Below are positions 1 through 64,000 of a stretch of DNA of 64,000 bases, piece by piece. The notes beneath the pieces are model-generated. The model was not told where the DNA came from, did not search any database, and worked only from the letters and a program-made list of their open reading frames with translations. Location: the NCBI GenBank assembly GCA_029560875.1, contig JAKQKB010000033.1, positions 62,001-126,000 of the forward strand. Direction: 5' to 3'. This DNA is from Bacteroidota bacterium. Its GTDB lineage: Bacteria; Bacteroidota; Bacteroidia; Bacteroidales; Tenuifilaceae. The position numbers were made by a program, and so were the translations under genes. The first letter of the stretch is position 1. Every line of letters begins with the position of its first letter.

Positions 1-2953
1 GACGGTTAGCCTGCGACCTACCCGGCTCATATGGCCAATCGAAATAAACATAAGAACCGGCACTGTTGCCAGTTGTTTTGTTGGTTACTTTAACGTAGAA
101 ACGCCCCCATTCAGGATAGCTGATTTTGAATTTTACTGTAGCCTTACCGTTTGAAGTGCTGAAACGCTCACGCTTCACCAATCTGTCGTAGCTTTGGCTA
201 ACATAGCTGGCATCGCCAGTTTCTGGTTGTTCCCACCACCAACGCCAGTCGAGTTTGAAGATTTCCATCTCAAGGTTGGAGCAGTTCACTGCTTTCCCTT
301 CTGCATTAACTGTTACAACAGATAGCTCTTGGTCTCTATCGGTTTCGAGCCAACCTCTGCCAGGGCTAGGCTGTGGTAAGATAAAGCCAACAAATTCCGA
401 GTATGGATTGAATGTTTTTGAGAATAGGTCGATACTGAAATCGCCACCCTGCTCGAAAACTCGACCCTTAAACACCACGTTAATTGCTGCCGGTGCTTTC
501 TCAGGTTTGCTGATTGTTCCATAAACCTTAGCGTTTCCATCAGCATCGAGTTGTCCCTCCCAAAGCGTGTTGGTTTGTTGTGTGAACTCAATTCCGGGGT
601 CATCGAATGTGTAGTTTGTGTGATTTGGGAATGAGGCTCTAGCCTTACTAGTGGTAATCTCGTATATAGCCTTTAAGTTACCTGCAGTTGCGCCGTGTAA
701 CCATTTTGCATTAAGCGATGCGCTGATATTTCCAGACGAAGGAATTTTATCTAAATCGAAATTAATTTTCAAACGATTTGGCTTGATTGTCTCAACTTTT
801 AGGGTTTTGTTGAAAACAGCACCGCCCACTTTTACAGTTGCCTTCCAAGGCCCAGTAGGTGCTTGAGCATCAGTAACCGTTGGGAAGTAGAAGATTCCAA
901 TTTCGTTGTTTGCCTGAACAGCCTTCTTCACAAGTAGCCCTTTGGGGTCGCGTAGTTCGAAAATAATTGGATGATTCATTGGCAGTGTTTTGCCCTTATC
1001 CTCTAGGATGAATGCGATATGTAGCGAATCGCCTGGACGCCAAACGCCCCGTTCGCCATAAATCATCCCCTTTAATCCACGCTGAACCTCGGAACCACCT
1101 ACATCGAAGTTGCTAAGAGAGTTCGATGTTCCATTGTCAACCCTTAGGTAACCCTTCATTTTTCCATCGGTAACAGTAACCAGGAATGGCGTGCGCGTTG
1201 CTTTAAGTTCCACCAAGCCATCGCCATTGGTAGTTCCTTCAACAATGGTTTGGTTCTGATAATCCGATACACGAACATTTACCCCCGATTTTGCCTTTGC
1301 TGTTGGTAAGTCCGATACGGCCACAACCATTCCGCCATCGTTGCCCAGCTTTGCAATAATTCCAAGGTCCGATGATATTACAATTTGCTTAATCATCTTT
1401 GATTGTGAGTAGTAAGCGGAGTTGCAAGGATTATCGCGTTCTTCCCAACGATACTCATCGTCGTAGTAGTAATCATAGTCATAATCGTAGTCGTAGCCTG
1501 GGCCTTCGTAGTTTTCGGTATTTATTTGCTCCTCAATATCAACGGTTGAGGTTGAACCTTCCTCTGCTTTATCGCTATCGCAGGGGTTTAGAAGTTGTTT
1601 CTTGTTGAAACTAATGCCAATTTGATAGATTGCGCCGGGGTCGGCATTGAAAAGTTGGCTCAAATCGAGTGTGTACCTTGCCCACTTGTTAGGAGTAATT
1701 ACTCCGAGTTGATTTAGATTGATAATTTTCTTGAATACAGGATAGCCTACACGCTTTAACTCGTAAGTTCCGCCAAGTGTGTTAACCTGTAGGTAGTATG
1801 GAACGTTATTTTCGTAGATTTTTATAATCTCAATGGTTACGGCCTTTAGGTTAACTGCCTCGAATGGATAAACTAGTCCCTGTGTAGTTGGAAGAATTGA
1901 GCCACTTCCAAGCGAGCGTATGCCCGGCTTAACATCCTCAAAGGCAAATGTTTGCGAGTATTCCTCTTTCAATTTATCGCCAATAGCATTCTGAACTCCC
2001 CTATTCACTTTAAGGGTACGAACATCCTGAATTGCCTCGGGCAAGTAAACACGAAGCATATTCTTTTTAACCTCGAACTTCAAATCCGAGAAACCATCAA
2101 TTTCAACTAACCCAGCGAAATCTTGGTCAGTGCTCAACAAGTCGGAGAAAACAATCAGCACCGATTGCTGAGGCGATTGTGTTACCTTGGAGCTAATAAC
2201 AACGAAACTGCCAAGCTCAGGAACATCGAACGATGCCTCTCCCTTTGAGTTCCCATCAATTTCCGATGCATCCCACTTAACCTCCACCAAACCTTTGTTT
2301 CGTGTACGTTCAATACCTTTAACGTGTAAACGGTATGTATTTGCTGCTTCGGCAGGGTCAAGCACTATCTCTGCAGATTTATTGTTATAATTTGCTTCAA
2401 TGCATTTCTTAAGTTTGTCGATATCTGCAGCATCGGCAGTTTGCACTAATCCTTCAAGGCTGTAAATATTTGGATTCTCAGTGCTTTCAACATAAAGTCC
2501 CTCAAAGTCAATGGAAATTGATTGTGGAATAATACGGAAGCTGAAATCGAACTTTTTGAATCGCGATTCACGCACCTCAAATAGCTTACCTAGCGCAAAT
2601 GATGATGTGTAAATTTCGCCTGATTTCATAGGTTCTTCAGGACGAAACTCTACGGTTTGCGCATCAACCCAGTAGGCCTTACCATCAATAGATGGTGAAA
2701 AGTCGAACAAATCCTCCTTAACCTCATCACCTGCGGCAGTGAACGACGCGGCAGGTTGCGCAAGTTTAAATGTGATGAAGGAGTTTGCTGGGATTAATCC
2801 CGAGGTGTAAGCCGTGATGTACTCCCCAAAAGATGGGTCAACTTCAGCGATAACCTCCTTTTTCTTTTTACACGCGGTTTGGCCAATTACCAATGCGCTG
2901 ATTGTAATTAGGAGCAAATATCTTGATATGCTCCATAGCTTACTGTTTTTCAT
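1..2953 (-). CDS. Alpha-2-macroglobulin-like lipoprotein, N-terminal part (runs off the window)
   Basis: About 984 residues are visible, and the reading frame is open to the left edge, so the C-terminal half lies outside. The start at 2953 gives a basic, hydrophobic leader ending in GQTAC followed by KKKK, which looks like a Bacteroidota lipoprotein signal with a weak lipobox. Around residues 630-645 (bases about 1020-1065) is GERGVWRPGDSLH, the hallmark of the MG2 macroglobulin domain in bacterial YfhM-type proteins. Repeated beta-strand-rich stretches on both sides fit serial MG domains. The family traps or inhibits proteases at the cell envelope; whether this one has the CxEQ thioester cannot be seen. 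An odd Asp-Tyr tract sits near residues 485-501. I infer attachment to the outer membrane or periplasm. Confidence 0.88.
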   Translation of the reverse strand, partial: MKNSKLWSISRYLLLITISALVIGQTACKKKKEVIAEVDPSFGEYITAYTSGLIPANSFITFKLAQPAASFTAAGDEVKEDLFDFSPSIDGKAYWVDAQTVEFRPEEPMKSGEIYTSSFALGKLFEVRESRFKKFDFSFRIIPQSISIDFEGLYVESTENPNIYSLEGLVQTADAADIDKLKKCIEANYNNKSAEIVLDPAEAANTYRLHVKGIERTRNKGLVEVKWDASEIDGNSKGEASFDVPELGSFVVISSKVTQSPQQSVLIVFSDLLSTDQDFAGLVEIDGFSDLKFEVKKNMLRVYLPEAIQDVRTLKVNRGVQNAIGDKLKEEYSQTFAFEDVKPGIRSLGSGSILPTTQGLVYPFEAVNLKAVTIEIIKIYENNVPYYLQVNTLGGTYELKRVGYPVFKKIINLNQLGVITPNKWARYTLDLSQLFNADPGAIYQIGISFNKKQLLNPCDSDKAEEGSTSTVDIEEQINTENYEGPGYDYDYDYDYYYDDEYRWEERDNPCNSAYYSQSKMIKQIVISSDLGIIAKLGNDGGMVVAVSDLPTAKAKSGVNVRVSDYQNQTIVEGTTNGDGLVELKATRTPFLVTVTDGKMKGYLRVDNGTSNSLSNFDVGGSEVQRGLKGMIYGERGVWRPGDSLHIAFILEDKGKTLPMNHPIIFELRDPKGLLVKKAVQANNEIGIFYFPTVTDAQAPTGPWKATVKVGGAVFNKTLKVETIKPNRLKINFDLDKIPSSGNISASLNAKWLHGATAGNLKAIYEITTSKARASFPNHTNYTFDDPGIEFTQQTNTLWEGQLDADGNAKVYGTISKPEKAPAAINVVFKGRVFEQGGDFSIDLFSKTFNPYSEFVGFILPQPSPGRGWLETDRDQELSVVTVNAEGKAVNCSNLEMEIFKLDWRWWWEQPETGDASYVSQSYDRLVKRERFSTSNGKATVKFKISYPEWGRFYVKVTNKTTGNSAGSYVYFDWPYEPGRSQANR

Positions 2954-3087
2954 AAGGTTTATGGGTTGATTTATTATTGTTTTTTTATTTTTCTAAATGC
3001 ATATAAAATTAATCAACTTTTTGGGTTGAAAAAGGAACCTCAGCAAAATATTCGGTAACGTTTAACTTTTAACGTTTCACAAAATAT

Positions 3088-3095
3088 TATCTTTG
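3088..3095 (+). promoter_or_regulatory. Bacteroidota -7 box for yqeY
   Basis: TATCTTTG matches TAnnTTTG, 26 bases before the yqeY start. No clear -33 TTG at the usual distance. Confidence 0.55.
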
Positions 3096-3121
3096 TGTCA
3101 CGTTTCTAAAAATCAACTATT

Positions 3122-3577
3122 ATGTCACTAGAAGAAAAAATCAACCAGGATATCAAGGCCGCCATGATGGCCAAAGAAAAAGTAAAACTTGAAGCGCTTC
3201 GCGCTATTAAAAGTGCCATCTTACTTGCAAAGACCGATGGAGAGCATAAAGATTCACTTTCAACCGATGTTGAAATGAAGATTTTACAAAAGCAGTACAA
3301 ACAACGCAAAGATGCCGCCGAGCAATATATTCAGGCTGGCCGTCAGGAATTGGCTGATAAAGAATTGGCAGAAGCAGCATTTATTGAAGAGTATCTTCCC
3401 AAAATGCTTAGTGCAGTTGAACTAAAAGTAGAGTTAGTAAAAATAATTGAGCAGGTTGGCGCAAAAGCACCATCGGATATGGGAAAAGTAATGGGCGTTG
3501 CCTCAAAAGCATTGGCTGGAAAGGCTGATGGAAAAGCAATTTCTGAAATGGTTAAGCAGATACTTGCTGGCGCTTAA
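3122..3577 (+). CDS. yqeY: GatB/YqeY domain protein
   Basis: The 151-residue protein is the normal length for YqeY and matches the family along its whole length: an N-terminal helical part beginning MSLEEKINQDIKAAM, the EYLPKMLS segment in the middle, and the closing GKADGKAISEMVKQIL. The fold resembles the tail of the amidotransferase subunit GatB. The family is thought to touch tRNA or aminoacyl-tRNA metabolism, but its exact job is not settled. It stands alone under its own -7 box. Its stop codon overlaps the stop codon of the convergent DUF2185 gene by four bases, so there is no room for a terminator between them. Confidence 0.93.
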   Translation: MSLEEKINQDIKAAMMAKEKVKLEALRAIKSAILLAKTDGEHKDSLSTDVEMKILQKQYKQRKDAAEQYIQAGRQELADKELAEAAFIEEYLPKMLSAVELKVELVKIIEQVGAKAPSDMGKVMGVASKALAGKADGKAISEMVKQILAGA

Positions 3578-3906
3578 TCCTCAATAGACCTAAACTTATC
3601 GGTACCTTCAACTCGTTCGAGTTCGGTACCGATTTTTTGTTTTATATAGGGAATGATTGCTGGGTCGCAATTGGCAATATAGTTTAGGTCAAACATCATA
3701 AAGTGATACTCATTATCTACATACTCTTCGGTTTCTGTCCCTGAGTAAAAACGCCATCCGCTATCGTCCTCATCCTCGGGTTTTTCCTTGTGCATATAGC
3801 CAACAGGTAATCCGTCAACTGTAACCATGTCGGAGGCATAGCAGTATAGTTTGTGTGGAATTAGTTCCTTAACCTCTTCGGGTTTGAGTTTGTATTTGAA
3901 CGACAT
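3574..3906 (-). CDS. DUF2185 (Imm33-like) protein
   Basis: This 110-residue soluble acidic protein carries the DUF2185 pattern: VGYMHKEKPEDEDDSGWRF, then a short acidic piece and EYVDNEYHFMMFDLNYIANCDP, ending with a conserved IGTELER. DUF2185 proteins are grouped with the Imm33 immunity family found beside polymorphic toxins. Here there is no toxin gene next door, so either it is an orphan or the family also has a household role. It has a good promoter upstream on the minus strand (3928-3956) and ends tail to tail with yqeY. The family match is from the pattern; the function is unknown. Confidence 0.85.
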   Translation of the reverse strand: MSFKYKLKPEEVKELIPHKLYCYASDMVTVDGLPVGYMHKEKPEDEDDSGWRFYSGTETEEYVDNEYHFMMFDLNYIANCDPAIIPYIKQKIGTELERVEGTDKFRSIED

Positions 3907-3927
3907 TGATTACCATTTAATTTTGTG

Positions 3928-3956
3928 CAAATTTAAGGTTTTTGTGTTATGAACAA
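3928..3956 (-). promoter_or_regulatory. Promoter of the DUF2185 gene
   Basis: On the minus strand TAAATTTG (3928-3935) matches TAnnTTTG and a TTG lies 18 bases further upstream (3954-3956). Confidence 0.6.
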
Positions 3957-3975
3957 GGAATGTTAAGTGATGATT

Positions 3976-4644
3976 TTAAATTAAAAAATACAGCGAAAAA
4001 AAGTGACAAACACTTCCTCCTATTATAAATAAATGAAAAACACCATGAAAAAACGGGTATTCATCCTTAAGATAAAAGAAAACTCCAGAGAAATACGCCA
4101 AACACCCAGCCAGCAAAAACCAAAGAGGCAATGCAGGAGTGTTTCTTATAAGAGGAATTAGTGCAAATATTACTACCCAGCCCATTAGCACGTAAAGCCA
4201 TGCCGATAGTTTCCTGTGCTTTGGAGAGTAGAACCAAATCTTGAAAACAACACCTGCAATGGCAATAGCCCATTCAATCCCAAATATTATCCATCCCTGC
4301 CATCCTTTAATTGCCAGTATTGCAAATGGCGTGTAAGTTGCTGCAATGAGTATGTAGATTGACGAGTGGTCAAATTTATTCAGGTTAACTTTTTTTCGAG
4401 GATTAACTGCACCATGGTATAGGGTTGACGCCATGTAAAGATTTATCAACCCAGCTCCAAAAATGCTATAGGTGACAATGTGCCATGCAGTTCCATGAAT
4501 AGCACCTCGAATAATTAGTAAAACTGTTGCTGCGATTGCCAATAAAACTCCAATACCGTGCGATGTGCTATTTGCAATTTCTTCAGCCTTCTTCAGCCTT
4601 TTCTTTTGATAGGTCACAAATCGTAATTTGAAATTAGGAAACAA
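3976..4644 (-). CDS. Hemolysin III / PAQR-family membrane protein
   Basis: The 222 residues are the typical length and form about seven membrane segments. The three family signatures are visible: AEEIANSTSHGIG near the N-terminus, the FDHSSIYILIAATYTP segment after TM3, and HGVFHLFIIGGSVCH near the C-terminus. Those His and Asp residues form the metal site proposed for the PAQR/CREST superfamily. Bacterial members (TrhA) are linked to membrane lipid homeostasis; the name hemolysin III is historical. The gene starts 3 bases after the ZIP transporter stop, so the two are surely co-transcribed, which may reflect shared metal handling (inference). Confidence 0.93.
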   Translation of the reverse strand: MFPNFKLRFVTYQKKRLKKAEEIANSTSHGIGVLLAIAATVLLIIRGAIHGTAWHIVTYSIFGAGLINLYMASTLYHGAVNPRKKVNLNKFDHSSIYILIAATYTPFAILAIKGWQGWIIFGIEWAIAIAGVVFKIWFYSPKHRKLSAWLYVLMGWVVIFALIPLIRNTPALPLWFLLAGCLAYFSGVFFYLKDEYPFFHGVFHLFIIGGSVCHFFSLYFLI

Positions 4645-4647
4645 ATA

Positions 4648-5457
4648 TTAAACAAACATCAACAAACTAGCAGCCATAACCATCATTCCAGAGATTAAAC
4701 CGTAAATGGAGAGGTGATGCTCGCCATACTCACGAGCGGCTGGCAAGAGCTCATCCAACGAAATGAAAACCATAATTCCGGCTACACCAGCAAATAGAAT
4801 TCCGAAGGTTAGAGGACTCATAATTGGCATCAGAACCAAATACCCTACAATAGCACCAACAGGTTCGGCTAGTCCAGAAAGGAACGATAAGCGAAAAGCC
4901 TTTTTCCTGTCGCCAGTTGCAAAAACAATAGGAACCGAAACTGCAATTCCCTCAGGAATGTTGTGAATAGCAATAGCAATGGCAATAGCAATACCCAGCG
5001 ATGGATTTTCCAATGCAGCAGTGAAAGTTGCCAAACCCTCAGGGAAGTTATGAATACCAATAGCCAGCGCAGTGAAAACCCCCATTCGCATCAGTTTCTT
5101 ATTGCGGACAGGCTTGTTATCAAGTTCCTCAACTGTGTGAATCTCGTGAGGGTTCTCGGCCGAGGGAATAAACTTATCGATAAGCGCAATAACCAGCATA
5201 CCACCAAAAAACGATATTACTGTTAAAGTGGTGCCACCCATTTTGCCAAGAGGTATAATTAGTGATTCTTTGGCCTTCTGAAAAATCTCCACAAACGAAA
5301 CGTAAATCATTACTCCTGCCGAAAAACCCAACGCCACCGACAAAAACTTAGTGTTGGTGTGTTTTGTAAAAAAAGCAATTGCACTACCAATTCCGGTCGA
5401 CAAACCTGCAAAAAGAGTTAAACCAAAAGCTATTAAAATCGCATTAAAATTTTCCAT
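4648..5457 (-). CDS. zupT: ZIP-family metal transporter (ZupT-like)
   Basis: The 269-residue protein has about eight membrane segments. It carries the two ZIP metal-binding helices, seen as [10 protein letters not shown] and [12 protein letters not shown], with a variable loop rich in acidic and His residues (HEIHTVEE) between TM3 and TM4. ZupT-type proteins import zinc and other divalent metals such as iron or manganese across the inner membrane. It is the first gene of a two-gene unit with the hemolysin-III protein. No metal-regulator site is obvious upstream. The family is sure; the metal preferred is not. Confidence 0.93.
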
Positions 5458-5503
5458 AGTTACAAAAGTTGAATGTGGATAAACCCTAAAAGGAATTAAA
5501 TGT

Positions 5504-6490
5504 TCAGCAAATTTGCGAATTTAACTTTTCTATCTCGTCATCGAAATTAATGAGCGAATACTTTGATTTTATTTCGTTAATCGATGCAATGGTTTGATTG
5601 ATAAATTTTTGATGTTCACTCGTGTTTGGGTTAAATGGCCGATGACCAACGGCTTGCTTTATTCTATGAATTTTAGCCAAAAGTTCTTTCGACTCTTTAT
5701 CCAGAAATGCGCTCTCGAACTTGCCCCAAATATACTCAATAGCCTTTGATGAAGGATGAAGCATATCGTCATCGTAAAACCTATAGTCGCGTAAATCGTC
5801 CATCATTATCTCGTAGCTGGGAAAGTAAAATGCGTTATTTGGATATTTAGCAATAAGTTTATGTACAGCTACAATAAGCGTAGCCTTGCTTAGCTGATTA
5901 CCTTCGGCTCCATCCTTCCAGTGGCGAATTGGGCTAACTGTAAAAATTATTTTCAGGTTGGTGTTTCGTTTTAACAATTTCTCAATTAATGCTGACCAAA
6001 TTTCCACAACCTCCTCAACGCTCATAATTTGATGCTCGAATTCCTTGGCGGGAATCTTATGGCAATTGGCCACAACACTATTGGTTTGTTTTAGCCTATA
6101 CAGCCGCGCTGTACCAAAGGTCACGATTAAGTTTTGAAGTTTGTTTAAAAACAAATGAGCATTGCCAATAGCGCTATTCATATTGCTTAAGCACTCGTCC
6201 TTGTTAGGATTCGAGAACCTTGTGTGAAAATCGTAATTGTACCAAAGTCCCTTGCTAAAATGAATATCGTCCAACTCATACTGCTTATTCTCAAGGATAG
6301 ACTCAAGGCTTTTATGAATCGACAAAGGATTATAAACAACACCAAAGGGATTTACCAATGCGGGCATCTTATTCTCCCGCATAATAGCCCCAATATTCTC
6401 TGTAAAACACGACCCAATGAAAAGCGACGGAGAATTAAATCCAATACTAAAGGGATACTTAGGGATTTCAACCTCGGTTCTAAACTTCAT
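5504..6490 (-). CDS. GSCFA domain protein (SGNH-like hydrolase)
   Basis: A 328-residue protein whose N-terminal block holds [11 protein letters not shown], the sequence that names the GSCFA family. Further on are [16 protein letters not shown] with NQLSKATL, and [12 protein letters not shown], matching the later blocks of SGNH/GDSL esterases in which an Asp-x-x-His pair completes the active site. The family is common in Bacteroidota and its substrates are unknown; action on acylated glycans or lipids is a guess. Its start overlaps the end of the upstream lipase-like gene by 11 bases, so translation is probably coupled. No signal peptide is seen. Confidence 0.92.
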
Positions 6491-7322
6491 TTTTCTTTAG
6501 TTGTTTTTCTATCCAATCCTTAATTTGATTGAAAACCTCACTTTTTACTTCTTCGTTGTGAATTTCATGGTAAAGTTCGGGCCACTCAATGTATGTAGCA
6601 TTTGGAATGCTGCTCGACACTTTGTTGGTAGCGCTAGCCGATGTAACCGTATCGGCACTACCGTGCATTAGCAATGCATGGATTTTGATTCTGTGGGAAT
6701 TTTTGAGTGCATATTTTCCCGCATCGGTTATTGCAGTGTACAGTCTAGGTGTAATTCTTCCATGAATTAGTGGGTCTGTAGCATACTTGCGCACTTCCTC
6801 ATCAACATGCGTAATTTGCTCAGGGGTAATTGGCGACTTAAAAGGATAAAATGGCAGAACAACGTTCATCATCTTAGCCAAAACCTCCATGTATTTTGGA
6901 GCAGGAGTTGCAAGTTCAATCCAAGGCGAAGTGGCAATTAGTAGTTTAATGTTCGAATCTCTGCGAATAGCGTAATTAATTGCAATATTACCACCCATAC
7001 TATGCCCGTAAAGTATTATTGGCAGGTTAGGGAATTGCTCCTTTATTTTAGTTATGGCCAAATCGACTTCGAGTAACAACTGCTCATAATGCCTGATGTG
7101 CCCAGGCTGTCCATCGGACATTCCGTGTCCAAAATGGTCCCACGAAAAAAACGCATAGCCATTGTATGAGAATTGCTTTGCCCAATGCATATATCGCCAA
7201 GAATGCTCGCCATGGCCGTGAACCAAAAGAATTATAGCTTTGGGCTGCGACACTGGCAGCATATACCAAGCAAAAAGTTTATGCCCTTTGGATGTGGTCC
7301 ACCATTGCTTTACTGCTTCCAT
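6480..7322 (-). CDS. Alpha/beta hydrolase, lysophospholipase / monoacylglycerol lipase type
   Basis: The 280 residues follow the Hydrolase_4 (serine aminopeptidase S33) plan: HGHGEHSWRY forming the oxyanion-hole loop, GHSMGG as the nucleophile elbow with the active Ser, HGSADTVT holding the Asp, and LYHEIHNE holding the His. Close relatives hydrolyse monoacylglycerols or lysophospholipids. There is no signal peptide, so it acts in the cytoplasm or on the inner face of the membrane. It overlaps the GSCFA gene downstream by 11 bases, pairing two different ester-hydrolase folds in one operon, which suggests a shared lipid or acyl-ester substrate (inference). Confidence 0.93.
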   Translation of the reverse strand: MEAVKQWWTTSKGHKLFAWYMLPVSQPKAIILLVHGHGEHSWRYMHWAKQFSYNGYAFFSWDHFGHGMSDGQPGHIRHYEQLLLEVDLAITKIKEQFPNLPIILYGHSMGGNIAINYAIRRDSNIKLLIATSPWIELATPAPKYMEVLAKMMNVVLPFYPFKSPITPEQITHVDEEVRKYATDPLIHGRITPRLYTAITDAGKYALKNSHRIKIHALLMHGSADTVTSASATNKVSSSIPNATYIEWPELYHEIHNEEVKSEVFNQIKDWIEKQLKKNEV

Positions 7323-7360
7323 ATAACAGATTGTTTCGGATAGTTTTTTCTAGTTAAAAT

Positions 7361-7810
7361 TTAGTCCCAAACATACTTCCAGGAACCATCGGGTTGACGT
7401 TTCCAAACCGTGTGGAATGTTCCTGTGGCTTTTATTGGGTTACCAGTTGAATCCTTTGCCTCAAAGGTATAGTGTCCGTACGTATATCCCAAATCGCCAC
7501 TTGCTGCAACATCCACAAAATCGGCCTCCCACTCTAGCGCAACATCTTTATAGCGAGGATGTCCGTAATTTTCCTCGATTTCTTTTTTACCTTTTATTAA
7601 AGTCTCGTTCCCGCGGCGAATAACTGCGTTGGAATCAGCAAAGAAAGTAAACCCAGCCTGCATCCCTTGCTCTTTCACCATTTTGGCAAAATCACGTTCG
7701 GCTTGAATGATTTCTTGCTTGAACTGTTGTTTGTCGGCCATACTATTCTTGTTTGTACAGGATAATGTAACCAAACTAAAAAGGATTAAAGTTAGTATAA
7801 ACCTATTCAT
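7361..7810 (-). CDS. DUF4440 / SnoaL-like lipoprotein
   Basis: This 149-residue protein starts with a classic lipoprotein signal ending in LVTLSC. The rest is a single NTF2-like cone: an initial helix (EIIQAERDFAKMVKEQG), FFADSNAVIRRGNETLIKGKKEI, and the terminal strand pair with FHTVWKRQPDGSWKYVWD, which is typical of DUF4440. The fold binds small hydrophobic ligands or acts as a ketosteroid-isomerase-like enzyme; nothing here tells which. It lies 38 bases upstream of the lipase gene on the same strand and may belong to that operon. Confidence 0.87.
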   Translation of the reverse strand: MNRFILTLILFSLVTLSCTNKNSMADKQQFKQEIIQAERDFAKMVKEQGMQAGFTFFADSNAVIRRGNETLIKGKKEIEENYGHPRYKDVALEWEADFVDVAASGDLGYTYGHYTFEAKDSTGNPIKATGTFHTVWKRQPDGSWKYVWD

Positions 7811-7892
7811 ATATTGTTTGTTTTAAATAAGTATTAAATCAAAACAATCGTAAATTAAGAAATAATTTGGATTGATTATCAAGTTTTAGCAA

Positions 7893-9305
7893 CTAATTAC
7901 CTGTCTTAAAATCCAAATAGTATGTCTCTTTCATCGGATACCCATTTTCATCAACAAAGAATTCAGCAGGGAAAGAAATTGAATATGTTGAGTTTGGTTT
8001 AAGGTTAACAGGAAAATTCCACTCCATTTTTGTTTCTTTATTCCAGAAAGCTTTTCTATTGTCTTCTCTCTTTGGATAATACTTTTTTCCTTTTTTACCC
8101 CAACTAGCACCATTATTGTTGATATTCATTGGGGAATTAAACGTTACTACAATGAAGTTTGTAGATGAGTTGACATTAGTTGCACCATTGGGTATATTTG
8201 ATGAAATAATTTTTGTAACAAAGCAGGATTCGTAATCTTTTTTAATCTGCTCAAGCGATAATTCTTTAATATTCTTAGCAATTTCGGGCATAAAACTACT
8301 CAGTGTAGAATATTTATCTCTGCTCATATCGTAAACATCAAGCCAGTCAATCATCCTGTCAATCCACAAGAACCCGTTAGTCCTTTCATCAGCAATAAGT
8401 AATTTAATTTTCGGGGAGCCAACTTTTTTTTGTTGAAAATACTTGATTGTACAAGCCCTTACAAGCATTTCGTACATAACTGTTTTAGAATCACCGTAAG
8501 CTTGTGCTTTAAATAAACTTGGGTTTAGATTATATAACTGTTTAACTTCCTTCTGGAAATAATGATAGTATTTATCAATCAAAGGATTGCAAAAAGAATG
8601 GTTTAATTCATGAACAAGCACACTCAAAACACTTTTTGAAAAAATGGGGTTTCCTAAACTATCTATTTCCCAAATACCCATAATTGCATAAATATTCTCA
8701 CTTCCATTGTTGTAAGTGATTTTTGGTCCGTAGTTACCTATATTTGTAAGACTAACAATAATGTTGGGCTCTTCGCTGGTTTTAACTCCGTAAAAATCTT
8801 CAAACCACCTTGTGTCCAATTCCTTTAGGAGATGATTAAAGTTCTCTGTTGCGATAGAGTATATTGCTGAATGATTTTGGAAAAACTGGTGAAAGTTCGA
8901 CTCCCGATAAAATTGATTAAGGTATATTAAAAATGTCTTAGCATTTTTGGTTCCCCAGCGCGAATCCAAGTTATCGATGCTAGCATTAGGCAAAAATCTT
9001 ATGCTATCAGTTATTTCGATATTTATTGCCATCGACATTACGGCATTATATGAAACGCCACGCTTTGCTCTTAACTTTTCTGCAAACTTAACCACATTGT
9101 GGTTTTTGAAGTTAGCAAAATATTCATTTATCTCTTTAGAATAACTGGGCAAGGTATTGTTTATGTACTCATCGGCTTCTGCTAAACGGAAAACAATACC
9201 CAGCAACTCTGTGCGCTCATCAACAACTGGTGTTAATTTATTGTTTTGGGAATAAGTTAGGTAGGTTGTTGTGGTTAGGATAAGGAAAAGCCATACTTTC
9301 TGCAT
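7893..9305 (-). CDS. DUF4932 exported putative metalloprotease with Ig-like (Big_5) domain
   Basis: The 470 residues begin with a Sec signal peptide (cut near TYSQ). The middle has LVHELNHSFCNPL, an HExxH zinc-protease motif (HELNH), in a context that resembles the DUF4932 family. The last part, after about residue 370, begins with SNIPNGATNVNSSTNFIVVTFNSPM, the start of a bacterial Ig-like Big_5/SbsA-type domain, and ends with a beta-rich segment. I infer a secreted or periplasmic gluzincin-like enzyme; no substrate can be read. There is no T9SS tail. It may have its own promoter, since 82 bases separate it from the DUF4440 gene. Confidence 0.82.
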   Translation of the reverse strand: MQKVWLFLILTTTTYLTYSQNNKLTPVVDERTELLGIVFRLAEADEYINNTLPSYSKEINEYFANFKNHNVVKFAEKLRAKRGVSYNAVMSMAINIEITDSIRFLPNASIDNLDSRWGTKNAKTFLIYLNQFYRESNFHQFFQNHSAIYSIATENFNHLLKELDTRWFEDFYGVKTSEEPNIIVSLTNIGNYGPKITYNNGSENIYAIMGIWEIDSLGNPIFSKSVLSVLVHELNHSFCNPLIDKYYHYFQKEVKQLYNLNPSLFKAQAYGDSKTVMYEMLVRACTIKYFQQKKVGSPKIKLLIADERTNGFLWIDRMIDWLDVYDMSRDKYSTLSSFMPEIAKNIKELSLEQIKKDYESCFVTKIISSNIPNGATNVNSSTNFIVVTFNSPMNINNNGASWGKKGKKYYPKREDNRKAFWNKETKMEWNFPVNLKPNSTYSISFPAEFFVDENGYPMKETYYLDFKTGN

Positions 9306-9474
9306 ACTGATAAATAAAATTTGTTAGACATTATTAAGGTCAATAAAGATAAGTATTGCGCAATTATGTGCTATAATTTTTGGGGAAATATTTTTTTTGG
9401 TTTGGCTTTGAATCATTAAAAACATATTTTGCAAACCTATTATACCCAAAGTTTAACCTTTAACTATAACCAAT

Positions 9475-10026
9475 ATGCAATTCAAAAACATGAGTTTGCG
9501 CCTTAGGATGCTTATTCTCTTACTTGGAATTTCCACCATTGTTTACCTATTTGTGTTTATATATCTTATCAGGAGCAGTCAGCAAGACAGTCTGGATAAT
9601 GCTCACAAGTATGTAAGTACTCTTGTAACGGAATCGGCAAGAAGCTTTCAAGACCAGCTCAACAACGAGCTAAGTGTTACCAAAACGTTGGCAGTTGCAA
9701 TGCAGGGGTTTGTCAATGCCGATGATAAATGGCGTTTATCCGTTCAAAAGCAGATGCAGTACGATGTGCTTAAAAAGCATAAGAATATCCGTTCGCTTTG
9801 GGTTAACTGGGATTTATCTAAGTTTGATAGAAGAAGCGGCTCAAAAGGCCGATTGCGATGCACATATTACTGGGAAAACGAAACTATACTCTATAGGCAG
9901 GACACCGCATCGTTCGAGAATCTTTCCGATAAGAGTTTGTGGGTAACAAAAAATTTGACCGGGAATACAATCCTTGAGCCCTATCTTTATAAGTATCGTA
10001 CCACCGACGATAGAAAATACACATGA
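9475..10026 (+). CDS. Methyl-accepting chemotaxis protein, N-terminal fragment (frameshifted)
   Basis: These 183 residues form the front half of a chemoreceptor: a first membrane segment (about residues 10-30) and most of a periplasmic dCache ligand-binding domain, ending within the block [16 protein letters not shown] at a TGA. The domain normally continues straight into a strand reading MTSL..P, which is exactly what the next reading frame encodes. One base appears to be missing between 10011 (stop in the other frame) and 10026. Either the gene is truly broken, or the sequence has an error in the AAAA run, or the two parts are made by coupled re-initiation at the ATGA overlap. Confidence 0.85.
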
Positions 10027-11360
10027 CCAGCCTTATCAGTCCAATTGTGTACAATGGCCAATTGGTTGGAACAGTGGGCTGCGATATTGATTTAACTGAG
10101 ATGAAGGAACGGGTTGATAAACTTCAACTTTTCAGCAACAGTTACTCATTTCTTCTATCTAATAGTGGTATATACGTTTCTCATCCCGACACTTCGGTAA
10201 TTGGCAAAACTATGGCAGAAATCAATGCTGAGGAGGATAAGGCCCAGCACATTTCCGAGAAAATTGCCAAAGGCGAAGCCTTCACAATATCAGCAACCCA
10301 TTCCGATACAGGCAAAGAGGTTGTTGCCTACTTCAATCCAATAACAATGGAAGGTTCGGATTCTCCTTGGTGTTTGGGCGTTATGGTTATTATTGATGAT
10401 GTTTTAGACGAATCTAGGTCGCGCGGGATTGCGCTTTTTATAGTGGGAATAGTAGGTTTAATTCTTATAACGCTTGTTATTGGAATTGTTTCAACACAAA
10501 TCTCAACAAGAGTTATTAAAGGGGTGAACTTTGCTTCGCAAATAAGCAATGGCGATTTGAACGCTACAATGGACGATAACTCTGGCGATGAAATTGGACA
10601 GCTATCCAAATCGCTCTCCAGTATGGCCAATCGGCTTAGGGATACATTCAAAAGCATTGGCAATGTTTCCGATGAAATTATTGACTCTGGCCAAACAATG
10701 AATACTAGCACCGAAGCTCTAAATACCACTGTTGAAGAATTGTCAAATACGTCTACCGATGTTTCCGATGCAGTCCGCAAGGTTACACAGTCCATTGAGC
10801 AGAGTAACTCCAACGTTCAAAAAGCTCGCGAAATTTCCTTAACAGCAGTTTATACAATCCAGAAAGGAACTGAGATATCGCAACAGGCTTTGGATGCTAT
10901 GACTAAGGTTACAAACAAGATTCAGGTAATTAACGATATTGCATTTCAAACCAATATCCTTGCGCTGAATGCGGCAGTAGAAGCCGCTCGTGCAGGTGAA
11001 CACGGCCGTGGATTTGCTGTGGTTGCTGGCGAGGTCCGCAAATTGGCAGAACGTTCAAAACAGGCCGCATCGGAAATTGTTGATCTTTCACGCACAAGCC
11101 TTTCAACCGTTGATGAGGTTAGAACAGTTATGGAATTGTTGGTTTCTGAAATCAACAAAACTGCAGATATTACCGTTGAAATTGCCCGCAACTTTGAACA
11201 GCAGCTTGAGCAAACTCATACTATCAATGAGTCCATGTCAAAACTTAACGATGTTAGCAACATGACAGGCGATGCGGCACGCGATTTAGCTTCGTACTCC
11301 GAGCGTTTGCTTCAACTTGCAGGCAATTTAAAGGAAACGGCTAAGCATTTCCATTATTAA
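10023..11360 (+). CDS. Methyl-accepting chemotaxis protein, C-terminal part (frameshifted from 9475)
   Basis: The 445 residues hold the end of the dCache domain ([23 protein letters not shown]), a second membrane segment (about residues 135-160), a HAMP linker, and a full cytoplasmic signalling domain. The hairpin tip that contacts CheA/CheW is plain: [20 protein letters not shown] followed by [23 protein letters not shown]. No CheW-binding pentapeptide tail is seen at the end. If translated alone from the ATG at 10023 the protein would lack its first membrane anchor and most of the sensor, so I read it as the second half of one gene. No che genes are nearby. A strong terminator follows. Confidence 0.88.
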
Positions 11361-11381
11361 TATGGCATCTATAAAAGTTAT

Positions 11382-11416
11382 AAGGTTTGGCACTTACAAA
11401 GTGCTAAACCTTTTTT
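11382..11416 (+). terminator. Terminator after the chemoreceptor gene
   Basis: Arms AAGGTTTgGCACTT and AAGTGCtAAACCTT with a 3-base loop and a single mismatch, followed by TTTT. Confidence 0.88.
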
Positions 11417-11497
11417 ATATTTTTAAACTTCACATAAATTGACATAAAACATCACCAATAACATTTAATTTTCTTTTCAATTTACATTCAAACTGAA

Positions 11498-11505
11498 TAT
11501 CTTTG
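11498..11505 (+). promoter_or_regulatory. Bacteroidota -7 box for the suf operon
   Basis: TATCTTTG matches TAnnTTTG. The predicted transcript start near 11512 would leave a leader of about 105 bases before sufB. No clear -33 element. Confidence 0.6.
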
Positions 11506-11510
11506 CCGTT

Positions 11511-11531
11511 AATTTAGATTAATTCTAATTT
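11511..11531 (+). promoter_or_regulatory. Imperfect palindrome at the suf transcript start (candidate operator)
   Basis: The arms AAtTTAGA and TCTAAtTT pair around a centre at 11521, with TTAGA/TCTAA perfect. It starts six bases after the -7 box, where a repressor would block initiation. Fe-S or iron control is inference; no regulator gene is adjacent. Confidence 0.4.
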
Positions 11532-11616
11532 GATTGTTATTTTTTAAACAATAGCCAGTAAGGGTTGTTATACATTGTGTAAATTGATTTATAGATTAAA
11601 ACGCTATTAAATACAA

Positions 11617-13065
11617 ATGGCAAACGAACAGGATAAAATACTTGATGAGGTAACGGGTTCGGAGTACAAATACGGCTTTGTTACCGAAATCGAAACCGAA
11701 ACAATTCCCAAGGGACTTAACGAGGATGTTGTTCGCATTATCTCCGAGAAAAAAGGCGAACCAGAATGGATGCTGGAATTCCGACTAAAGGCATTCCGTC
11801 ATTGGCAAACCATGGAGATGCCCGAGTGGGCTCATCTGCAAATTCCTACTATCGATTATCAGGATATAATTTACTACGCTGCACCAAAGCAAAAAGCAAC
11901 GCTGAATAGTTTGGATGAGGTTGACCCAATTCTTAAGGAAACCTTCGATAAACTTGGGATTCCACTCGAGGAGCAAAAAATGCTTTCGGGGGTTGCGGTT
12001 GATGCGGTTATGGATAGCACATCGGTTAAAACTACTTTCCGCGAAACATTGGCTGAACAAGGTATAATTTTCTGCTCAATGAGCGAGGCCATAAGGGAGC
12101 ATCCCGATTTGGTTAAAAAATATTTAGCTTCGGTTGTTCCTGTTACCGACAACTACTTTGCAGCGCTTAACTCGGCAGTTTTCAGCGATGGTTCTTTCTG
12201 TTATATCCCAAAAGGAGTGCGTTGCCCAATGGAACTAAGCACATACTTTCGCATAAACGCATCGAACACAGGGCAGTTTGAGCGCACGCTAATTGTTGCC
12301 GATGATGAGAGTTACGTTTCGTACCTTGAGGGCTGCACCGCTCCAATGCGCGACGAGAATCAGCTCCACGCTGCGGTTGTGGAAATTGTTGCTCACGAAA
12401 ATGCAGAGGTGAAGTACTCAACTGTTCAGAACTGGTACCCTGGCGATAAAAATGGCAAGGGTGGCATTTACAACTTTGTTACTAAACGAGGAATTTGCAA
12501 AGGAAAAAACAGCAAAATTTCTTGGACTCAGGTTGAAACGGGTTCTGCCATTACTTGGAAGTATCCAAGCTGCATATTGCTAGGCGACAACTCTTACGGA
12601 GAGTTCTACTCGGTGGCAGTTACAAACAACCACCAGCAAGCCGATACTGGTACCAAAATGATTCATATTGGTAAGAATACCCGTAGTAGAATTGTATCGA
12701 AAGGTATATCGGCTGGGGTTAGCAATAACAGTTATCGTGGTTTGGTTAAAGTTCTTAAAGGTGCCGATAATGCCCGCAACTTCTCGCAATGCGACTCTTT
12801 GCTTTTAGGCGATAAGTGCGGAGCACATACATTCCCTTACCTTGAGGTTGATAATCCCACCGCAATTGTTGAACATGAGGCTACAACCTCAAAAATTGGC
12901 GAGGACCAAATTTTCTACTGTAACCAGCGCGGATTATCCACCGAGGATGCTGTAGGGCTAATTATCAATGGCTACGCCAAGGAAGTATTGAATAAACTGC
13001 CAATGGAATTTGCCGTTGAGGCACAAAAGTTACTGCAAATTAGTTTGGAAGGAAGTGTAGGATAG
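11617..13065 (+). CDS. sufB: Fe-S cluster assembly scaffold SufB
   Basis: The 482-residue protein is full length and matches SufB throughout: [18 protein letters not shown] at the start, [15 protein letters not shown] and TERTLI-like [10 protein letters not shown] in the beta-helix core, and [15 protein letters not shown] with [10 protein letters not shown] near the end, where a conserved Cys and Glu take part in cluster building. With SufC and SufD it forms the scaffold on which [Fe-S] clusters are made in the cytoplasm. It is the first gene of the operon. Between it and sufC sits a foreign-looking S23-like gene, so the usual tight sufB-sufC spacing is broken. Confidence 0.97.
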
Positions 13066-13090
13066 AGGAGGAATTGGAAGAAGATATATT

Positions 13091-13133
13091 GAAGTTAAAG
13101 GAAGTGAGAGGAATATAAAAGAAGTTAAACGAA
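13091..13133 (+). repeat. Two direct 13-base units upstream of the S23-like gene
   Basis: GAAGTTAAAGGAA (13091-13103) and GAAGTTAAACGAA (13121-13133) lie 30 bases apart in a purine-rich stretch. Inverted copies lie after the gene at 13530-13562, so the transcript can fold with the gene in the loop. Confidence 0.75.
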
Positions 13134-13146
13134 TAAAGGGAATATT

Positions 13147-13548
13147 ATGAATCAGAGGACCCCAACAAACGTTTTTACAGACTTGTTAGTTTGGCAAAAG
13201 GCTCACAAAATGGTTCTTTTTGTTTATTCTCTAACAAAAAGGTTTCCTCATGAGGAAGTTTATGCTTTAACATCCCAATTCCGAAGATCTGCAATCTCTG
13301 TTCCTGCAAACATTGCTGAAGGCTACAAAAGAAAAGGCAAGCGAGATAAACTTAAGTTCCTAAATATTGCACAAGGGAGCTTGGAGGAGTCGCGTTACTA
13401 TGGAATACTTAGCAAAGATTTAGAATATATTAATATTGAACAATTTGAAAAGTTAAACCAGAGTATTAATGAAGTGAGTTATCTTTTGAATTCCTATGCT
13501 TCAACAATTTCTAGAAACGCAAAATCGAATTCATCTAACTCCCTCTAA
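13147..13548 (+). CDS. Four-helix-bundle protein, 23S rRNA intervening-sequence (S23) family
   Basis: The 133 residues fit the S23 / bAvd-like four-helix bundle family (TIGR02436): FTDLLVWQKAHKMVLFVY, then RFPHEEVYALTSQFRRSAISVPANIAEGY with RKGKRDKLKFLNIAQGSLEE, and a last helix ending LLNSYASTIS. Relatives are encoded in intervening sequences within 23S rRNA genes and, as Avd, beside diversity-generating retroelements; no reverse transcriptase is present here. The protein is basic and may bind nucleic acid. It sits alone between sufB and sufC, flanked by inverted copies of a 13-base unit, which looks like a small inserted element. A part in Fe-S assembly is unlikely. Confidence 0.9.
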   Translation: MNQRTPTNVFTDLLVWQKAHKMVLFVYSLTKRFPHEEVYALTSQFRRSAISVPANIAEGYKRKGKRDKLKFLNIAQGSLEESRYYGILSKDLEYINIEQFEKLNQSINEVSYLLNSYASTISRNAKSNSSNSL

Positions 13549-13562
13549 ATTCATTTAACTTC
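13530..13562 (-). repeat. Two inverted 13-base units downstream of the S23-like gene
   Basis: On the minus strand these read GAAGTTAAATGAA (13550-13562) and GGAGTTAGATGAA (13530-13542), 20 bases apart, facing the units at 13091-13133. A 23-base arm (13540-13562) matches 13091-13113 at about 19 positions. Confidence 0.75.
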
Positions 13563-13610
13563 ATCAAATTCTTATTTAAATAAATTGTCAAACCTATAAA
13601 GTTAAAATAA

Positions 13611-14357
13611 ATGCTAGTTATCAAGGATTTACACGCAAAAATAAACGATAAAGAGATACTAAAAGGTATCAACCTAGAGGTAAAACCCGGAGAGGTTCAC
13701 GCCATTATGGGACCTAACGGCTCAGGCAAAAGCACTCTTGCATCGGTGTTAACCGGTAGGGAGATTGTTGAAGTAACCCACGGTTCTGTTACATTCAACG
13801 GAAAGGATGTTTTGGAAATGTCTGCAGAGATTCGCTCTCGTGAAGGAATTTTCCTAAGTTTCCAGTATCCTGTAGAGATTCCAGGCGTTAGCATGGTTAA
13901 CTTTATGAAGGCTGCAGTGAACGAGCATCGCAAGTACCGTAACCTAGAGCCTCTTTCCGCATCGGATTTTCTAAAGCTTTTACGTGAGCGTAAAGAGTTG
14001 GTAGAGATTGATTCCGCTCTTACAAACCGTTCGGTAAACGAGGGTTTCTCTGGTGGAGAGAAAAAGAAAAACGAAATTTTCCAAATGGCTATGCTTGAGC
14101 CGAAGTTATCAATCCTCGATGAGACTGACTCTGGCTTGGACATTGATGCGTTGCGCGTTGTGGCTAACGGTGTAAATAAATTGAAGACTGCCAACAATGC
14201 TACAATAGTTATTACTCACTACCAAAGGCTTTTGGACTACATTGTTCCTGATTTTGTTCACATTCTTTACAACGGACGTATTGTTAAAAGTTCGGGCAAG
14301 GAACTAGCACTTGAGCTTGAAGAAAAAGGATACGATTGGATTAAGAACGGGAATTAG
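13611..14357 (+). CDS. sufC: Fe-S assembly ATPase SufC
   Basis: The 248 residues are the usual size for SufC. The ABC ATPase landmarks are present: Walker A GPNGSGKS (residues 34-41), the Q-loop region FLSFQYPVEIPGVSM, the signature FSGGEKKKNEIFQ, Walker B with LSILDETDSGLD, and the switch His in VITHYQR. SufC binds SufB and SufD and uses ATP hydrolysis to reshape the scaffold during cluster assembly. It is soluble and has no transporter partner, as expected. The start ATG directly follows an A/T-rich leader after the inserted S23-like unit. Confidence 0.97.
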   Translation: MLVIKDLHAKINDKEILKGINLEVKPGEVHAIMGPNGSGKSTLASVLTGREIVEVTHGSVTFNGKDVLEMSAEIRSREGIFLSFQYPVEIPGVSMVNFMKAAVNEHRKYRNLEPLSASDFLKLLRERKELVEIDSALTNRSVNEGFSGGEKKKNEIFQMAMLEPKLSILDETDSGLDIDALRVVANGVNKLKTANNATIVITHYQRLLDYIVPDFVHILYNGRIVKSSGKELALELEEKGYDWIKNGN

Positions 14358-14406
14358 TTGTTCGTTGATGGTTGTTCGTAAATTAAATCAGCCACTAAAT
14401 CCTAAT

Positions 14407-14430
14407 AGTCAATCAGTCAAATAGTCAAAA
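14407..14430 (+). repeat. Three tandem 8-base repeats before sufD
   Basis: AGTCAATC, AGTCAAAT and AGTCAAAA follow one another, ending three bases before the sufD start codon. A 9-base pair of GTTGTTCGT (14357-14365, 14371-14379) lies just upstream. The meaning is unknown. Confidence 0.6.
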
Positions 14431-14433
14431 AAG

Positions 14434-15798
14434 ATGAGCAAAACTGCCACACAAAATATAAAGGATGAAATGGTGAACCTTTACCTCGATAATCTGGATT
14501 TGATTTCGGAGGGAAGTTCAGCATTAATGAATCATCACCGCGAGGAGGCAATTCAGAATTTCAGAATACTTGGCTTGCCAAATCAAAAAAACGAGAAGTA
14601 TAAGTACTCCAAAATTGAATCGATATTCAGTTACGAGTACGAGAAATACTTTGCACCTAAAAATATCACTTTTAAGGTTGAAGATATTTTCCGCTGCGAT
14701 ATTCCTGAGCTCGACACACATCTTGCATTGGTTTTGAATGGCTTTTACCTTCCAAACCCCAACAGACTTCAGGTACTTGATAATGGAATTGTGATTGGAA
14801 GCATTATTGATGCGGCTGCAAAATATCCAGACCTATTCGAAAAGCATTACAATGCACAGGCTGAGAACAATGCCGATGGACTTGTTGCTTTGAACACCGC
14901 ATTTGCTCAGGATGGTGTATTTATCTATGTTCCCAAGGGTGTTGTTTGCACAAAGCCAATACAAATCATCAACCTATTGATGTCGGATGAAAATTTGTTA
15001 GTTCAGTACCGCAACTTGATAGTACTTGAGGAATCGAGCCAAGCAAACGTGCTGGTTTGCGACCACTCCCTATCGCCAAAACGATTCATATCGAACGTTG
15101 TAACGGAGATTGCTGTTGGAGCAAACTCTCAGTTGGAGTTTGTAAAAATGCAGAACGAGCATAACGAATCCAACCAACTTACACACACTTACGTTAAGCA
15201 GGAGCGCGACTCAAAGATGATTTCAAACGTGCTATCGTTACACGGTGGATTTATCCGCAACAATCTGAATATGCAACTTGCAGGTGAGGGCGCCGATGCT
15301 CACGCTTATGGATTGTACCTAACGGACCGTACACAGCATACCGACAATTACACATTTATTGACCACGCTGTGCCAAATTGCACCAGCAATGAGCTGTACA
15401 AGGGCATTCTCGACGACCAAGCAACAGGAGCATTTAACGGCAGAATATTAGTGCGCAGGGATGCTCAGAAAACACAAGCATACCAATCGAACAACAACCT
15501 TCTGCTCACGGCCGATGCTAAGATGAACACCAAGCCTCAACTTGAGATTTATGCCGATGATGTAAAATGTTCGCACGGTGCCACAATTGGTCAAATTGAT
15601 TACGATGCATTGTTCTATATGCGTGCTCGCGGAATAGGCGAACGCGAAGCAAAATTACTGTTGATGTTTGGCTTTGCCCACGAGGTAGTTAAGCGAGTTT
15701 CGATAGAATCGTTGCGTGAACGTGTTGATGACTTGGTTAACAAGCGATTACGCGGTGAATTATCGCGCTGCCATAATTGTCCAATGCATTGCTGTTAA
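14434..15798 (+). CDS. sufD: Fe-S assembly scaffold protein SufD
   Basis: At 454 residues this is a normal SufD. The N-terminal half is helical and variable; the C-terminal beta-helix carries the family blocks KYKYSKIESIF, GVVCTKPIQI, HTDNYTFIDHAVPNCTSNELYKGI and DDVKCSHGATIGQID, followed by MRARGIGEREAKLLLMFGFA. It closes with a Cys-rich tail CHNCPMHCC, seen in many Bacteroidota SufD proteins. SufD pairs with SufB to make the SufBC2D scaffold and helps iron entry. It lies 76 bases after sufC, in a gap holding small repeats. Confidence 0.96.
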   Translation: MSKTATQNIKDEMVNLYLDNLDLISEGSSALMNHHREEAIQNFRILGLPNQKNEKYKYSKIESIFSYEYEKYFAPKNITFKVEDIFRCDIPELDTHLALVLNGFYLPNPNRLQVLDNGIVIGSIIDAAAKYPDLFEKHYNAQAENNADGLVALNTAFAQDGVFIYVPKGVVCTKPIQIINLLMSDENLLVQYRNLIVLEESSQANVLVCDHSLSPKRFISNVVTEIAVGANSQLEFVKMQNEHNESNQLTHTYVKQERDSKMISNVLSLHGGFIRNNLNMQLAGEGADAHAYGLYLTDRTQHTDNYTFIDHAVPNCTSNELYKGILDDQATGAFNGRILVRRDAQKTQAYQSNNNLLLTADAKMNTKPQLEIYADDVKCSHGATIGQIDYDALFYMRARGIGEREAKLLLMFGFAHEVVKRVSIESLRERVDDLVNKRLRGELSRCHNCPMHCC

Positions 15799-15813
15799 AT
15801 GGTTATTATTAAC

Positions 15814-15858
15814 CTTTGCGTCTTAGCGTTTTAAACGCAAAGGCACTAAGACGCAAAG
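15814..15858 (+). repeat. Palindromic CGCAAAG repeat between sufD and sufS
   Basis: Perfect 13-base arms CTTTGCGTCTTAG (15814-15826) and CTAAGACGCAAAG (15846-15858), with an inner GCGTTT/AAACGC pair and a second CGCAAAG. There is no T run, so it is a poor terminator. It resembles a Bacteroidota intergenic repeat and may be a processing or stability hairpin in the suf message. Confidence 0.75.
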
Positions 15859-15872
15859 AAAGACAATAGAAT

Positions 15873-17102
15873 ATGTCCGATTTTATTACAAGATTAGCCG
15901 ATATTCGTAAGGATTTCCCAATTCTATCGCGCGAAGTGTATGGCAAGCCTTTGGTGTATTTCGATAACGGTGCAACAACCCAAAAGCCAAAGGTTGTGCT
16001 CAATACCATTGAAAAATTCTACAACTCAATCAATGCAAACATTCATCGTGGAGTTCATAAGTTAAGCGCAGAATCGACCGAGGAGTACGAAAAAGCACGT
16101 GAGGTGATTAGAGAATTCCTCAACGCAGAGAAATCATCGGAGATAATTTTCACTTCAGGAACAACGGCATCTATCAACTTGGTGGCCTTCTCCTTTGGCG
16201 AGGTATTCGTAAAATCGGGCGATGAGGTAATTGTTACCGAAATGGAGCATCACTCAAACATTGTTCCTTGGCAACTGCTCTGCGAGCGCAAAGGGGCAAA
16301 CCTTAAGGTTCTCCCTTTCGATGAGAATGGTGAACTTAAAATTGATATGCTTGAGTTGCTCATCACTCCTAAAACCAGAATACTTTCAGTAACACACGTT
16401 TCAAATACACTGGGTACAGTTAACCCAATAAAGCAGATAATCGAAATTGCCCACAGGCATAATGTTCCAGTCCTTATTGATGGAGCACAAGGCGTAAAGC
16501 ACGGAATAATTGATGTGCAAGACCTAGATGCCGATTTCTATGCATTCTCTGGTCATAAAATTTATGGTCCAACAGGAATTGGTGTGCTTTACGGTAAGGA
16601 GAAATGGCTAAGCCAAATGGTTCCATGGCAGGGCGGTGGCGATATGATTGCAACTGTATCGTTCGCTAAAACCACGTTCAACGAGTTGCCATTCAAGTTC
16701 GAGGCTGGAACAGCCAACTACATTGGCGCTGCTGGACTTGCAGCCGCAATTAACTACTACAAATCTGTTGGAATTGAGCAGGCTACTGCTTACGAAACAG
16801 AGCTGTTGAACTATGCAACAAAGAAACTTCTTGAGATTGATGGCTTAAGAATTATTGGTACTGCAACTGATAAGGCCTCCATAATCTCATTTATTTTAAA
16901 GGATATTCACCCCTACGATACTGGAATGATACTCGATAAAATGGGAATAGCGGTTCGCACGGGCAACCATTGCACTCAACCTGTTATAGACCATTTTAAA
17001 ATCGACGGAACAGTTCGAGCATCGTTGGCATTCTACAACACTTATGAGGAGGTTGATAGACTGGTTGAGGGTGTTACCAAGGTTAAGGAGATGTTTGGGT
17101 AA
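15873..17102 (+). CDS. sufS: Cysteine desulfurase SufS
   Basis: The 409 residues form a class V PLP aminotransferase-fold enzyme of the SufS group. It takes sulfur from L-cysteine as an enzyme persulfide, leaving alanine. Lys229 in SGHKIYGPTG would hold the PLP, with DGAQGVKH supplying the Asp that supports the ring. Cys367 in RTGNHCTQP is the active Cys in the short, shielded loop typical of SufS. The end block VRASLAFYNTYEEVDRL binds substrate. It hands the persulfide to SufE, encoded next. It follows sufD with a palindromic repeat in the gap. Confidence 0.96.
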   Translation: MSDFITRLADIRKDFPILSREVYGKPLVYFDNGATTQKPKVVLNTIEKFYNSINANIHRGVHKLSAESTEEYEKAREVIREFLNAEKSSEIIFTSGTTASINLVAFSFGEVFVKSGDEVIVTEMEHHSNIVPWQLLCERKGANLKVLPFDENGELKIDMLELLITPKTRILSVTHVSNTLGTVNPIKQIIEIAHRHNVPVLIDGAQGVKHGIIDVQDLDADFYAFSGHKIYGPTGIGVLYGKEKWLSQMVPWQGGGDMIATVSFAKTTFNELPFKFEAGTANYIGAAGLAAAINYYKSVGIEQATAYETELLNYATKKLLEIDGLRIIGTATDKASIISFILKDIHPYDTGMILDKMGIAVRTGNHCTQPVIDHFKIDGTVRASLAFYNTYEEVDRLVEGVTKVKEMFG

Positions 17103-17146
17103 TTATTCGTTAGTAGGATTCAACTAAAGCCTAATAAGCAAATTAC

Positions 17147-17154
17147 TATCTTTG
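17147..17154 (+). promoter_or_regulatory. Internal -7 box before sufE
   Basis: TATCTTTG matches TAnnTTTG, 14 bases before the sufE start; it could give extra sufE-sufT transcription. Confidence 0.5.
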
Positions 17155-17168
17155 TAGAAAAAAAGGAT

Positions 17169-17597
17169 ATGACACTTAACGAAGTTCAGGATAGCATTAT
17201 AGATGATTTTAGTTTATTCGACGATTGGATGGACCGCTACCAGCAGTTAATTGAGTTGGGAAAGGATTTACCACCAATTGATGAAAAGAAACGCACCGAC
17301 CAGTACCTTATCAAGGGTTGCCAGAGTAAAGTTTGGCTAGATGCTGACTTGGTTGATGGCAAAGTCCAATTTACCGCCGATAGCGATGCCATAATCACCA
17401 AAGGTATTGTTTCGCTGCTCATCAAGGTTCTCACAAATAGAACTCCACAGGAAATACTCGATGCCGACCTGTACTTTATCGATAAAATTGGGTTGAAGGA
17501 AAACCTATCGCCTACCCGAAGCAATGGATTGGTTGCGATGGTTAAACAAATGAGGATGTATGCATTGGCTTTTCAAGCCAAAGGCAACAATGCCTAA
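17169..17597 (+). CDS. sufE: Sulfur acceptor protein SufE
   Basis: This 142-residue protein is the normal SufE size. It has the conserved acceptor Cys51 in LIKGCQSKVWL, the preceding LGKDLPP segment and the closing LSPTRSNGLVAMV block. SufE takes the persulfide sulfur from SufS and passes it to SufB, raising SufS activity. It lies directly after sufS in the operon and has a possible extra promoter of its own. Start: the ATG at 17169 follows an AAAAAGGA stretch that could act as a ribosome site. Confidence 0.95.
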   Translation: MTLNEVQDSIIDDFSLFDDWMDRYQQLIELGKDLPPIDEKKRTDQYLIKGCQSKVWLDADLVDGKVQFTADSDAIITKGIVSLLIKVLTNRTPQEILDADLYFIDKIGLKENLSPTRSNGLVAMVKQMRMYALAFQAKGNNA

Positions 17598-17639
17598 ACT
17601 TAAATTAAATTCGATTGTTTTTCTGAAAAACACATCAAT

Positions 17640-17960
17640 ATGGAACTACGCGACGAATTAGCAATTCAAACCGACATTGTTAAGACACTAAAAAACATAC
17701 ACGACCCCGAAATCCCCGTTAACATTTACGATTTGGGGTTAATTTACGACATTGACGTAGATGAGAACCGAAAGGTAACAATCACGCTAACGCTAACTGC
17801 CCCCAACTGTCCAATGGCCGACCAACTCATTGAAGAGGTAGAGGAAAAGGTCTCCAAAATTGAGGGCGTAACTGGCGCAGTTATCAAACTAACATTCGAC
17901 CCACCTTGGGATAAAAGCCGTATGAGCGATGAGGCTATGTTGGAGTTAGGTTTCTTATAA
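17640..17960 (+). CDS. DUF59 / MIP18-family Fe-S protein (SufT-like)
   Basis: The 106 residues match the DUF59 (MIP18) family: VKTLKNIHDPEIPVNIYDLGLIYDI at the start, LTAPNCPMADQLIEEVE with its conserved Cys, and VIKLTFDPPWDKSRMSDEA at the end. Members placed last in suf operons (SufT) help mature Fe-S proteins, probably by delivering clusters to clients. It follows sufE by 42 bases and is the last gene before a terminator, so I take it as part of the suf unit. A PaaD-type role is ruled out by context. Confidence 0.92.
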   Translation: MELRDELAIQTDIVKTLKNIHDPEIPVNIYDLGLIYDIDVDENRKVTITLTLTAPNCPMADQLIEEVEEKVSKIEGVTGAVIKLTFDPPWDKSRMSDEAMLELGFL

Positions 17961-17967
17961 AGGTATT

Positions 17968-17993
17968 AAGGTGGTAGCAAAACCACCTTTTTC
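17968..17993 (+). terminator. Terminator of the suf operon
   Basis: Arms AAGGTGGT and ACCACCTT around a short loop, followed by TTTTC. Confidence 0.88.
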
Positions 17994-18025
17994 TTTATAT
18001 CTTGCACGCATAAAATACAGAACAA

Positions 18026-18919
18026 TTGGAAAGTCAAAAGAAATCATACCTATATGCTTCGCTCGTAATCCTTTTTTGGGGGACATCGGCTACTGCATTC
18101 AAACTAGGCTTGAAATCGTTCAATTACGTACAACTTCTGTTTTGGTCATCGCTGTCGGCAACGGTTATTCTTTTTTCAATACTACTATTTCAAAATAAGG
18201 GTAAAGAGTTACTATCAACTAACAGGAAGCAACTAGGAAATTCGATACTAGAAGGATTTCTAAACCCATTTCTTTATTACTTTGTACTTTTTAAGGCTTA
18301 CAGCTTGTTGCCTGCACAGGTTGCACAACCCTTAAACTATGTTTGGCCAATAATACTTGTGCTGCTTGCAGCTGTTTTCCTTAAGCAAAAGCTCCATTGG
18401 TACGACTTTGCTGCGCTTTTTTTAAGTTTTATCGGAGTTGTTTTTATTTCATCGCAAGGTAGTATTAATGTTTTCTCAGCAAGCAATCCGCTTGGCGTAA
18501 CACTTGCTTTAATCAGTTCAATAGTATGGGCATCGTTCTGGATAATCAATGTAAGAGACAAGGATAGAGACGAGGTTGTTAAACTATTCCTAAGCTTTGG
18601 CTTTGCCACTGTATTTTGCTTAGCCCCAATGCTTATGTTCGATGGCTTTAATTCGCTTCCTTTGAATGGATTATTGGCATCAATTTATATTGGAGCATTT
18701 GAAATGGGTATAACTTTTGTGCTTTGGTTAAAAGCGATGAAATATGCTACTAACACAGCTAAGTTGGGAAACTTCTCGTATCTAGTACCTTTTGTTGCTC
18801 TAATGTTTGTAAGTTTGATTTTAAAAGAAAAGGTAATTTGGACTACTCTGGTTGGTTTATTTATTATAATTGGGGCTATTTTATTTCAGCAATATATTGG
18901 TAAAAATAAAAGAATATAA
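18026..18919 (+). CDS. EamA-family (drug/metabolite) transporter
   Basis: The 297 residues give about ten membrane segments in two EamA repeats, with the family's first-helix pattern VILFWGTSATAFKLGL and the second-half block SSIVWASFWIINVRD. Proteins of this family move small metabolites, often amino acids or drugs, out of the cell. The start is taken as TTG at 18026 because no ATG lies near and the first helix must be kept; a start slightly off is possible. The S41 lipoprotein gene follows after 9 bases, so they are likely co-transcribed. Confidence 0.88.
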   Translation: MESQKKSYLYASLVILFWGTSATAFKLGLKSFNYVQLLFWSSLSATVILFSILLFQNKGKELLSTNRKQLGNSILEGFLNPFLYYFVLFKAYSLLPAQVAQPLNYVWPIILVLLAAVFLKQKLHWYDFAALFLSFIGVVFISSQGSINVFSASNPLGVTLALISSIVWASFWIINVRDKDRDEVVKLFLSFGFATVFCLAPMLMFDGFNSLPLNGLLASIYIGAFEMGITFVLWLKAMKYATNTAKLGNFSYLVPFVALMFVSLILKEKVIWTTLVGLFIIIGAILFQQYIGKNKRI

Positions 18920-18928
18920 TACTTAGGT

Positions 18929-20191
18929 ATGAACAAATTTAAATTTCTATTTCTGACCCCTATAATTGTTCTTGCACTGTTATCGTGCGAGAAAGAAGAA
19001 GATTATGAAGTTAATGTTAACAAGGAACTTTATAGCATAATGAAAGAGTACTACCTATGGTACAATCAAATGCCCGCTGTTAATCCCGATGATTTTTCGT
19101 CGCCAGTAGAGTTAATGGATGCACTCCGAGTAAATCCACCCGACAAGTGGAGCTATGTCACAACCCGAACCGAGTTAGAAGCCTACTACAATCAAGGTGC
19201 ATACGTTGGTTTTGGGTTTGGTTCTGGGTTCAATATCTATGGGGAACTATTCCTTTCATTTGTTTTTAATAACTCTCCCCTTTATGCCCAAGGCATAAAT
19301 AGAGGATGGCAAATAATCAGTATTGATGGACAAACTCCAACCCCAGAGAATTACTCATCGCTAATAGGCCCAAGTGAGGCAGGTGTGAGCAAAACCTTTG
19401 TTTTTAAATCGCCAGCAGGAACCACACATGAATACACTTTCACTAAAGCCGCAATATCAATGAACACAGTATTGATGGATACGGTATACACTTTTGACGC
19501 TAAAAAAATTGGGTATTTTGTCTTAGAAAGTTTTATTTCAACTACAAAAGATGAATTAACCTCTGTTTTTGCAGATTTTAAATCAAAAGGAGTTTCTGAA
19601 CTTATTGTTGATTTACGTTACAACGGAGGTGGACAAGTTAGCACATCTGCGTACCTTGCGAATCTAATTGGAGGAAGCGTTGCATTTGGCAATATTTATA
19701 CAAAATCATACCATAACGATAAACTTAGCAGAGAAAACAGCTATATCACGTTTAATACTGAAAATAACTCTTTGCAGTTAAACAAGGTTACTTTTATAAC
19801 AACTCAAGGTTCAGCATCGGCCAGTGAACTCTTGATAAATGGACTAAAACCATTCCTAGATGTAACTCTGGTTGGTGAGAAAACTCACGGAAAACCTGTA
19901 GGAATGTACACATTCACATTCAACGACCCCAGCATTGACTGGGCTTTTGTACCGATTTGCTTCACAATGCGAAATGCCAACAACGAAGGCGATTATTACG
20001 ATGGAATTCCCGTAAATATTAATGCTGCTGATGACATTACGCTGCCCTTTGGCGACGTGAATGAGGCCAGTTTAAATGCAGCCTTGCTAAATATTGGCGT
20101 TACATTACCAAAATCATCAAAATCTTTAGTTGTTAAAGATTTCAAACCTACTGTAGGTAAAGGGTTAAATGCAGAAATTGGTGCATGGTAA
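18929..20191 (+). CDS. S41-family (C-terminal processing) peptidase lipoprotein
   Basis: The 420 residues start with a lipoprotein signal ending LLSC, so the enzyme should face the periplasm or cell surface. After an N-terminal helical region and a PDZ-like part (WQIISIDGQTP) comes the S41 protease core: ELIVDLRYNGGGQVSTSAYLA, TTQGSASASELLINGL with the nucleophile Ser, and VGEKTHGKPVG with the general-base Lys. The GxGSG tract near residue 95 lies where S41 proteins bind substrate tails. It follows the transporter by 9 bases and precedes ruvC by 18 bases. Confidence 0.92.
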   Translation: MNKFKFLFLTPIIVLALLSCEKEEDYEVNVNKELYSIMKEYYLWYNQMPAVNPDDFSSPVELMDALRVNPPDKWSYVTTRTELEAYYNQGAYVGFGFGSGFNIYGELFLSFVFNNSPLYAQGINRGWQIISIDGQTPTPENYSSLIGPSEAGVSKTFVFKSPAGTTHEYTFTKAAISMNTVLMDTVYTFDAKKIGYFVLESFISTTKDELTSVFADFKSKGVSELIVDLRYNGGGQVSTSAYLANLIGGSVAFGNIYTKSYHNDKLSRENSYITFNTENNSLQLNKVTFITTQGSASASELLINGLKPFLDVTLVGEKTHGKPVGMYTFTFNDPSIDWAFVPICFTMRNANNEGDYYDGIPVNINAADDITLPFGDVNEASLNAALLNIGVTLPKSSKSLVVKDFKPTVGKGLNAEIGAW

Positions 20192-20209
20192 TAAAGTTCA
20201 ACAAAAAAA

Positions 20210-20791
20210 ATGACTACAGGCAAACTATCCGAAAATAAAGAGAAAATAATCCTTGGAATTGACCCCGGAACAAATATTCTAGGATACGGGATTATTGCCG
20301 GGAGTGGTAAAAATAATATGCGGTTGATTGTGCTTGGTGTTATTGAACTTGGAAAATACGGCGACCATTACCTTAAACTAAAAACCATTTACGAACGGGT
20401 CCAGATGCTGGTTGATAAGTACTTACCCGATGAAGTTGCCATAGAAGCACCTTTCTTTGGTAAGAATGTTCAGAGTATGCTAAAGTTGGGAAGGGCTCAG
20501 GGCGTTGCAATGGCTGCAGTGCTATCGCGCTCAATACCAATTTTTGAATACGCACCTCGTAAAATAAAGCAATCCATAACAGGGTCGGGCAGCGCATCAA
20601 AGGAGCAGGTAGCCGAAATGCTTAAAACCATTCTGAAGGAGAAAGAGTTTTCCCAGGACTACTTTGATGCGACCGATGGGCTTGCTGCTGCCGTATGCCA
20701 TTTTTACCAGCAAAGTAGTGCTTTGGGTGGTGCTGGAAAAGCATCGAGTTGGGAAGCGTTTATTAAACAGAACCCGAACAGGGTTAAGTGA
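20210..20791 (+). CDS. ruvC: Holliday junction resolvase RuvC
   Basis: This 193-residue protein has the RuvC nuclease landmarks: ILGIDPGTNILGYGII with the first metal Asp (Asp18), VAIEAPFFGKN with the Glu, and the final acidic pair in YFDATDGLAAAVCHF. It cuts four-way DNA junctions in homologous recombination with RuvAB, whose genes are not in this window. It seems to be the last gene of an unusual run behind a transporter and a peptidase. Its stop codon lies inside the first arm of a strong terminator hairpin. Confidence 0.96.
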   Translation: MTTGKLSENKEKIILGIDPGTNILGYGIIAGSGKNNMRLIVLGVIELGKYGDHYLKLKTIYERVQMLVDKYLPDEVAIEAPFFGKNVQSMLKLGRAQGVAMAAVLSRSIPIFEYAPRKIKQSITGSGSASKEQVAEMLKTILKEKEFSQDYFDATDGLAAAVCHFYQQSSALGGAGKASSWEAFIKQNPNRVK

Positions 20792-20824
20792 TTAAGCCGG
20801 CAAAAGTTGGCTTAATCACTTAAC
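20783..20824. terminator. Bidirectional terminator containing both stop codons
   Basis: Perfect 16-base arms (20783-20798 and 20809-20824) around a 10-base loop. The ruvC stop (20789-20791) and the opposing gene's stop (20820-20822) both lie in the arms. Confidence 0.85.
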
Positions 20825-21398
20825 TCTCCAACTCCTCAAGCATTTGTTTTGCCGAATCGTGTAGCGGTTTTTGGCGCATGCGCCACACCAAATATCCGGC
20901 ATAACCACTAGTAAACATAACTGAAAAAAATACAACCTGATAAATGATCACTTGTCGCCACGAACTTGAATCGACACCGAACGACTCTGACAATACATTG
21001 CCTAAGTCAATCAGCAAGACTGAAGGCAAAACCAATAAGACTCGCTTTAGATTCAGCCGATAACGCTCCACAGCCTTTTGCAACAACACCGTTAAGGGCA
21101 CAGAATAATCCACATCGCTGAACTCCCGATGCAATTTTCTAAATACCAAGGCAAACAAGGCAAAAGCAACCACATAACAAACTCCTGCAATTTTCCGATT
21201 GATATCTTGATTGGAAAAAAACACCATTAAAACATACCCAATAGCCATTGCCAAGTATATCCACCTAAAACTGCCCATTACCTTAAGGTTCTTCGAATCT
21301 TCATTTTTTAATTTTACTATAAGGCTATCCATATTAATAGTGCTTCTATTTTGTTCAACCACATCCTTGTTACTGTCATCTAGATTACTCATAACCAC
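20820..21398 (-). CDS. Four-helix membrane protein, possible anti-sigma partner
   Basis: I do not recognise a named family. The 192 residues have a polar, cytoplasmic N-terminal stretch of about 40 residues (VVEQNRSTINMDSLIVKLKNE), then four hydrophobic segments: residues about 46-62, 72-88, 115-135 and 148-170. A short charged tail, KPLHDSAKQMLEELES, closes it. The gene overlaps the end of an ECF sigma gene by 14 bases, the usual place for an anti-sigma factor or linked membrane sensor. That role is inference from position. The start could also be the ATG two codons on (MSNLDD). Confidence 0.82.
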   Translation of the reverse strand: MVMSNLDDSNKDVVEQNRSTINMDSLIVKLKNEDSKNLKVMGSFRWIYLAMAIGYVLMVFFSNQDINRKIAGVCYVVAFALFALVFRKLHREFSDVDYSVPLTVLLQKAVERYRLNLKRVLLVLPSVLLIDLGNVLSESFGVDSSSWRQVIIYQVVFFSVMFTSGYAGYLVWRMRQKPLHDSAKQMLEELES

Positions 21399-21900
21399 CT
21401 CCTTTCATGCTAATTCTTAAATCTTCCTTTACTCTATGGATTTTTACCCTAACATTGGGCTCGGTTATACCAATTACATCGGCGATTTCCTTTGTTGAAA
21501 GCCCTTCGAGCACTAAGCCCATTAGTGCCTTATCAATTACGGACAGTTGGTTCAGATGCACCTGTAATTCTTGAAACCTATTCTCCTTGATAAGTGCCTC
21601 ATCTCGCTCATCATCTAGCAAACTTTTTAGATTCGAAGTTTCAATATCAACATTCAGTTTCATTCGCTTGTACTGTTTCCCCGCAAATGTTAACGAAGTA
21701 TTCACAGCGATACGGTATATCCACGTGCCAATCTCAGAATTTCCTTTGAAACTCTCGAGGCTTTTCCAAATGTTGATAAGCACTTCCTGGTACATATCCT
21801 TACAATCCTCTTCCGATGGAGCATACGATTTGCATATACGCAGTATCCTCCCTTTATTTTGCTCAACAACCAGCTTAAAATGGTCCTCTTTGTTAATCAT
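21385..21900 (-). CDS. ECF-type RNA polymerase sigma factor
   Basis: The 171 residues have sigma region 2 (LRICKSYAPSEEDCKDMYQEVLINIWKSL, then TWIYRIAVNTSL) and region 4 with a helix-turn-helix (LVLEGLSTKEIADVIGITEPNVRVKIHRVKEDL). The size and lack of other regions make it an ECF sigma. Such factors direct RNA polymerase to a small stress or envelope regulon and are held by an anti-sigma. The overlapping membrane gene downstream is the natural candidate. The leader has three AAAAACTA boxes. The divergent exported gene at 22136 could be a target (inference). Confidence 0.93.
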   Translation of the reverse strand: MINKEDHFKLVVEQNKGRILRICKSYAPSEEDCKDMYQEVLINIWKSLESFKGNSEIGTWIYRIAVNTSLTFAGKQYKRMKLNVDIETSNLKSLLDDERDEALIKENRFQELQVHLNQLSVIDKALMGLVLEGLSTKEIADVIGITEPNVRVKIHRVKEDLRISMKGGGYE

Positions 21901-21902
21901 AA

Positions 21903-21957
21903 AAAAACTAGTTTTTACTTATTAGTTTTTTGAAAGTATGATTTGTTACAAAAACTA
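21903..21957 (-). promoter_or_regulatory. Three AAAAACTA boxes before the ECF sigma gene
   Basis: AAAAACTA at 21903-21910 and 21950-21957, with the inverted copy TAGTTTTT at 21923-21930. The first two can pair as an 8-base hairpin. They lie in the sigma gene's leader and might be binding or self-control sites. The region is A/T rich, so chance is possible. Confidence 0.3.
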
Positions 21958-22135
21958 ATTGAATAATTATATGCAATCTTTCACACAGAAAATATATTAC
22001 TGTTATTCAAAGCATTAAGTTTTTGTCAATAAAAATAAAAATCTTATTAAAAAACATCGTAAAATAACTCATTTCTTTAATTAACTTGTAGTTGAATATT
22101 TTGAATTCAAAAAAACGAAATTAACACTTTAAAAA

Positions 22136-22861
22136 TTGCGCATATCAGAATCCAAAAGCACCATAAAGCTAACCTATAAACTTATTGCGCTTTTATGCAT
22201 TTTGAGTTGGAGCACTCGTTGTTTTGCTCAACTACCAATTAATTCGACAGATTTAAACAGAATATCGCAGAAAAAAGTGCGAAGTCTTTTAAAAAAGCAA
22301 CAATTGGACGGAATAGAATTCTTTAGCGATTTAAAACCATCGTGCTATAGCGAGCAGGACTCTTTTACGTTTAGTTTCCATAGAAGTTCACAAACTATTA
22401 GAGAGAAAATCCAAAACGTTTGGTACAAATTAAAAAGTATTAAACCACGCGACGAGTATCGGGGTAGAATGGTCACATTTGGGCTCCTATACTCCAGCAA
22501 AACGGATAGAGTCCTATACAATGACGATGATTACCAAGGAATTGAGGAAGGCGAAATTATCTACTTAAACCTTAAACTTCTAGGTGGTATTAAGAATATT
22601 GCTGTTGCACTTGAAGTTACAAAAATTGATGATGAAAACAAGACCATTCAACTATGCTACTTAAACAATGGGATGACAGAAGGAACCCAGCAAATAAAAC
22701 TGGCTGAAAATACCGAAGGGAACACTGTAATCTGCCAGGAAACTAGATATAGGAATCTATCAAAATTTAGAGAAAAATGGATATACCCACTATTTCATCA
22801 AAAAGCTGTGAATGAGTTGCATAAAAATTTACGTATGTTGATAGAAACAACTCCGAACTAA
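22136..22861 (+). CDS. Exported protein of unknown function
   Basis: I do not recognise this 241-residue protein. It begins with a signal peptide (about residues 10-32, cut near RCFAQ), so it is exported; no lipobox Cys is present at the cut. The mature part is mixed helix and strand. The last half, from GEIIYLNLKLLGG to a final amphipathic helix FHQKAVNELHKNLRML, loosely recalls SRPBCC-type lipid-binding folds, which is only a weak guess. The start is TTG at 22136; no ATG would keep the signal peptide. It is divergent from the ECF sigma gene and may be in its regulon. Confidence 0.75.
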   Translation: MRISESKSTIKLTYKLIALLCILSWSTRCFAQLPINSTDLNRISQKKVRSLLKKQQLDGIEFFSDLKPSCYSEQDSFTFSFHRSSQTIREKIQNVWYKLKSIKPRDEYRGRMVTFGLLYSSKTDRVLYNDDDYQGIEEGEIIYLNLKLLGGIKNIAVALEVTKIDDENKTIQLCYLNNGMTEGTQQIKLAENTEGNTVICQETRYRNLSKFREKWIYPLFHQKAVNELHKNLRMLIETTPN

Positions 22862-22893
22862 TAGAAAAATAATTCTTGAAGTTTTGTTTTTAT

Positions 22894-22901
22894 TAATTTT
22901 G
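22894..22901 (+). promoter_or_regulatory. -7 box before the DUF362 lipoprotein gene
   Basis: TAATTTTG matches TAnnTTTG, 32 bases before the start; a TTG at 22876 is closer than usual. Confidence 0.5.
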
Positions 22902-22933
22902 CATTAGAACTTATTAACCACACACAACATAAA

Positions 22934-24031
22934 ATGAAAAAAATATTATTCTTCTTGTTTGGAATCCTTATACTTTGCGGATGCTCCAACAATAATGAAT
23001 CGGAGGTTTATTTTACAGACCAAATAACACCCGAAGGCTTCATGACGGTTTACGATAAAATCTCAAAAGAACTCGAAGGTAAGGTTGGCGTTAAGGTTCA
23101 TTTTGGCGAGGAGGGGAACACTTACTATGTCAAGCCCGAACTATACAAAAACATTGTTCTTGATTGCAATGGAACATTTATTGAAACAAATGTTCTTTAC
23201 AAAAGCCCCCGTCAGCAAACCGAAAGCCATATTGCCCTAGCAAAAGGCCACGGTTTTACTTATGCACCAATTGACATTTTGGATGCTCCTGGCGAAATTT
23301 TAATTGAAAACGTTGAGGGTTGTCAGCATTATAACAAGTTTTACTTTGGAAAAAATCTTGACAACTACAATTCGTTCTTAATCATATCGCACTTCAAAGG
23401 CCATGGCTCATCGGGGTTTGGTGGTGCAATAAAAAATATCTCGATGGGTTTCGCCACCCCAAAAGGTAAGTTGGCAATGCATAGAAACAATTTCCCTGTT
23501 TGTGAGCACAACCGTTGCACTAACTGCGATAGTTGTGCCTTGGAATGCCCTGCTAATGCCATTACCACTAATCCGTTTAGCATTGATGTGGAAAAGTGTA
23601 CGGGTTGTGGGAAATGCATAGATGTATGCCCTAATGATGTACTACGGTATCCAAAAGATAAAGTGGATATCCAAACGGTTTTCTGCGAAAGGCTGGTTGA
23701 ATATGCAAAGGCAATTCTTAATCGCCATGAGAAAATGGTTTACATCAATGTTTTGGTTGACATCTCCACTTCATGCGATTGTTCCAGAAACCCAGGAAAA
23801 CCATTTGTGCCAAACATTGGCATTCTGGCATCAACCGATATTGTTGCTATAGAAAAAGCCAGCCACGATTTGGTGGCCAAAGCGCATGGTTGCAAAGACC
23901 CTTTCATTGAGACAGTAAAAACAAGTGGATTACGCCAAATTGAATACGCATACGAACTTGGCATGGGCAATAAAAATTACAAACTCATTAACTTAAACAC
24001 AAACGAAACAACGGTTGTAAGAACAGAGTAA
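22934..24031 (+). CDS. DUF362 protein with two [4Fe-4S] ferredoxin motifs and a lipoprotein signal
   Basis: The 365 residues open with a lipoprotein-type signal ending [11 protein letters not shown]. Then comes a DUF362 domain ([25 protein letters not shown]), followed at about residues 193-235 by two complete ferredoxin Cys clusters: [12 protein letters not shown] and [12 protein letters not shown]. More Cys (CDCSRNP, HGCKDP) follow. DUF362/ferredoxin proteins are normally cytoplasmic redox proteins. If the signal works, this one would be exported unfolded and would have to gain its clusters outside, which is unusual. A non-cleaved membrane anchor with the clusters inside is the simpler reading. 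It has its own -7 box. Confidence 0.9.
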
Positions 24032-24046
24032 TTTTATCAAAATAGC

Positions 24047-24054
24047 TAACTTTG
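24047..24054 (+). promoter_or_regulatory. -7 box before the cyclophilin gene
   Basis: TAACTTTG matches TAnnTTTG, 20 bases before the start codon. Confidence 0.5.
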
Positions 24055-24074
24055 CAAAAACTAAATACACAACA

Positions 24075-24533
24075 ATGAAAATAGCAGAAATTCACACCCC
24101 AAAAGGTGTTATGAGAATTAAATTCTACGAGGAAGATGCACCTAATACCGTGGCTAACTTTGTAAAACTTGCAGAATCGGGCTTCTATAATGGACTAGCA
24201 TTTCACCGCGTAATTCCAAATTTTGTAATTCAGGGTGGTTGCCCTTTCTCAAAGGATATGAAAGACCCTAGAGTAGGAACAGGTGGTCCTGGCTATAAAA
24301 TTGACTGCGAGTTAACTGGAGGAAACCAATATCACGACCGTGGTGTTCTATCAATGGCTCATGCAGGGCGCAATACAGGTGGTTCTCAGTTTTTCATTTG
24401 CCACGGCAGACAAAATACTCAACACCTAGACCGTCAGCATACGTGCTTTGGTAAAGTTTACGAAGGACTTGAGGTAATTGACGAAATTCGGGCTGGTGAC
24501 AAAATTGATAAGATAGTTATTGTTGAAGAGTAG
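24075..24533 (+). CDS. Peptidyl-prolyl cis-trans isomerase, cyclophilin type
   Basis: At 152 residues this is a minimal one-domain cyclophilin without signal peptide, so it works in the cytoplasm. The catalytic block [15 protein letters not shown] holds the key Arg and the Phe/Gln of the active site. [27 protein letters not shown] matches the second half of the site (the usual Trp is replaced by His in the H-L-D segment, as in several bacterial forms). It speeds folding at proline bonds. A terminator follows, facing the convergent T9SS cargo gene. Confidence 0.95.
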
Positions 24534-24559
24534 TATTACTCCCACATTATTTCAAACTA

Positions 24560-24589
24560 AAAACGCTGACTTCAAAATCAGCGTTTTTT
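24560..24589. terminator. Terminator between the cyclophilin and T9SS cargo genes
   Basis: Arms AAAACGCTGA and TCAGCGTTTT with an 8-base loop; T run on one side and A run on the other, so it can serve both convergent genes. Confidence 0.9.
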
Positions 24590-24597
24590 ATTATCGG

Positions 24598-25992
24598 TTA
24601 CTTTTTACTTCCAAACAAATGTAAGAACCCTTTATAAGGGCCATAGTCAAACTCCCGTCCATCCCAACCTTTAGCCTCAATAATAAAGAAGTAAACACCA
24701 TCGGAGGCAATGGCTCCAGTACCTTTAACTTTTCCATCCCAACCATCCCACTCCCTTGGGTTACCAGAGTGCTCATAAACCAATCGGCCTGAGCGAGTAA
24801 AAATCTTAATGCTAAAAGATTGTATCGATTTGATATTCTTTTCGGGCTCTATAAATTTGAATGTGCTGTTTGTACCATCGCCATCGGGTGAGAACACATT
24901 TGGTATTGCTTCGGGGCTAATCTTTGCTGAATCAACTTTCACCTCAAGTTCTACCGAATCCTTGCAACCGGAACTTGTATTAACCACCAAATGTTTCACC
25001 TTAAAATAAGCTGGTCGCAACAAATCCTTAGGTGGAAATGACTCAACTCTGTTGGCAAACAAGGAACTATCGCGCCAAATAGTATTATAATCGTAGTCTA
25101 AACTCGATTTCTGTCTCAGCAAAAACCAGTATAAGGAATCGCAGTTAACGGAGGAACTTTCCATTCTCAACTCAAGCAGTGCCTCATAACCATCACTGGA
25201 GTTACTATTGTAATCGGCCCAAGCCCCATCATTATTAACCTGCACTTTCTGAATCGCTTTAGCAGCAATAGCATTAATAGTTGGAGTTTGAAGGGTTAAT
25301 ACTCTTCCAAAAATATTTGTTATCTCTACGGTATACGTTGAGTTATAAAGCGGCGCGGGATTCTGTATGGTTTGTCTTAGTGTTCCACTTTGCGAAAATT
25401 CAACTCTCGATTCCGACGCCTCCCACTCTACCTGTTTAAAGTATCCTTTTCCGTATGTATTATTCTCAGGATGCGAGTTAACCCTCGACAAATCGTAGTA
25501 AACAAACCTATCGTATTCAATATTGTACGAAACGGGAGATGAAACTGCAGTTAATATCAAGAACTGACATTGACTATCGGCATCAACCCTACTTAAAACA
25601 ACATTATCGGTAAATACCCAGGCCGTAAAGATTTCTATAGAATCAGTGTTATCAGTAACAACAACCCTATAGCCACCTTCTGCAAGATTAGTTATTTCAG
25701 AAGAAACCTGATTTGTTTCTGTATGGTATAGTTCGAATCTATTTGCAGGAACAGTTACGTTTGGATTGTACTTATACCAATTAAAAGTTGATAAATTCGA
25801 TGTAGTATGCTGTGCTTTTAATGTGCCTGTATTTCCGAAGAAAGTAAAAATTGAATCCTGCTTTGTAGGATTTATTACGTACTTGGTTAAATCGGCCCAA
25901 TTACGCCCAGGGGCAGTTAACTGCGCAAATGAACTTATCGACCACAAAAGGAGTGGCAAAACCAGAATATGTCTATAATTCAATCGTTGCAT
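24598..25992 (-). CDS. T9SS type B cargo protein with gliding-motility C-terminal domain (CHU_C)
   Basis: The 464 residues start with a signal peptide cut near SSFAQ. The last 90 residues or so are a clear CHU_C domain: IPNVFSPDGDGTNSTFKF, then FSIKIFTRSGRLVYE, then WDGWDGKVKGTGAIASDGVYFFII and a final KGFLHLF. This tail is the type B sorting signal that sends proteins through the type IX secretion system to the surface, often alongside SprF-like PorP partners. The N-terminal 370 residues are beta-rich with Ig-like or PKD-like strands; no enzyme motif is seen. An adhesive or structural surface role is inferred. Confidence 0.93.
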   Translation of the reverse strand: MQRLNYRHILVLPLLLWSISSFAQLTAPGRNWADLTKYVINPTKQDSIFTFFGNTGTLKAQHTTSNLSTFNWYKYNPNVTVPANRFELYHTETNQVSSEITNLAEGGYRVVVTDNTDSIEIFTAWVFTDNVVLSRVDADSQCQFLILTAVSSPVSYNIEYDRFVYYDLSRVNSHPENNTYGKGYFKQVEWEASESRVEFSQSGTLRQTIQNPAPLYNSTYTVEITNIFGRVLTLQTPTINAIAAKAIQKVQVNNDGAWADYNSNSSDGYEALLELRMESSSVNCDSLYWFLLRQKSSLDYDYNTIWRDSSLFANRVESFPPKDLLRPAYFKVKHLVVNTSSGCKDSVELEVKVDSAKISPEAIPNVFSPDGDGTNSTFKFIEPEKNIKSIQSFSIKIFTRSGRLVYEHSGNPREWDGWDGKVKGTGAIASDGVYFFIIEAKGWDGREFDYGPYKGFLHLFGSKK

Positions 25993-26103
25993 TGTTTATA
26001 AAAATGGACTACAATATTAACGAAATATTACGAGATTGTTGTTTTGCGACTAGATGATTTGATGGAATTTATGATAAGAACACTGTCGAAGTATTGGAAA
26101 AAC

Positions 26104-26157
26104 GGATTGGTGGAGTAATATTTGAGACAACATAGCAGTCCATTACTCCATCACTCC
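26104..26157 (+). repeat. Inverted repeat GGAGTRATGGAGTAAT upstream of uvrD
   Basis: The 16-base arm 26104-26119 and the reverse complement of 26142-26157 agree at 14 positions, with TGGAGTAAT/ATTACTCCA perfect. No T run. It lies in the 359-base gap 25993-26351, which holds this, a promoter and a second repeat but no gene that I can see. Confidence 0.65.
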
Positions 26158-26207
26158 AAATTATTATCATTCTATTCTGATTTAATGTTAATAACAATAC
26201 AGCTCTA

Positions 26208-26241
26208 TTTTTGTAATACTTAATGTAGTGGTATACTTTTG
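26208..26241 (+). promoter_or_regulatory. Promoter of uvrD
   Basis: TTG of a TTTTTG run (26211-26213), a 20-base gap, then TACTTTTG (26234-26241) matching TAnnTTTG. TATTTTTG at 26206-26213 is a second possible -7 box. Confidence 0.65.
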
Positions 26242-26249
26242 TGGCAGAA

Positions 26250-26340
26250 TTCAGACAGAAGATTTCAGACAGAAGATTTCAGATTAGAATTTATACAATC
26301 TCCTTCTTTGTGTCTAGCGTCTAATGTCTAGCATCTGAAA
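26250..26340 (+). repeat. Compound repeat in the uvrD leader
   Basis: TTCAGACAGAAGAT occurs twice in tandem (26250-26263, 26264-26277), then a partial copy. TGTCTAGCGTCTAA and TGTCTAGCATCTGA follow at 26311-26338. Read on the minus strand, the right half gives AGATGCTAGACATTAGAC, which matches the repeat at 49972-50007. Both sit just after a predicted promoter. Confidence 0.7.
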
Positions 26341-26351
26341 TCAAATTTACA

Positions 26352-28652
26352 ATGCAGGATTATTTAAACGAGTTGAGCGAAGTTCAACGTCAAGCGGTTA
26401 CAACTACCGAGGGGCCTAGTTTGGTTATTGCTTCGGCAGGTTCGGGGAAAACTCGCGTACTTACATTTAGAATTGCACATTTGCTAACCCAAGGAGTTCC
26501 GCCTTGGTCAATCCTTGCTCTTACTTTTACCAATAAGGCAGCCAAGGAGATGAAGGAACGTATTGGTAGAATTGTTGGCGAAAAGGAAGCCTCAAAACTA
26601 TGGATGGGTACTTTTCACTCAATATTCGCCAAGATTCTTCGTAACGAAGCTGAAAAACTAGGCTTTGTAAAGACTTTTACCATATACGACACGACCGATT
26701 CAAAAAACCTTATCAACCAAATAATTAAAGAATTAAAACTCGACCCTCAGGTTTACAAAGCCAGCGAGGTGTTAAGTAGAATATCATCCGCAAAAAATAA
26801 TCTTGTTACACCTCAAGCATACTCAAGCAATAGCAATATTCTTGCACAGGATGCGAAGAGCCGCAAATCCGAAATAAACAAAATTTATACTCTATACGCT
26901 CAGCGTTGCTATAAGGCTTCAGCAATGGATTTTGATGATTTACTGCTGAATGTAAACATACTATTCCGAGATTTCCCAGATGTACTGGAGCATTACCAGC
27001 GACGCTTCAGGTATATTTTGGTTGATGAGTACCAGGATACCAACCTTTCGCAGTACATGATTGTGAAAAAACTGGCAACAAACCACAGAAATGTGTGCGT
27101 AGTTGGCGACGATGCTCAAAGTATTTACTCGTTCCGAGGTGCAAAAATTGAGAATATCCTAAATTTCCGTAACGATTATCAGGACTACAAGCTGTTTAAA
27201 CTGGAGCAAAACTACCGCTCCACTCAAACCATTGTTAACGCTGCAAACAGCGTAATTGAGAAAAATCAGAAACAGATTAAAAAAGTTGCATACTCCGCCA
27301 ACGATGTTGGTGAAAAGGTAAAACTTCTACAATCATACACCGACCAGGAGGAAGGATTTCTTGTTGCATCAGAAATCATTAATATAGTTCAGCAAAACCA
27401 CTGCAAATACAGCGATATTGCTATTCTTTACCGAACCAATGCTCAATCGCGTATTTTTGAGGAAACCCTGCGCAAACGCAACATTCCCTACAAAGTTTAT
27501 GGGAGTTTATCGTTCTATCAGCGTAAGGAAATTAAGGATTTGCTTGCTTACTTTAGGCTAGCAGTAAACCCTAATGATGATGAAGCGTTGCGACGTATCG
27601 TAAATTATCCTGCCCGCGGAATTGGCGATACCACTATGCAACATCTGACCGAACTTGCTAATCATAATGGGATTAGCCTTTGGAATGCTATTCAGAAACT
27701 ACCCTCGGTTAATAGCGGAATCAAAGGCCCAACCGTTAAGAAACTGATGGACTTTGCTGGGTTAGTCGGTAGATATCAGGCTATGATTTACAGCGCTGAT
27801 GCTTACGAAACAGCCTATGCAATTGCGAATGGCTCTGGAATCCTGAATGATTTGAAGTTAGACAAATCGCCCGAGGGTATTTCACGCCTACAAAACATTG
27901 AGGAGTTAATAAACGGTATTCGCGAATTTATAGATTCCCGCAAGGAGGAAGGTGAAGAAGGCACCGTAACATTGGTTGATTACTTAGAAAATGTTGCGTT
28001 GCTAAGCGATTTGGATACCGATAACCCAGACGACCGCGATAAGGTTAGCGTTATGACAATCCACTCCTCAAAAGGTTTGGAGTTCGATTATGTTTTCCTA
28101 ACGGGTTTGGAGGAAAATCTATTCCCGTCGAGCATCACAACTCAATCTACAGACGATTTGGAGGAAGAACGCAGATTGTTTTATGTTGCCATTACTCGTG
28201 CTGCAAAAAAAGTTACCATTTCGTACGCTCAAACCCGATACAAATGGGGAACACCAAACAACTGTACTCCAAGCCGATTTATCAATGAAATTGACCAGCA
28301 ATACGTGGAATCATCGGCCGATATTTCCAATGTGTTTAGAGGAACACAAACCGAAAAGATTAATCCCTTTGCACGGCTAAATCAACCCTCGAAAACAAAC
28401 ACATTCTCCAGTGGTGGATTTCAGCAAAAAACGACCGCGGCAGCACCTTCTACTCCTAAAGGAAACCTAAAGACTGTCCTCCCCGATGCATTTAAGGAGG
28501 GAATGAACGTGTATCACGAAAAATTTGGACAAGGAAGAATTTTAGCAATTGAAGGCGAAGGGCCAAACAAGAAAGCAACAGTTTCATTTGATGTTGCTGG
28601 ACAAAAAAATCTTCTACTTAAATATGCCAACCTAAAGTTGGTTGAGAACTAG
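26352..28652 (+). CDS. UvrD/PcrA-family DNA helicase
   Basis: The 766-residue protein is a superfamily 1A helicase. It shows Walker A ASAGSGKTRVL, LTFTNKAAKEMKER, motif II VDEYQDTN, motif III GDDAQSIYSFRGA, EQNYRSTQTI, and late motifs VSVMTIHSSKGLEFDYVFLTG and FYVAITRA. The C-terminal 55 residues (GMNVYHEKFGQGRILAIEGEG) form the small Tudor-like domain that in PcrA/UvrD touches RNA polymerase. It unwinds DNA 3' to 5' in nucleotide excision repair, mismatch repair and transcription-replication conflicts. It is preceded by a promoter and a repeat-rich leader of about 100 bases. Confidence 0.96.
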   Translation: MQDYLNELSEVQRQAVTTTEGPSLVIASAGSGKTRVLTFRIAHLLTQGVPPWSILALTFTNKAAKEMKERIGRIVGEKEASKLWMGTFHSIFAKILRNEAEKLGFVKTFTIYDTTDSKNLINQIIKELKLDPQVYKASEVLSRISSAKNNLVTPQAYSSNSNILAQDAKSRKSEINKIYTLYAQRCYKASAMDFDDLLLNVNILFRDFPDVLEHYQRRFRYILVDEYQDTNLSQYMIVKKLATNHRNVCVVGDDAQSIYSFRGAKIENILNFRNDYQDYKLFKLEQNYRSTQTIVNAANSVIEKNQKQIKKVAYSANDVGEKVKLLQSYTDQEEGFLVASEIINIVQQNHCKYSDIAILYRTNAQSRIFEETLRKRNIPYKVYGSLSFYQRKEIKDLLAYFRLAVNPNDDEALRRIVNYPARGIGDTTMQHLTELANHNGISLWNAIQKLPSVNSGIKGPTVKKLMDFAGLVGRYQAMIYSADAYETAYAIANGSGILNDLKLDKSPEGISRLQNIEELINGIREFIDSRKEEGEEGTVTLVDYLENVALLSDLDTDNPDDRDKVSVMTIHSSKGLEFDYVFLTGLEENLFPSSITTQSTDDLEEERRLFYVAITRAAKKVTISYAQTRYKWGTPNNCTPSRFINEIDQQYVESSADISNVFRGTQTEKINPFARLNQPSKTNTFSSGGFQQKTTAAAPSTPKGNLKTVLPDAFKEGMNVYHEKFGQGRILAIEGEGPNKKATVSFDVAGQKNLLLKYANLKLVEN

Positions 28653-28721
28653 AAGATATTTTCGAAAAACCGCCGGCATAATCGCCTAAATTACTTTTCT
28701 TTGCATAAAATTTAGCAAGCA

Positions 28722-30605
28722 ATGGCTAACAATAAATACTGGATATCACTAAACGACTTTGCAAGGCGAAAAACAATTGAGGTTAACGTTGGAGGAACAC
28801 CCCTTGGAGGTAGCAATCCAATTAGGGTTCAAACAATGACCACCACCAACACCAACGATACCATTGCAACTGCCGAGCAGTGTATTCGTGCTTTTGAAGC
28901 TGGTGCTGAATATGTCCGAATTACTACACAAGGAGTTAAGGAAGCTTCCAATCTGGAGAATATCAAAAAGGAACTTATAAAAAGAGGATATAATATCCCA
29001 TTAGTAGCCGATATTCACTTCAACCCTTCGGCTGCTATTGAAGCCGCCAAACACGTTGATAAAGTTAGAATAAACCCAGGCAACTTTGTTGATTCCAGGG
29101 CCAAATTCGAAAACGTAAACTACACCAACGAAGAGTATGCAGTTGAACTTGCAAAAATTGAGGAAAAACTTATACCTCTTATTAGCCTTTGCAAGGAACG
29201 TGGAGTTGTAATGCGAATTGGAGTTAACCACGGTTCTCTTTCTGATAGAATTATGAGCCGATATGGCGATACCCCCGATGGAATGGTTGAATCGGCGCTT
29301 GAATTCTTGCGGATTTGCAGGAAGTTAAAGTTTGATGACATCGTAATATCGATGAAATCGAGCAACACAAGGGTAATGGTGTATGCAGTACGTTTGCTTA
29401 TAAACAGGATGGATGCCGAAGGTATGCACTACCCCCTACACCTTGGCGTAACCGAGGCCGGCGATGGCGAGGATGGTCGTATAAAATCGGCCGTAGGCAT
29501 TGGCACTCTGCTTGCCGATGGCATTGGCGATACAATCCGCGTATCGCTCACTGAGGAGCCTGAATATGAGATACCCGTTGCAAAAAAACTGGTGGAGTAT
29601 TACAACAACCGCAAATCCAACCCAGCAATTGAAGATATTAAAGAACTACCATACAATCCATTTGAATACAACCGCAGAGAAACCATTTCCGCAGGAAATA
29701 TTGGGGCAAACAATCCACCTATCGTTATTGCGAATATTAGCAATCAAACCATTTTCAACGAGAAAACACTTAATAACTGGGGATGGTTTCTGAATACACA
29801 AAGCAATAGATGGGAAAGAAAGGATGTTGCAGCTGATTATTTCTTTGTAGGTGATACACAGATTGAAACATCAATCAATGCAGAACAACTACCAATTATT
29901 CAGAGTTCCAGTATCATATCAATTGAAAGTTTAAAACAAGGAGTTAATAAAAACTATCAATTGATAAAATTAGACTACTCCGATTTAAATAATACTGCCA
30001 ATATAGAATTGCTTAAGAAAATAAATGCAACAATCATTTTAAGCACAAACAATAGCAATGGATTTGCAGAACAGCGTGCGGCATTTATAAAACTTATTGA
30101 AAATGGAATAAAACTACCTGTAATTGTGCACAGGGAGTACTCCGATGACGACAAGGAAAATCTTCAACTAAAATCGGCATCAGATTTTGGGGCTTTACTT
30201 ATTGATGGTTTGGGCGATGGTGTTATGCTTACGGCACCAAAAATTTCCGATAGCGATATTTGCTCCACGGCATTTACCATTCTGCAAGCCGCTCGCACAC
30301 GAATTTCGAAAACAGAGTACATCTCGTGCCCAGGATGTGGGCGAACACTATTCAACCTACAGCAAACGCTTCAAAAGGTAAAATCCACCACTGCGCAGCT
30401 AAAAGGTCTGAAAATTGGCGTTATGGGTTGTATTGTGAATGGCCCTGGCGAAATGGCTGATGCCGACTACGGTTACGTTGGTGCTGGCCCTGGTCGCATA
30501 ACACTGTACAAAGGGAAAGAAGTTGTAAAAAAGAATATACCTGAGGAGAATGCCATAGAGGAACTTATCAATGTGATTAAGGAGAATGGCGACTGGAAAG
30601 AGTGA
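28722..30605 (+). CDS. ispG: 4-hydroxy-3-methylbut-2-en-1-yl diphosphate synthase IspG (long form)
   Basis: The 627 residues are the long, three-domain IspG found in Bacteroidota, Chlamydiae and plants, with an extra domain (about residues 290-510) between the TIM barrel and the cluster domain. The barrel holds IRVQTMTTTNTND and LVADIHFNP. The cluster ligands are Cys536, Cys539 (ISCPGCGRT) and Cys570 (MGCIVNGPGE), with Glu577 as the expected fourth ligand. The enzyme makes HMBPP in the non-mevalonate isoprenoid pathway using a [4Fe-4S] cluster, so it depends on the suf products. It follows uvrD by 69 bases and ends at a terminator. Confidence 0.97.
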   Translation: MANNKYWISLNDFARRKTIEVNVGGTPLGGSNPIRVQTMTTTNTNDTIATAEQCIRAFEAGAEYVRITTQGVKEASNLENIKKELIKRGYNIPLVADIHFNPSAAIEAAKHVDKVRINPGNFVDSRAKFENVNYTNEEYAVELAKIEEKLIPLISLCKERGVVMRIGVNHGSLSDRIMSRYGDTPDGMVESALEFLRICRKLKFDDIVISMKSSNTRVMVYAVRLLINRMDAEGMHYPLHLGVTEAGDGEDGRIKSAVGIGTLLADGIGDTIRVSLTEEPEYEIPVAKKLVEYYNNRKSNPAIEDIKELPYNPFEYNRRETISAGNIGANNPPIVIANISNQTIFNEKTLNNWGWFLNTQSNRWERKDVAADYFFVGDTQIETSINAEQLPIIQSSSIISIESLKQGVNKNYQLIKLDYSDLNNTANIELLKKINATIILSTNNSNGFAEQRAAFIKLIENGIKLPVIVHREYSDDDKENLQLKSASDFGALLIDGLGDGVMLTAPKISDSDICSTAFTILQAARTRISKTEYISCPGCGRTLFNLQQTLQKVKSTTAQLKGLKIGVMGCIVNGPGEMADADYGYVGAGPGRITLYKGKEVVKKNIPEENAIEELINVIKENGDWKE

Positions 30606-30626
30606 TTCTCTCTTTAAAACACTAAG

Positions 30627-30655
30627 TAGCCCCGAGTTTTATATCGGGGCTATTT
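30627..30655. terminator. Terminator between ispG and the MFS gene
   Basis: Arms TAGCCCCGA and TCGGGGCTA around an 8-base loop, followed by TTTAATTT; it lies between convergent genes. Confidence 0.8.
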
Positions 30656-30701
30656 AATTTACCTACAATCAACTCTAATAAATATTTACAGAATTAAAAA
30701 A

Positions 30702-32084
30702 CTATCCATTCGCCTTGCCCCTCTTAAGCGATGCCCAAATTCCCACAACACTTAACACCGCAAACACAACAAATATTGCCCCTATTGCCCAAATAAACTG
30801 CTGATGATTGCTTGGCTTTATAGCATCTTTCCCTATATAAACCTGAATTATTAATGCCGCAATACCCATGCTTAACATCTGACCAGTTAATCGCATTGTA
30901 CCAACAGTTCCCGAGGCCAATCCTAAAAAGCGCTTGTCCACCGAACCCATAATTGAATTGGTATTAGGCGAGGAAAATAGCCCAAATCCCAAACCTAAAA
31001 CCACAAGGGTTACAATCAAATATAAAGTTGATGTGCTAGCGTTCAACGGCACAAGCATAAGCAGCCCAACTGCCGATATTCCCATTCCCAAAGATGCTAG
31101 AATTCGGGGGTCGGTTTTGTCGGATAGTTTACCAGCCCAAGTTGCCATAACAGCCATAACAATGGGCTGTGTGACAAGTATCATCCCAGCCTCGCGAGGG
31201 GTTAACCCTTTTATATACTGCAAGTACAGGCTAAGAACAAAAGTTACAGCAAATGTTGTTGCATAGTTTATTAGTGCTGCTAAGTTTGCAAAAGCAAACA
31301 GTTTATTTGTTTTGAATAGGCTGATGTCCAAAACAGGCGATTTTACATTTAACTCAACCCATACAAACCAAATTAATCCTGCCAAACCTAACGCAGTTAA
31401 ACCAACAGCCAACATATCTGGAAGTTGTGAAAAGCCATACATAAAAACAGTCATTGCTGGTATGTATATCAATGTTCCCAAATAGTCGAAACCCTCGTTC
31501 TTTGCCTCAGCCCACTCGTGCCTTATCGCAATACGGGTTGCTATTGCCGAGGGCAAACCAATAAGAATTGGAACATAGAATAAACTATGCCAATCGAACC
31601 AAGAGATAAGAAATCCGCCAATTATTGGAGCAGCCGAAAGGCCTATGTAAACAGCTGTTACATTTAACCCTATAGCCTTCCCTCGCTCCGAGGGGGAAAA
31701 AACAGATGTTACCAACGCCATACCTGTAGCAAAAACCATTGAACTACCTATTCCCTGAATAACCCTAAATACAATTAATAATGTTCCAGAGGTAGATAAT
31801 GCACAAAGTGCAGAACTAATCACAAGTAAGATATTACCCCAGAAGAAAACTCTTTTACGACCAACAATATCGGCCAGTTTACCTATTGGCACCAGAAAAA
31901 CTGCAGAGGATAGCAGGTACGACATTGCCACCCAACTCATCTCTACCGCATTCAAATCAAAATCTTCACTAATTTTTGGCAAAGCCAAATTAACTGCAGC
32001 ACCAATAAATGGTGTGATAAACGAGGTTATCATCACTAAAACCAACACCAAACTCTTACTTACACTATCCTTTTGCATATACAT
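30702..32084 (-). CDS. MFS transporter, DHA2-type drug exporter
   Basis: The 460 residues form 12-14 membrane segments of a major-facilitator exporter. The DHA2 group is suggested by ITPFIGAAVNLALPKIS in the first helix, WVAMSYLLSSAVFLVPIGKLADIVGRKRVF (motif A), FRVIQGIGSSMVFATGMALVTSVF (motif B region), and AVYIGLSAAPIIGGFL (motif C, seen in antiporters). Such proteins expel toxic compounds with protons. No TetR-like regulator lies beside it; the divergent neighbour is a sigma-54 activator. It starts at MYMQ or at the second Met. Confidence 0.92.
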   Translation of the reverse strand: MYMQKDSVSKSLVLVLVMITSFITPFIGAAVNLALPKISEDFDLNAVEMSWVAMSYLLSSAVFLVPIGKLADIVGRKRVFFWGNILLVISSALCALSTSGTLLIVFRVIQGIGSSMVFATGMALVTSVFSPSERGKAIGLNVTAVYIGLSAAPIIGGFLISWFDWHSLFYVPILIGLPSAIATRIAIRHEWAEAKNEGFDYLGTLIYIPAMTVFMYGFSQLPDMLAVGLTALGLAGLIWFVWVELNVKSPVLDISLFKTNKLFAFANLAALINYATTFAVTFVLSLYLQYIKGLTPREAGMILVTQPIVMAVMATWAGKLSDKTDPRILASLGMGISAVGLLMLVPLNASTSTLYLIVTLVVLGLGFGLFSSPNTNSIMGSVDKRFLGLASGTVGTMRLTGQMLSMGIAALIIQVYIGKDAIKPSNHQQFIWAIGAIFVVFAVLSVVGIWASLKRGKANG

Positions 32085-32098
32085 TCAATTTTGCGGTG

Positions 32099-32106
32099 CA
32101 AATGTA
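32099..32106 (-). promoter_or_regulatory. -7 box before the MFS gene
   Basis: On the minus strand TACATTTG matches TAnnTTTG, 15 bases before the start. No clear -33 TTG. Confidence 0.45.
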
Positions 32107-32248
32107 ACAATTGTAAAAGTCATAACTTTTGAAATTCGACTCAATAATATTCCCAATAATTAATTCAGGTTAAAAAATATTACAAACCACAGAATGTTTT
32201 ATAAAAAGTATCTACCTTAGCAATTGATTTTACAACTTGTTGGAATAA

Positions 32249-33604
32249 ATGGCTAAGATTCTGGTAGTGGACGACGATTCCACCTTTTGTTTAATGCTTA
32301 AAACCTACCTTACAAAGCAAGGGCATCAGGTTAATGAGGCTTTCTCGTTCGATGAGGCCAGCAGGCTAATTCGTGCAAATAAGTACGATGTTGTGCTGTC
32401 GGATTACAGGTTACCTGAGAAAAGTGGATTGGATGTTTTGGTTGAAGCAAAGCGAAAATTACAATCGACCGTTGTTATACTAATGACAGGGTATGCCGAT
32501 ATCCGCCTTGCGGTTAATGCCATTAAGCAGGGTGCTTACGATTATGTTACCAAACCCATAAATCCCGATGAAATTTTAGCGGCCATTAACAATGCATTGG
32601 CATCGTCGGATTCCCAATCAAAACAAACCGAAACATCAACACAAACTGATGGCTTTAATTTTATTAAGGGAGATAGTGACTACAGCCAGCAGGTAAATAA
32701 ATACATCAGCATTGTAGCACCAACCAACTTATCTGTTATTATTCACGGCGATAGCGGTACAGGAAAAGAATATATTGCCCGACAAATTCACCGCGAGAGC
32801 AAACGAGCCAACAAGCCATTTGTAGCCATTGATTGCGGAGCTTTACCCAAGGAACTTGCGGCAAGTGAATTCTTCGGGCATATTAAAGGGTCGTTTACAG
32901 GAGCAATTTCCGATAAGGTTGGTCAATTTGAGGTGGCCAATGGAGGAACCCTTTTCCTCGATGAAATTGGAAATCTACCCTATGACGTTCAGGTAAACCT
33001 ACTAAGAGCAATACAGGAACGCAAAATAAAACGAATTGGAAGCAGTAAAGAAATTCCTGTTGACGTAAGAATTATTGTTGCCACAAACGAGAATCTGCTC
33101 GACATGGTTAATCGCGGCACCTTCCGCGAAGACCTTTATCACCGACTAAACGAATTCGCAATACGAGTTGCCCCGCTCCACGAGCGAAAATCGGACCTGC
33201 TGATATTTGCAAGAACATTCCTCGACCAAGCCAACCGAGAGTTAAGTAAAACTATAAACGGCTTCAGTTCTGATGTAATGGACATCCTGATGAACTACAG
33301 CTGGCCTGGAAACCTTCGCGAATTAAAGAATGTTATTCGCCGAGCAGTTTTGCTTGAGCAAGGCTCAATGATTTCTTTAGTTAGTCTCCCTTCTGAGATT
33401 ATCCGCAAAGAAAACCACACCTCAACCGACTTCAAAAAACCCGAAGTAGAAAACCTTAAGGATATGAAGGAAAAAGCCGAGTACGAATTAATAATGGCAA
33501 CTCTGGAGAAAGTCCGATACAACAAAAGCAAAGCCGCAGAGTTACTCGATATCGACCGAAAAACTCTTTATAACAAGATGAAACAGTACGGTATTCCATA
33601 CTAG
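32249..33604 (+). CDS. Sigma-54-dependent response regulator (NtrC family)
   Basis: The 451 residues have the full NtrC layout. The receiver (1-120) has the phospho-Asp52 in VVLSDYRL and the switch Lys in YVTKPINP. The AAA+ domain has Walker A GDSGTGKEY, the sigma-54 contact loop as GSFTGA (214-219, one change from GAFTGA), Walker B GGTLFLDEIGNL and the R-finger region FREDLYHRL. A Fis-type helix-turn-helix (NKSKAAELLDIDRKTLYNKM) closes it. It opens sigma-54 promoters when phosphorylated. No histidine kinase is next to it, so its input is unknown. Confidence 0.96.
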   Translation: MAKILVVDDDSTFCLMLKTYLTKQGHQVNEAFSFDEASRLIRANKYDVVLSDYRLPEKSGLDVLVEAKRKLQSTVVILMTGYADIRLAVNAIKQGAYDYVTKPINPDEILAAINNALASSDSQSKQTETSTQTDGFNFIKGDSDYSQQVNKYISIVAPTNLSVIIHGDSGTGKEYIARQIHRESKRANKPFVAIDCGALPKELAASEFFGHIKGSFTGAISDKVGQFEVANGGTLFLDEIGNLPYDVQVNLLRAIQERKIKRIGSSKEIPVDVRIIVATNENLLDMVNRGTFREDLYHRLNEFAIRVAPLHERKSDLLIFARTFLDQANRELSKTINGFSSDVMDILMNYSWPGNLRELKNVIRRAVLLEQGSMISLVSLPSEIIRKENHTSTDFKKPEVENLKDMKEKAEYELIMATLEKVRYNKSKAAELLDIDRKTLYNKMKQYGIPY

Positions 33605-33644
33605 CATTTTGCTTATAGGTTTATTATCAACATAAAATTTACCC

Positions 33645-33675
33645 TTGCAAAATCATCTTTTAAAGTTTAGCTTTG
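33645..33675 (+). promoter_or_regulatory. Promoter of the DUF4290-murA operon
   Basis: TTG (33645-33647), a 20-base gap, then TAGCTTTG (33668-33675): a well spaced Bacteroidota promoter, 88 bases before the first gene. Confidence 0.7.
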
Positions 33676-33763
33676 CAGAAAATTGGGACTGACTTAACCT
33701 TTTTCGAAACCCTCTTTTTTATTTGGCACATTTATTCTACATTTAACACACAATTCACAAATA

Positions 33764-34360
33764 ATGGATTACAATACACAGCGCAAGAAACTTGTTTTAC
33801 CAGAATACGGAAGACACATCCAGCAAATGGTCGATTACATTGCTGGAATTGAGGATAGGGATGAACGTAACCGTTTGGCTAAAGCATTAATTGGGATTAT
33901 GGGAAACCTTAACCCTCATTTACGCGATATCAACGATTTTAAGCATAAACTTTGGGATCACCTTTTCATAATGTCCGACTTTAAATTGGATATCGATTCG
34001 CCCTACCCAATACCTTCGCTTGAGGAGTATATGGAAAAACCTCAACAAATCCCTTACCCGAACAATCCTATTAAGTATAAACATTACGGGCGTGTAATTG
34101 AGTTGATGATTGAGAAAGCCATTGAAATGGAAGAAGGTCAAGAAAAGGATGCGCTTAAGCAACTTATTGCTAACCAGATGAAAAAAGCCAACATTGCTTG
34201 GAATAAGGATTCTGTTATTGATGAGGACATTTTTAGGGATATGAAAACGCTTAGCAATGGAAAACTTGAAATAGCTCCAGGCTTAAAACTGGTTGATAAC
34301 AGAGATTTCAAAAATAAACGTCCAAAACACCAACAGCATCAACAACACCGTAAACGATAA
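33764..34360 (+). CDS. DUF4290 protein
   Basis: This 198-residue cytoplasmic protein matches DUF4290, a Bacteroidota family: MDYNTQRKKLVLPEYGRHIQ at the start, NRLAKALIGIMGNLNPHLRD, then FKHKLWDHLFIMSDFKLDID. It is mostly helical and ends with a basic His/Gln/Lys tail (KRPKHQQHQQHRKR) that could touch nucleic acid or membrane. Its function is unknown. It lies 9 bases before murA under one promoter. I recall this pairing as common in the phylum, which would suggest a link to cell-wall synthesis (inference). Confidence 0.93.
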   Translation: MDYNTQRKKLVLPEYGRHIQQMVDYIAGIEDRDERNRLAKALIGIMGNLNPHLRDINDFKHKLWDHLFIMSDFKLDIDSPYPIPSLEEYMEKPQQIPYPNNPIKYKHYGRVIELMIEKAIEMEEGQEKDALKQLIANQMKKANIAWNKDSVIDEDIFRDMKTLSNGKLEIAPGLKLVDNRDFKNKRPKHQQHQQHRKR

Positions 34361-34369
34361 AATAACACT

Positions 34370-35677
34370 ATGGCTACATTCGAGGTTTATGGGGGCAAGC
34401 GCCTTAAAGGCGAACTTCACCCACAAGGAGCAAAAAACGAGGCACTACAAATTCTATGCGCAGTACTTTTAACCCCAAAGCCAGTAACCATAAAGAACAT
34501 TCCCAATATCAGGGATGTAAATAAGTTGATTGAGTTGCTCCAAGGCATGGGAGTAGATGTTAACCGCAAAAGTCCTTCGGAGTGTGTTTTTCAAGCCAAC
34601 AACGTTAATATCGATTACCTTACAACTGAGGATTTCAAAGTAAAAGCAGCGGCTATTCGCGGTTCAATAATGGTTGTTGGACCGTTACTTGCCCGTTACG
34701 GTAAAGCGTATGCTCCTAAACCCGGTGGTGACAAAATTGGTCGTCGTAGGCTGGATACTCACTTCCTTGGTTTTGAAAAGTTAGGGGCTAAATTCAACTT
34801 CGATTCTCAGGATAATTTTTTCACCATTGAGGGGAAAAATATGAAGGGTGCCTATATGCTCCTCGATGAGGCCTCCGTAACAGGAACTGCAAACATCCTA
34901 ATGGCTGCTGTACTAACACCTGGTAAAACCACCATTTTCAATGCAGCGTGCGAGCCTTACCTACAGCAATTGAGCAAGATGCTTGTTAGTATGGGCGCGA
35001 GAATCAACGGTGTAGGCTCAAATCTACTTACCATTGAGGGCGTTGACAGTTTAAACGGTTGCGAGCACACCATTCTACCCGATATGATTGAGATTGGCTC
35101 GTTCATCGGACTAGCAGCAATGACCAATAGCGATATTACCATTAAAAATGTTTCCTATCAAAACCTTGGAATTATTCCCGATGCGTTCCGCCGAATGGGA
35201 ATTAACTTTGAGGTTATTAATGACGATATACATATACCATCGCAGGAGCACTATGAGATTGATACTTTTATCGATGGCTCAATCCTCACCATTGCCGATG
35301 CTCCATGGCCAGGACTAACTCCCGACCTACTTAGCGTATTCCTCGTAGTTGCTACTCAGGCTAAAGGTTCGGTGCTAATTCACCAGAAGATGTTCGAGAG
35401 CCGTTTGTTCTTTGTGGACAAACTAATTGATATGGGTGCTCAAATTATTCTTTGCGACCCACACCGCGCAACTATAATTGGTCACAACCGCCAGGTGAAA
35501 CTTCGCCCAACCATAATGACTTCGCCCGATATTCGCGCCGGTGTTGCGTTGCTAATTGCAGCCCTAAGCGCCGAAGGCAAAAGCGTAATCCACAATATCG
35601 AGCAAATTGACCGTGGCTACGAAAATATTGATGCACGGTTAAATGCAATTGGGGCGGATATTAGAAGGATAGGATAA
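34370..35677 (+). CDS. murA: UDP-N-acetylglucosamine 1-carboxyvinyltransferase MurA (Cys-to-Asp form)
   Basis: The 435 residues cover the whole MurA fold. MurA adds enolpyruvate from PEP to UDP-GlcNAc, the first committed step of peptidoglycan synthesis. Lys22 and Asn23 (QGAKNEAL) sit where the E. coli enzyme binds substrate. The catalytic loop that reads GGCAIG in E. coli here reads GGDKIGRRRLDTH, so Asp121 replaces the Cys that fosfomycin alkylates. Cys-to-Asp MurA is known in mycobacteria, chlamydiae and Borrelia and is fosfomycin-insensitive. It is translated just after DUF4290 and ends at a terminator. Confidence 0.97.
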   Translation: MATFEVYGGKRLKGELHPQGAKNEALQILCAVLLTPKPVTIKNIPNIRDVNKLIELLQGMGVDVNRKSPSECVFQANNVNIDYLTTEDFKVKAAAIRGSIMVVGPLLARYGKAYAPKPGGDKIGRRRLDTHFLGFEKLGAKFNFDSQDNFFTIEGKNMKGAYMLLDEASVTGTANILMAAVLTPGKTTIFNAACEPYLQQLSKMLVSMGARINGVGSNLLTIEGVDSLNGCEHTILPDMIEIGSFIGLAAMTNSDITIKNVSYQNLGIIPDAFRRMGINFEVINDDIHIPSQEHYEIDTFIDGSILTIADAPWPGLTPDLLSVFLVVATQAKGSVLIHQKMFESRLFFVDKLIDMGAQIILCDPHRATIIGHNRQVKLRPTIMTSPDIRAGVALLIAALSAEGKSVIHNIEQIDRGYENIDARLNAIGADIRRIG

Positions 35678-35701
35678 CACCAAAATATGTGTCAACAAAT
35701 A

Positions 35702-35736
35702 AAAAAAATCAGCCAAATCAAGGTTGATTTTTTTTA
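35702..35736 (+). terminator. Terminator of the DUF4290-murA operon
   Basis: Arms AAAATCAGCC and GGTTGATTTT (one G-T pair) around a 7-base loop, followed by T's. Confidence 0.8.
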
Positions 35737-35805
35737 TTTTATGCCCTTTAATTAAAATTTCATTTCTAAATTCCACAATATTAAAAAACTCAAAACTCTA
35801 CTACT

Positions 35806-35991
35806 ATGGAATGCAAATTTATTGAGGTAACAGAGAAAAATGGCACCAAAATTCTTTTAAACGTTTTACACATTGCTTGGATTGAGCCAACAAAAGATGG
35901 AGCAAGTATCAAGTCAAATCTAGTCAATTACTCATTCCCTCGAAATGTTAAAGAATCGTATGAAGAAATCAAAGCATTAATTGAAAAATAA
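35806..35991 (+). CDS. Small FlbD-like protein
   Basis: The 61 residues read as a small beta-rich protein: FIEVTEKNGTKILLNVLHIAWIEP, then SIKSNLVNYSFPRNVKESYEEIKALIE. The order and spacing resemble the FlbD family (IEVTxxNGxxxxLNxxxIxxIE followed by VxESxEEI), which in flagellated bacteria is a small flagellar-operon protein. No flagellar genes are here, so it is a stand-alone relative or a look-alike. It has its own gap on both sides. The gene is probably real, given its tidy family-like pattern; the function is unknown. Confidence 0.75.
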   Translation: MECKFIEVTEKNGTKILLNVLHIAWIEPTKDGASIKSNLVNYSFPRNVKESYEEIKALIEK

Positions 35992-36107
35992 AGCCCAAGC
36001 CTAACTAAATTTAAACTGCTACATTTCAAGAGGAATAATTTCATCTCTTTAGTTAAACTTTCACTTAAAAATTCACTCTAAAAAGCAAAATCTAAACCCG
36101 TTAACCT

Positions 36108-37706
36108 ATGAAACATATTTTCTCTAGCGTCTTACTATCGCTTTTAATACTCTTTACAGGTGGGGCTAAAGCCCAAACCGACCCCATTGTTCAAAAAATC
36201 ATAGAAATTGGGCAAACCGACAATCAAACAATGCAGCACTTGGATATGCTAGCCAACCGAATTGGTGGAAGACCTATTGGCTCTGCAAACTACGAAACGG
36301 CTGTTGTTTGGGCTGCACAGCAATTCAAGAATTGGGGAATGGAGGTTATTCTTCACGAAACAGGCGTTTTGCCAATTGGCTTTAACCGTGGCCCTTGGTT
36401 CGGACGACTATTAGATGAAAATGGAACAATTCTGCACTTCGCAACACCCTCATACACTGTTGGCACAAAAGGCGTTCAGCGCGGACACGTTCTAATTGAG
36501 CCCAAAACCAAACGCGAATTCGAACGGATGAAAGGCAAACTCAAAGGCGCATGGGTTCTTGTTTCTGGAAAAAGCAACGGTTGGCCAATAGACTACTCGG
36601 ACAAAGGAAATATTCGACGCGACTCAATAATCGCCCAAAATGCTGAGATTGAAAAGAAAAACGATGAAATTCGTCGCGAGAACTGGATGAATAGAAATGG
36701 CCAGCAAAAGGAACTTCTTCCCATGATTGAAGAACCAGGTCTGTTCTACAAACAAATGGTTGATGCAGGTATTTTTGGTATTATACAATCAAGTCCTGTT
36801 CCTATAACTGCCCTTTACGACAGGAAAAATATCGACAAAATGACCTGGGATAATTTGCCCAAAGTTCCAGATATCAAACTCGACGAGCATCAGTATAAGA
36901 TGATTGAGCAAATGGCGAAGGAACGCAGATACTTCCAGTTGGAGTTTGATATACGCAACCATTTCCGACCAGGGCCTATCCCCTACCACACAGTAATTGG
37001 AGTAATTAAAGGTACCGAATTCCCAAACGAGTATGTTATTATGGGTGGTCATCTCGATGCATTTGATGTTGCAACAGGCGCAGTCGATGATGCTTCTGGA
37101 GTTGCCCCCGCAATGGAAGCAGCAAGGATTATTATGAAAGCCGGAGGAAAGCCCAAACGCACAATTCTTGTTTGTCTATGGTCAGGCGAAGAATTTGGTC
37201 TTTTGGGTTCAACCGCTTGGGTTGAGGGCAATACCGATAAGATGGATAAAATATCTGCGATGTTCAACCGCGATGGAGGCCCAACTGTTCCAACTAGTAT
37301 AACTGTTCCAGAAGCAATGCTAAATGATTTTGAAAGTATCTGCAAACCAATAAATGGAATTAATACAAATTTCCCATTCGCAGTTCGCAAAGCAACTCCT
37401 CGCCCAAAGCCTAAATCGCCGGGTGGTACCGATACTGCACCATTTATTGTTCAGGGAGTACCTACATTCCAATTCGGTACTGAGGATATAAATGGATACG
37501 ATTTTAGTTACGGCGAAATTTGGCATACCGAACGCGATACCTACGATAAATGCCCTGCTGAATACTCAAACCACACATCTATTGTAACGGCAATTGTAGT
37601 TTATGGTGTTGCAAATTTAGACCACCTACTATCGCGCAATGGTCTTTTTGCTCCCGATGAACCTGAAAAACCAAAGGATGATGGCAAAAAGGGAAAGAAA
37701 AAATAG
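36108..37706 (+). CDS. M28-family zinc aminopeptidase, exported
   Basis: The 532 residues begin with a signal peptide (cut near GGAKAQ). A PA domain insert lies in the first half (GVQRGHVLIEPKTKREFER region). The M28 metal site is clear: VIMGGHLDAFDVATGAVDDASGVAP (His and bridging Asp), then LWSGEEFGLLGS (catalytic Glu and metal Glu), then an Asp in NRDGG and a His in IWHTERDTYDK. It removes N-terminal residues from peptides in the periplasm or outside. A Lys-rich tail (DDGKKGKKK) ends it. A terminator hairpin follows. Confidence 0.95.
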   Translation: MKHIFSSVLLSLLILFTGGAKAQTDPIVQKIIEIGQTDNQTMQHLDMLANRIGGRPIGSANYETAVVWAAQQFKNWGMEVILHETGVLPIGFNRGPWFGRLLDENGTILHFATPSYTVGTKGVQRGHVLIEPKTKREFERMKGKLKGAWVLVSGKSNGWPIDYSDKGNIRRDSIIAQNAEIEKKNDEIRRENWMNRNGQQKELLPMIEEPGLFYKQMVDAGIFGIIQSSPVPITALYDRKNIDKMTWDNLPKVPDIKLDEHQYKMIEQMAKERRYFQLEFDIRNHFRPGPIPYHTVIGVIKGTEFPNEYVIMGGHLDAFDVATGAVDDASGVAPAMEAARIIMKAGGKPKRTILVCLWSGEEFGLLGSTAWVEGNTDKMDKISAMFNRDGGPTVPTSITVPEAMLNDFESICKPINGINTNFPFAVRKATPRPKPKSPGGTDTAPFIVQGVPTFQFGTEDINGYDFSYGEIWHTERDTYDKCPAEYSNHTSIVTAIVVYGVANLDHLLSRNGLFAPDEPEKPKDDGKKGKKK

Positions 37707-37731
37707 TTTTTAAGAGTTAGAATAAAGATGA

Positions 37732-37760
37732 ATAGCGTATCAGAACAGATACGCTATTTT
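37732..37760 (+). terminator. Terminator after the M28 peptidase gene
   Basis: Perfect 10-base arms ATAGCGTATC and GATACGCTAT with a 6-base loop, followed by TTTT. Confidence 0.88.
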
Positions 37761-37761
37761 C

Positions 37762-37800
37762 GTCAACCCCTCAAGGGTTTAAAACCCTTGAGGGGTTGAC
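37762..37800. repeat. Perfect 19-base palindromic repeat
   Basis: Arms 37762-37780 and 37782-37800 (GTCAACCCCTCAAGGGTTT and its complement) are separated by one base. Its core GGTTTAAAACCCTT also occurs in the hairpin at 45283-45320, so they belong to one palindrome family. It directly follows a complete terminator. Confidence 0.85.
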
Positions 37801-37849
37801 TATTCCGAACTAACTTTCTTATTCTACCTTCTATTTCCATTCCTTTTCC

Positions 37850-37857
37850 TACCTTTG
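37850..37857 (+). promoter_or_regulatory. -7 box before grpE
   Basis: TACCTTTG matches TAnnTTTG, about 100 bases before grpE. No CIRCE element is seen in the leader. Confidence 0.5.
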
Positions 37858-37956
37858 TGCCATTTTGACGCAAACAGCTAATTGGAACAACTTTTGATTA
37901 AATCTGTTTGCAAAAAAAGAACCTTGATAATCAAATAAAAAACTACATATTGCGCT

Positions 37957-38547
37957 ATGAGCAAGAAACATAAGCATAACGAAGAGATGGCAGAGGAGAA
38001 AAAAACTACCGAAGGAAATGATACTCAAACCGCACAGGCGGAAGAGAATATCGCTGTTGAGAATGAGCAAACCTCTCAACCTGAGGCCGACAAAAAAGAA
38101 GAAACTGTTGATTTTGCAGGTCAGTTTGAGGATATGAGGGACAAATACCTTCGTCTTTCGGCCGAGTTCGACAACTACCGAAAAAGAACACTCCGCGAAA
38201 AGTCCGACATCTTAAAATATGGTTCGGAGGAAGTTTTAAAAGATTTACTTCCTGTTGTTGATGATTTAGACAGAGCCCTAAAAGTAATAGAAACGGCCAC
38301 CGATATTAACGCAGTTAAGGATGGACTATCGTTAATTGTGAACAAATTCAACGAGTTCCTAAAATCGAAAGGCGTTAAGGAAATTGATGCTGTTGGACAG
38401 GAATTGAATACCGATTTGCATGAAGCTATCACAAAGTTCCCTGTTCAAGACGACGCACAAAAGGGGAAGATTGTAGACGTAGTTCAAAAAGGATATATGC
38501 TTAACGATAAAGTAATGCGTTTCTCAAAGGTAGTAGTGGGCGAATAA
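37957..38547 (+). CDS. grpE: Nucleotide exchange factor GrpE
   Basis: The 196 residues have the GrpE plan: a charged, disordered N-terminus (residues 1-50), a long helix with [26 protein letters not shown], then [13 protein letters not shown] and a beta domain closing with [20 protein letters not shown]. It releases ADP from DnaK in the chaperone cycle. It is followed 13 bases later by dnaJ; dnaK is not in this window. A -7 box 100 bases upstream is the likely promoter. No heat-shock operator could be recognised. Confidence 0.96.
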
Positions 38548-38560
38548 GCGAACAATTATC

Positions 38561-39718
38561 ATGACAACAAAAAGAGATTTTTACGAGATACTGGGTGTTA
38601 GCAAAAATGCCAGCAAGGAGGAAATAAAAAAAGCCTACAGGCAAAAAGCCATTCAGTACCACCCCGATAAAAACCCCGGCGACAAAGAGGCAGAGGATAA
38701 GTTTAAGGAAGCCGCCGAGGCATACGAGGTTTTAAGCGATGACAATAAACGCGCCCGATACGACCAATTCGGACATGCTGGAATGGGTAGTTCAGGAGGT
38801 GGTTACTCCCACGATTGGAATATCGATGATATTTTCTCGCAATTTGGCGATATCTTTGGCGGTCATTTTGGCAGTTTTGGAGGATTCGGCGGGTTTGGCG
38901 GTGGCGGAGGAAGAGGCGGACGTCGAGTTGCTCGTGGTACCGATTTACGCGTAAAGGTTAAACTAAACTACTCCGAGATTGCAAATGGCGTTGAGAAAAA
39001 AATCAAGGTAAATAAATACGTTAGCTGCAACTCTTGCAGTGGCACGGGAGCCGAAAGTTCATCGGGATATACAACCTGTTCAACCTGCCGTGGCTCAGGG
39101 CGTGTTACTCAAGTTGTAAACAGCATTTTTGGCCAAATGCAACAGGCCACAACATGCCCAACCTGCGGAGGCGAAGGCAAAACCATAATCAACAAATGTA
39201 AAGCCTGCAGCGGCGAGGGTGTTGTTCGCGACAGCGAGGTAATTACCATAAACATTCCTGCGGGGGTTGCCGAAGGTATGCAACTGAGTGTATCGGGCAA
39301 AGGAAATGCAGCCCGCAGAGGTGGTGTTCCGGGCGATTTACTAGTAATAATTGAAGAGGAGAAACATTCTGAGTTAATTCGCGATGGTAACGACCTCATA
39401 TACAACCTAAGCGTTAGCATCCCCGATGCTATTCTTGGTGCTCCCATTGAGATTCCCACAATTGATGGAAAAGTAAAAATCAAGATAGAACCCGGAACCC
39501 AACCTGGCAAAATTTTGAGGCTAAGAGGAAAGGGGTTGCCCGAGGTTAACAGCTACAACCGTGGCGATTTGCTTGTTGCAATAAACGTTTATATACCAAA
39601 GAGCCTAAGCAAAGACGAAAAAGCAATTATCGAAAAGATATCGAAGTCGCCAAGTTTTGCTCCCGATCCAAAGGAACAAACATCGTTTTTTGAACGAATG
39701 CGAGGATATTTTGAGTAG
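38561..39718 (+). CDS. dnaJ: Chaperone protein DnaJ
   Basis: At 385 residues it is a full class A DnaJ. The J-domain (1-72) has [13 protein letters not shown] with the HPD triad that stimulates DnaK. A Gly/Phe-rich linker follows (about 80-130). The zinc domain has four CxxCxGxG repeats ([32 protein letters not shown]). Two beta client-binding domains and a dimer tail complete it. It delivers unfolded proteins to DnaK. It shares the grpE transcript and is ended by a hairpin. Confidence 0.97.
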
Positions 39719-39747
39719 TTGAAGTCTTTTTCATAAATCACACAAAA

Positions 39748-39797
39748 TGAGCGGTTACAATGAATTATTCGAATTCGTGTACCGCTCAAACTTTTTT
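39748..39797 (+). terminator. Terminator of grpE-dnaJ
   Basis: Arms TGAGCGGTTACA (39748-39759) and TGTACCGCTCA (39778-39788), one bulge, then a T run at 39791-39797. The loop holds an inner GAAT/ATTC pair. Confidence 0.75.
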
Positions 39798-39813
39798 TAA
39801 CAGTTTAACGATT

Positions 39814-39841
39814 TTGAGATTTAATTAAACTTTTACCTTTG
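39814..39841 (+). promoter_or_regulatory. Promoter of the ABC transporter pair
   Basis: TTG (39814-39816) and TACCTTTG (39834-39841), spaced 17 bases; the start codon is 109 bases on. Confidence 0.5.
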
Positions 39842-39949
39842 TTTGCGTCTTAAATAAAAAAGATAAAAGATTTTCGAAAAATGTAACAAATCAAAACTTA
39901 TTAGTCTAACTCTTAGAATTAACAAATAATACATTAAATTTTCCCAACT

Positions 39950-40891
39950 ATGAACCTACTAGAAGCACACGGTATTGAAAAACGCTATTCGGGCCACCTT
40001 GCGCTCGACGATGTTAGCATTATGGTTCCTAAAGGCACCATTTATGGACTGTTAGGACCAAATGGTGCAGGAAAAACAACCCTTATTAGAATTATCAACC
40101 AAATTACTGGCCCCGATAAAGGCGAGGTGCTTTTTAATGGCCGAAAACTTGAAGCCAACGATATCTACAAAATAGGATATCTGCCCGAGGAACGCGGATT
40201 ATATAAAAAAATGAAGGTTGGCGAACAAGCCCTTTTCCTATCTCAACTCAAAGGTTTGAGCAGAAACGATGCAATGAAACGCCTCAAGTATTGGTTCGAG
40301 AAATTTGAGATTCAAAGTTGGTGGGATAAGAAAATTGAGGAACTATCGAAAGGTATGGCTCAAAAGGTACAGTTTATGGTTACTGTTATTCACGAGCCCG
40401 AACTGCTTATATTTGATGAGCCATTCAGCGGTTTCGACCCAATAAATACTCAACTTGTAAAGGACGAAATTCTTGAACTGAAGAAGAAGGGAACTACCAT
40501 TATCTTCTCAACCCACAACATGTCAACCGTCGAGGATTTGTGCGACCATATCACCCTTATCAACAAGTCAAAAAATATTCTTAGCGGACAAATTGATAAT
40601 GTGAGGATGAACTACGGTAGCAACATTTTTGAGGTTGGCTACCGCGGCAATTACGATGCTATTGCAAGTAACCTTGGGGGAATGTTCGAGATTATAAACA
40701 ATAACATCGAAAACGCTGTACCTAAACTACAGGTTAAAGTTTCAAACCCAGCTGAAAGCAACAAGTTACTCCAAAGCATCCTCCCTCATACCGAAGTTGT
40801 ATCGTTCAACCCAGTTGTACCAAGCATGCACGATATCTTTATAAAAGTGGTAAGCGAGTACAACAAAACTCACGGTTTATCAAATAACTAA
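39950..40891 (+). CDS. ABC transporter ATP-binding protein (ABC-2 type)
   Basis: The 313 residues have one ABC ATPase domain: Walker A GPNGAGKTT, then YLPEERGLYKKMKVGEQ, the signature as LSKGMAQKVQF, Walker B LLIFDEPFSGFDP, and the switch His in STHNMSTVEDLCD. A C-terminal DUF4162-like extension (residues about 225-305) follows. It powers the permease encoded 26 bases downstream, together resembling NatAB-type exporters. The substrate could be sodium, lipids or small toxic compounds; the sequence does not say. Confidence 0.94.
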   Translation: MNLLEAHGIEKRYSGHLALDDVSIMVPKGTIYGLLGPNGAGKTTLIRIINQITGPDKGEVLFNGRKLEANDIYKIGYLPEERGLYKKMKVGEQALFLSQLKGLSRNDAMKRLKYWFEKFEIQSWWDKKIEELSKGMAQKVQFMVTVIHEPELLIFDEPFSGFDPINTQLVKDEILELKKKGTTIIFSTHNMSTVEDLCDHITLINKSKNILSGQIDNVRMNYGSNIFEVGYRGNYDAIASNLGGMFEIINNNIENAVPKLQVKVSNPAESNKLLQSILPHTEVVSFNPVVPSMHDIFIKVVSEYNKTHGLSNN

Positions 40892-40917
40892 TTCATCAAT
40901 CTAAAAAAATAAGAGTA

Positions 40918-42267
40918 ATGAAGCAGATATATCTTATACTCCAACGCGAGTTTATGACAAGGGTTAGAAAAAAATCATTCATCATACTAACTCTGCTTAC
41001 TCCATTTTTCTTTGCTGCAATGATGGTACTTCCATCGTACCTAGCAACAATGGAAGATACCGATGTTAAAAGCATTGCAATTATTGATAACACTGGAAAT
41101 TTTGCCGATGCAGTTCCTCAAACTGAGTATTTAAAGTTCAGTTATATCACCGATACTCCTGTCGATAAATTAAAAAACTCCTTGGAAGAATCGGGATATT
41201 ACGCCCTACTTGCAATTGATAGCACATCGGAAAAAATCACACCAAGGCTCACAATCTATTCCACAAAGCAACCTTCAATCGATGTAATATCGCATATTGA
41301 GAATTCACTTGAGAAGGAGATAGAAACCCGCAAGTTAAAGTCCTACAATATCGAGAATCTTGATAAAATTCTGGATGATGTAAAAACCGAGGTTAATCTC
41401 CGCTCGATTAAGGTGACTAAGGATGGCGAGGAAAAGGAAAGTAGCACCCTAATTACCATGGGAATTGCATACATCCTTAGCTTCCTTATGTACATGATGG
41501 TTCTGCTGATGGGTAACCAGATTATGCAGGGTGTTATTGAGGAAAAAAACAACCGTGTTATCGAGGTGATTATTTCGTCAATCAAACCTATAAACCTGAT
41601 GTTGGGTAAAATTTTCGGTTTGGCATCGGTTAGCCTACTACAAATCTTTATTTGGGTGGTTCTAACATTTGGACTAGCAACCGTTGGACTAAGTTTTATT
41701 ACCGAGAAAGGGCAAAAAGCCAACATTGAGCAAGTAAAGACTGCCCAGGATATGATGGGACAGCAAGGCATTGATACAGCGACAATCCCTACCGATATTG
41801 AACCTAGCGAGGGTGAAAGTTTTATAACTGCACTTAAAAATCAAAATTTCGTACTGATAATTGGAGGTTTTATTTTCTACTTCCTAGTTGGATTTTTGTT
41901 GTATGCTGCGCTATACGCCGCGGTTGGTTCGGCTGTAGAGAACATTACCGACACACAGCAACTAGTTTTGCCAATAACGCTTCCGCTTATACTTGCTCTA
42001 TTTGTTATGATTAGCGGAATAAAATCGCCCGACAGTCCTTTGGTTTTCTGGTTCTCAATGATTCCATTCACATCGCCAGTGGTTATGCTTACCCGCTTGC
42101 CCTTTGGAGTACCTGGCTGGCAACTAGCTCTATCTGCATCACTCCTAGTTATCACCTTTATAATTGTTACAATTTTTGCAGCAAAGATTTACCGTGTAGG
42201 TATTTTGATGTACGGCAAAAAGTACACCTGGGCCGAAATGTGGAAATGGATGCGTTATAAAAACTAA
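40918..42267 (+). CDS. ABC-2 type permease (NatB-like)
   Basis: The 449 residues have the ABC2_membrane_3 layout: a first membrane segment near residues 20-40 (SFIILTLLTPFFFAAMMVL), a large extracytoplasmic domain (about 45-165), then five or six C-terminal membrane segments. VIEEKNNRVIEVIISSIKPINLMLGKI is the coupling-helix motif of this family, and GSAVENITDTQQLVLPITLPL lies between later helices. It is the membrane partner of the preceding ATPase, and together they are expected to export a substrate. The pair ends at a 15-base-pair hairpin. Confidence 0.93.
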   Translation: MKQIYLILQREFMTRVRKKSFIILTLLTPFFFAAMMVLPSYLATMEDTDVKSIAIIDNTGNFADAVPQTEYLKFSYITDTPVDKLKNSLEESGYYALLAIDSTSEKITPRLTIYSTKQPSIDVISHIENSLEKEIETRKLKSYNIENLDKILDDVKTEVNLRSIKVTKDGEEKESSTLITMGIAYILSFLMYMMVLLMGNQIMQGVIEEKNNRVIEVIISSIKPINLMLGKIFGLASVSLLQIFIWVVLTFGLATVGLSFITEKGQKANIEQVKTAQDMMGQQGIDTATIPTDIEPSEGESFITALKNQNFVLIIGGFIFYFLVGFLLYAALYAAVGSAVENITDTQQLVLPITLPLILALFVMISGIKSPDSPLVFWFSMIPFTSPVVMLTRLPFGVPGWQLALSASLLVITFIIVTIFAAKIYRVGILMYGKKYTWAEMWKWMRYKN

Positions 42268-42292
42268 ACTAGATTTCCATAAAATAATTTGA

Positions 42293-42326
42293 AAAGCGAA
42301 GAATCTAGCAATAGATTTTTCGCTTT
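42293..42326 (+). terminator. Terminator after the ABC transporter pair
   Basis: Continuous 15-base arms (42293-42307 and 42312-42326, one wobble pair) around GCAA, followed by a T-rich stretch. Confidence 0.88.
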
Positions 42327-42348
42327 CTTTATTACAAATTTTTCGAGA

Positions 42349-42984
42349 ATGACTGAATCAAAAGAAAAACTATATAAAGCAATAGAACAGCACTGCGAGG
42401 GCGATTCAACTGGCCACGATTGGTGGCATATTTACCGTGTTGTTAAACTGGCGCTTAGAATTGGGGAGCAAGAAAACGCCAACATCGAACTTGTTGAGAT
42501 TGCCGCTCTTATGCACGATTTGGACGACTGGAAACTTTCTTCCGATTCTGAAAATTACCCAAATGCTCGGAAACTTCTTAAAGAGAACGACTTCGACCAA
42601 TCTACAATTGATAGGGTTATTGAGATAGTTGAGCAGGTTTCGTTCAAGGGGGCTGGGGTTGACACAACCCCTGGAAGTATTGAGGCAAAGGTTGTACAGG
42701 ATGCTGACAGGCTCGATGCTATAGGTGCCATTGGTGTTGCCCGTGCTTTTGCGTTTGGCGGTTCCAAAGGTCGACCATTGTATGCTCCCGAAGTTGAACC
42801 GCAAATGCATCAATCCTTTGAGGAGTACAAGCAATCCAAGGGGCATACAATCAACCATTTTTACGAAAAACTTCTGCTCCTAAAGGATAGACTCAACACA
42901 AATACTGCGAAGGAAATCGCCACCGAACGCCATAAGTTTATGCAACTGTTCTTGGACCAATTCTACAAAGAGTGGAATATATAA
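42349..42984 (+). CDS. HD-domain phosphohydrolase
   Basis: Read from the ATG at 42349 this is 211 residues. A longer frame from a TTG at 42289 would run through the terminator hairpin and adds no family-like sequence, so I reject it. The HD metal site is HDWWHIYRVVKLALRI, then ALMHDLDDWK, and VVQDADRLDAIGAIGVARAF near residue 120. It resembles the YedJ-type HD group, small metal-dependent phosphohydrolases with unclear nucleotide or phosphate substrates. The gene is free-standing before ppx, with a gap that contains one copy of the suf-type 13-base repeat unit. Confidence 0.93.
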   Translation: MTESKEKLYKAIEQHCEGDSTGHDWWHIYRVVKLALRIGEQENANIELVEIAALMHDLDDWKLSSDSENYPNARKLLKENDFDQSTIDRVIEIVEQVSFKGAGVDTTPGSIEAKVVQDADRLDAIGAIGVARAFAFGGSKGRPLYAPEVEPQMHQSFEEYKQSKGHTINHFYEKLLLLKDRLNTNTAKEIATERHKFMQLFLDQFYKEWNI

Positions 42985-43003
42985 TGAATGTGAGGAAGGA
43001 AAC

Positions 43004-43016
43004 GAAGTTAGAGGAA
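43004..43016 (+). repeat. Solo copy of the 13-base unit
   Basis: GAAGTTAGAGGAA differs by one base from GAAGTTAAAGGAA at 13091, in a similar purine-rich setting (about 42991-43017). Confidence 0.5.
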
Positions 43017-43076
43017 TGTTTATTCTCTTACTTAATTAATCGGATATACTTAGTCTAATATAAAATATCTTCAAAA

Positions 43077-44003
43077 ATGAATATCGCAATTATCGACCTT
43101 GGCACAAACACTTTTAACCTTCTAGTTGCCCAAAGTAACGGAAACGGAAAGTACAACATCATTCACGAAAGCAAGCATCCTGTAAAACTTGGCGAAGGCG
43201 GATTGACACAGAAAATAATTACCCCTGCGGCTTGGCAACGCGGAATAGATGCCATCGACAAGCATATGCAAACAGCCAAAGGGCTCTCTGCTGAGAAGTT
43301 CTTCGCTTTTGCAACTTCAGCCACCCGCGATGCTTCCAACGGAAAAGAGTTTGTTGATGAAATCTACAACCGATTCGGGCTAAAAATTGAGGTTATTGAT
43401 GGTTCACGCGAAGCTAACTTAATATATAAAGGAGTTCGGCAGGCCATTGAATTGGGTGATGAGTGCAACCTAATCGTCGATATTGGTGGAGGTAGCAACG
43501 AAATAATTCTAGCCAACTCAAAGGAGATTTTCTGGCTAAAAAGTTTCGACTTAGGGGTATCGCGCCTAATGCAGCTATTCAACCCTTCCGACCCAATATC
43601 GAAGGAGCAAATAATTGCCATTGAAAACCATATCAGGAAGGAAATTGAACTTCTTTTCGTTGCAGTAAAAAAACACAAACCCACAAGAATGGTTGGGAGT
43701 TCTGGCTCCTTCGACTCATTTAGGAATATCCTTGAATTTGCTGGTAAAATAGAGTTATCCGATAAAACCTGGGCGCAAATACCAATGCAGGAATATGTAA
43801 ATCTGCACAACCTATTCATCAATTCAGTTCGCGAGGAGAGGCTTAAAATCAAAGGGCTTGACCCAATCCGTGTGGATTTAATTGTGCTTGCATCAATATT
43901 TGTGAATTTTCTTGTGGAGCAGTTCGAAATTAAATCGATGCACCAATCGGAATATGCGTTAAAGGAAGGCTTTTTGAGCGAACTATCGGAAAGCATTCAG
44001 TAA
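43077..44003 (+). CDS. Exopolyphosphatase / Ppx-GppA phosphatase
   Basis: The 308 residues make the two-lobe ASKHA fold of the Ppx/GppA family: IIDLGTNTFNLLVA (phosphate loop 1), FATSATRDASNGKEF, and LIVDIGGGSNEIIL (phosphate loop 2). There is no C-terminal HD extension, so this is the short form of about 300 residues. It would cleave terminal phosphate from polyphosphate, or pppGpp to ppGpp; the two are hard to tell apart by sequence. It is next to an HD hydrolase gene and a sigma-54 activator, which may hint at a phosphate or stress theme. Confidence 0.94.
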   Translation: MNIAIIDLGTNTFNLLVAQSNGNGKYNIIHESKHPVKLGEGGLTQKIITPAAWQRGIDAIDKHMQTAKGLSAEKFFAFATSATRDASNGKEFVDEIYNRFGLKIEVIDGSREANLIYKGVRQAIELGDECNLIVDIGGGSNEIILANSKEIFWLKSFDLGVSRLMQLFNPSDPISKEQIIAIENHIRKEIELLFVAVKKHKPTRMVGSSGSFDSFRNILEFAGKIELSDKTWAQIPMQEYVNLHNLFINSVREERLKIKGLDPIRVDLIVLASIFVNFLVEQFEIKSMHQSEYALKEGFLSELSESIQ

Positions 44004-44009
44004 ATACAA

Positions 44010-44039
44010 TTGCTATAATCCGTTTTTTGGTTAATTTTA
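44010..44039 (+). promoter_or_regulatory. Promoter before the second sigma-54 activator
   Basis: TTG (44010-44012), a 19-base gap and TAATTTTA (one base from TAnnTTTG) at 44032-44039. Confidence 0.5.
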
Positions 44040-44045
44040 CCCATC

Positions 44046-44080
44046 AAAGGTTAAACCTAACTGGTTAACCTTTAACCTTT
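44046..44080 (+). promoter_or_regulatory. GGTTAA palindrome cluster (candidate operator)
   Basis: AAAGGTTAA (44046-44054) pairs with TTAACCTTT (44065-44073), and TTAACCTTT recurs at 44072-44080. GGTTAACC at 44063-44070 is a perfect palindrome. It lies just after the predicted transcript start, as an operator would. Confidence 0.4.
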
Positions 44081-44092
44081 AATTATTCAGAT

Positions 44093-45256
44093 ATGTCCAA
44101 AATACTAGTAATCGACGACGAAAAAGCTATCCGCAATACGCTTAAGGAGATATTGGAGTTCGAAAGTCACACTGTAGATTTAGCCGAAGATGGCGCTGCT
44201 GGAGTTGAAATGTTTACCAACGGTGGTTACGATATTGTTCTTTGCGATATTAAAATGCCGCAAATGGATGGTATTGAGGTTTTGGATAAGCTGCAGGAGC
44301 AATCTAACGATACTCCTGTGATTATGATATCGGGTCACGGAAATATTGACACCGCTGTTGAAGCAATCAAAAAAGGAGCTTACGATTTTATTGAGAAGCC
44401 CCTCGACCTAAACCGACTACTTATTACAATCCGCAATGCCACCGATAAAACTACGCTAATTCAGGAAACTAAAGTCTTAAAGCGAAAGGTTAACAAAGCA
44501 TTTGATATTGTTGGGGAATCGCCTGCAATTACAAAGGTAAAGGATATGATTGAGCGCGTTGCTCCAACCGAGGCGCGCGTTCTTATTACAGGACCTAACG
44601 GAACGGGTAAAGAATTGGTATCGCGCTGGTTGCACGAGAAAAGCAGTCGCGCTGCAATGCCATTCGTGGAGGTAAACTGCGCCGCAATCCCTTCGGAATT
44701 AATCGAGAGCGAACTATTCGGTCATGAAAAAGGAGCTTTCACCTCTGCCATTAAGCAACGTAAAGGAAAATTCGAGCAAGCCGATGGTGGCACACTATTC
44801 CTCGACGAAATTGGCGATATGAGCCTTAGCGCCCAAGCGAAAGTTTTACGTGCTTTGCAGGAACACAAAATCAGCCGCGTAGGTAGCGATAAGGATATCA
44901 CCGTGAATGTCCGTGTTATTGCCGCAACAAATAAAAACCTAACCAAGGAGATTGAACTCGGAAACTTCCGCGAGGACTTGTACCACAGACTCAGCGTAAT
45001 TATTATTCATGTTCCAGCATTAAACGAAAGGTTGGAGGATATTCCTCTACTATCGGCTCATTTTAACGAACTAATTTGTGGAGAGTACGGCATACAGCCA
45101 AAACAAATAACCCCCGATGCCATTGATGAACTGAAAAAACTAAAGTGGACAGGAAATATACGAGAACTACGCAATGTTATTGAACGTCTGATTATTTTAA
45201 GCGACAAGGAGATAACTGGCAAGGATGTAAAAGCGTTTGCTGGACCAGCGTTTTAG
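44093..45256 (+). CDS. Sigma-54 activator-type response regulator lacking a DNA-binding domain
   Basis: The 387 residues have a receiver (phospho-Asp52 in IVLCDIKM, Lys102 in FIEKPLDL) and an AAA+ domain with Walker A TGPNGTGKE, Walker B GGTLFLDEIGDM and FREDLYHRL. The sigma-54 contact loop reads GAFTSA (214-219) in place of GAFTGA. The protein ends with ITGKDVKAFAGPAF soon after the AAA+ lid, with no Fis helix-turn-helix. Relatives of this length occur in Bacteroidota, so it is probably not a truncation. It may act from solution, or through another DNA-bound partner. No kinase lies nearby. Confidence 0.95.
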   Translation: MSKILVIDDEKAIRNTLKEILEFESHTVDLAEDGAAGVEMFTNGGYDIVLCDIKMPQMDGIEVLDKLQEQSNDTPVIMISGHGNIDTAVEAIKKGAYDFIEKPLDLNRLLITIRNATDKTTLIQETKVLKRKVNKAFDIVGESPAITKVKDMIERVAPTEARVLITGPNGTGKELVSRWLHEKSSRAAMPFVEVNCAAIPSELIESELFGHEKGAFTSAIKQRKGKFEQADGGTLFLDEIGDMSLSAQAKVLRALQEHKISRVGSDKDITVNVRVIAATNKNLTKEIELGNFREDLYHRLSVIIIHVPALNERLEDIPLLSAHFNELICGEYGIQPKQITPDAIDELKKLKWTGNIRELRNVIERLIILSDKEITGKDVKAFAGPAF

Positions 45257-45282
45257 AGAAATAAAATTCTCCCTAAATAAAA

Positions 45283-45320
45283 TCAACGCCCGAATGGTTT
45301 AAAACCCTTCGGGCGATTGA
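45283..45320. repeat. Palindromic repeat, also a likely bidirectional terminator
   Basis: Arms TCAA-CGCCCGAA-GGTTT and AAACC-TTCGGGCG-TTGA with single mismatches, between convergent genes. It shares the core GGTTTAAAACCCTT with 37762-37800. Confidence 0.75.
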
Positions 45321-45322
45321 CA

Positions 45323-45916
45323 TTACTTAATAGACTTCAAGTACTCCTCCGTACTTAAAATCTTCGCATAACTTCTTAATGTAGCAAGCGTTGAAAGGTG
45401 CACCATTTTAGCGGGGATTGTTTCGTTGCCCCACTTTAAATCTTTAGTAGCACAGGCATCGTCAATCAATGTAACATTAAACCCGTAATCAGTACCAGCT
45501 CTAACGGCAGCCTCAACGCACATTTGCGTTTGCATTCCACAAACAACGAGTTTTGAAACCTGCTGACCACGCAGATATTCATACAATGGAGTTCCAACAA
45601 ATGAATTAACCGCTGTTTTTGTAAAAACCTGCTCGCCATCAATAGGTTTTACCAGTTCATTTATAGCATCTTTCTCAGCTGATTGATGCTTAATAAAAAC
45701 CACTAACCATCCTTTGGCTCTAAACTCAGCAATAATTTTGGCTGCATTTTGTGCAGCAGGAATAGGATTTACCAATTCCGATTTTCCACCAGCAAAGTAA
45801 AAATCCTGAATATCAACCACAAGTAAGGCCACCCTTGAAGTGTCTGGGATATTTGCCTTAACGATTATTCCCACAAAAATCAAAAGAGATAGAACTACTA
45901 TTTTTTTCATAATCAT
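45323..45916 (-). CDS. Exported isochorismatase-like cysteine hydrolase
   Basis: The 197 residues open with a signal peptide (MKKIVVLSLLIFVGIIVKA, cut before NIPD), which is unusual for the family. The mature part has the full isochorismatase-like triad: Asp35 in LLVVDIQDFY, Lys in VFTKTAVNSF and the nucleophile Cys in GMQTQMCVEAAVRAG. Members cleave isochorismate, nicotinamide or other amides; the periplasmic one here has an unknown substrate. The start may be the third codon (MKK). A -7 box lies at 45940-45947 on the minus strand. Confidence 0.92.
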   Translation of the reverse strand: MIMKKIVVLSLLIFVGIIVKANIPDTSRVALLVVDIQDFYFAGGKSELVNPIPAAQNAAKIIAEFRAKGWLVVFIKHQSAEKDAINELVKPIDGEQVFTKTAVNSFVGTPLYEYLRGQQVSKLVVCGMQTQMCVEAAVRAGTDYGFNVTLIDDACATKDLKWGNETIPAKMVHLSTLATLRSYAKILSTEEYLKSIK

Positions 45917-45939
45917 TTGATTTTAATTACATATAAAAA

Positions 45940-45947
45940 CAAAGGTA
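45940..45947 (-). promoter_or_regulatory. -7 box before the isochorismatase-like gene
   Basis: On the minus strand TACCTTTG matches TAnnTTTG, 24 bases before the first possible start. Confidence 0.5.
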
Positions 45948-45987
45948 ACCAAAATTGGCTACCTCTGTCCTACCCTTAACCTATTAA

Positions 45988-46227
45988 CTAACTTTTAAAA
46001 AAGAAACAAGCATTACTACTGGAAAGGGACTCATCGAATTGTTCCTCGTACAACTTAATGTCGAGTTGGTCAACAAAAACATCGTAGAACGTGATTATTC
46101 CTTTGGGGCAAACCCTCGGATTATCGTCCTCGAAAAAAACAACCTGATGATTGAACCAATACGGATTACTGGTCATTAGCAACTCGCCAACCAGACTCAC
46201 TTGCTTATGTGTTTTTCCGTAAAACAT
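45988..46227 (-). CDS. Small protein of unknown function
   Basis: I do not recognise this 79-residue protein. It has an N-terminal polar half with aromatic residues (SNPYWFNHQVVFFEDD), then a single Pro-Lys-Gly turn and an acidic C-terminus (KLYEEQFDESLSSSN), ending in FFFKS. There is no signal peptide or membrane segment. The gene stands between the isochorismatase-like gene and tRNA-His. On the minus strand TAATTTAG, one base from the -7 consensus, lies about 20 bases before the start. I think it is a real gene, but with modest certainty. Confidence 0.55.
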   Translation of the reverse strand: MFYGKTHKQVSLVGELLMTSNPYWFNHQVVFFEDDNPRVCPKGIITFYDVFVDQLDIKLYEEQFDESLSSSNACFFFKS

Positions 46228-46361
46228 ATTGGTTTTTATTTCTTATCTAAATTAGCAAACTCCAATATGCTTGTCAAATAAGTTATAGGTTTTTGATGAT
46301 GATATTAATCACTAATTAATTAAAAATGAGTAAGGCATTGAAATGCAGAGAAGTAAAGAAA

Positions 46362-46392
46362 CAAAAAACTCCGAGAATAACTCTCGGAGTTT
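46362..46392 (-). terminator. Terminator of tRNA-His
   Basis: Perfect 11-base arms AAACTCCGAGA (46366-46376) and TCTCGGAGTTT (46382-46392) with a 5-base loop, giving a T run on the minus strand. It starts one base after the tRNA end. Confidence 0.93.
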
Positions 46393-46393
46393 G

Positions 46394-46468
46394 GGTGGAA
46401 GACCGGGTTCGAACCGGCGACCCTCAGAACCACAATCTGATGCTCTAACCAGCTGAGCTACATCCACC
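46394..46468 (-). tRNA. tRNA-His (GTG anticodon)
   Basis: The cloverleaf is complete. D-stem GCTC/GAGC, anticodon stem TCAGA/TCTGA with loop TTGTGGT (anticodon GTG), and T-arm GCCGG-TTCGAAC-CCGGT. The extra G at -1 faces C73, the identity mark for histidine tRNA. The acceptor stem has one U-U mismatch at 6-67. No CCA is encoded after C73, so it would be added by the CCA enzyme. Confidence 0.96.
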
Positions 46469-46480
46469 ATTTTGCGGTTG

Positions 46481-46510
46481 CAAAGGTAAATATTTTTTCT
46501 AAAATTCAAA
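46481..46510 (-). promoter_or_regulatory. Promoter of tRNA-His
   Basis: On the minus strand TACCTTTG (46481-46488) with TTTG 18 bases upstream (46507-46510). Confidence 0.6.
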
Positions 46511-46625
46511 CAAAAGATTTAATCAATTTAATTTTTTTCAGATTAATTGCAGAAATTAAACATCATCTGAAAATATTAGCATTCGCATCTAAGTTTTTAT
46601 ACTTTAGCTTGAAATTGATAGAGAA

Positions 46626-47936
46626 TTGAACATCTCCTTAAAACTCAATAAAACAAACGCTCTACAATCCTACCAAATCATTCGATTTTTGGGGATTATT
46701 GCCATTAGCATAGCTATGGTAAAACTTTCCGTACCCCAAAGTCAAATTGGGCATTACGAAATGTTACTATTCCTTACAAACCTTCTTGCAACATTTTGGA
46801 TAACGGGGATGATTCAGGCATTACTTCCGCTTTACGGGAAATTCCAAATCGATGGGCAAAAATCGTCAGTACTATTCAATGCATTTATTCTAATTACAGG
46901 TTTATCAGTACTTTCTGGCGCCATTGCATTTTTAATCAAAGGGCTATTGTTTAAAGTAGATGGCATTGCAAGTTTACCATTCTACAACCTTGTAATCCTA
47001 TACCTAACGCTTAGTACCCCAACATTACTCATAGAGTATATATATCTTCTAAAAGACAAGCCCCGGCAGATGATTATATATGGAGTTATTACTCACGTAC
47101 TGCAAGTTCTGCTTGTTATTGGACCTCTCTTAATCGATATAAATATTGAATACTCTGTTTACGGACTCATAGCGATTTCTGCAATAAGGATAATTTGGCT
47201 AATCATTTTAATTTATAAAAACTCCGCATTAACAATCAACAAGGAGTTTCTTAAAGAACACACAAAGCAAGGATTTCCTTTAGCGCTAAAATATTTAATA
47301 AGCAGCTCTGGCACATATATCGACCAGGCCATTATCACAACTCATTTTGATTCAGCCACATTCGCCATATACAGATTTGGAGCACGCGAAATACCTTTGA
47401 TTGTACTTATGACTACTAGTTTAAGCACAAGTTTGCTTAGTGACTTTAGCAACTCAGTGCAACTAAAAAGCACTCTCAAAGAACTCAAGCAGAAGTCGCT
47501 TCAGTTAATGCACCTATTATTTCCTCTGGCAATCCTTACAATACTTTTGAGCAAGCCTCTCTTCCCAATTATTTTTAGTCCGGAGTTTGCCGAAAGTGCC
47601 AATATCCTAATGATATATGCGCTGATAATTACAAGCAGGGCAATATTCCCTCAAACAGTTACAATGGGACTACAGCGCAACGGGATTGCACTTCTCGCCT
47701 CAATAGTTGAAATGGTTTTGAACATTGCCCTCAGCCTATTACTACTAATTCCTTTTGGAATTGAGGGTGTTGCTATGGCTACCGTTATTGTATATTTATT
47801 GGAGAAAGTATTTTTGGCATATTACAATCAAATCAAATTAGAAATTCCCTTTAAAGAATACACACCCGTTAGGCCTTTCATACTATACAGCGTTGCAACT
47901 ATCGCTGTTTATTGCATCGCAAGGTTTATTATTTAA
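46626..47936 (+). CDS. Oligosaccharide flippase-like membrane protein
   Basis: The 436 residues contain about 12-14 membrane segments in the MOP/Wzx-like pattern. The first block, FLGIIAISIAMVKLSVPQSQIGHYEMLLFL, and a later SSGTYIDQAIITTHFDSATFAIYRFGAREIP are typical of polysaccharide biosynthesis flippases. Such proteins turn lipid-linked sugar units across the inner membrane. No glycosyltransferases are beside it, so the sugar it serves is unknown. The start is TTG at 46626; no good ATG lies before the first helix. TACTTTAG, one base off the -7 consensus, precedes it. Confidence 0.85.
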   Translation: MNISLKLNKTNALQSYQIIRFLGIIAISIAMVKLSVPQSQIGHYEMLLFLTNLLATFWITGMIQALLPLYGKFQIDGQKSSVLFNAFILITGLSVLSGAIAFLIKGLLFKVDGIASLPFYNLVILYLTLSTPTLLIEYIYLLKDKPRQMIIYGVITHVLQVLLVIGPLLIDINIEYSVYGLIAISAIRIIWLIILIYKNSALTINKEFLKEHTKQGFPLALKYLISSSGTYIDQAIITTHFDSATFAIYRFGAREIPLIVLMTTSLSTSLLSDFSNSVQLKSTLKELKQKSLQLMHLLFPLAILTILLSKPLFPIIFSPEFAESANILMIYALIITSRAIFPQTVTMGLQRNGIALLASIVEMVLNIALSLLLLIPFGIEGVAMATVIVYLLEKVFLAYYNQIKLEIPFKEYTPVRPFILYSVATIAVYCIARFII

Positions 47937-47952
47937 TGAGAGCTCAACCCTA

Positions 47953-47980
47953 TTGGTAATCATAAAAACAATTACTTTTG
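47953..47980 (+). promoter_or_regulatory. Promoter before the DNA alkylation repair gene
   Basis: TTG (47953-47955) and TACTTTTG (47973-47980), spaced 17 bases, 20 bases before the start. Confidence 0.5.
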
Positions 47981-47997
47981 TATAAAATTTCGGAGAT

Positions 47998-48678
47998 ATG
48001 GCAGCCCTAGAAAAAATTCTGGAAATCAAAACCCAAATAAGGCATAGGATGAATGGCGAGGTGGCCGACAATATGCGTCGCGAGGGGATTATTTACAAGG
48101 TTAACTACGGCGTATCAATCCCAGAACTACAACAGATAGCCAAAGGCTTTAAGGGCGACCACGAACTTGCGTTGGAACTTTATAACGACGAAATCCGCGA
48201 GTGCAAAATCATCGCATCAATGATTGATGACCCTGCGCTGGTTACTGGCGAGCAAATTGACGACTGGTCCAACGAATTCGACAACCCCGAGATTGTGGAG
48301 CAGGTTTGCGGAAACTTAATATGGAAATCGGAGTACGCGCTTTCGCGCAGCATTGAGTGGTGTCTAAGCGACGATGAGTTGCTCCAAAAAGCAGGGTTTA
48401 TTATGATTGCTCGCAATGCGTCGAACACTGATATTAAGGAAAGTATATTTGAACCATACTTAGGTATTATTGAGAACCTAGCCGATACTATTTCCGGCAT
48501 AACCCAAAGTTCAATAGTATTCGCTCTCCGCGAAATAGCCAAACGCAGTCCGAAGTTAGAACAACTAGCGCTAAAAACCGCCCAGAACTTAACCGAATCC
48601 GAAAATGAAATTGCAGCATGGATTGGCAACGAGATTATTTTTGAATTTAGCGACGATAACACTGACGAATTGTCATAA
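47998..48678 (+). CDS. DNA alkylation repair protein (AlkD/HEAT-like)
   Basis: The 226 residues form an all-helical, HEAT-like protein like the AlkD/AlkC-type DNA alkylation repair family. YGVSIPELQQIAKGFKGDHELALELYNDEIRECKIIA matches the first repeats of the family, and VCGNLIWKSEYALSRSIEW a central repeat. AlkD removes alkylated purines without flipping bases. The usual catalytic Asp and Trp residues are hard to place here, so repair activity is likely but not shown. It is a single gene between a flippase and a BI-1 gene. Confidence 0.88.
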   Translation: MAALEKILEIKTQIRHRMNGEVADNMRREGIIYKVNYGVSIPELQQIAKGFKGDHELALELYNDEIRECKIIASMIDDPALVTGEQIDDWSNEFDNPEIVEQVCGNLIWKSEYALSRSIEWCLSDDELLQKAGFIMIARNASNTDIKESIFEPYLGIIENLADTISGITQSSIVFALREIAKRSPKLEQLALKTAQNLTESENEIAAWIGNEIIFEFSDDNTDELS

Positions 48679-48736
48679 TCAATTTCGGGCACATCATTTG
48701 AATAATTCATCACATCTTAAATTTTAAATTATTGCT

Positions 48737-49489
48737 ATGGATTTTTTTCGTTCTTCAAATCCCGCTTTAACCGACAAGGCATTTAGCGGGTATGGCTCTT
48801 TTGCAGGTTCCGAAACTATGACCTACAAAGGAACAATGAATAAAACATTACTAATGTTAGCGCTTGTTGTTCTTGGTGCTGCATTTACATGGAGAATGTT
48901 TTTTGAGAGTTTAAATCCGTCATCGGTATATGTATGGATGCTTGTAGGCGGCATTGGTGGATTTATCACATCGCTTGTTGTGATTTTTGCTCCAAAAACA
49001 TCACCTTATTCTGCACCAATCTACGCTGTGCTTGAAGGTTTATTCCTTGGTGGAATATCGGCATACTTTGCTGCAACCTATAGCGCAGGTATAGTAATAC
49101 AGGCTGTTGGGTTGACTTTTGCCACATTCTTTTTAATGCTTTTAGCATTCAGAACAGGAACAATCAAAGCCACTGCACGCTTTAAAACTGGAGTATTGGC
49201 TGCAACTGGGGCCATTGCGCTTATGTACTTTGTATCGTTTATTCTAGGATTCTTTGGAATTAACATTGGATTTATACATAGCAGCGGAACCTTCGGCATT
49301 ATTTTCAGCCTTATTGTTGTTGCTGTTGCTGCATTGAACCTAATTCTTGATTTCGACTTCATTGAAAAGGCATCGGCTGCACGTGCTCCAAAATACATGG
49401 AATGGTACGGTGCATTCGGGCTAATGGTAACCTTAATTTGGTTATACATTGAGTTCCTAAAACTGCTATCGAAAATTTCGCGTCGATAG
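48737..49489 (+). CDS. Bax inhibitor-1 / YccA-family membrane protein
   Basis: The 250 residues have an N-terminal soluble stretch with SSNPALTDKAF (found in the YetJ/YccA-like BI-1 group of Bacteroidota), then seven membrane segments. The last segments hold NLILDFDFIEKASAARAPKYMEWYGAFGL, where the two conserved Asp residues form the di-acid pH/calcium sensor known in this family. It acts in the inner membrane; a calcium leak is the best-studied role. It follows the DNA repair gene by 58 bases. Confidence 0.92.
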   Translation: MDFFRSSNPALTDKAFSGYGSFAGSETMTYKGTMNKTLLMLALVVLGAAFTWRMFFESLNPSSVYVWMLVGGIGGFITSLVVIFAPKTSPYSAPIYAVLEGLFLGGISAYFAATYSAGIVIQAVGLTFATFFLMLLAFRTGTIKATARFKTGVLAATGAIALMYFVSFILGFFGINIGFIHSSGTFGIIFSLIVVAVAALNLILDFDFIEKASAARAPKYMEWYGAFGLMVTLIWLYIEFLKLLSKISRR

Positions 49490-49547
49490 TTAAAGCAGTT
49501 AACTGGACTGCAAACTGGAAATGTTTTTCGAAAAATATTATCAAAGG

Positions 49548-49578
49548 TTTGATATTTAAATAATAGTTAATAACTTTG
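49548..49578 (+). promoter_or_regulatory. Promoter of rpmE2
   Basis: TTTG (49548-49551), a 19-base gap, then TAACTTTG (49571-49578): one of the best-matching Bacteroidota promoters in the window. Confidence 0.72.
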
Positions 49579-49617
49579 CAGGCCATTAACAGAATTAGAA
49601 GTTAAAAGATAAATACA

Positions 49618-49875
49618 ATGAAAGAGGGAATACATCCACAAAATTATCGATTGGTGGCATTCAAGGACATGTCGAACGAGCATGTTTTTATCACCAAGTC
49701 GGCTGTTAATACCAAGGACACAATTACCGTTGACGGTGTTGAGTATCCATTGGTAAAAGTTGAAATTTCCAACACTTCGCATCCATTTTATACTGGTAAG
49801 ATGAAGCTTGTTGACACCGCTGGTCGCGTTGATAAGTTCATGAACCGCTACAAAAAGCACATGGATAAAAAGTAA
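49618..49875 (+). CDS. rpmE2: 50S ribosomal protein L31, type B
   Basis: The 85 residues are a type B (zinc-free) L31: MKEGIHPQNYRLVAFKDMSN at the start, where the zinc form would have Cys residues, then VEISNTSHPFYTGKMKLVDTAGRVDKFMNRYKK. L31 bridges the two ribosomal subunits. The type B form needs no zinc and in many bacteria replaces the Cys form when zinc is scarce. I cannot see whether a Cys form exists elsewhere; Bacteroidota often have only this one. It is a single gene between a good promoter and a terminator. Confidence 0.96.
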   Translation: MKEGIHPQNYRLVAFKDMSNEHVFITKSAVNTKDTITVDGVEYPLVKVEISNTSHPFYTGKMKLVDTAGRVDKFMNRYKKHMDKK

Positions 49876-49897
49876 TTAGGAATACAAAAACATTTAA

Positions 49898-49924
49898 AAA
49901 AGCTCTGTAACAAGAGCTTTTTTT
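49898..49924 (+). terminator. Terminator of rpmE2
   Basis: Arms AAAAGCTCT and AGAGCTTTT with a 6-base loop, followed by T's. Confidence 0.9.
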
Positions 49925-49959
49925 ATTGCATTACGTTAAGGTTGTTCCTCAGGTTTTAA

Positions 49960-49967
49960 TAAATTTG
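49960..49967 (+). promoter_or_regulatory. -7 box before the GlmU-like gene
   Basis: TAAATTTG matches TAnnTTTG; TTG at 49942-49944 is 15 bases upstream, closer than ideal. Confidence 0.5.
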
Positions 49968-49971
49968 CAAT

Positions 49972-50007
49972 GGCAGACGCTAGGCATTAGACACAAGATT
50001 TCAGACT
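49972..50007 (+). repeat. Leader repeat related to that of uvrD
   Basis: GGCAGACGCTAGGCATTAGAC, then ACAAGATTTCAGACT. AGACGCTAGGCATTAGAC matches the minus strand of the uvrD-leader repeat at 16 of 18 positions, and AAGATTTCAGA matches its plus strand exactly. Both start just after a predicted promoter, with GGCAGA at the front. Confidence 0.65.
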
Positions 50008-50022
50008 AAAACCAATAAATAA

Positions 50023-51213
50023 ATGGAACGGAGCTATATACTTTTCGACGATATTAGAAGGGAAAATCTTCTACCGTTAACATTCACTCGTCCAGTGGCC
50101 GAGATTCGTGTTGGAATCCTCACAATCACTGAAAAGTGGAAGCATTATTTGGGCGATAGTTGTTCTTTCCTTACCAAGGAGTACCTTTCCGAGAAGTACC
50201 CAATGAACACAACAAACACCGAGCTTTTACTGATTAATGGCGGTGTGTGTCCGGATAAAAATCTGGTTGATGCAATTCTGAAACTAAAAGCAGGCGATGC
50301 GTTAATCTCCGAAAATTGCGTAATTGCTGGCGTATTAAGGTCTGTTCCAAAAAACAACCCATGCATTTCCGATTTCTACAATACAACAATTTATAACAAC
50401 AGCGTTCTTCAAATATCGAACCCTTGGGATATATTCCGATTTAACGGCGAAGCCATTGAGCAAGACTTTGAACTCCTGACAAAAAACCGAAAGTCGGAAC
50501 CAATATCATCTACCAATACAACTCTAAATCCAGCAAGAGTATTTATTGAAAAAGGGGCCAGGGTTGAATGCTCCATTCTTAATGCAGAAACTGGCCCAAT
50601 ATACATTGCTAAGGATTCCGAAATAATGGAAGGTTCAATAGTTCGTGGGCCTTTTGCCCTTGGCGAACATTCTGCCTTAAAAATGGGCGCAAAAATCTAC
50701 GGTCCAACTACAATTGGCCCACACTCAAAGGTTGGCGGAGAGGTGAACAACAGCGTAATTTTTGGTTACTCCAACAAGGCGCACGACGGATTCCTAGGCA
50801 ATTCCGTAATTGGGGAATGGTGCAACCTAGGTGCAGACTCCAACAATTCGAACCTTAAAAACAACTACGCTGAGGTTAAACTCTGGAATTACACGCGAAA
50901 AAGTTTTGTTAAAACAGGATTGCAATTCTGCGGATTAATCATGGGCGACCACTCAAAATGCGGTATCAACACAATGTTTAACACAGGAACAGTTGTTGGT
51001 GTGAGCGCCAACATCTTTGGTAGCGGATTCCCTCGCAATTTTGTACCCTGTTTTTCTTGGGGTGGAGCTAGCGGCTTTACAGTTTATCAACCAGCCAAAG
51101 CTTTTGAAACAGCCGAAATTGTTATGTCTCGCAGAGATATTAAACTATCGGATATTGACAAAAAGATTTTGCTTGAAGTTTTTGAGCAAACCAAGGAGTT
51201 CCGTAACTTTTAA
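50023..51213 (+). CDS. GlmU-like sugar nucleotidyltransferase / acetyltransferase (Bacteroidota type)
   Basis: The 396 residues resemble the alternative GlmU family of Bacteroidota (TIGR03991), assigned to glucosamine-1-phosphate acetyltransfer and UDP-GlcNAc formation. The N-terminal part (1-170) starts YILFDDIRRENLLPLTFTRP, with no standard GxGTRM loop. From about residue 175 there is a left-handed beta helix of hexapeptide repeats (EKGARVECSILNAETGPIYI, GPTTIGPHSKVGGEVNNSVI). UDP-GlcNAc is the substrate of MurA in this window, so the two may work in series. Function is from family, not from visible catalytic residues. Confidence 0.88.
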   Translation: MERSYILFDDIRRENLLPLTFTRPVAEIRVGILTITEKWKHYLGDSCSFLTKEYLSEKYPMNTTNTELLLINGGVCPDKNLVDAILKLKAGDALISENCVIAGVLRSVPKNNPCISDFYNTTIYNNSVLQISNPWDIFRFNGEAIEQDFELLTKNRKSEPISSTNTTLNPARVFIEKGARVECSILNAETGPIYIAKDSEIMEGSIVRGPFALGEHSALKMGAKIYGPTTIGPHSKVGGEVNNSVIFGYSNKAHDGFLGNSVIGEWCNLGADSNNSNLKNNYAEVKLWNYTRKSFVKTGLQFCGLIMGDHSKCGINTMFNTGTVVGVSANIFGSGFPRNFVPCFSWGGASGFTVYQPAKAFETAEIVMSRRDIKLSDIDKKILLEVFEQTKEFRNF

Positions 51214-51256
51214 TCAGTTCAGTTTTTATTCTCAGCCTAGAACCTGACATAACTGT

Positions 51257-51272
51257 TTGGCACAAGGATTGA
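51257..51272 (+). promoter_or_regulatory. Near-consensus sigma-54 promoter upstream of lon
   Basis: TTGGCAC, five bases, then TTGA. The -24 GG (51259-51260) is spaced exactly ten bases from the -12 position, where GA stands in place of GC (51271-51272). It lies 74 bases before lon. The one change is at a key base, so it may be weak or a chance match. Confidence 0.35.
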
Positions 51273-51345
51273 CTTATATGTATTCCGATAAAATTTTGCG
51301 GGATTAATGACACATTGTCACAACTTTGTTTTTATTTAAATTGAT

Positions 51346-53802
51346 ATGAGAAAAAAATACAGCATACAGGTTTTAAACCAACTTATGAGCGACGAGAGCG
51401 ATTCGGAAGTGAATTTTATTCCAATTCTTGCCGATGACAGTACCCCCGAGGTAAACTCATCGGACATACCCGATGTCATCCCAATTTTGGCATTGCGAAA
51501 CACCACGCTATTCCCTGGAGTTGTGATGCCTATAACCGTTGGACGCGAAAAATCTATCAACCTTATCAAAAGTCTTCCATCAAAAAAGAAGATTATTGGG
51601 GTTATTTCGCAGATTGATGCAAAGGTTGAAGACCCCGAAAACAACGATTTGTATAAGATTGGAACCATTGCCCACGTGCTGAAAGTACTGGAAATGCCCG
51701 ATGGCAACACATCGGTTATTTTACAAGGGGTATCGAGGTTTGAGGTAATTGACTACCTTGATAATACTCCATACTTTATGGCAAGGGTTAACATCCTTTC
51801 GGATATCCTGCCCGACGAGAACGACAAGGAGTTTAAGGCGATTGCAGGTTCAATTAAGGATTTAACAATCAAAATTATCAACCTATCGCCACATCTTCCT
51901 CAGGAAGCATCGTTTGCCATTAAGAATATAGACAACAACAAGCTGCTTATAAACTTTATCTGCTCCAACAGCGAAATTAAAACGCCTGACAAGCAGAGTC
52001 TGCTTGAGAAATCGTTACTCAAAGATAGAGCCTCGCTCCTACTTGAATTTCTGTCCAAAGAGGTTCAAATGCTGGAGCTAAAGCACGATATTCAAACCAA
52101 GGTTAAGGTCGATTTGGACCAGCAGCAGCGTGAGTACTTCCTTCAGCAGCAAATGAAAACCATTCAGGACGAGCTTGGAGGAAACCCTGTTGAGCAGGAA
52201 ATTGGGGATTTAAAAGAGAAAGCAAAGCACAAAAAGTGGAGCAAGGAGGTTGCCGAACATTTCGACAAAGAGGTAACCAAACTAAACAGGATGAACCCAA
52301 TGGCTGGCGAGTATTCAGTTCAGCTAAACTATGTTCAACTTTTGCTTGACCTACCTTGGAACGAGTACACTGCAGATAATTTCGATTTAAAACACGCTAA
52401 AGAAATCCTTGACGAAGACCACTTTGGTTTAGAGCAAGTTAAGGAACGTATACTTGAGCATCTTGCTGTGCTTAAACTAAAAGGCGATATGAAAGCGCCA
52501 ATAATCTGCCTCTACGGCCCTCCGGGTGTTGGAAAAACATCGCTTGGTAAGTCTGTAGCTAGAGCTTTAGGAAGAAGTTACGCACGGATATCGCTAGGCG
52601 GCATGCACGATGAGGCCGAAATACGTGGTCATCGCAAAACATACATTGGTGCAATGCCCGGTAGGATTATCCAAAGCATTAAGAAGGTTAAATCGTCGAA
52701 CCCAGTTATCATTCTCGACGAGATTGATAAAGTTGGAAAGGATTTCCACGGCGACCCTTCATCGGCATTGCTTGAAGCGCTAGACCCTGAGCAAAACTTT
52801 GCGTTCCACGACAACTACCTTGAGGTGGAGTTCGACCTATCCAAAGTGATGTTTATAACCACTGCAAACACAATATCTACAATTAGTCCAGCCCTACGCG
52901 ACCGTATGGAGATGATTGAGGTTAGCGGCTATAGCTTGGAGGAGAAGGTTGAAATTGCAAAACGTCACCTGTTACCAAACCAAATCAAGGAACACGGCTT
53001 GGAGGAAAAACAGGTTCTGCTAAACGACAAGATAATTGAGACCATCATTCAGAACTATACACGCGAGAGTGGCGTTCGGAATCTGAACCAAAAAGTTGCA
53101 AAGGTTGTTCGCAGCATTGCCAAAAAGATTGCGTTTGACGAAAAACATAACTCCAAACTTACACCAAAGGACACCGAAACAATTCTTGGCGTTCCCCGAT
53201 ACACTAAGGAACTTTACCAAGGAAACGATTTAGCAGGAGTTGTAACTGGCTTGGCTTGGACCGAAGTTGGCGGAGAAATCCTGTTTGTTGAAACAAGCCT
53301 TAGCAAAGGGAAAGGTAGCTTGACAATTACTGGAAACTTGGGCGAAGTAATGAAAGAATCAGCAGTGCTGGCGTTGGAATATATTAAATCGCACGCCGAC
53401 AACCTTAACTTGAGTTCAGATATATTCGAGAAGTGGAATGTTCACATCCACGTTCCCGAAGGAGCCATACCAAAGGATGGCCCATCGGCAGGTATTACCA
53501 TGGTAACATCGCTTGCATCGGCACTTACACAGCGTAAGGTTCGGAAGAGCGTTGCCATGACTGGCGAAATCACTCTACGAGGAAAAGTTCTCCCTGTAGG
53601 TGGAATAAAAGAGAAAATATTAGCCGCTAAACGTGCAGGAATTACCGAAATTGTCCTTTCCGATGAGAACAAAAAAGATATCTCCGAAATTAATGCTCAA
53701 TACATAAAAGGGTTGAAGTTTATTTATGTTGACAGCATTATGGAGGTGCTAAAGTACGCCCTACTCGATGAGAAAGTAGATAAACCCCTGAAATTAGAAT
53801 AG
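51346..53802 (+). CDS. lon: ATP-dependent protease Lon
   Basis: The 818 residues have the three Lon parts: an N-terminal substrate-binding region ([20 protein letters not shown]), an AAA+ motor with Walker [13 protein letters not shown] and Walker [12 protein letters not shown], and a C-terminal Ser-Lys protease. The nucleophile is Ser714 in [10 protein letters not shown], with the partner Lys probably Lys757 in [14 protein letters not shown]. Lon degrades misfolded and regulatory proteins in the cytoplasm. A sigma-54-like site lies upstream and a terminator follows. With grpE-dnaJ it is the stress-protein part of the window. Confidence 0.98.
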
Positions 53803-53821
53803 ATATATCATCAATAGCATT

Positions 53822-53855
53822 AAGGCTTAGTTCTGAGGACTAGGCCTTTTTTTCT
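53822..53855 (+). terminator. Terminator of lon
   Basis: Arms AAGGCTTAGT and ACTAGGCCTT (one G-T pair), 7-base loop, then TTTTTT. Confidence 0.87.
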
Positions 53856-53857
53856 AA

Positions 53858-53865
53858 TAATTTTG
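53858..53865 (+). promoter_or_regulatory. -7 box before pssA
   Basis: TAATTTTG matches TAnnTTTG, right after the lon terminator. Confidence 0.5.
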
Positions 53866-53911
53866 GAGTATCGCCGTATTAAATCTATTTTTGCTCAATA
53901 AAAAATCCTTT

Positions 53912-54667
53912 ATGTCAACTATCAAAAATACTATTAAACATCTCCCAAATGCCATCACATTGTTAAACTTGGTAGCTGGGTGCTTTTCTATTGTAGCATC
54001 GTTCGAAGGACAACTTGAGGCGGCTGGTTTGTTTATTCTAATTGCAGGAGTGCTCGATTTTCTTGACGGATTTACCGCAAGGCTTATAAAAGCCTACTCG
54101 CCTTTAGGTAAAGAATTGGACTCTCTCTCCGATGCAGTTAGCTTTGGTGTTGCCCCATCTATGATTCTTTTCCAACTGATGAAGCAAAGTCTAGGTATTC
54201 CACAGGGCGAAGGATTGCTGGATGGACACTGGTTATTGGCAATTCCATTTGTAATGGCCGCATTCTCATCGTTACGCTTAGGAATTTTCAACCTTGATGA
54301 GCGCCAAACATCATCGTTTATAGGACTTCCAACACCTGCCAACGCTTTTCTGATTGCTGGATTGGTTTTTGGATTGGATAGTACCTGGAGCGGTCTTTAC
54401 AGCTCAATTACAACATCAAGCACAATAATAATTGCAATAGTAGCAATACAATCGTTCCTGCTGGTTTGTGAATTGCCAATGTTCTCGTTGAAATTAAAAT
54501 CGTTAAACCCAAAATTGGCCTACAAACAATTCATCCTTATAGGCGGAGCAATTGCATTTATTGTAATATTCAGGAAAGCATCCTTATCATTCATCATTCT
54601 GTGGTATATTTTACTATCAGTAGTTTTTTACTTTGCTGATAAGATGTTTAAAAATGATAATCAATAG
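53912..54667 (+). CDS. pssA: CDP-diacylglycerol-serine O-phosphatidyltransferase
   Basis: From the ATG at 53912 the protein has 251 residues; a TTG seven codons earlier is possible but gives no added family match. The CDP-alcohol phosphatidyltransferase motif is complete: DGFTARLIKAYSPLGKELDSLSD (DGxxAR, then GxxxDxxxD). About six to eight membrane segments follow the pattern of bacterial PssA. It makes phosphatidylserine from CDP-diacylglycerol and serine, the way to phosphatidylethanolamine. The psd gene that often precedes pssA in this phylum is not here. Confidence 0.93.
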   Translation: MSTIKNTIKHLPNAITLLNLVAGCFSIVASFEGQLEAAGLFILIAGVLDFLDGFTARLIKAYSPLGKELDSLSDAVSFGVAPSMILFQLMKQSLGIPQGEGLLDGHWLLAIPFVMAAFSSLRLGIFNLDERQTSSFIGLPTPANAFLIAGLVFGLDSTWSGLYSSITTSSTIIIAIVAIQSFLLVCELPMFSLKLKSLNPKLAYKQFILIGGAIAFIVIFRKASLSFIILWYILLSVVFYFADKMFKNDNQ

Positions 54668-54691
54668 CCTTTATAAATGGTAAAAATGCCT

Positions 54692-54699
54692 TAATTTTG
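54692..54699 (+). promoter_or_regulatory. -7 box before purS
   Basis: TAATTTTG matches TAnnTTTG, 21 bases before purS. Confidence 0.5.
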
Positions 54700-54720
54700 T
54701 CAGCATAAAACCCAACAAAG

Positions 54721-54978
54721 ATGAAATTTCACGCAGAAATCACCGTAATGCCTTTAAAGGCTCTACTCGACCCTCAGGGAAAAGCAGTAAATGCTACTTT
54801 ACACGGAATTGGATACAACGAGGTATCGAATGTTCGTATTGGAAAGCACGTTAACCTTGAAATTGAAGCCGCAACTAAAGAGGCTGCCATTGAAAAGGTT
54901 ACCGATATTTGCTCTAAAGTTCTATCGAATCCTGTAATGGAGGGATTTGAAATTCACTTGACAGAAGTAAAAGACTAA
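54721..54978 (+). CDS. purS: Phosphoribosylformylglycinamidine synthase subunit PurS
   Basis: At 85 residues this is the normal size for PurS: KFHAEITVMPLKALLDPQGKAVNATLHGIGY, the linker NEVSNVRIGKHVNLEIEA, and a final helix (ATKEAAIEKVTDICSKVL) before NPVMEGFEIHL. PurS joins PurQ and the small PurL to form FGAM synthase in purine synthesis. Neither purQ nor purL is in this window, so the subunits must be encoded apart. Its stop abuts the stop of the convergent DAHP synthase gene with no base between them. Confidence 0.92.
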   Translation: MKFHAEITVMPLKALLDPQGKAVNATLHGIGYNEVSNVRIGKHVNLEIEAATKEAAIEKVTDICSKVLSNPVMEGFEIHLTEVKD

Positions 54979-56082
54979 CTATTCACCGTTAGTTTTACCT
55001 CTAATAATTTCTGCCTGTTTCTTTATGGATTCCTTGTGAACCAACTGAAGCAGGCTTTTTACGTACTCCTCATCCAAGCCAAGTTTTTTCCCACACTCAA
55101 TTCTAGACTGTAAAATGCTCTCCCATCTACGTAGTTCAAAAACCGTAACGTTCCTATTTCGCTTATACTCTCCAATTTGCTCAACCAAACGCATTCGATT
55201 TGCCAGCAACTCTATTATTTGCTGGTCAATTGAGTCAATCTTATTCCTTGTTTGTGCAAGGAAGTCAACAAAATCGTCACTCGACGATGATATATCGTGA
55301 AACGTTAAGGCATTGATTAAATCCGTAAATTCCTTGGGGGTTAATTGCTGCTTGGCATCGCTCAACGCCACAGGAGGATTGGGATGAACCTCAACCGTCA
55401 ACCCATCGAACGATAAATCTAAAGCATGTTGTGCTATCTCGTGAATAAGGCCTGCAAGACCAGCAATATGACTAGGGTCGCAAATAACTGGCAGATTTGG
55501 AAAACGGCTCTTTAAATCGATAGCAAGTTCCCACTTTGGGATATTGCGTAAACGAGAGCGTTCATAAGGGTAAAAGCCCCTATGAATAGCCGCTAACTTT
55601 GTTATTCCTGCTCGGTGAAAACGCTCAATGGCTCCAATCCAGAGTTCCAAGTCGGGGGTAACAGGGTTCTTTACCAAAACGGGAATGTTGGCATCCTTTA
55701 AAACTGCAACTAACTGGTCTACAGAGAAAGGATTTGCAGTTGTACGAGCACCAACCCAAACCATATCAATTCCATACTCAATGGCCTTTTGGGCATGCAA
55801 CGCCGTAGCAACCTCAGTAGTTACAAGCAAGCCAGTTTCTCGCTTAACCCTCTGTAACCATTTTAACCCAACTTCTCCTGCACCTTCAAAACTGCCTGGC
55901 CTAGAACGAGGCTTCCAAATTCCAGCCCTAAACACTTTAACCTTTCCTTCCTTGGCCAAAGCATGGGCAGTTTCCATAACCTGAATTTCACTCTCGGCAC
56001 TACATGGTCCAGCAATTAGTAATGGCTGTAATAAACCATTGTACCAATCTGGTATTGGGGTAATATTTAGTAAACTATTCAA
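54979..56082 (-). CDS. DAHP synthase / chorismate mutase (type II) fusion
   Basis: The 367 residues hold two enzymes. Residues about 1-250 are a type I-beta DAHP synthase: LIAGPCSAESEIQVMETA, VFRAGIWKPRSRPGSFEG, VKNPVTPDLELWIGAIERF, and VICDPSHIAGL (metal His region). This step joins PEP and erythrose-4-phosphate. Residues about 270-355 are an AroQ-type chorismate mutase: QTRNKIDSIDQQIIELLANRM, then RWESILQSRIECGKKLGLDEEYV. In this arrangement the mutase domain senses chorismate or prephenate and controls the first enzyme, in line with known AroQ-fused enzymes. The order, synthase first, is the Bacteroidota form. Confidence 0.95.
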   Translation of the reverse strand: MNSLLNITPIPDWYNGLLQPLLIAGPCSAESEIQVMETAHALAKEGKVKVFRAGIWKPRSRPGSFEGAGEVGLKWLQRVKRETGLLVTTEVATALHAQKAIEYGIDMVWVGARTTANPFSVDQLVAVLKDANIPVLVKNPVTPDLELWIGAIERFHRAGITKLAAIHRGFYPYERSRLRNIPKWELAIDLKSRFPNLPVICDPSHIAGLAGLIHEIAQHALDLSFDGLTVEVHPNPPVALSDAKQQLTPKEFTDLINALTFHDISSSSDDFVDFLAQTRNKIDSIDQQIIELLANRMRLVEQIGEYKRNRNVTVFELRRWESILQSRIECGKKLGLDEEYVKSLLQLVHKESIKKQAEIIRGKTNGE

Positions 56083-56243
56083 AACAATCGATTATTTGGT
56101 GTAAAGGTATATAGATTATAGTGACTTATTAGTTATACAATAAAAATTAGGAGCAACAGGCTAAAATTGCTCCTAATTATTCGGTTTAACCTTATTATTT
56201 GGTAAATGCTAATCATTAAATGTAAACATTGCGCCTTGCAAAT

Positions 56244-56366
56244 TTAAGCATTTTCCTCGGGTTGCTTTTTTTCCCAGTGCTTAATGGTCCATACACTTAG
56301 CTTGTAGCTGATGTACATAAGCACAGGCCAACTCAGCAACCATAATATCTCCGATATATACTTCAT
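56244..56366 (-). CDS. Tiny membrane protein at the end of the cyd operon (CydX-like candidate)
   Basis: This 40-residue frame starts 12 bases after the cydB stop on the same strand. It reads as one membrane helix (about residues 5-27, ISEILWLLSWPVLMYISYKL) followed by a basic and then acidic tail (KHWEKKQPEENA). The size, place and one-helix layout are those of CydX/CbdX/CydS-type small subunits of cytochrome bd, though its sequence does not match E. coli CydX. The fit to the operon and clean start and stop make it a likely real gene. A role as third oxidase subunit is inference. Confidence 0.72.
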   Translation of the reverse strand: MKYISEILWLLSWPVLMYISYKLSVWTIKHWEKKQPEENA

Positions 56367-56378
56367 AACATAATTATT

Positions 56379-57530
56379 TTAGTAAACGTGCGATTCTGAC
56401 TTCATCTCTTCCTCATCTATCTGCTTAACATTGATGCTCTTCCAAGCATACCAGATGTAAGCCACAACAAACGGAATTAGCAACGACACAAAACTCATCA
56501 CTGTAAGGGTAAACTTGCTCGATGAACTATTAAAAATGGTTAGCGAGTGCTGCAAATTGAATGTTGAAGGGTAATACGCAGTGTTGTTCCAACCGGCTAT
56601 TAGGAGCAGTGCCAGTACTGCAAGAACCGTTCCTGCACCAGTAAACCATATCCCTTTGGTATAGTTGGATATTAAAGACTTAGCAATACCCCAAAGCACA
56701 AGCAACACGCCTACTAAGAACACTATCAGAACGACAGGCATCTGAATAAAGTTATGCAGGTACTTGTACTTGGCCATAAACACTGTTCCATCGGCTGGAT
56801 TTACTGCAAAACCATCGCGCAACATCAACCAAATTGTAAAAACTAGGAATAGCACAACAAATGGTAAAGCGTTGTATAGCAGATGTTTCTTTGCACGTTC
56901 GAAAATCGCATTATGGTTAACGTGATTCATAAAGTAAAGGATTGCCAATGTCCGCGCTAAAAAGAATACCGTTAAGCCAAGTGCAAGGTTATGAAGGTTA
57001 AGGGCAGCCTCCAAACCATGCCAAGGTGTTTCCCACGATGAGATAACGGGGTTACTGGTATTGGTCAAATTCATCTTATCCACAGAAAACATTGACCCTG
57101 TAAAAAATGTTGCCACGGCTGTTCCAAGCAGAATTGTACCAAGCAAACCGTTGATGTAAAGGAAAACCTCGTAGGTTCGCTGACCCAAAAAGTTATTGGG
57201 TTTACTTCGGAACTCGTACGAAATTGCCTGAACAATAAAACAGAATAGTATGGCCATCCAAACCCAATATGCTCCGCCAAAACTAGTTGAATAGAACAAC
57301 GGGAACGATGCAAAGAACGCTCCACCAAAAGTTACAAGCGTTGTGAAGGTAAACTCCCACTTACGTCCAAGTGCATTGATAAGCATTGTACGCTCCAATT
57401 CGGTTTTTCCGAGGGTGTAAATTAACGTTTGTCCGCCCTGAACAAAAAGCAGAAAAACCAACAATGCACCAAGCAGCGATATTATAAACCACCAGTAATG
57501 CTGCAAAAAGATATATGTAGTATCAACCAT
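56379..57530 (-). CDS. cydB: Cytochrome bd ubiquinol oxidase subunit II
   Basis: The 383 residues form the eight to nine membrane segments of CydB, beginning with the long helix block WWFIISLLGALLVFLLFVQGGQTLI. TMLINALGRKWEFTFTTLVTFGGAFFASFPL and a C-terminal SSKFTLTVMSFVSLLIPFVVAYIWYAWK match the family. CydB pairs with CydA and helps bind heme d, giving a high-affinity oxidase that reduces oxygen to water with quinol. It starts 2 bases after cydA and ends 12 bases before the tiny membrane gene. Confidence 0.96.
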   Translation of the reverse strand: MVDTTYIFLQHYWWFIISLLGALLVFLLFVQGGQTLIYTLGKTELERTMLINALGRKWEFTFTTLVTFGGAFFASFPLFYSTSFGGAYWVWMAILFCFIVQAISYEFRSKPNNFLGQRTYEVFLYINGLLGTILLGTAVATFFTGSMFSVDKMNLTNTSNPVISSWETPWHGLEAALNLHNLALGLTVFFLARTLAILYFMNHVNHNAIFERAKKHLLYNALPFVVLFLVFTIWLMLRDGFAVNPADGTVFMAKYKYLHNFIQMPVVLIVFLVGVLLVLWGIAKSLISNYTKGIWFTGAGTVLAVLALLLIAGWNNTAYYPSTFNLQHSLTIFNSSSSKFTLTVMSFVSLLIPFVVAYIWYAWKSINVKQIDEEEMKSESHVY

Positions 57531-57532
57531 AG

Positions 57533-59095
57533 CTATTTACCTCCCTCTTTAGGTCCAATTTTAATTTGCTTGAACATTATGCGCAACTCCGCAATTAGCA
57601 GAGCGGTGAAGATTGTGAAGAAAAGGAAGAAAGTAATTTGTACTGCGCTAGAATCAATTCTGGAAACCGCCGCTACTGTTGGCAAAATATCCTGTATTAC
57701 CCAAGGTTGACGACCAACCTCTGCAACAATCCAACCAGTTTGACTGGCTATGTATGCAAGCGGAATCATCAGTATTGATAAACGCAAAATCCACTTATTG
57801 ATTTTAAACTGACGGAAGTAAACCAAGTAAAGTATTAGCATAAAGAAACCGATAAACAGGAATCCTAAAGCTACCATAATATGGAAACTATAGAAGGTTA
57901 GCGGAACGTTTGGGATTATGCTCTTGGGATTATTCAGATATCCATACCCAAAGTACTCAAAATTATCGTTAAGTATTGCTCTATAATATGCTACTGCTGC
58001 AGTATCGTTGGCATCTTTTGCAGCAGTGTAATCGGCAAGAGCCTTAATAGCGATTTTACCCCGCTCAATCTTCTGCTCGGCAGAAAGGGCAACCTTTTCA
58101 ACACCATTTTTATCGACATAGGTGTAACCGCCCTCAACAATATCCTTTACTCCAGGTACAAAAGCATCGCCACTGCGATAGCCAAGGAACGATAACATTT
58201 TGGGAATCTGAATACGGAAAATGTATGGGTCCTTATCATCGTCGTGCTGTTTTCCGGGTGTTAAAGCGCCAACTACTACTAGCGGAGCACCCTCCTGCCC
58301 TTCGTACAACCCTTCCATGGCTGCCAGTTTCATGGGTTGTTTTTGGGCAACCTGATACGCTGAACCATCGCCAGTTAAAGCAAGAAATATTGATGTTACC
58401 AATCCAAAAACTGCCGCTACAATTATGCTTCGCTTAGCAAGCAGAATATTTCTGCCCTTAAGCAAATACCATGCGCTAACACCAATCACAAATATTGCAG
58501 CGAGCACATACCCTGAAGTTATTGTATGCAAAAATTTGTTTATAGCAACTGGTGAGAAAAGCACCTCCCAAAAATTGTGCATCTCGTTACGCGCCGTGTC
58601 AGGGTTGAAGTACATACCGGCAGGATACTGCATCCAACCATTGGCAACGAGAATCCATAATGCAGAAAGATTTGCTCCAACCGCAACCAGCCAGGTTGAA
58701 ACTAAATGGAACTTCTTGCTAACCTTATTCCAGCCAAAGAACATCACTGCAATAAAGGTCGACTCCATAAAGAACGCCATAATACCCTCAATGGCCAATG
58801 GAGCTCCAAAAATATCGCCCACAAACCACGAGTAGTTGCTCCAGTTTGTACCAAACTCAAATTCCAGAATGATACCAGTTGCAACACCAATGGCAAAGTT
58901 AATTCCGAAGAGGGTCATCCAAAATTTTGTGATTCGTTTCCACTCCTCGTCGCCCGTTTTAACGTAAAGCGTTTCCATAAACGCAATAATAAAAGCTAGT
59001 CCTAGGGTTAACGGAACAAAAACCCAATGATACATTGCCGTGAGAGCAAATTGCGCCCGCGACCAGTTGACCAGCGAAAGGTCGAAGTGTTCCAT
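57533..59095 (-). CDS. cydA: Cytochrome bd ubiquinol oxidase subunit I
   Basis: The 520 residues hold the CydA helices. His23 in MYHWVFVPLTLGLAF fits the heme b595 ligand and the His in KFLHTITSGYV another heme ligand; GWMQYPAG is the family block. The quinol loop (about residues 245-385) is long, with many charged residues. Together with CydB it forms the bd oxidase, prized for oxygen affinity and often used by Bacteroidota in near-anoxic places. No other terminal oxidase is visible here. It lies 3 bases after a DUF4492 gene that is a usual cyd partner in the phylum. Confidence 0.97.
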   Translation of the reverse strand: MEHFDLSLVNWSRAQFALTAMYHWVFVPLTLGLAFIIAFMETLYVKTGDEEWKRITKFWMTLFGINFAIGVATGIILEFEFGTNWSNYSWFVGDIFGAPLAIEGIMAFFMESTFIAVMFFGWNKVSKKFHLVSTWLVAVGANLSALWILVANGWMQYPAGMYFNPDTARNEMHNFWEVLFSPVAINKFLHTITSGYVLAAIFVIGVSAWYLLKGRNILLAKRSIIVAAVFGLVTSIFLALTGDGSAYQVAQKQPMKLAAMEGLYEGQEGAPLVVVGALTPGKQHDDDKDPYIFRIQIPKMLSFLGYRSGDAFVPGVKDIVEGGYTYVDKNGVEKVALSAEQKIERGKIAIKALADYTAAKDANDTAAVAYYRAILNDNFEYFGYGYLNNPKSIIPNVPLTFYSFHIMVALGFLFIGFFMLILYLVYFRQFKINKWILRLSILMIPLAYIASQTGWIVAEVGRQPWVIQDILPTVAAVSRIDSSAVQITFFLFFTIFTALLIAELRIMFKQIKIGPKEGGK

Positions 59096-59098
59096 AGT

Positions 59099-59317
59099 TT
59101 ATTTTTTAGGGTTATTGGTTAACTGTTCAATAACGTAGTTGCTACGTTCTTCGTCGGTTTTAAAATTTCGTTTTAGGATATTTGGGAAGAAAAAAATCTT
59201 AAGAACTGCAAACATCACAAAGAGTTTAATTAATATAATAATCCACAGCGTTTTGCCAATGGTCATACTTTTAAAACCCTCGTAGTAGAAGCGGAAGATG
59301 CGTTTAATCATATCCAT
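59099..59317 (-). CDS. DUF4492 small membrane protein of the cyd operon
   Basis: This 72-residue protein has a polar N-terminal part (MIKRIFRFYYEGFKSMTIGK), one hydrophobic stretch (LWIIILIKLFVMFAVLKIFFF) and a charged tail (EERSNYVIEQLTNNPKK), matching DUF4492. The family is found directly ahead of cydA in Bacteroidota and Campylobacterota-like genomes, so a role in assembly or stability of the bd oxidase is likely but not shown. It is the first gene of the operon, with a very good promoter right upstream. Confidence 0.9.
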   Translation of the reverse strand: MDMIKRIFRFYYEGFKSMTIGKTLWIIILIKLFVMFAVLKIFFFPNILKRNFKTDEERSNYVIEQLTNNPKK

Positions 59318-59331
59318 ATTTTTAACTCAAA

Positions 59332-59362
59332 CAAATTTACATTTTTATGGTTACGGAACAAA
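59332..59362 (-). promoter_or_regulatory. Promoter of the cyd operon
   Basis: On the minus strand TTTG (59359-59362), a 19-base gap and TAAATTTG (59332-59339). The leader would be very short, about 10 bases before the first gene. Confidence 0.72.
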
Positions 59363-59448
59363 CTCCGATGATAAATAACACTATTTGCCTGTTGATGTTC
59401 GTTGATTTTGCAATATTACTATCAACTAGAAACAACAACCCTTGCCCC

Positions 59449-59478
59449 TTGTTGTTTAGCAAATTTGATGTAGATTTG
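59449..59478 (+). promoter_or_regulatory. Promoter of the HAD hydrolase gene
   Basis: TTG (59449-59451), a 19-base gap and TAGATTTG (59471-59478), 22 bases before the start. Confidence 0.68.
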
Positions 59479-59500
59479 AAACTCATTTAGTTAAATAACG

Positions 59501-59920
59501 ATGCTTAGGATTGCGGTTGATTTTGACGGAACAATTGTAGAAAATGCCTACCCTGCTATTGGCAAGCCAATGCTATTTGCCTTTGAAACTTTGCGGGAAC
59601 TACAGAAACGCGGATTTGTATTGATTATGTGGACTGTTCGTGAGGGAAAATCGTTAGAGGAGGCTGTAGAGTTTTGTAGGAGTAATGGTGTAGAGTTTTA
59701 TGCAGTTAACCGCAATCATCCTGAGGAAGTTATGGACAGCGAAACGCCACGTAAACTTTTAGTTGATATTTTTATTGACGATAGAAATATTGGTGGATTT
59801 GTAGGCTGGAGTAAGGTATGGGAATTGCTTTGTCCCAGTGTTCCAGACCATATTGCGGAAAAGAACCTTCTTAATCAGTATAAAAAAAAGAACTTTTTTC
59901 AAAGACTTCTTTCTAGGTAA
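59501..59920 (+). CDS. Small HAD-superfamily hydrolase (BT0820-like)
   Basis: The 139 residues are a cap-less HAD domain. Motif I is VDFDGTIVENAYP with the nucleophile Asp and the second Asp; IMWTVREGKSLEEAVEFC gives the motif II Thr; and IFIDDRNIGGF gives the motif IV acidic pair. Relatives include the Bacteroides protein BT0820, a small phosphatase of unknown substrate. The protein has a basic C-terminus (QYKKKNFFQRLLSR). It is divergent from the cyd operon and lies 21 bases before the glutaminyl cyclase gene, with which it may be co-transcribed. Confidence 0.9.
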   Translation: MLRIAVDFDGTIVENAYPAIGKPMLFAFETLRELQKRGFVLIMWTVREGKSLEEAVEFCRSNGVEFYAVNRNHPEEVMDSETPRKLLVDIFIDDRNIGGFVGWSKVWELLCPSVPDHIAEKNLLNQYKKKNFFQRLLSR

Positions 59921-59941
59921 ATAAATTAAAATCGATTTAAA

Positions 59942-61024
59942 ATGAAGACTTTAACAATCGCCATTTTTTCAATATCGTTAGTATTTGCAGGATGTTCAAA
60001 TGGAAGAGGCGACCAATCGGCCGTAGCAGAAAGTAAACCAACTGAAAAACCAATTAATTTAATTCGAATTGACACACCAGTAAATGGCTCTACGCTTACA
60101 ATTGGAGAAGCAATCAACCTTGAAATTAAATTAGTTGAAACCACCCTGCAACCCGACTCCATAATACTTTACATTAACAACAACAAGGTTGACAATTTGA
60201 AAGAATACAGCTATTCCATTCTAACAAAAGGATATTCACTTGGAACTGTTAGAATTAATGCGACGGCATGGAAAAATGGGCAGCGACAAACTGCTTCAAC
60301 AAGTGTTTTTCTTAAATCAAACATCTCTCCTAAAAAATACACCTATAAGGTCATCAAAACATTCAACCACGACCCCAAGGCCTACACCCAAGGATTATTC
60401 TACCACAACGGATTCCTTTACGAAGGAACTGGACAAAATGGCTCATCGAGTTTGCGTAAAGTAGAACTTGAAACAGGTAAGGTAATTCAAAGTAACAACT
60501 TAGAACAGGATTATTTTGGCGAAGGTATTACATTTTTTGGTGATAAAATTTACCAACTAACCTGGACAAGCGGCATAGGATTTGTTTACGATGCCGAAAC
60601 TTTTAAAAGGCTACACAGTTTTAACTACGCAACCCAAGGCTGGGGGCTTACAACTATAGGGAATGAACTTGTTATGAGCGACGGTTCCAACATCCTTTAC
60701 TTTATGGAGCCAAACGGATTTAGTGAAGTGAGAAAGATGGAGGTATTTGATAATTATGGCCCGCAAAAAATGCTAAATGAGTTAGAATATATTGATGGTA
60801 AAATATGGGCAAACGTTTTTACTACTAATCGTGTTGTTATAATCGACCCGCAAAGCGGAGCAGTTGTTTCGGAAATTGACTTCACTGGAATCCTTAAAAA
60901 CTCGGATAAAACGGGCAACGAAGATGTATTAAATGGTATTGCATACGACCCTAACACCAAGCGAATATTTGTTACAGGGAAAAACTGGCCCAAACTATAT
61001 CAAGTTGAAATTGTTAGCAAGTAA
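59942..61024 (+). CDS. Glutaminyl-peptide cyclotransferase, lipoprotein
   Basis: The 360 residues start with a lipoprotein signal ending VFAGCSN. After a short Ig-like stretch (residues about 35-120, INLIRIDTPVNGSTLTIGE) comes the plant-type glutaminyl cyclase beta-propeller: FNHDPKAYTQGLFYHNGFLYEGTG, then DYFGEGITFFGDKIYQLTW, and QKMLNELEYIDGKIWANVF. The enzyme turns N-terminal Gln into pyroglutamate on proteins exposed by signal-peptide cleavage, a step known to matter in Bacteroidota such as Porphyromonas. Many exported proteins here have Gln right after the predicted cut, such as those at 22136, 24598 and 36108. It is followed by the aspartase gene after 9 bases. Confidence 0.92.
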   Translation: MKTLTIAIFSISLVFAGCSNGRGDQSAVAESKPTEKPINLIRIDTPVNGSTLTIGEAINLEIKLVETTLQPDSIILYINNNKVDNLKEYSYSILTKGYSLGTVRINATAWKNGQRQTASTSVFLKSNISPKKYTYKVIKTFNHDPKAYTQGLFYHNGFLYEGTGQNGSSSLRKVELETGKVIQSNNLEQDYFGEGITFFGDKIYQLTWTSGIGFVYDAETFKRLHSFNYATQGWGLTTIGNELVMSDGSNILYFMEPNGFSEVRKMEVFDNYGPQKMLNELEYIDGKIWANVFTTNRVVIIDPQSGAVVSEIDFTGILKNSDKTGNEDVLNGIAYDPNTKRIFVTGKNWPKLYQVEIVSK

Positions 61025-61033
61025 CAAGCAGAA

Positions 61034-62470
61034 ATGATGCGTAAAGAGTCCGACTACCTTGGTTCACTAGAAATTCCCGAAGATGCCCTTTATGGAACAC
61101 ACTCCTTAAGAGCTCGGGAAAATTTTCCCGACAATAGTTTATTCCACAAGGAATGGTACCAGGCAATGGGATTGGTTAAGCAGGCTTGCTATATGACCTA
61201 CCACGAGTTTGTTCATACGGCCAAGAATGATACAGAACTAAAACTGAAGGAGTTTAACTTTCTTCCGAACCATATCATCGAGACCCTAACATCAGTTGCT
61301 ACCGAGGTTCATAACGGCGATTATTTCAACCATTTCATAGTTCCTGCTATTCAAGGAGGTGCAGGAACAAGTATAAACATGAATGTGAACGAAATTATTG
61401 CAAACGCATCGCTGCTTAAACTTGGCCATAAAGCAGGCGATTATAAAATTATAGACCCAATTGAGCACGCAAACATATTCCAATCCACTAACGATGTTGT
61501 TCCTACAGCATTAAGGATTGCAGCCGTGAGGTTACTTGTTCTCCTGGAAGAATCAATCAACAACACGCGTGCTAGATTTGAGGGTCTTGAGAAGGACCAT
61601 CGGAACTCGTTACGAATTGGATACACCCAAATGCAGGCAGCTGTTCCATCATCGTACGCACAACTGTTTAGTTCATACAGCGAGGCCTTATCACGCGATT
61701 GGTGGCGGGTATCCAAATGCTTTGAACGCATTAAGATTGTAAACCTTGGAGGTGGTGCAATAGGAACAGGTGTTGGCACTCCACGCTACTTTGTTATGGA
61801 GGTTGCCAAGCATTTACAAATGCTAACAGGGTTCCCTTTCACTCGTAGTGAAAATCTTAACGATGCTACCGCAAACCTAGACTCATTTGTGGAGGTTCAC
61901 GCAATTCTAAAAGCACACGCAGTAAACCTCGAAAAAATGGTTTCGGACTTAAGGTTACTAGCGTCGGACATGGCTGGCAATGCCATTTCAATACCAAAAA
62001 AGCAAGTTGGAAGTTCAATAATGCCGGGAAAGGTTAACCCCGTTATTCCTGAGTTTGTAGTTAGCGTGGCACATAAGGTTTACGCAAATGATATGATAAT
62101 TTCGGGTTTGGCAGGACAAGGAATGCTAGACTTAAATGCTTACATACCTACCATAGGTCACGCATTGCTGGAATCTATAAAATTGCTTATTGCAGCAAAC
62201 AATACCGTTGCTCAAAATCTAGTGAATGGCATTGAGGTTGATATTGAGAAATCCAAACAACAACTATTAAGCAATCCATCAATTACAACTGCATTGCTTC
62301 CATTTATTGGATTCAACAAGGCTGCAATTATTGCCAACGAGATGCGCCAATCCAAAATCGACATTTTTGAAGCCAACGCAAACTTAAAGTTGATTGACGA
62401 GGAAAGACTACAGGAAATTATCAAACCTGAGAATTTGCTTAAGTTAGGTTACTCGCTCCGAGAAATTTAA
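61034..62470 (+). CDS. aspA: Aspartate ammonia-lyase
   Basis: The 478 residues belong to the aspartase/fumarase superfamily. The signature GSSIMPGKVNPVIPEF has the catalytic Ser of the mobile loop. QGGAGTSINMNVNEIIANAS and FQSTNDVVPTALRIAAVRL form the other active-site regions. The N-terminus (RKESDYLGSLEIPEDALYGTHS) is closer to aspartases than to fumarase C, so I call it AspA; it turns aspartate into fumarate and ammonia. Fumarate made this way could serve as an electron sink in anaerobes. The gene follows glutaminyl cyclase by 9 bases. Confidence 0.88.
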   Translation: MMRKESDYLGSLEIPEDALYGTHSLRARENFPDNSLFHKEWYQAMGLVKQACYMTYHEFVHTAKNDTELKLKEFNFLPNHIIETLTSVATEVHNGDYFNHFIVPAIQGGAGTSINMNVNEIIANASLLKLGHKAGDYKIIDPIEHANIFQSTNDVVPTALRIAAVRLLVLLEESINNTRARFEGLEKDHRNSLRIGYTQMQAAVPSSYAQLFSSYSEALSRDWWRVSKCFERIKIVNLGGGAIGTGVGTPRYFVMEVAKHLQMLTGFPFTRSENLNDATANLDSFVEVHAILKAHAVNLEKMVSDLRLLASDMAGNAISIPKKQVGSSIMPGKVNPVIPEFVVSVAHKVYANDMIISGLAGQGMLDLNAYIPTIGHALLESIKLLIAANNTVAQNLVNGIEVDIEKSKQQLLSNPSITTALLPFIGFNKAAIIANEMRQSKIDIFEANANLKLIDEERLQEIIKPENLLKLGYSLREI

Positions 62471-62505
62471 ACTTGCATTCGCATTAAACAAGAGTCTTAC
62501 AATAA

Positions 62506-63993
62506 ATGATGCAAATAAAACTCAGCAAAACCGACAAGTATGCCGCATTAATACTCTTTGTTTTTGCGCTGATATACTGCTCAATATCGCTAGTTAATCA
62601 TTACCAATTCAGAACATATGCGCTTGATTTAGGGATGTTTAATAACGCCCTATACAATTACTCAATTTTTAATAACGCAACATTCACCCTCGATGCCCAA
62701 GGCAAAACAATGCCTTTTTTGGCCACACACTTCTCCCCTATTACAATCCTTTACACTCCATTCTTTTACATTTTCGGAAGTTATACACTGCTAATTATAC
62801 AAATTATTGCCGTTCTATTAGGAGGATTAGGAATTTACAAATACTCAAAGCTAAAATTCGAAGGAAACACATCACTACCATTAATTTCCGTCTTCCACTT
62901 CTTCTCAATTTGGGGCATCTACTCTGCTCTATCGTTCGACTTTCACAACAATGTTATAGGAAGCATGATGGTTCCTTGGCTTATATACTTTTTAGAAAAA
63001 AGGAATCTTAAATTATCTATTATACTACTGATTTTAATTGCAACAGCAATGGAGACAATGCCAATATGGTTATTCTTCATTCTATTAGGTTTTATGCTAA
63101 AAAATAAACGCAGTATTTACGATTATATTAAGTTCGAGATTCCTGCTGCAATTTTATGCCTGATTTATGGAATCATTATCATTTTTGTTGTGATGCCTTA
63201 CCTGCAGGGAGCAGATAGCAATCATCAACTAGGCCGATACTCGGAATATGGCGATTCAGTTTTCCAAATCATCTACTCATTCATCAAAGAACCCCAACTA
63301 ATTTTCAAACTTTTATTTGTAAACACAAACCCCGACTCTATTTATGACTCCGTTAAGATTGAGACTCACCTGATGATTTTGCTCTCGGGAGGAGTATTCC
63401 TATTCTTCAAACCATCGTACCTTGTTATGCTCATTCCTATTTTGGGGCAAAAATTTTTATCGGACGATTATGGTATTTGGGGCATAAACAATCAGTACTC
63501 TATAGAGTTTGTTCCTATTCTAAGCCTTGTTGTTATTGACTCATTGAAAGAAATTGGCACAAAGTGGCGAATTCCAATTGGAATTGCAGTTGCAATCATT
63601 ACTCTTGGGGCTAACATTCAAACCATAGAAAGCAGAGCATCAAAGTGGTACGACTCAAAGAATACAAAATTCTACTCTAAAAGGCATTACATACCAGAGG
63701 TTGATGTTCGGAAAGTTAAAAAGGCGTTAGAATTAGTATCCAATGGAAATAGCGTTTCGGCAAGTTCTAGGCTTGCTTCGCATATAGTTTCGGTTGAAAA
63801 ACTTTACCATTTCCCTTACATCAACAATGCAGAATATATTGCATTAATGAAGAATTACGGTTTCTGGCCTTTATCTAAGGAAGCCTACTTTTCGAAAATC
63901 AACGAACTAATAACTAACCAATCGTACGTGAAAATTTATGAAGATGATGATTTGATTATCCTAAAAAGTTCAACACTTCTTTCAACGAAGTAG
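62506..63993 (+). CDS. DUF2079 integral membrane protein
   Basis: The 495 residues match DUF2079, a GT-C-like membrane family: a first loop with YALDLGMFNNALYNYS (the acidic motif, Asp before Gly-Met-Phe), then FLATHFSPITILYTPFFYIFG and SFDFHNNVIGSMMVPWLIYFLE. About ten to twelve membrane segments are followed by a soluble C-terminus with NGNSVSASSRLASHI. GT-C proteins transfer sugars from lipid carriers outside the membrane; DUF2079 itself has no proven activity. The frame is complete and ends seven bases before the window does. It is the last gene of the run from 59501. Confidence 0.9.
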   Translation: MMQIKLSKTDKYAALILFVFALIYCSISLVNHYQFRTYALDLGMFNNALYNYSIFNNATFTLDAQGKTMPFLATHFSPITILYTPFFYIFGSYTLLIIQIIAVLLGGLGIYKYSKLKFEGNTSLPLISVFHFFSIWGIYSALSFDFHNNVIGSMMVPWLIYFLEKRNLKLSIILLILIATAMETMPIWLFFILLGFMLKNKRSIYDYIKFEIPAAILCLIYGIIIIFVVMPYLQGADSNHQLGRYSEYGDSVFQIIYSFIKEPQLIFKLLFVNTNPDSIYDSVKIETHLMILLSGGVFLFFKPSYLVMLIPILGQKFLSDDYGIWGINNQYSIEFVPILSLVVIDSLKEIGTKWRIPIGIAVAIITLGANIQTIESRASKWYDSKNTKFYSKRHYIPEVDVRKVKKALELVSNGNSVSASSRLASHIVSVEKLYHFPYINNAEYIALMKNYGFWPLSKEAYFSKINELITNQSYVKIYEDDDLIILKSSTLLSTK

Positions 63994-64000
63994 TTTAACA

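Follow-up and report, generated by a model that had tools for sequence, protein, structure and literature searches.

A CydY/CioY-type small protein in Bacteroidales as a probable third subunit of long-Q-loop cytochrome bd

A 40-residue protein encoded immediately downstream of cydB in a genome of the Tenuifilaceae (Bacteroidota; Bacteroidales) belongs by its sequence to the CydY/CioY family, and is most probably a third, single-helix subunit of a long-Q-loop cytochrome bd that acts as a clamp in the groove of CydA occupied by CydX. The window, i.e. the whole stretch of DNA analysed, comprises 64,000 nucleotides of contig JAKQKB010000033.1 (assembly GCA_029560875.1), and all coordinates below refer to it. 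The operon lies on the minus strand in the order DUF4492-cydA-cydB-ORF: it begins with the gene of a DUF4492 small membrane protein (59099..59317, minus; Pfam PF14899, 9.6e-32), continues with cydA for subunit I of the long Q-loop type (57533..59095, minus; PF01654, 7e-171; QxxK-to-GRQPW distance 208) and cydB for subunit II (56379..57530, minus; PF02322, 3.4e-65), and ends with the small ORF (56244..56366, minus), which we annotate as a CydY/CioY-family subunit on the strength of homologues, profile homology, coding signature and predicted helix. This ORF starts with an ATG at 56366, has 40 codons and a stop, and is separated by 12 nt from the cydB stop at 56379. A search of the window genome returned a single cydA match. 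On the 3' side of the small ORF is an intrinsic-terminator-like hairpin (56145..56178, minus) with a 13-bp stem and a T-rich tail, whose folding energy of -17.3 kcal/mol (z -6.2) was equalled by none of 200 shuffles; because this element comes next, the small ORF is probably the last gene of the operon. Beyond the hairpin is a 367-aa ORF that, from its residues, we take to be related to DAHP synthase/chorismate mutase. AlphaFold2 run on the single sequence predicts one helix spanning residues 2-39 (mean pLDDT 86.5), and the C-terminal tail is charged. An earlier sequence-only reading had described an ORF that begins 12 bases past cydB, completes the cytochrome bd operon and encodes one helix with a charged tail; the coordinates, the strong hairpin after the ORF and the predicted helix bear this out.

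Neither Pfam nor NCBIfam contains a model that matches the window ORF, and a sequence search of solved structures found none. When the region was randomized to first order 5000 times, an ORF comparable in length and hydropathy arose in 149 copies (about 3%); these two properties by themselves are weak evidence that the ORF is non-random, and they leave room for an open frame arisen by chance, or for a regulatory leader that is translated but devoid of protein function. The protein-level evidence speaks strongly against both. Searches of 40 related genomes gave matches at E<=0.01 in 21 genomes from 11 of 25 genera, and at 22 of the 25 matching loci cydB is directly upstream, as judged from the C-termini of CydB; conservation of the protein in relatives that share this cydB context, which the sequence-only reading had singled out as the deciding point, was thus looked for and found. 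Across 14 members (91 pairs) the differences per 35 codons amount to 11.3 at first, 8.1 at second and 19.1 at third codon positions. Nine pairs were taken for dN/dS, of which seven were saturated and the two usable ones gave values of about 0.06 (0.054/0.837) and 0.16 (0.042/0.265). The small ORF is hence a real gene whose protein, on this codon pattern, is conserved under purifying selection. A chance ORF is ruled out by the conservation of the protein, the third-position bias and the fixed place after cydB, and with conservation extending across two phyla and a near-invariant W-P dipeptide the wider alternative that includes a functionless leader has become exceedingly improbable.

Small proteins encoded next to cydB have been described in other phyla. 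CydX is given by Allen 2014 (PMC4325964) as confined to Alpha-, Beta- and Gammaproteobacteria and two Leptospirillum, and the same source places CydY after cydB in long-Q-loop operons of Epsilon- and Deltaproteobacteria. CydY/CioY is characterized by a single hydrophobic helix with a Trp at its start, a Pro and a Tyr (PMC4325964, PMC11955535). The 34-aa CioY of Campylobacter jejuni, with conserved Trp, Pro and Tyr, has been validated (Froschauer 2025, PMC11955535): it shows reciprocal co-immunoprecipitation with CioA and occupies the CydX position in an AlphaFold-multimer model. The binding data for this family come from the C. jejuni protein only. DUF4492 scored above the cut-off in 40 of 101 Campylobacterota genomes, and 38 of these loci were fetched together with two desulfobacterial ones. 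In all but one of the 38 Campylobacterota operons (37) the ORF that follows cydB was detected by an HMM built solely from 57 Bacteroidales proteins, which had no match in either desulfobacterial locus; among 6370 six-frame segments the weakest accepted match had an E-value of 0.0067 and the next best segment one of 0.012. In hhalign the Bacteroidales and Campylobacterota alignments were matched with a probability of 98.7% (E 2.8e-16; L247, L248 and L235 were left out of the CydY profile). As the Bacteroidales profile finds the Campylobacterota ORFs, the Bacteroidales protein and CydY/CioY are, at the level of sequence profiles, one family and not a separate invention.

The two branches share the location after cydB, the upstream DUF4492 gene, the long-Q-loop CydA partner, a length of mostly 30-50 aa with a single helix and a core resembling WPxxIYxSYK. 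The window protein displays the sequence and operon hallmarks of the family: its gene directly follows cydB in an operon without a PF08173 match, its one hydrophobic helix has the conserved Trp at the start together with the Pro and Tyr, its partner is a long-Q-loop CydA, and the homology is evident at the profile level. W13 and P14 are each conserved in at least 90% of the 79 pooled members. Within the 57 Bacteroidales proteins W13 is present in 51, Glu or Asp at position 32 in 40 and an aromatic residue at P+7 in 54; W9, a second Trp four residues before that of the WP pair, is seen in 40 of them but is missing in many Campylobacterota members. The 79 members obtained only weak matches in Pfam and NCBIfam, the best at E 0.0035, which were spread over unrelated families. 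Some Campylobacterota forms of CydY are larger, as in the 73-aa version with a signal-like N-terminus; in six loci (L259-L263 and L265) the protein is about 70 aa long, and its WP helix is preceded by a signal-like helix at the N-terminus and by additional residues. In Desulfosediminicola flagellatus (L227) a DUF4492-type operon has a different short hydrophobic ORF after cydB that the profile misses. The name CydY has been used for two proteins, namely the sORF downstream of cydB (PMC4325964) and E. coli YnhF, otherwise CydH (PMC6853902).

A more distant relationship to CydX is likely, though not proven, from profile comparisons. Against a CydX profile made from 12 of 13 CydX loci (L272 was left out), the hhalign probability was 46% for the Bacteroidales alignment and 71% for that of Campylobacterota, with scores of 21.1 and 25.1. 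Both scores exceed those of 150 column-shuffled CydX profiles and of 70 CydB transmembrane windows, the margin for Bacteroidales being thin (21.1 versus 20.8 for the best shuffle and 19.6 for the best decoy). The alignment pairs W9, W13 and E32 with W2, W6 and E25 of CydX, where W6 is reported as the only fully conserved residue (PMC6005532) and Glu25 as marking the cytoplasmic end (PMC6853902). Thus the Bacteroidales protein resembles CydX in gene position, single helix, W-x3-W, Trp-to-Glu spacing and long-Q-loop partner, and probably also in the CydA groove it uses. It differs in that its second Trp is followed by a Pro and in that it lacks the MWYFxWxLG start (Y3, W6, G9), of which the W-x3-W is kept while the Tyr and Gly are not; the Pfam CydX model PF08173 matches neither the window ORF nor any of the 79 members. 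CydZ (DUF2474) and CydS are likewise single-helix small subunits of bd oxidases, and are described with short-Q-loop enzymes (PMC4325964; PMC13189123). Neither the window ORF nor the other family members match the DUF2474 model (PF10617), and the partner of the window ORF is not of the short type, in which the Q-loop motif distance is 131-141 rather than 208; the long Q-loop is found in all measurable CydAs of DUF4492-type operons, whether or not the small ORF is present, some rows lacking one of the motifs. No DUF2474 sequences for a profile comparison were found in 18 genomes. The DUF4492 protein, named CydW in Porphyromonas gingivalis (PMC4668044), is another small membrane protein encoded in this operon, but it is encoded upstream of cydA, has 72 aa and its own Pfam model, and is present also where the small ORF is missing. 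Its gene lies before cydA in Bacteroidales, in Campylobacterota and in some desulfobacterial genomes, and the protein may correspond to an upstream small protein that PMC4325964 mentions without a name.

The distribution of the gene was surveyed in 148 genomes of the window's order, Bacteroidales, 90 of which contain DUF4492 and 106 CydB. The small-protein profile gave 58 matches at E<=3.3e-5 and a further 15 that were weaker; 56 of the former and one of the latter directly follow cydB in the same orientation, making 57 loci. The two remaining strong matches are located at a contig end (G372) and, in G383, as an orphan copy (L141, contig C112) amid unrelated genes and away from that genome's cydAB. 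An HMM search at full sensitivity downstream of cydB returned 57 loci at E<4e-5 and nothing else better than E 0.45. DUF4492 is upstream of cydA at 54 of the 57 ORF loci, the other three being near contig ends. Conversely, 36 DUF4492 loci have no visible ORF; in three of them the cause is a split contig or an ORF located elsewhere, and since the remaining 33 operons retain cydAB, the small gene is dispensable in some lineages. Fetched Bacteroidales cydB loci without DUF4492 have no small ORF (0 of 16); in L081, L083 and L086 a long-Q-loop cydAB was seen with neither DUF4492 nor small ORF detected nearby. Of six listed Bacteroidales records three were inspected, and these (Parabacteroides distasonis, Bacteroides ovatus and Prevotella nigrescens, one each) also lack it; the gene seems to have been lost from common Bacteroidales of the human gut and mouth. 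In a 296-genome sample of the phylum, a loose first pass turned up no convincing member outside the window genome: of the five weak matches outside that genome one (L027) does not adjoin cydB and the other four have E-values of 0.0025-0.0098. The proposal of the sequence-only reading, a Bacteroidota counterpart of CydX, therefore needs narrowing: a CydX-type subunit is supported, yet the closest known family is CydY/CioY and not CydX itself, and its range falls short of the phylum, given its absence from a clade that includes Bacteroides, Parabacteroides and Prevotella and the outcome of the phylum sample.

The losses appear to have left a footprint on CydA. Carriers are found on the Bacteroidota as well as on the Campylobacterota side of a CydA tree of 138 rows, which also contains one clade with full support whose 23 rows are all without the gene. 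The CydAs of P. distasonis, B. ovatus and P. nigrescens form a group with 9 gene-less rows that contains no carrier, the support of this smallest group being low (39) and that of the next larger one 94. We ranked transmembrane columns of CydA that agree between the carriers of the two phyla and are changed in the gene-less clade, using helix limits called by us from hydropathy and omitting four rows with very long branches and no DUF4492 (L072, L073, L078, L085). Helices 1, 5 and 6, with 94 of the 267 transmembrane columns, hold 12 of the top 15 changed columns (p=0.00035). For seven control clades of carriers the p-values at top-15 range from 0.11 to 0.84; one of the controls reaches p 0.025 at top-10, though not at top-15 or top-20. 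These are the helices that CydX touches in E. coli (PMC6853902, PMC13189123). At window position 225 none of the 55 carriers or the 36 CydY carriers has Lys or Arg, as against 21 of 23 rows of the clade and 5 of 10 other gene-less rows; position 196 is Trp in all 23 rows of the clade; and F230, invariant in 91 of 91 carriers, is Val in 15 of the 23. E. coli CydA (window numbering minus 4) has Ala, Tyr and Phe at window 225, 196 and 230 and Phe at 35, and its Ser233, reported at the CydA-CydX interface (PMC13189123), aligns with window F237. For these residue counts G423 (cydB split over contigs with the ORF on the other piece), G372 and G383 were dropped from the gene-less set; they still bear the gene-less label in the tree and in the lone-row test.

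Gene-less rows outside the clade also deviate more at eight such columns than at matched columns: as large a deviation came up in 0 of 20000 draws from all transmembrane columns and in 1 of 20000 from columns outside helices 1, 5 and 6, some matched pools holding one column only. At positions 35 and 230 almost all of these rows show no change, and a tree-aware test of independent pairs gave about 4:0 (p 0.125), the pairs being too few. The groove signal rests mainly on one clade, and as support for the same groove as that of CydX we regard it as good but not decisive.

Taken with the precedents of CioY and CydX, this footprint suggests that the Bacteroidales protein is a member of the CydAB complex and sits in that groove. 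By analogy with relatives, the small gene would be co-transcribed with DUF4492-cydA-cydB, and the protein would insert with its N-terminus outside and its charged C-terminal tail in the cytoplasm, as in CydX (PMC6853902); we favor the N-out orientation because the six extended Campylobacterota forms have a signal-like N-terminus before the WP helix. The helix would then pack against CydA helices 1, 5 and 6, in the place of E. coli CydX, and, as CydX does, clamp the helices that surround the haems, stabilizing oxidase assembly and the haem region. A single helix could also bind CydAB elsewhere, for instance as a channel plug like YnhF/CydH, the second small subunit of the E. coli enzyme, which blocks an oxygen channel (PMC6853902); the concentration of the gene-less clade's changes in helices 1, 5 and 6, the modelling of the Campylobacter relative at the CydX site (PMC11955535) and the profile similarity to CydX make such a placement improbable. 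We consider it just as doubtful that the protein is an assembly or insertion factor rather than a stoichiometric subunit: operon position and co-variation with CydA fit a chaperone as well as a subunit, but the footprint in the groove suggests a lasting contact and CioY co-immunoprecipitates with CioA (PMC11955535). A clamp in the CydX groove is hence our preferred reading.

It is tempting to go further and regard CydX, CydY/CioY and the Bacteroidales protein as a single ancient family that pre-dates the split between the Bacteroidota and Campylobacterota enzymes, a possibility we advance tentatively and hold at slightly less than even. Gut-type Bacteroidales would then have lost the protein and refilled the exposed groove of CydA (225 from hydrophobic to Lys/Arg, 196 from Tyr to Trp), giving an enzyme of two large subunits that has ceased to need the clamp and perhaps also to dimerize through it. 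A study of P. gingivalis looked for cydX, cydY and cydZ and, by its account, found none (PMC4668044); this is consistent with the gene-less clade, and P. gingivalis, which the CydA tree did not include, may belong with the lineages that lost the small gene.

While the CydY/CioY family is already known, its host phylum here and the docking footprint on CydA are new in the literature searched: within open-licence PMC articles we found no report of a small CydY-type protein in Bacteroidota. According to a 2026 structural paper (PMC13189123), only some of the long-Q-loop bd oxidases contain CydX, and for many of the remaining enzymes the present family supplies a candidate partner that is absent from family libraries. 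It also yields residue-level predictions for the docking groove. Because cytochrome bd helps anaerobic Bacteroidales to cope with oxygen, it matters that constructs without the small gene may give an unstable enzyme. Finally, three loci from the window's own family (L022, L023 and L024) contain a second, divergent cydB accompanied by its own copy of the small ORF.
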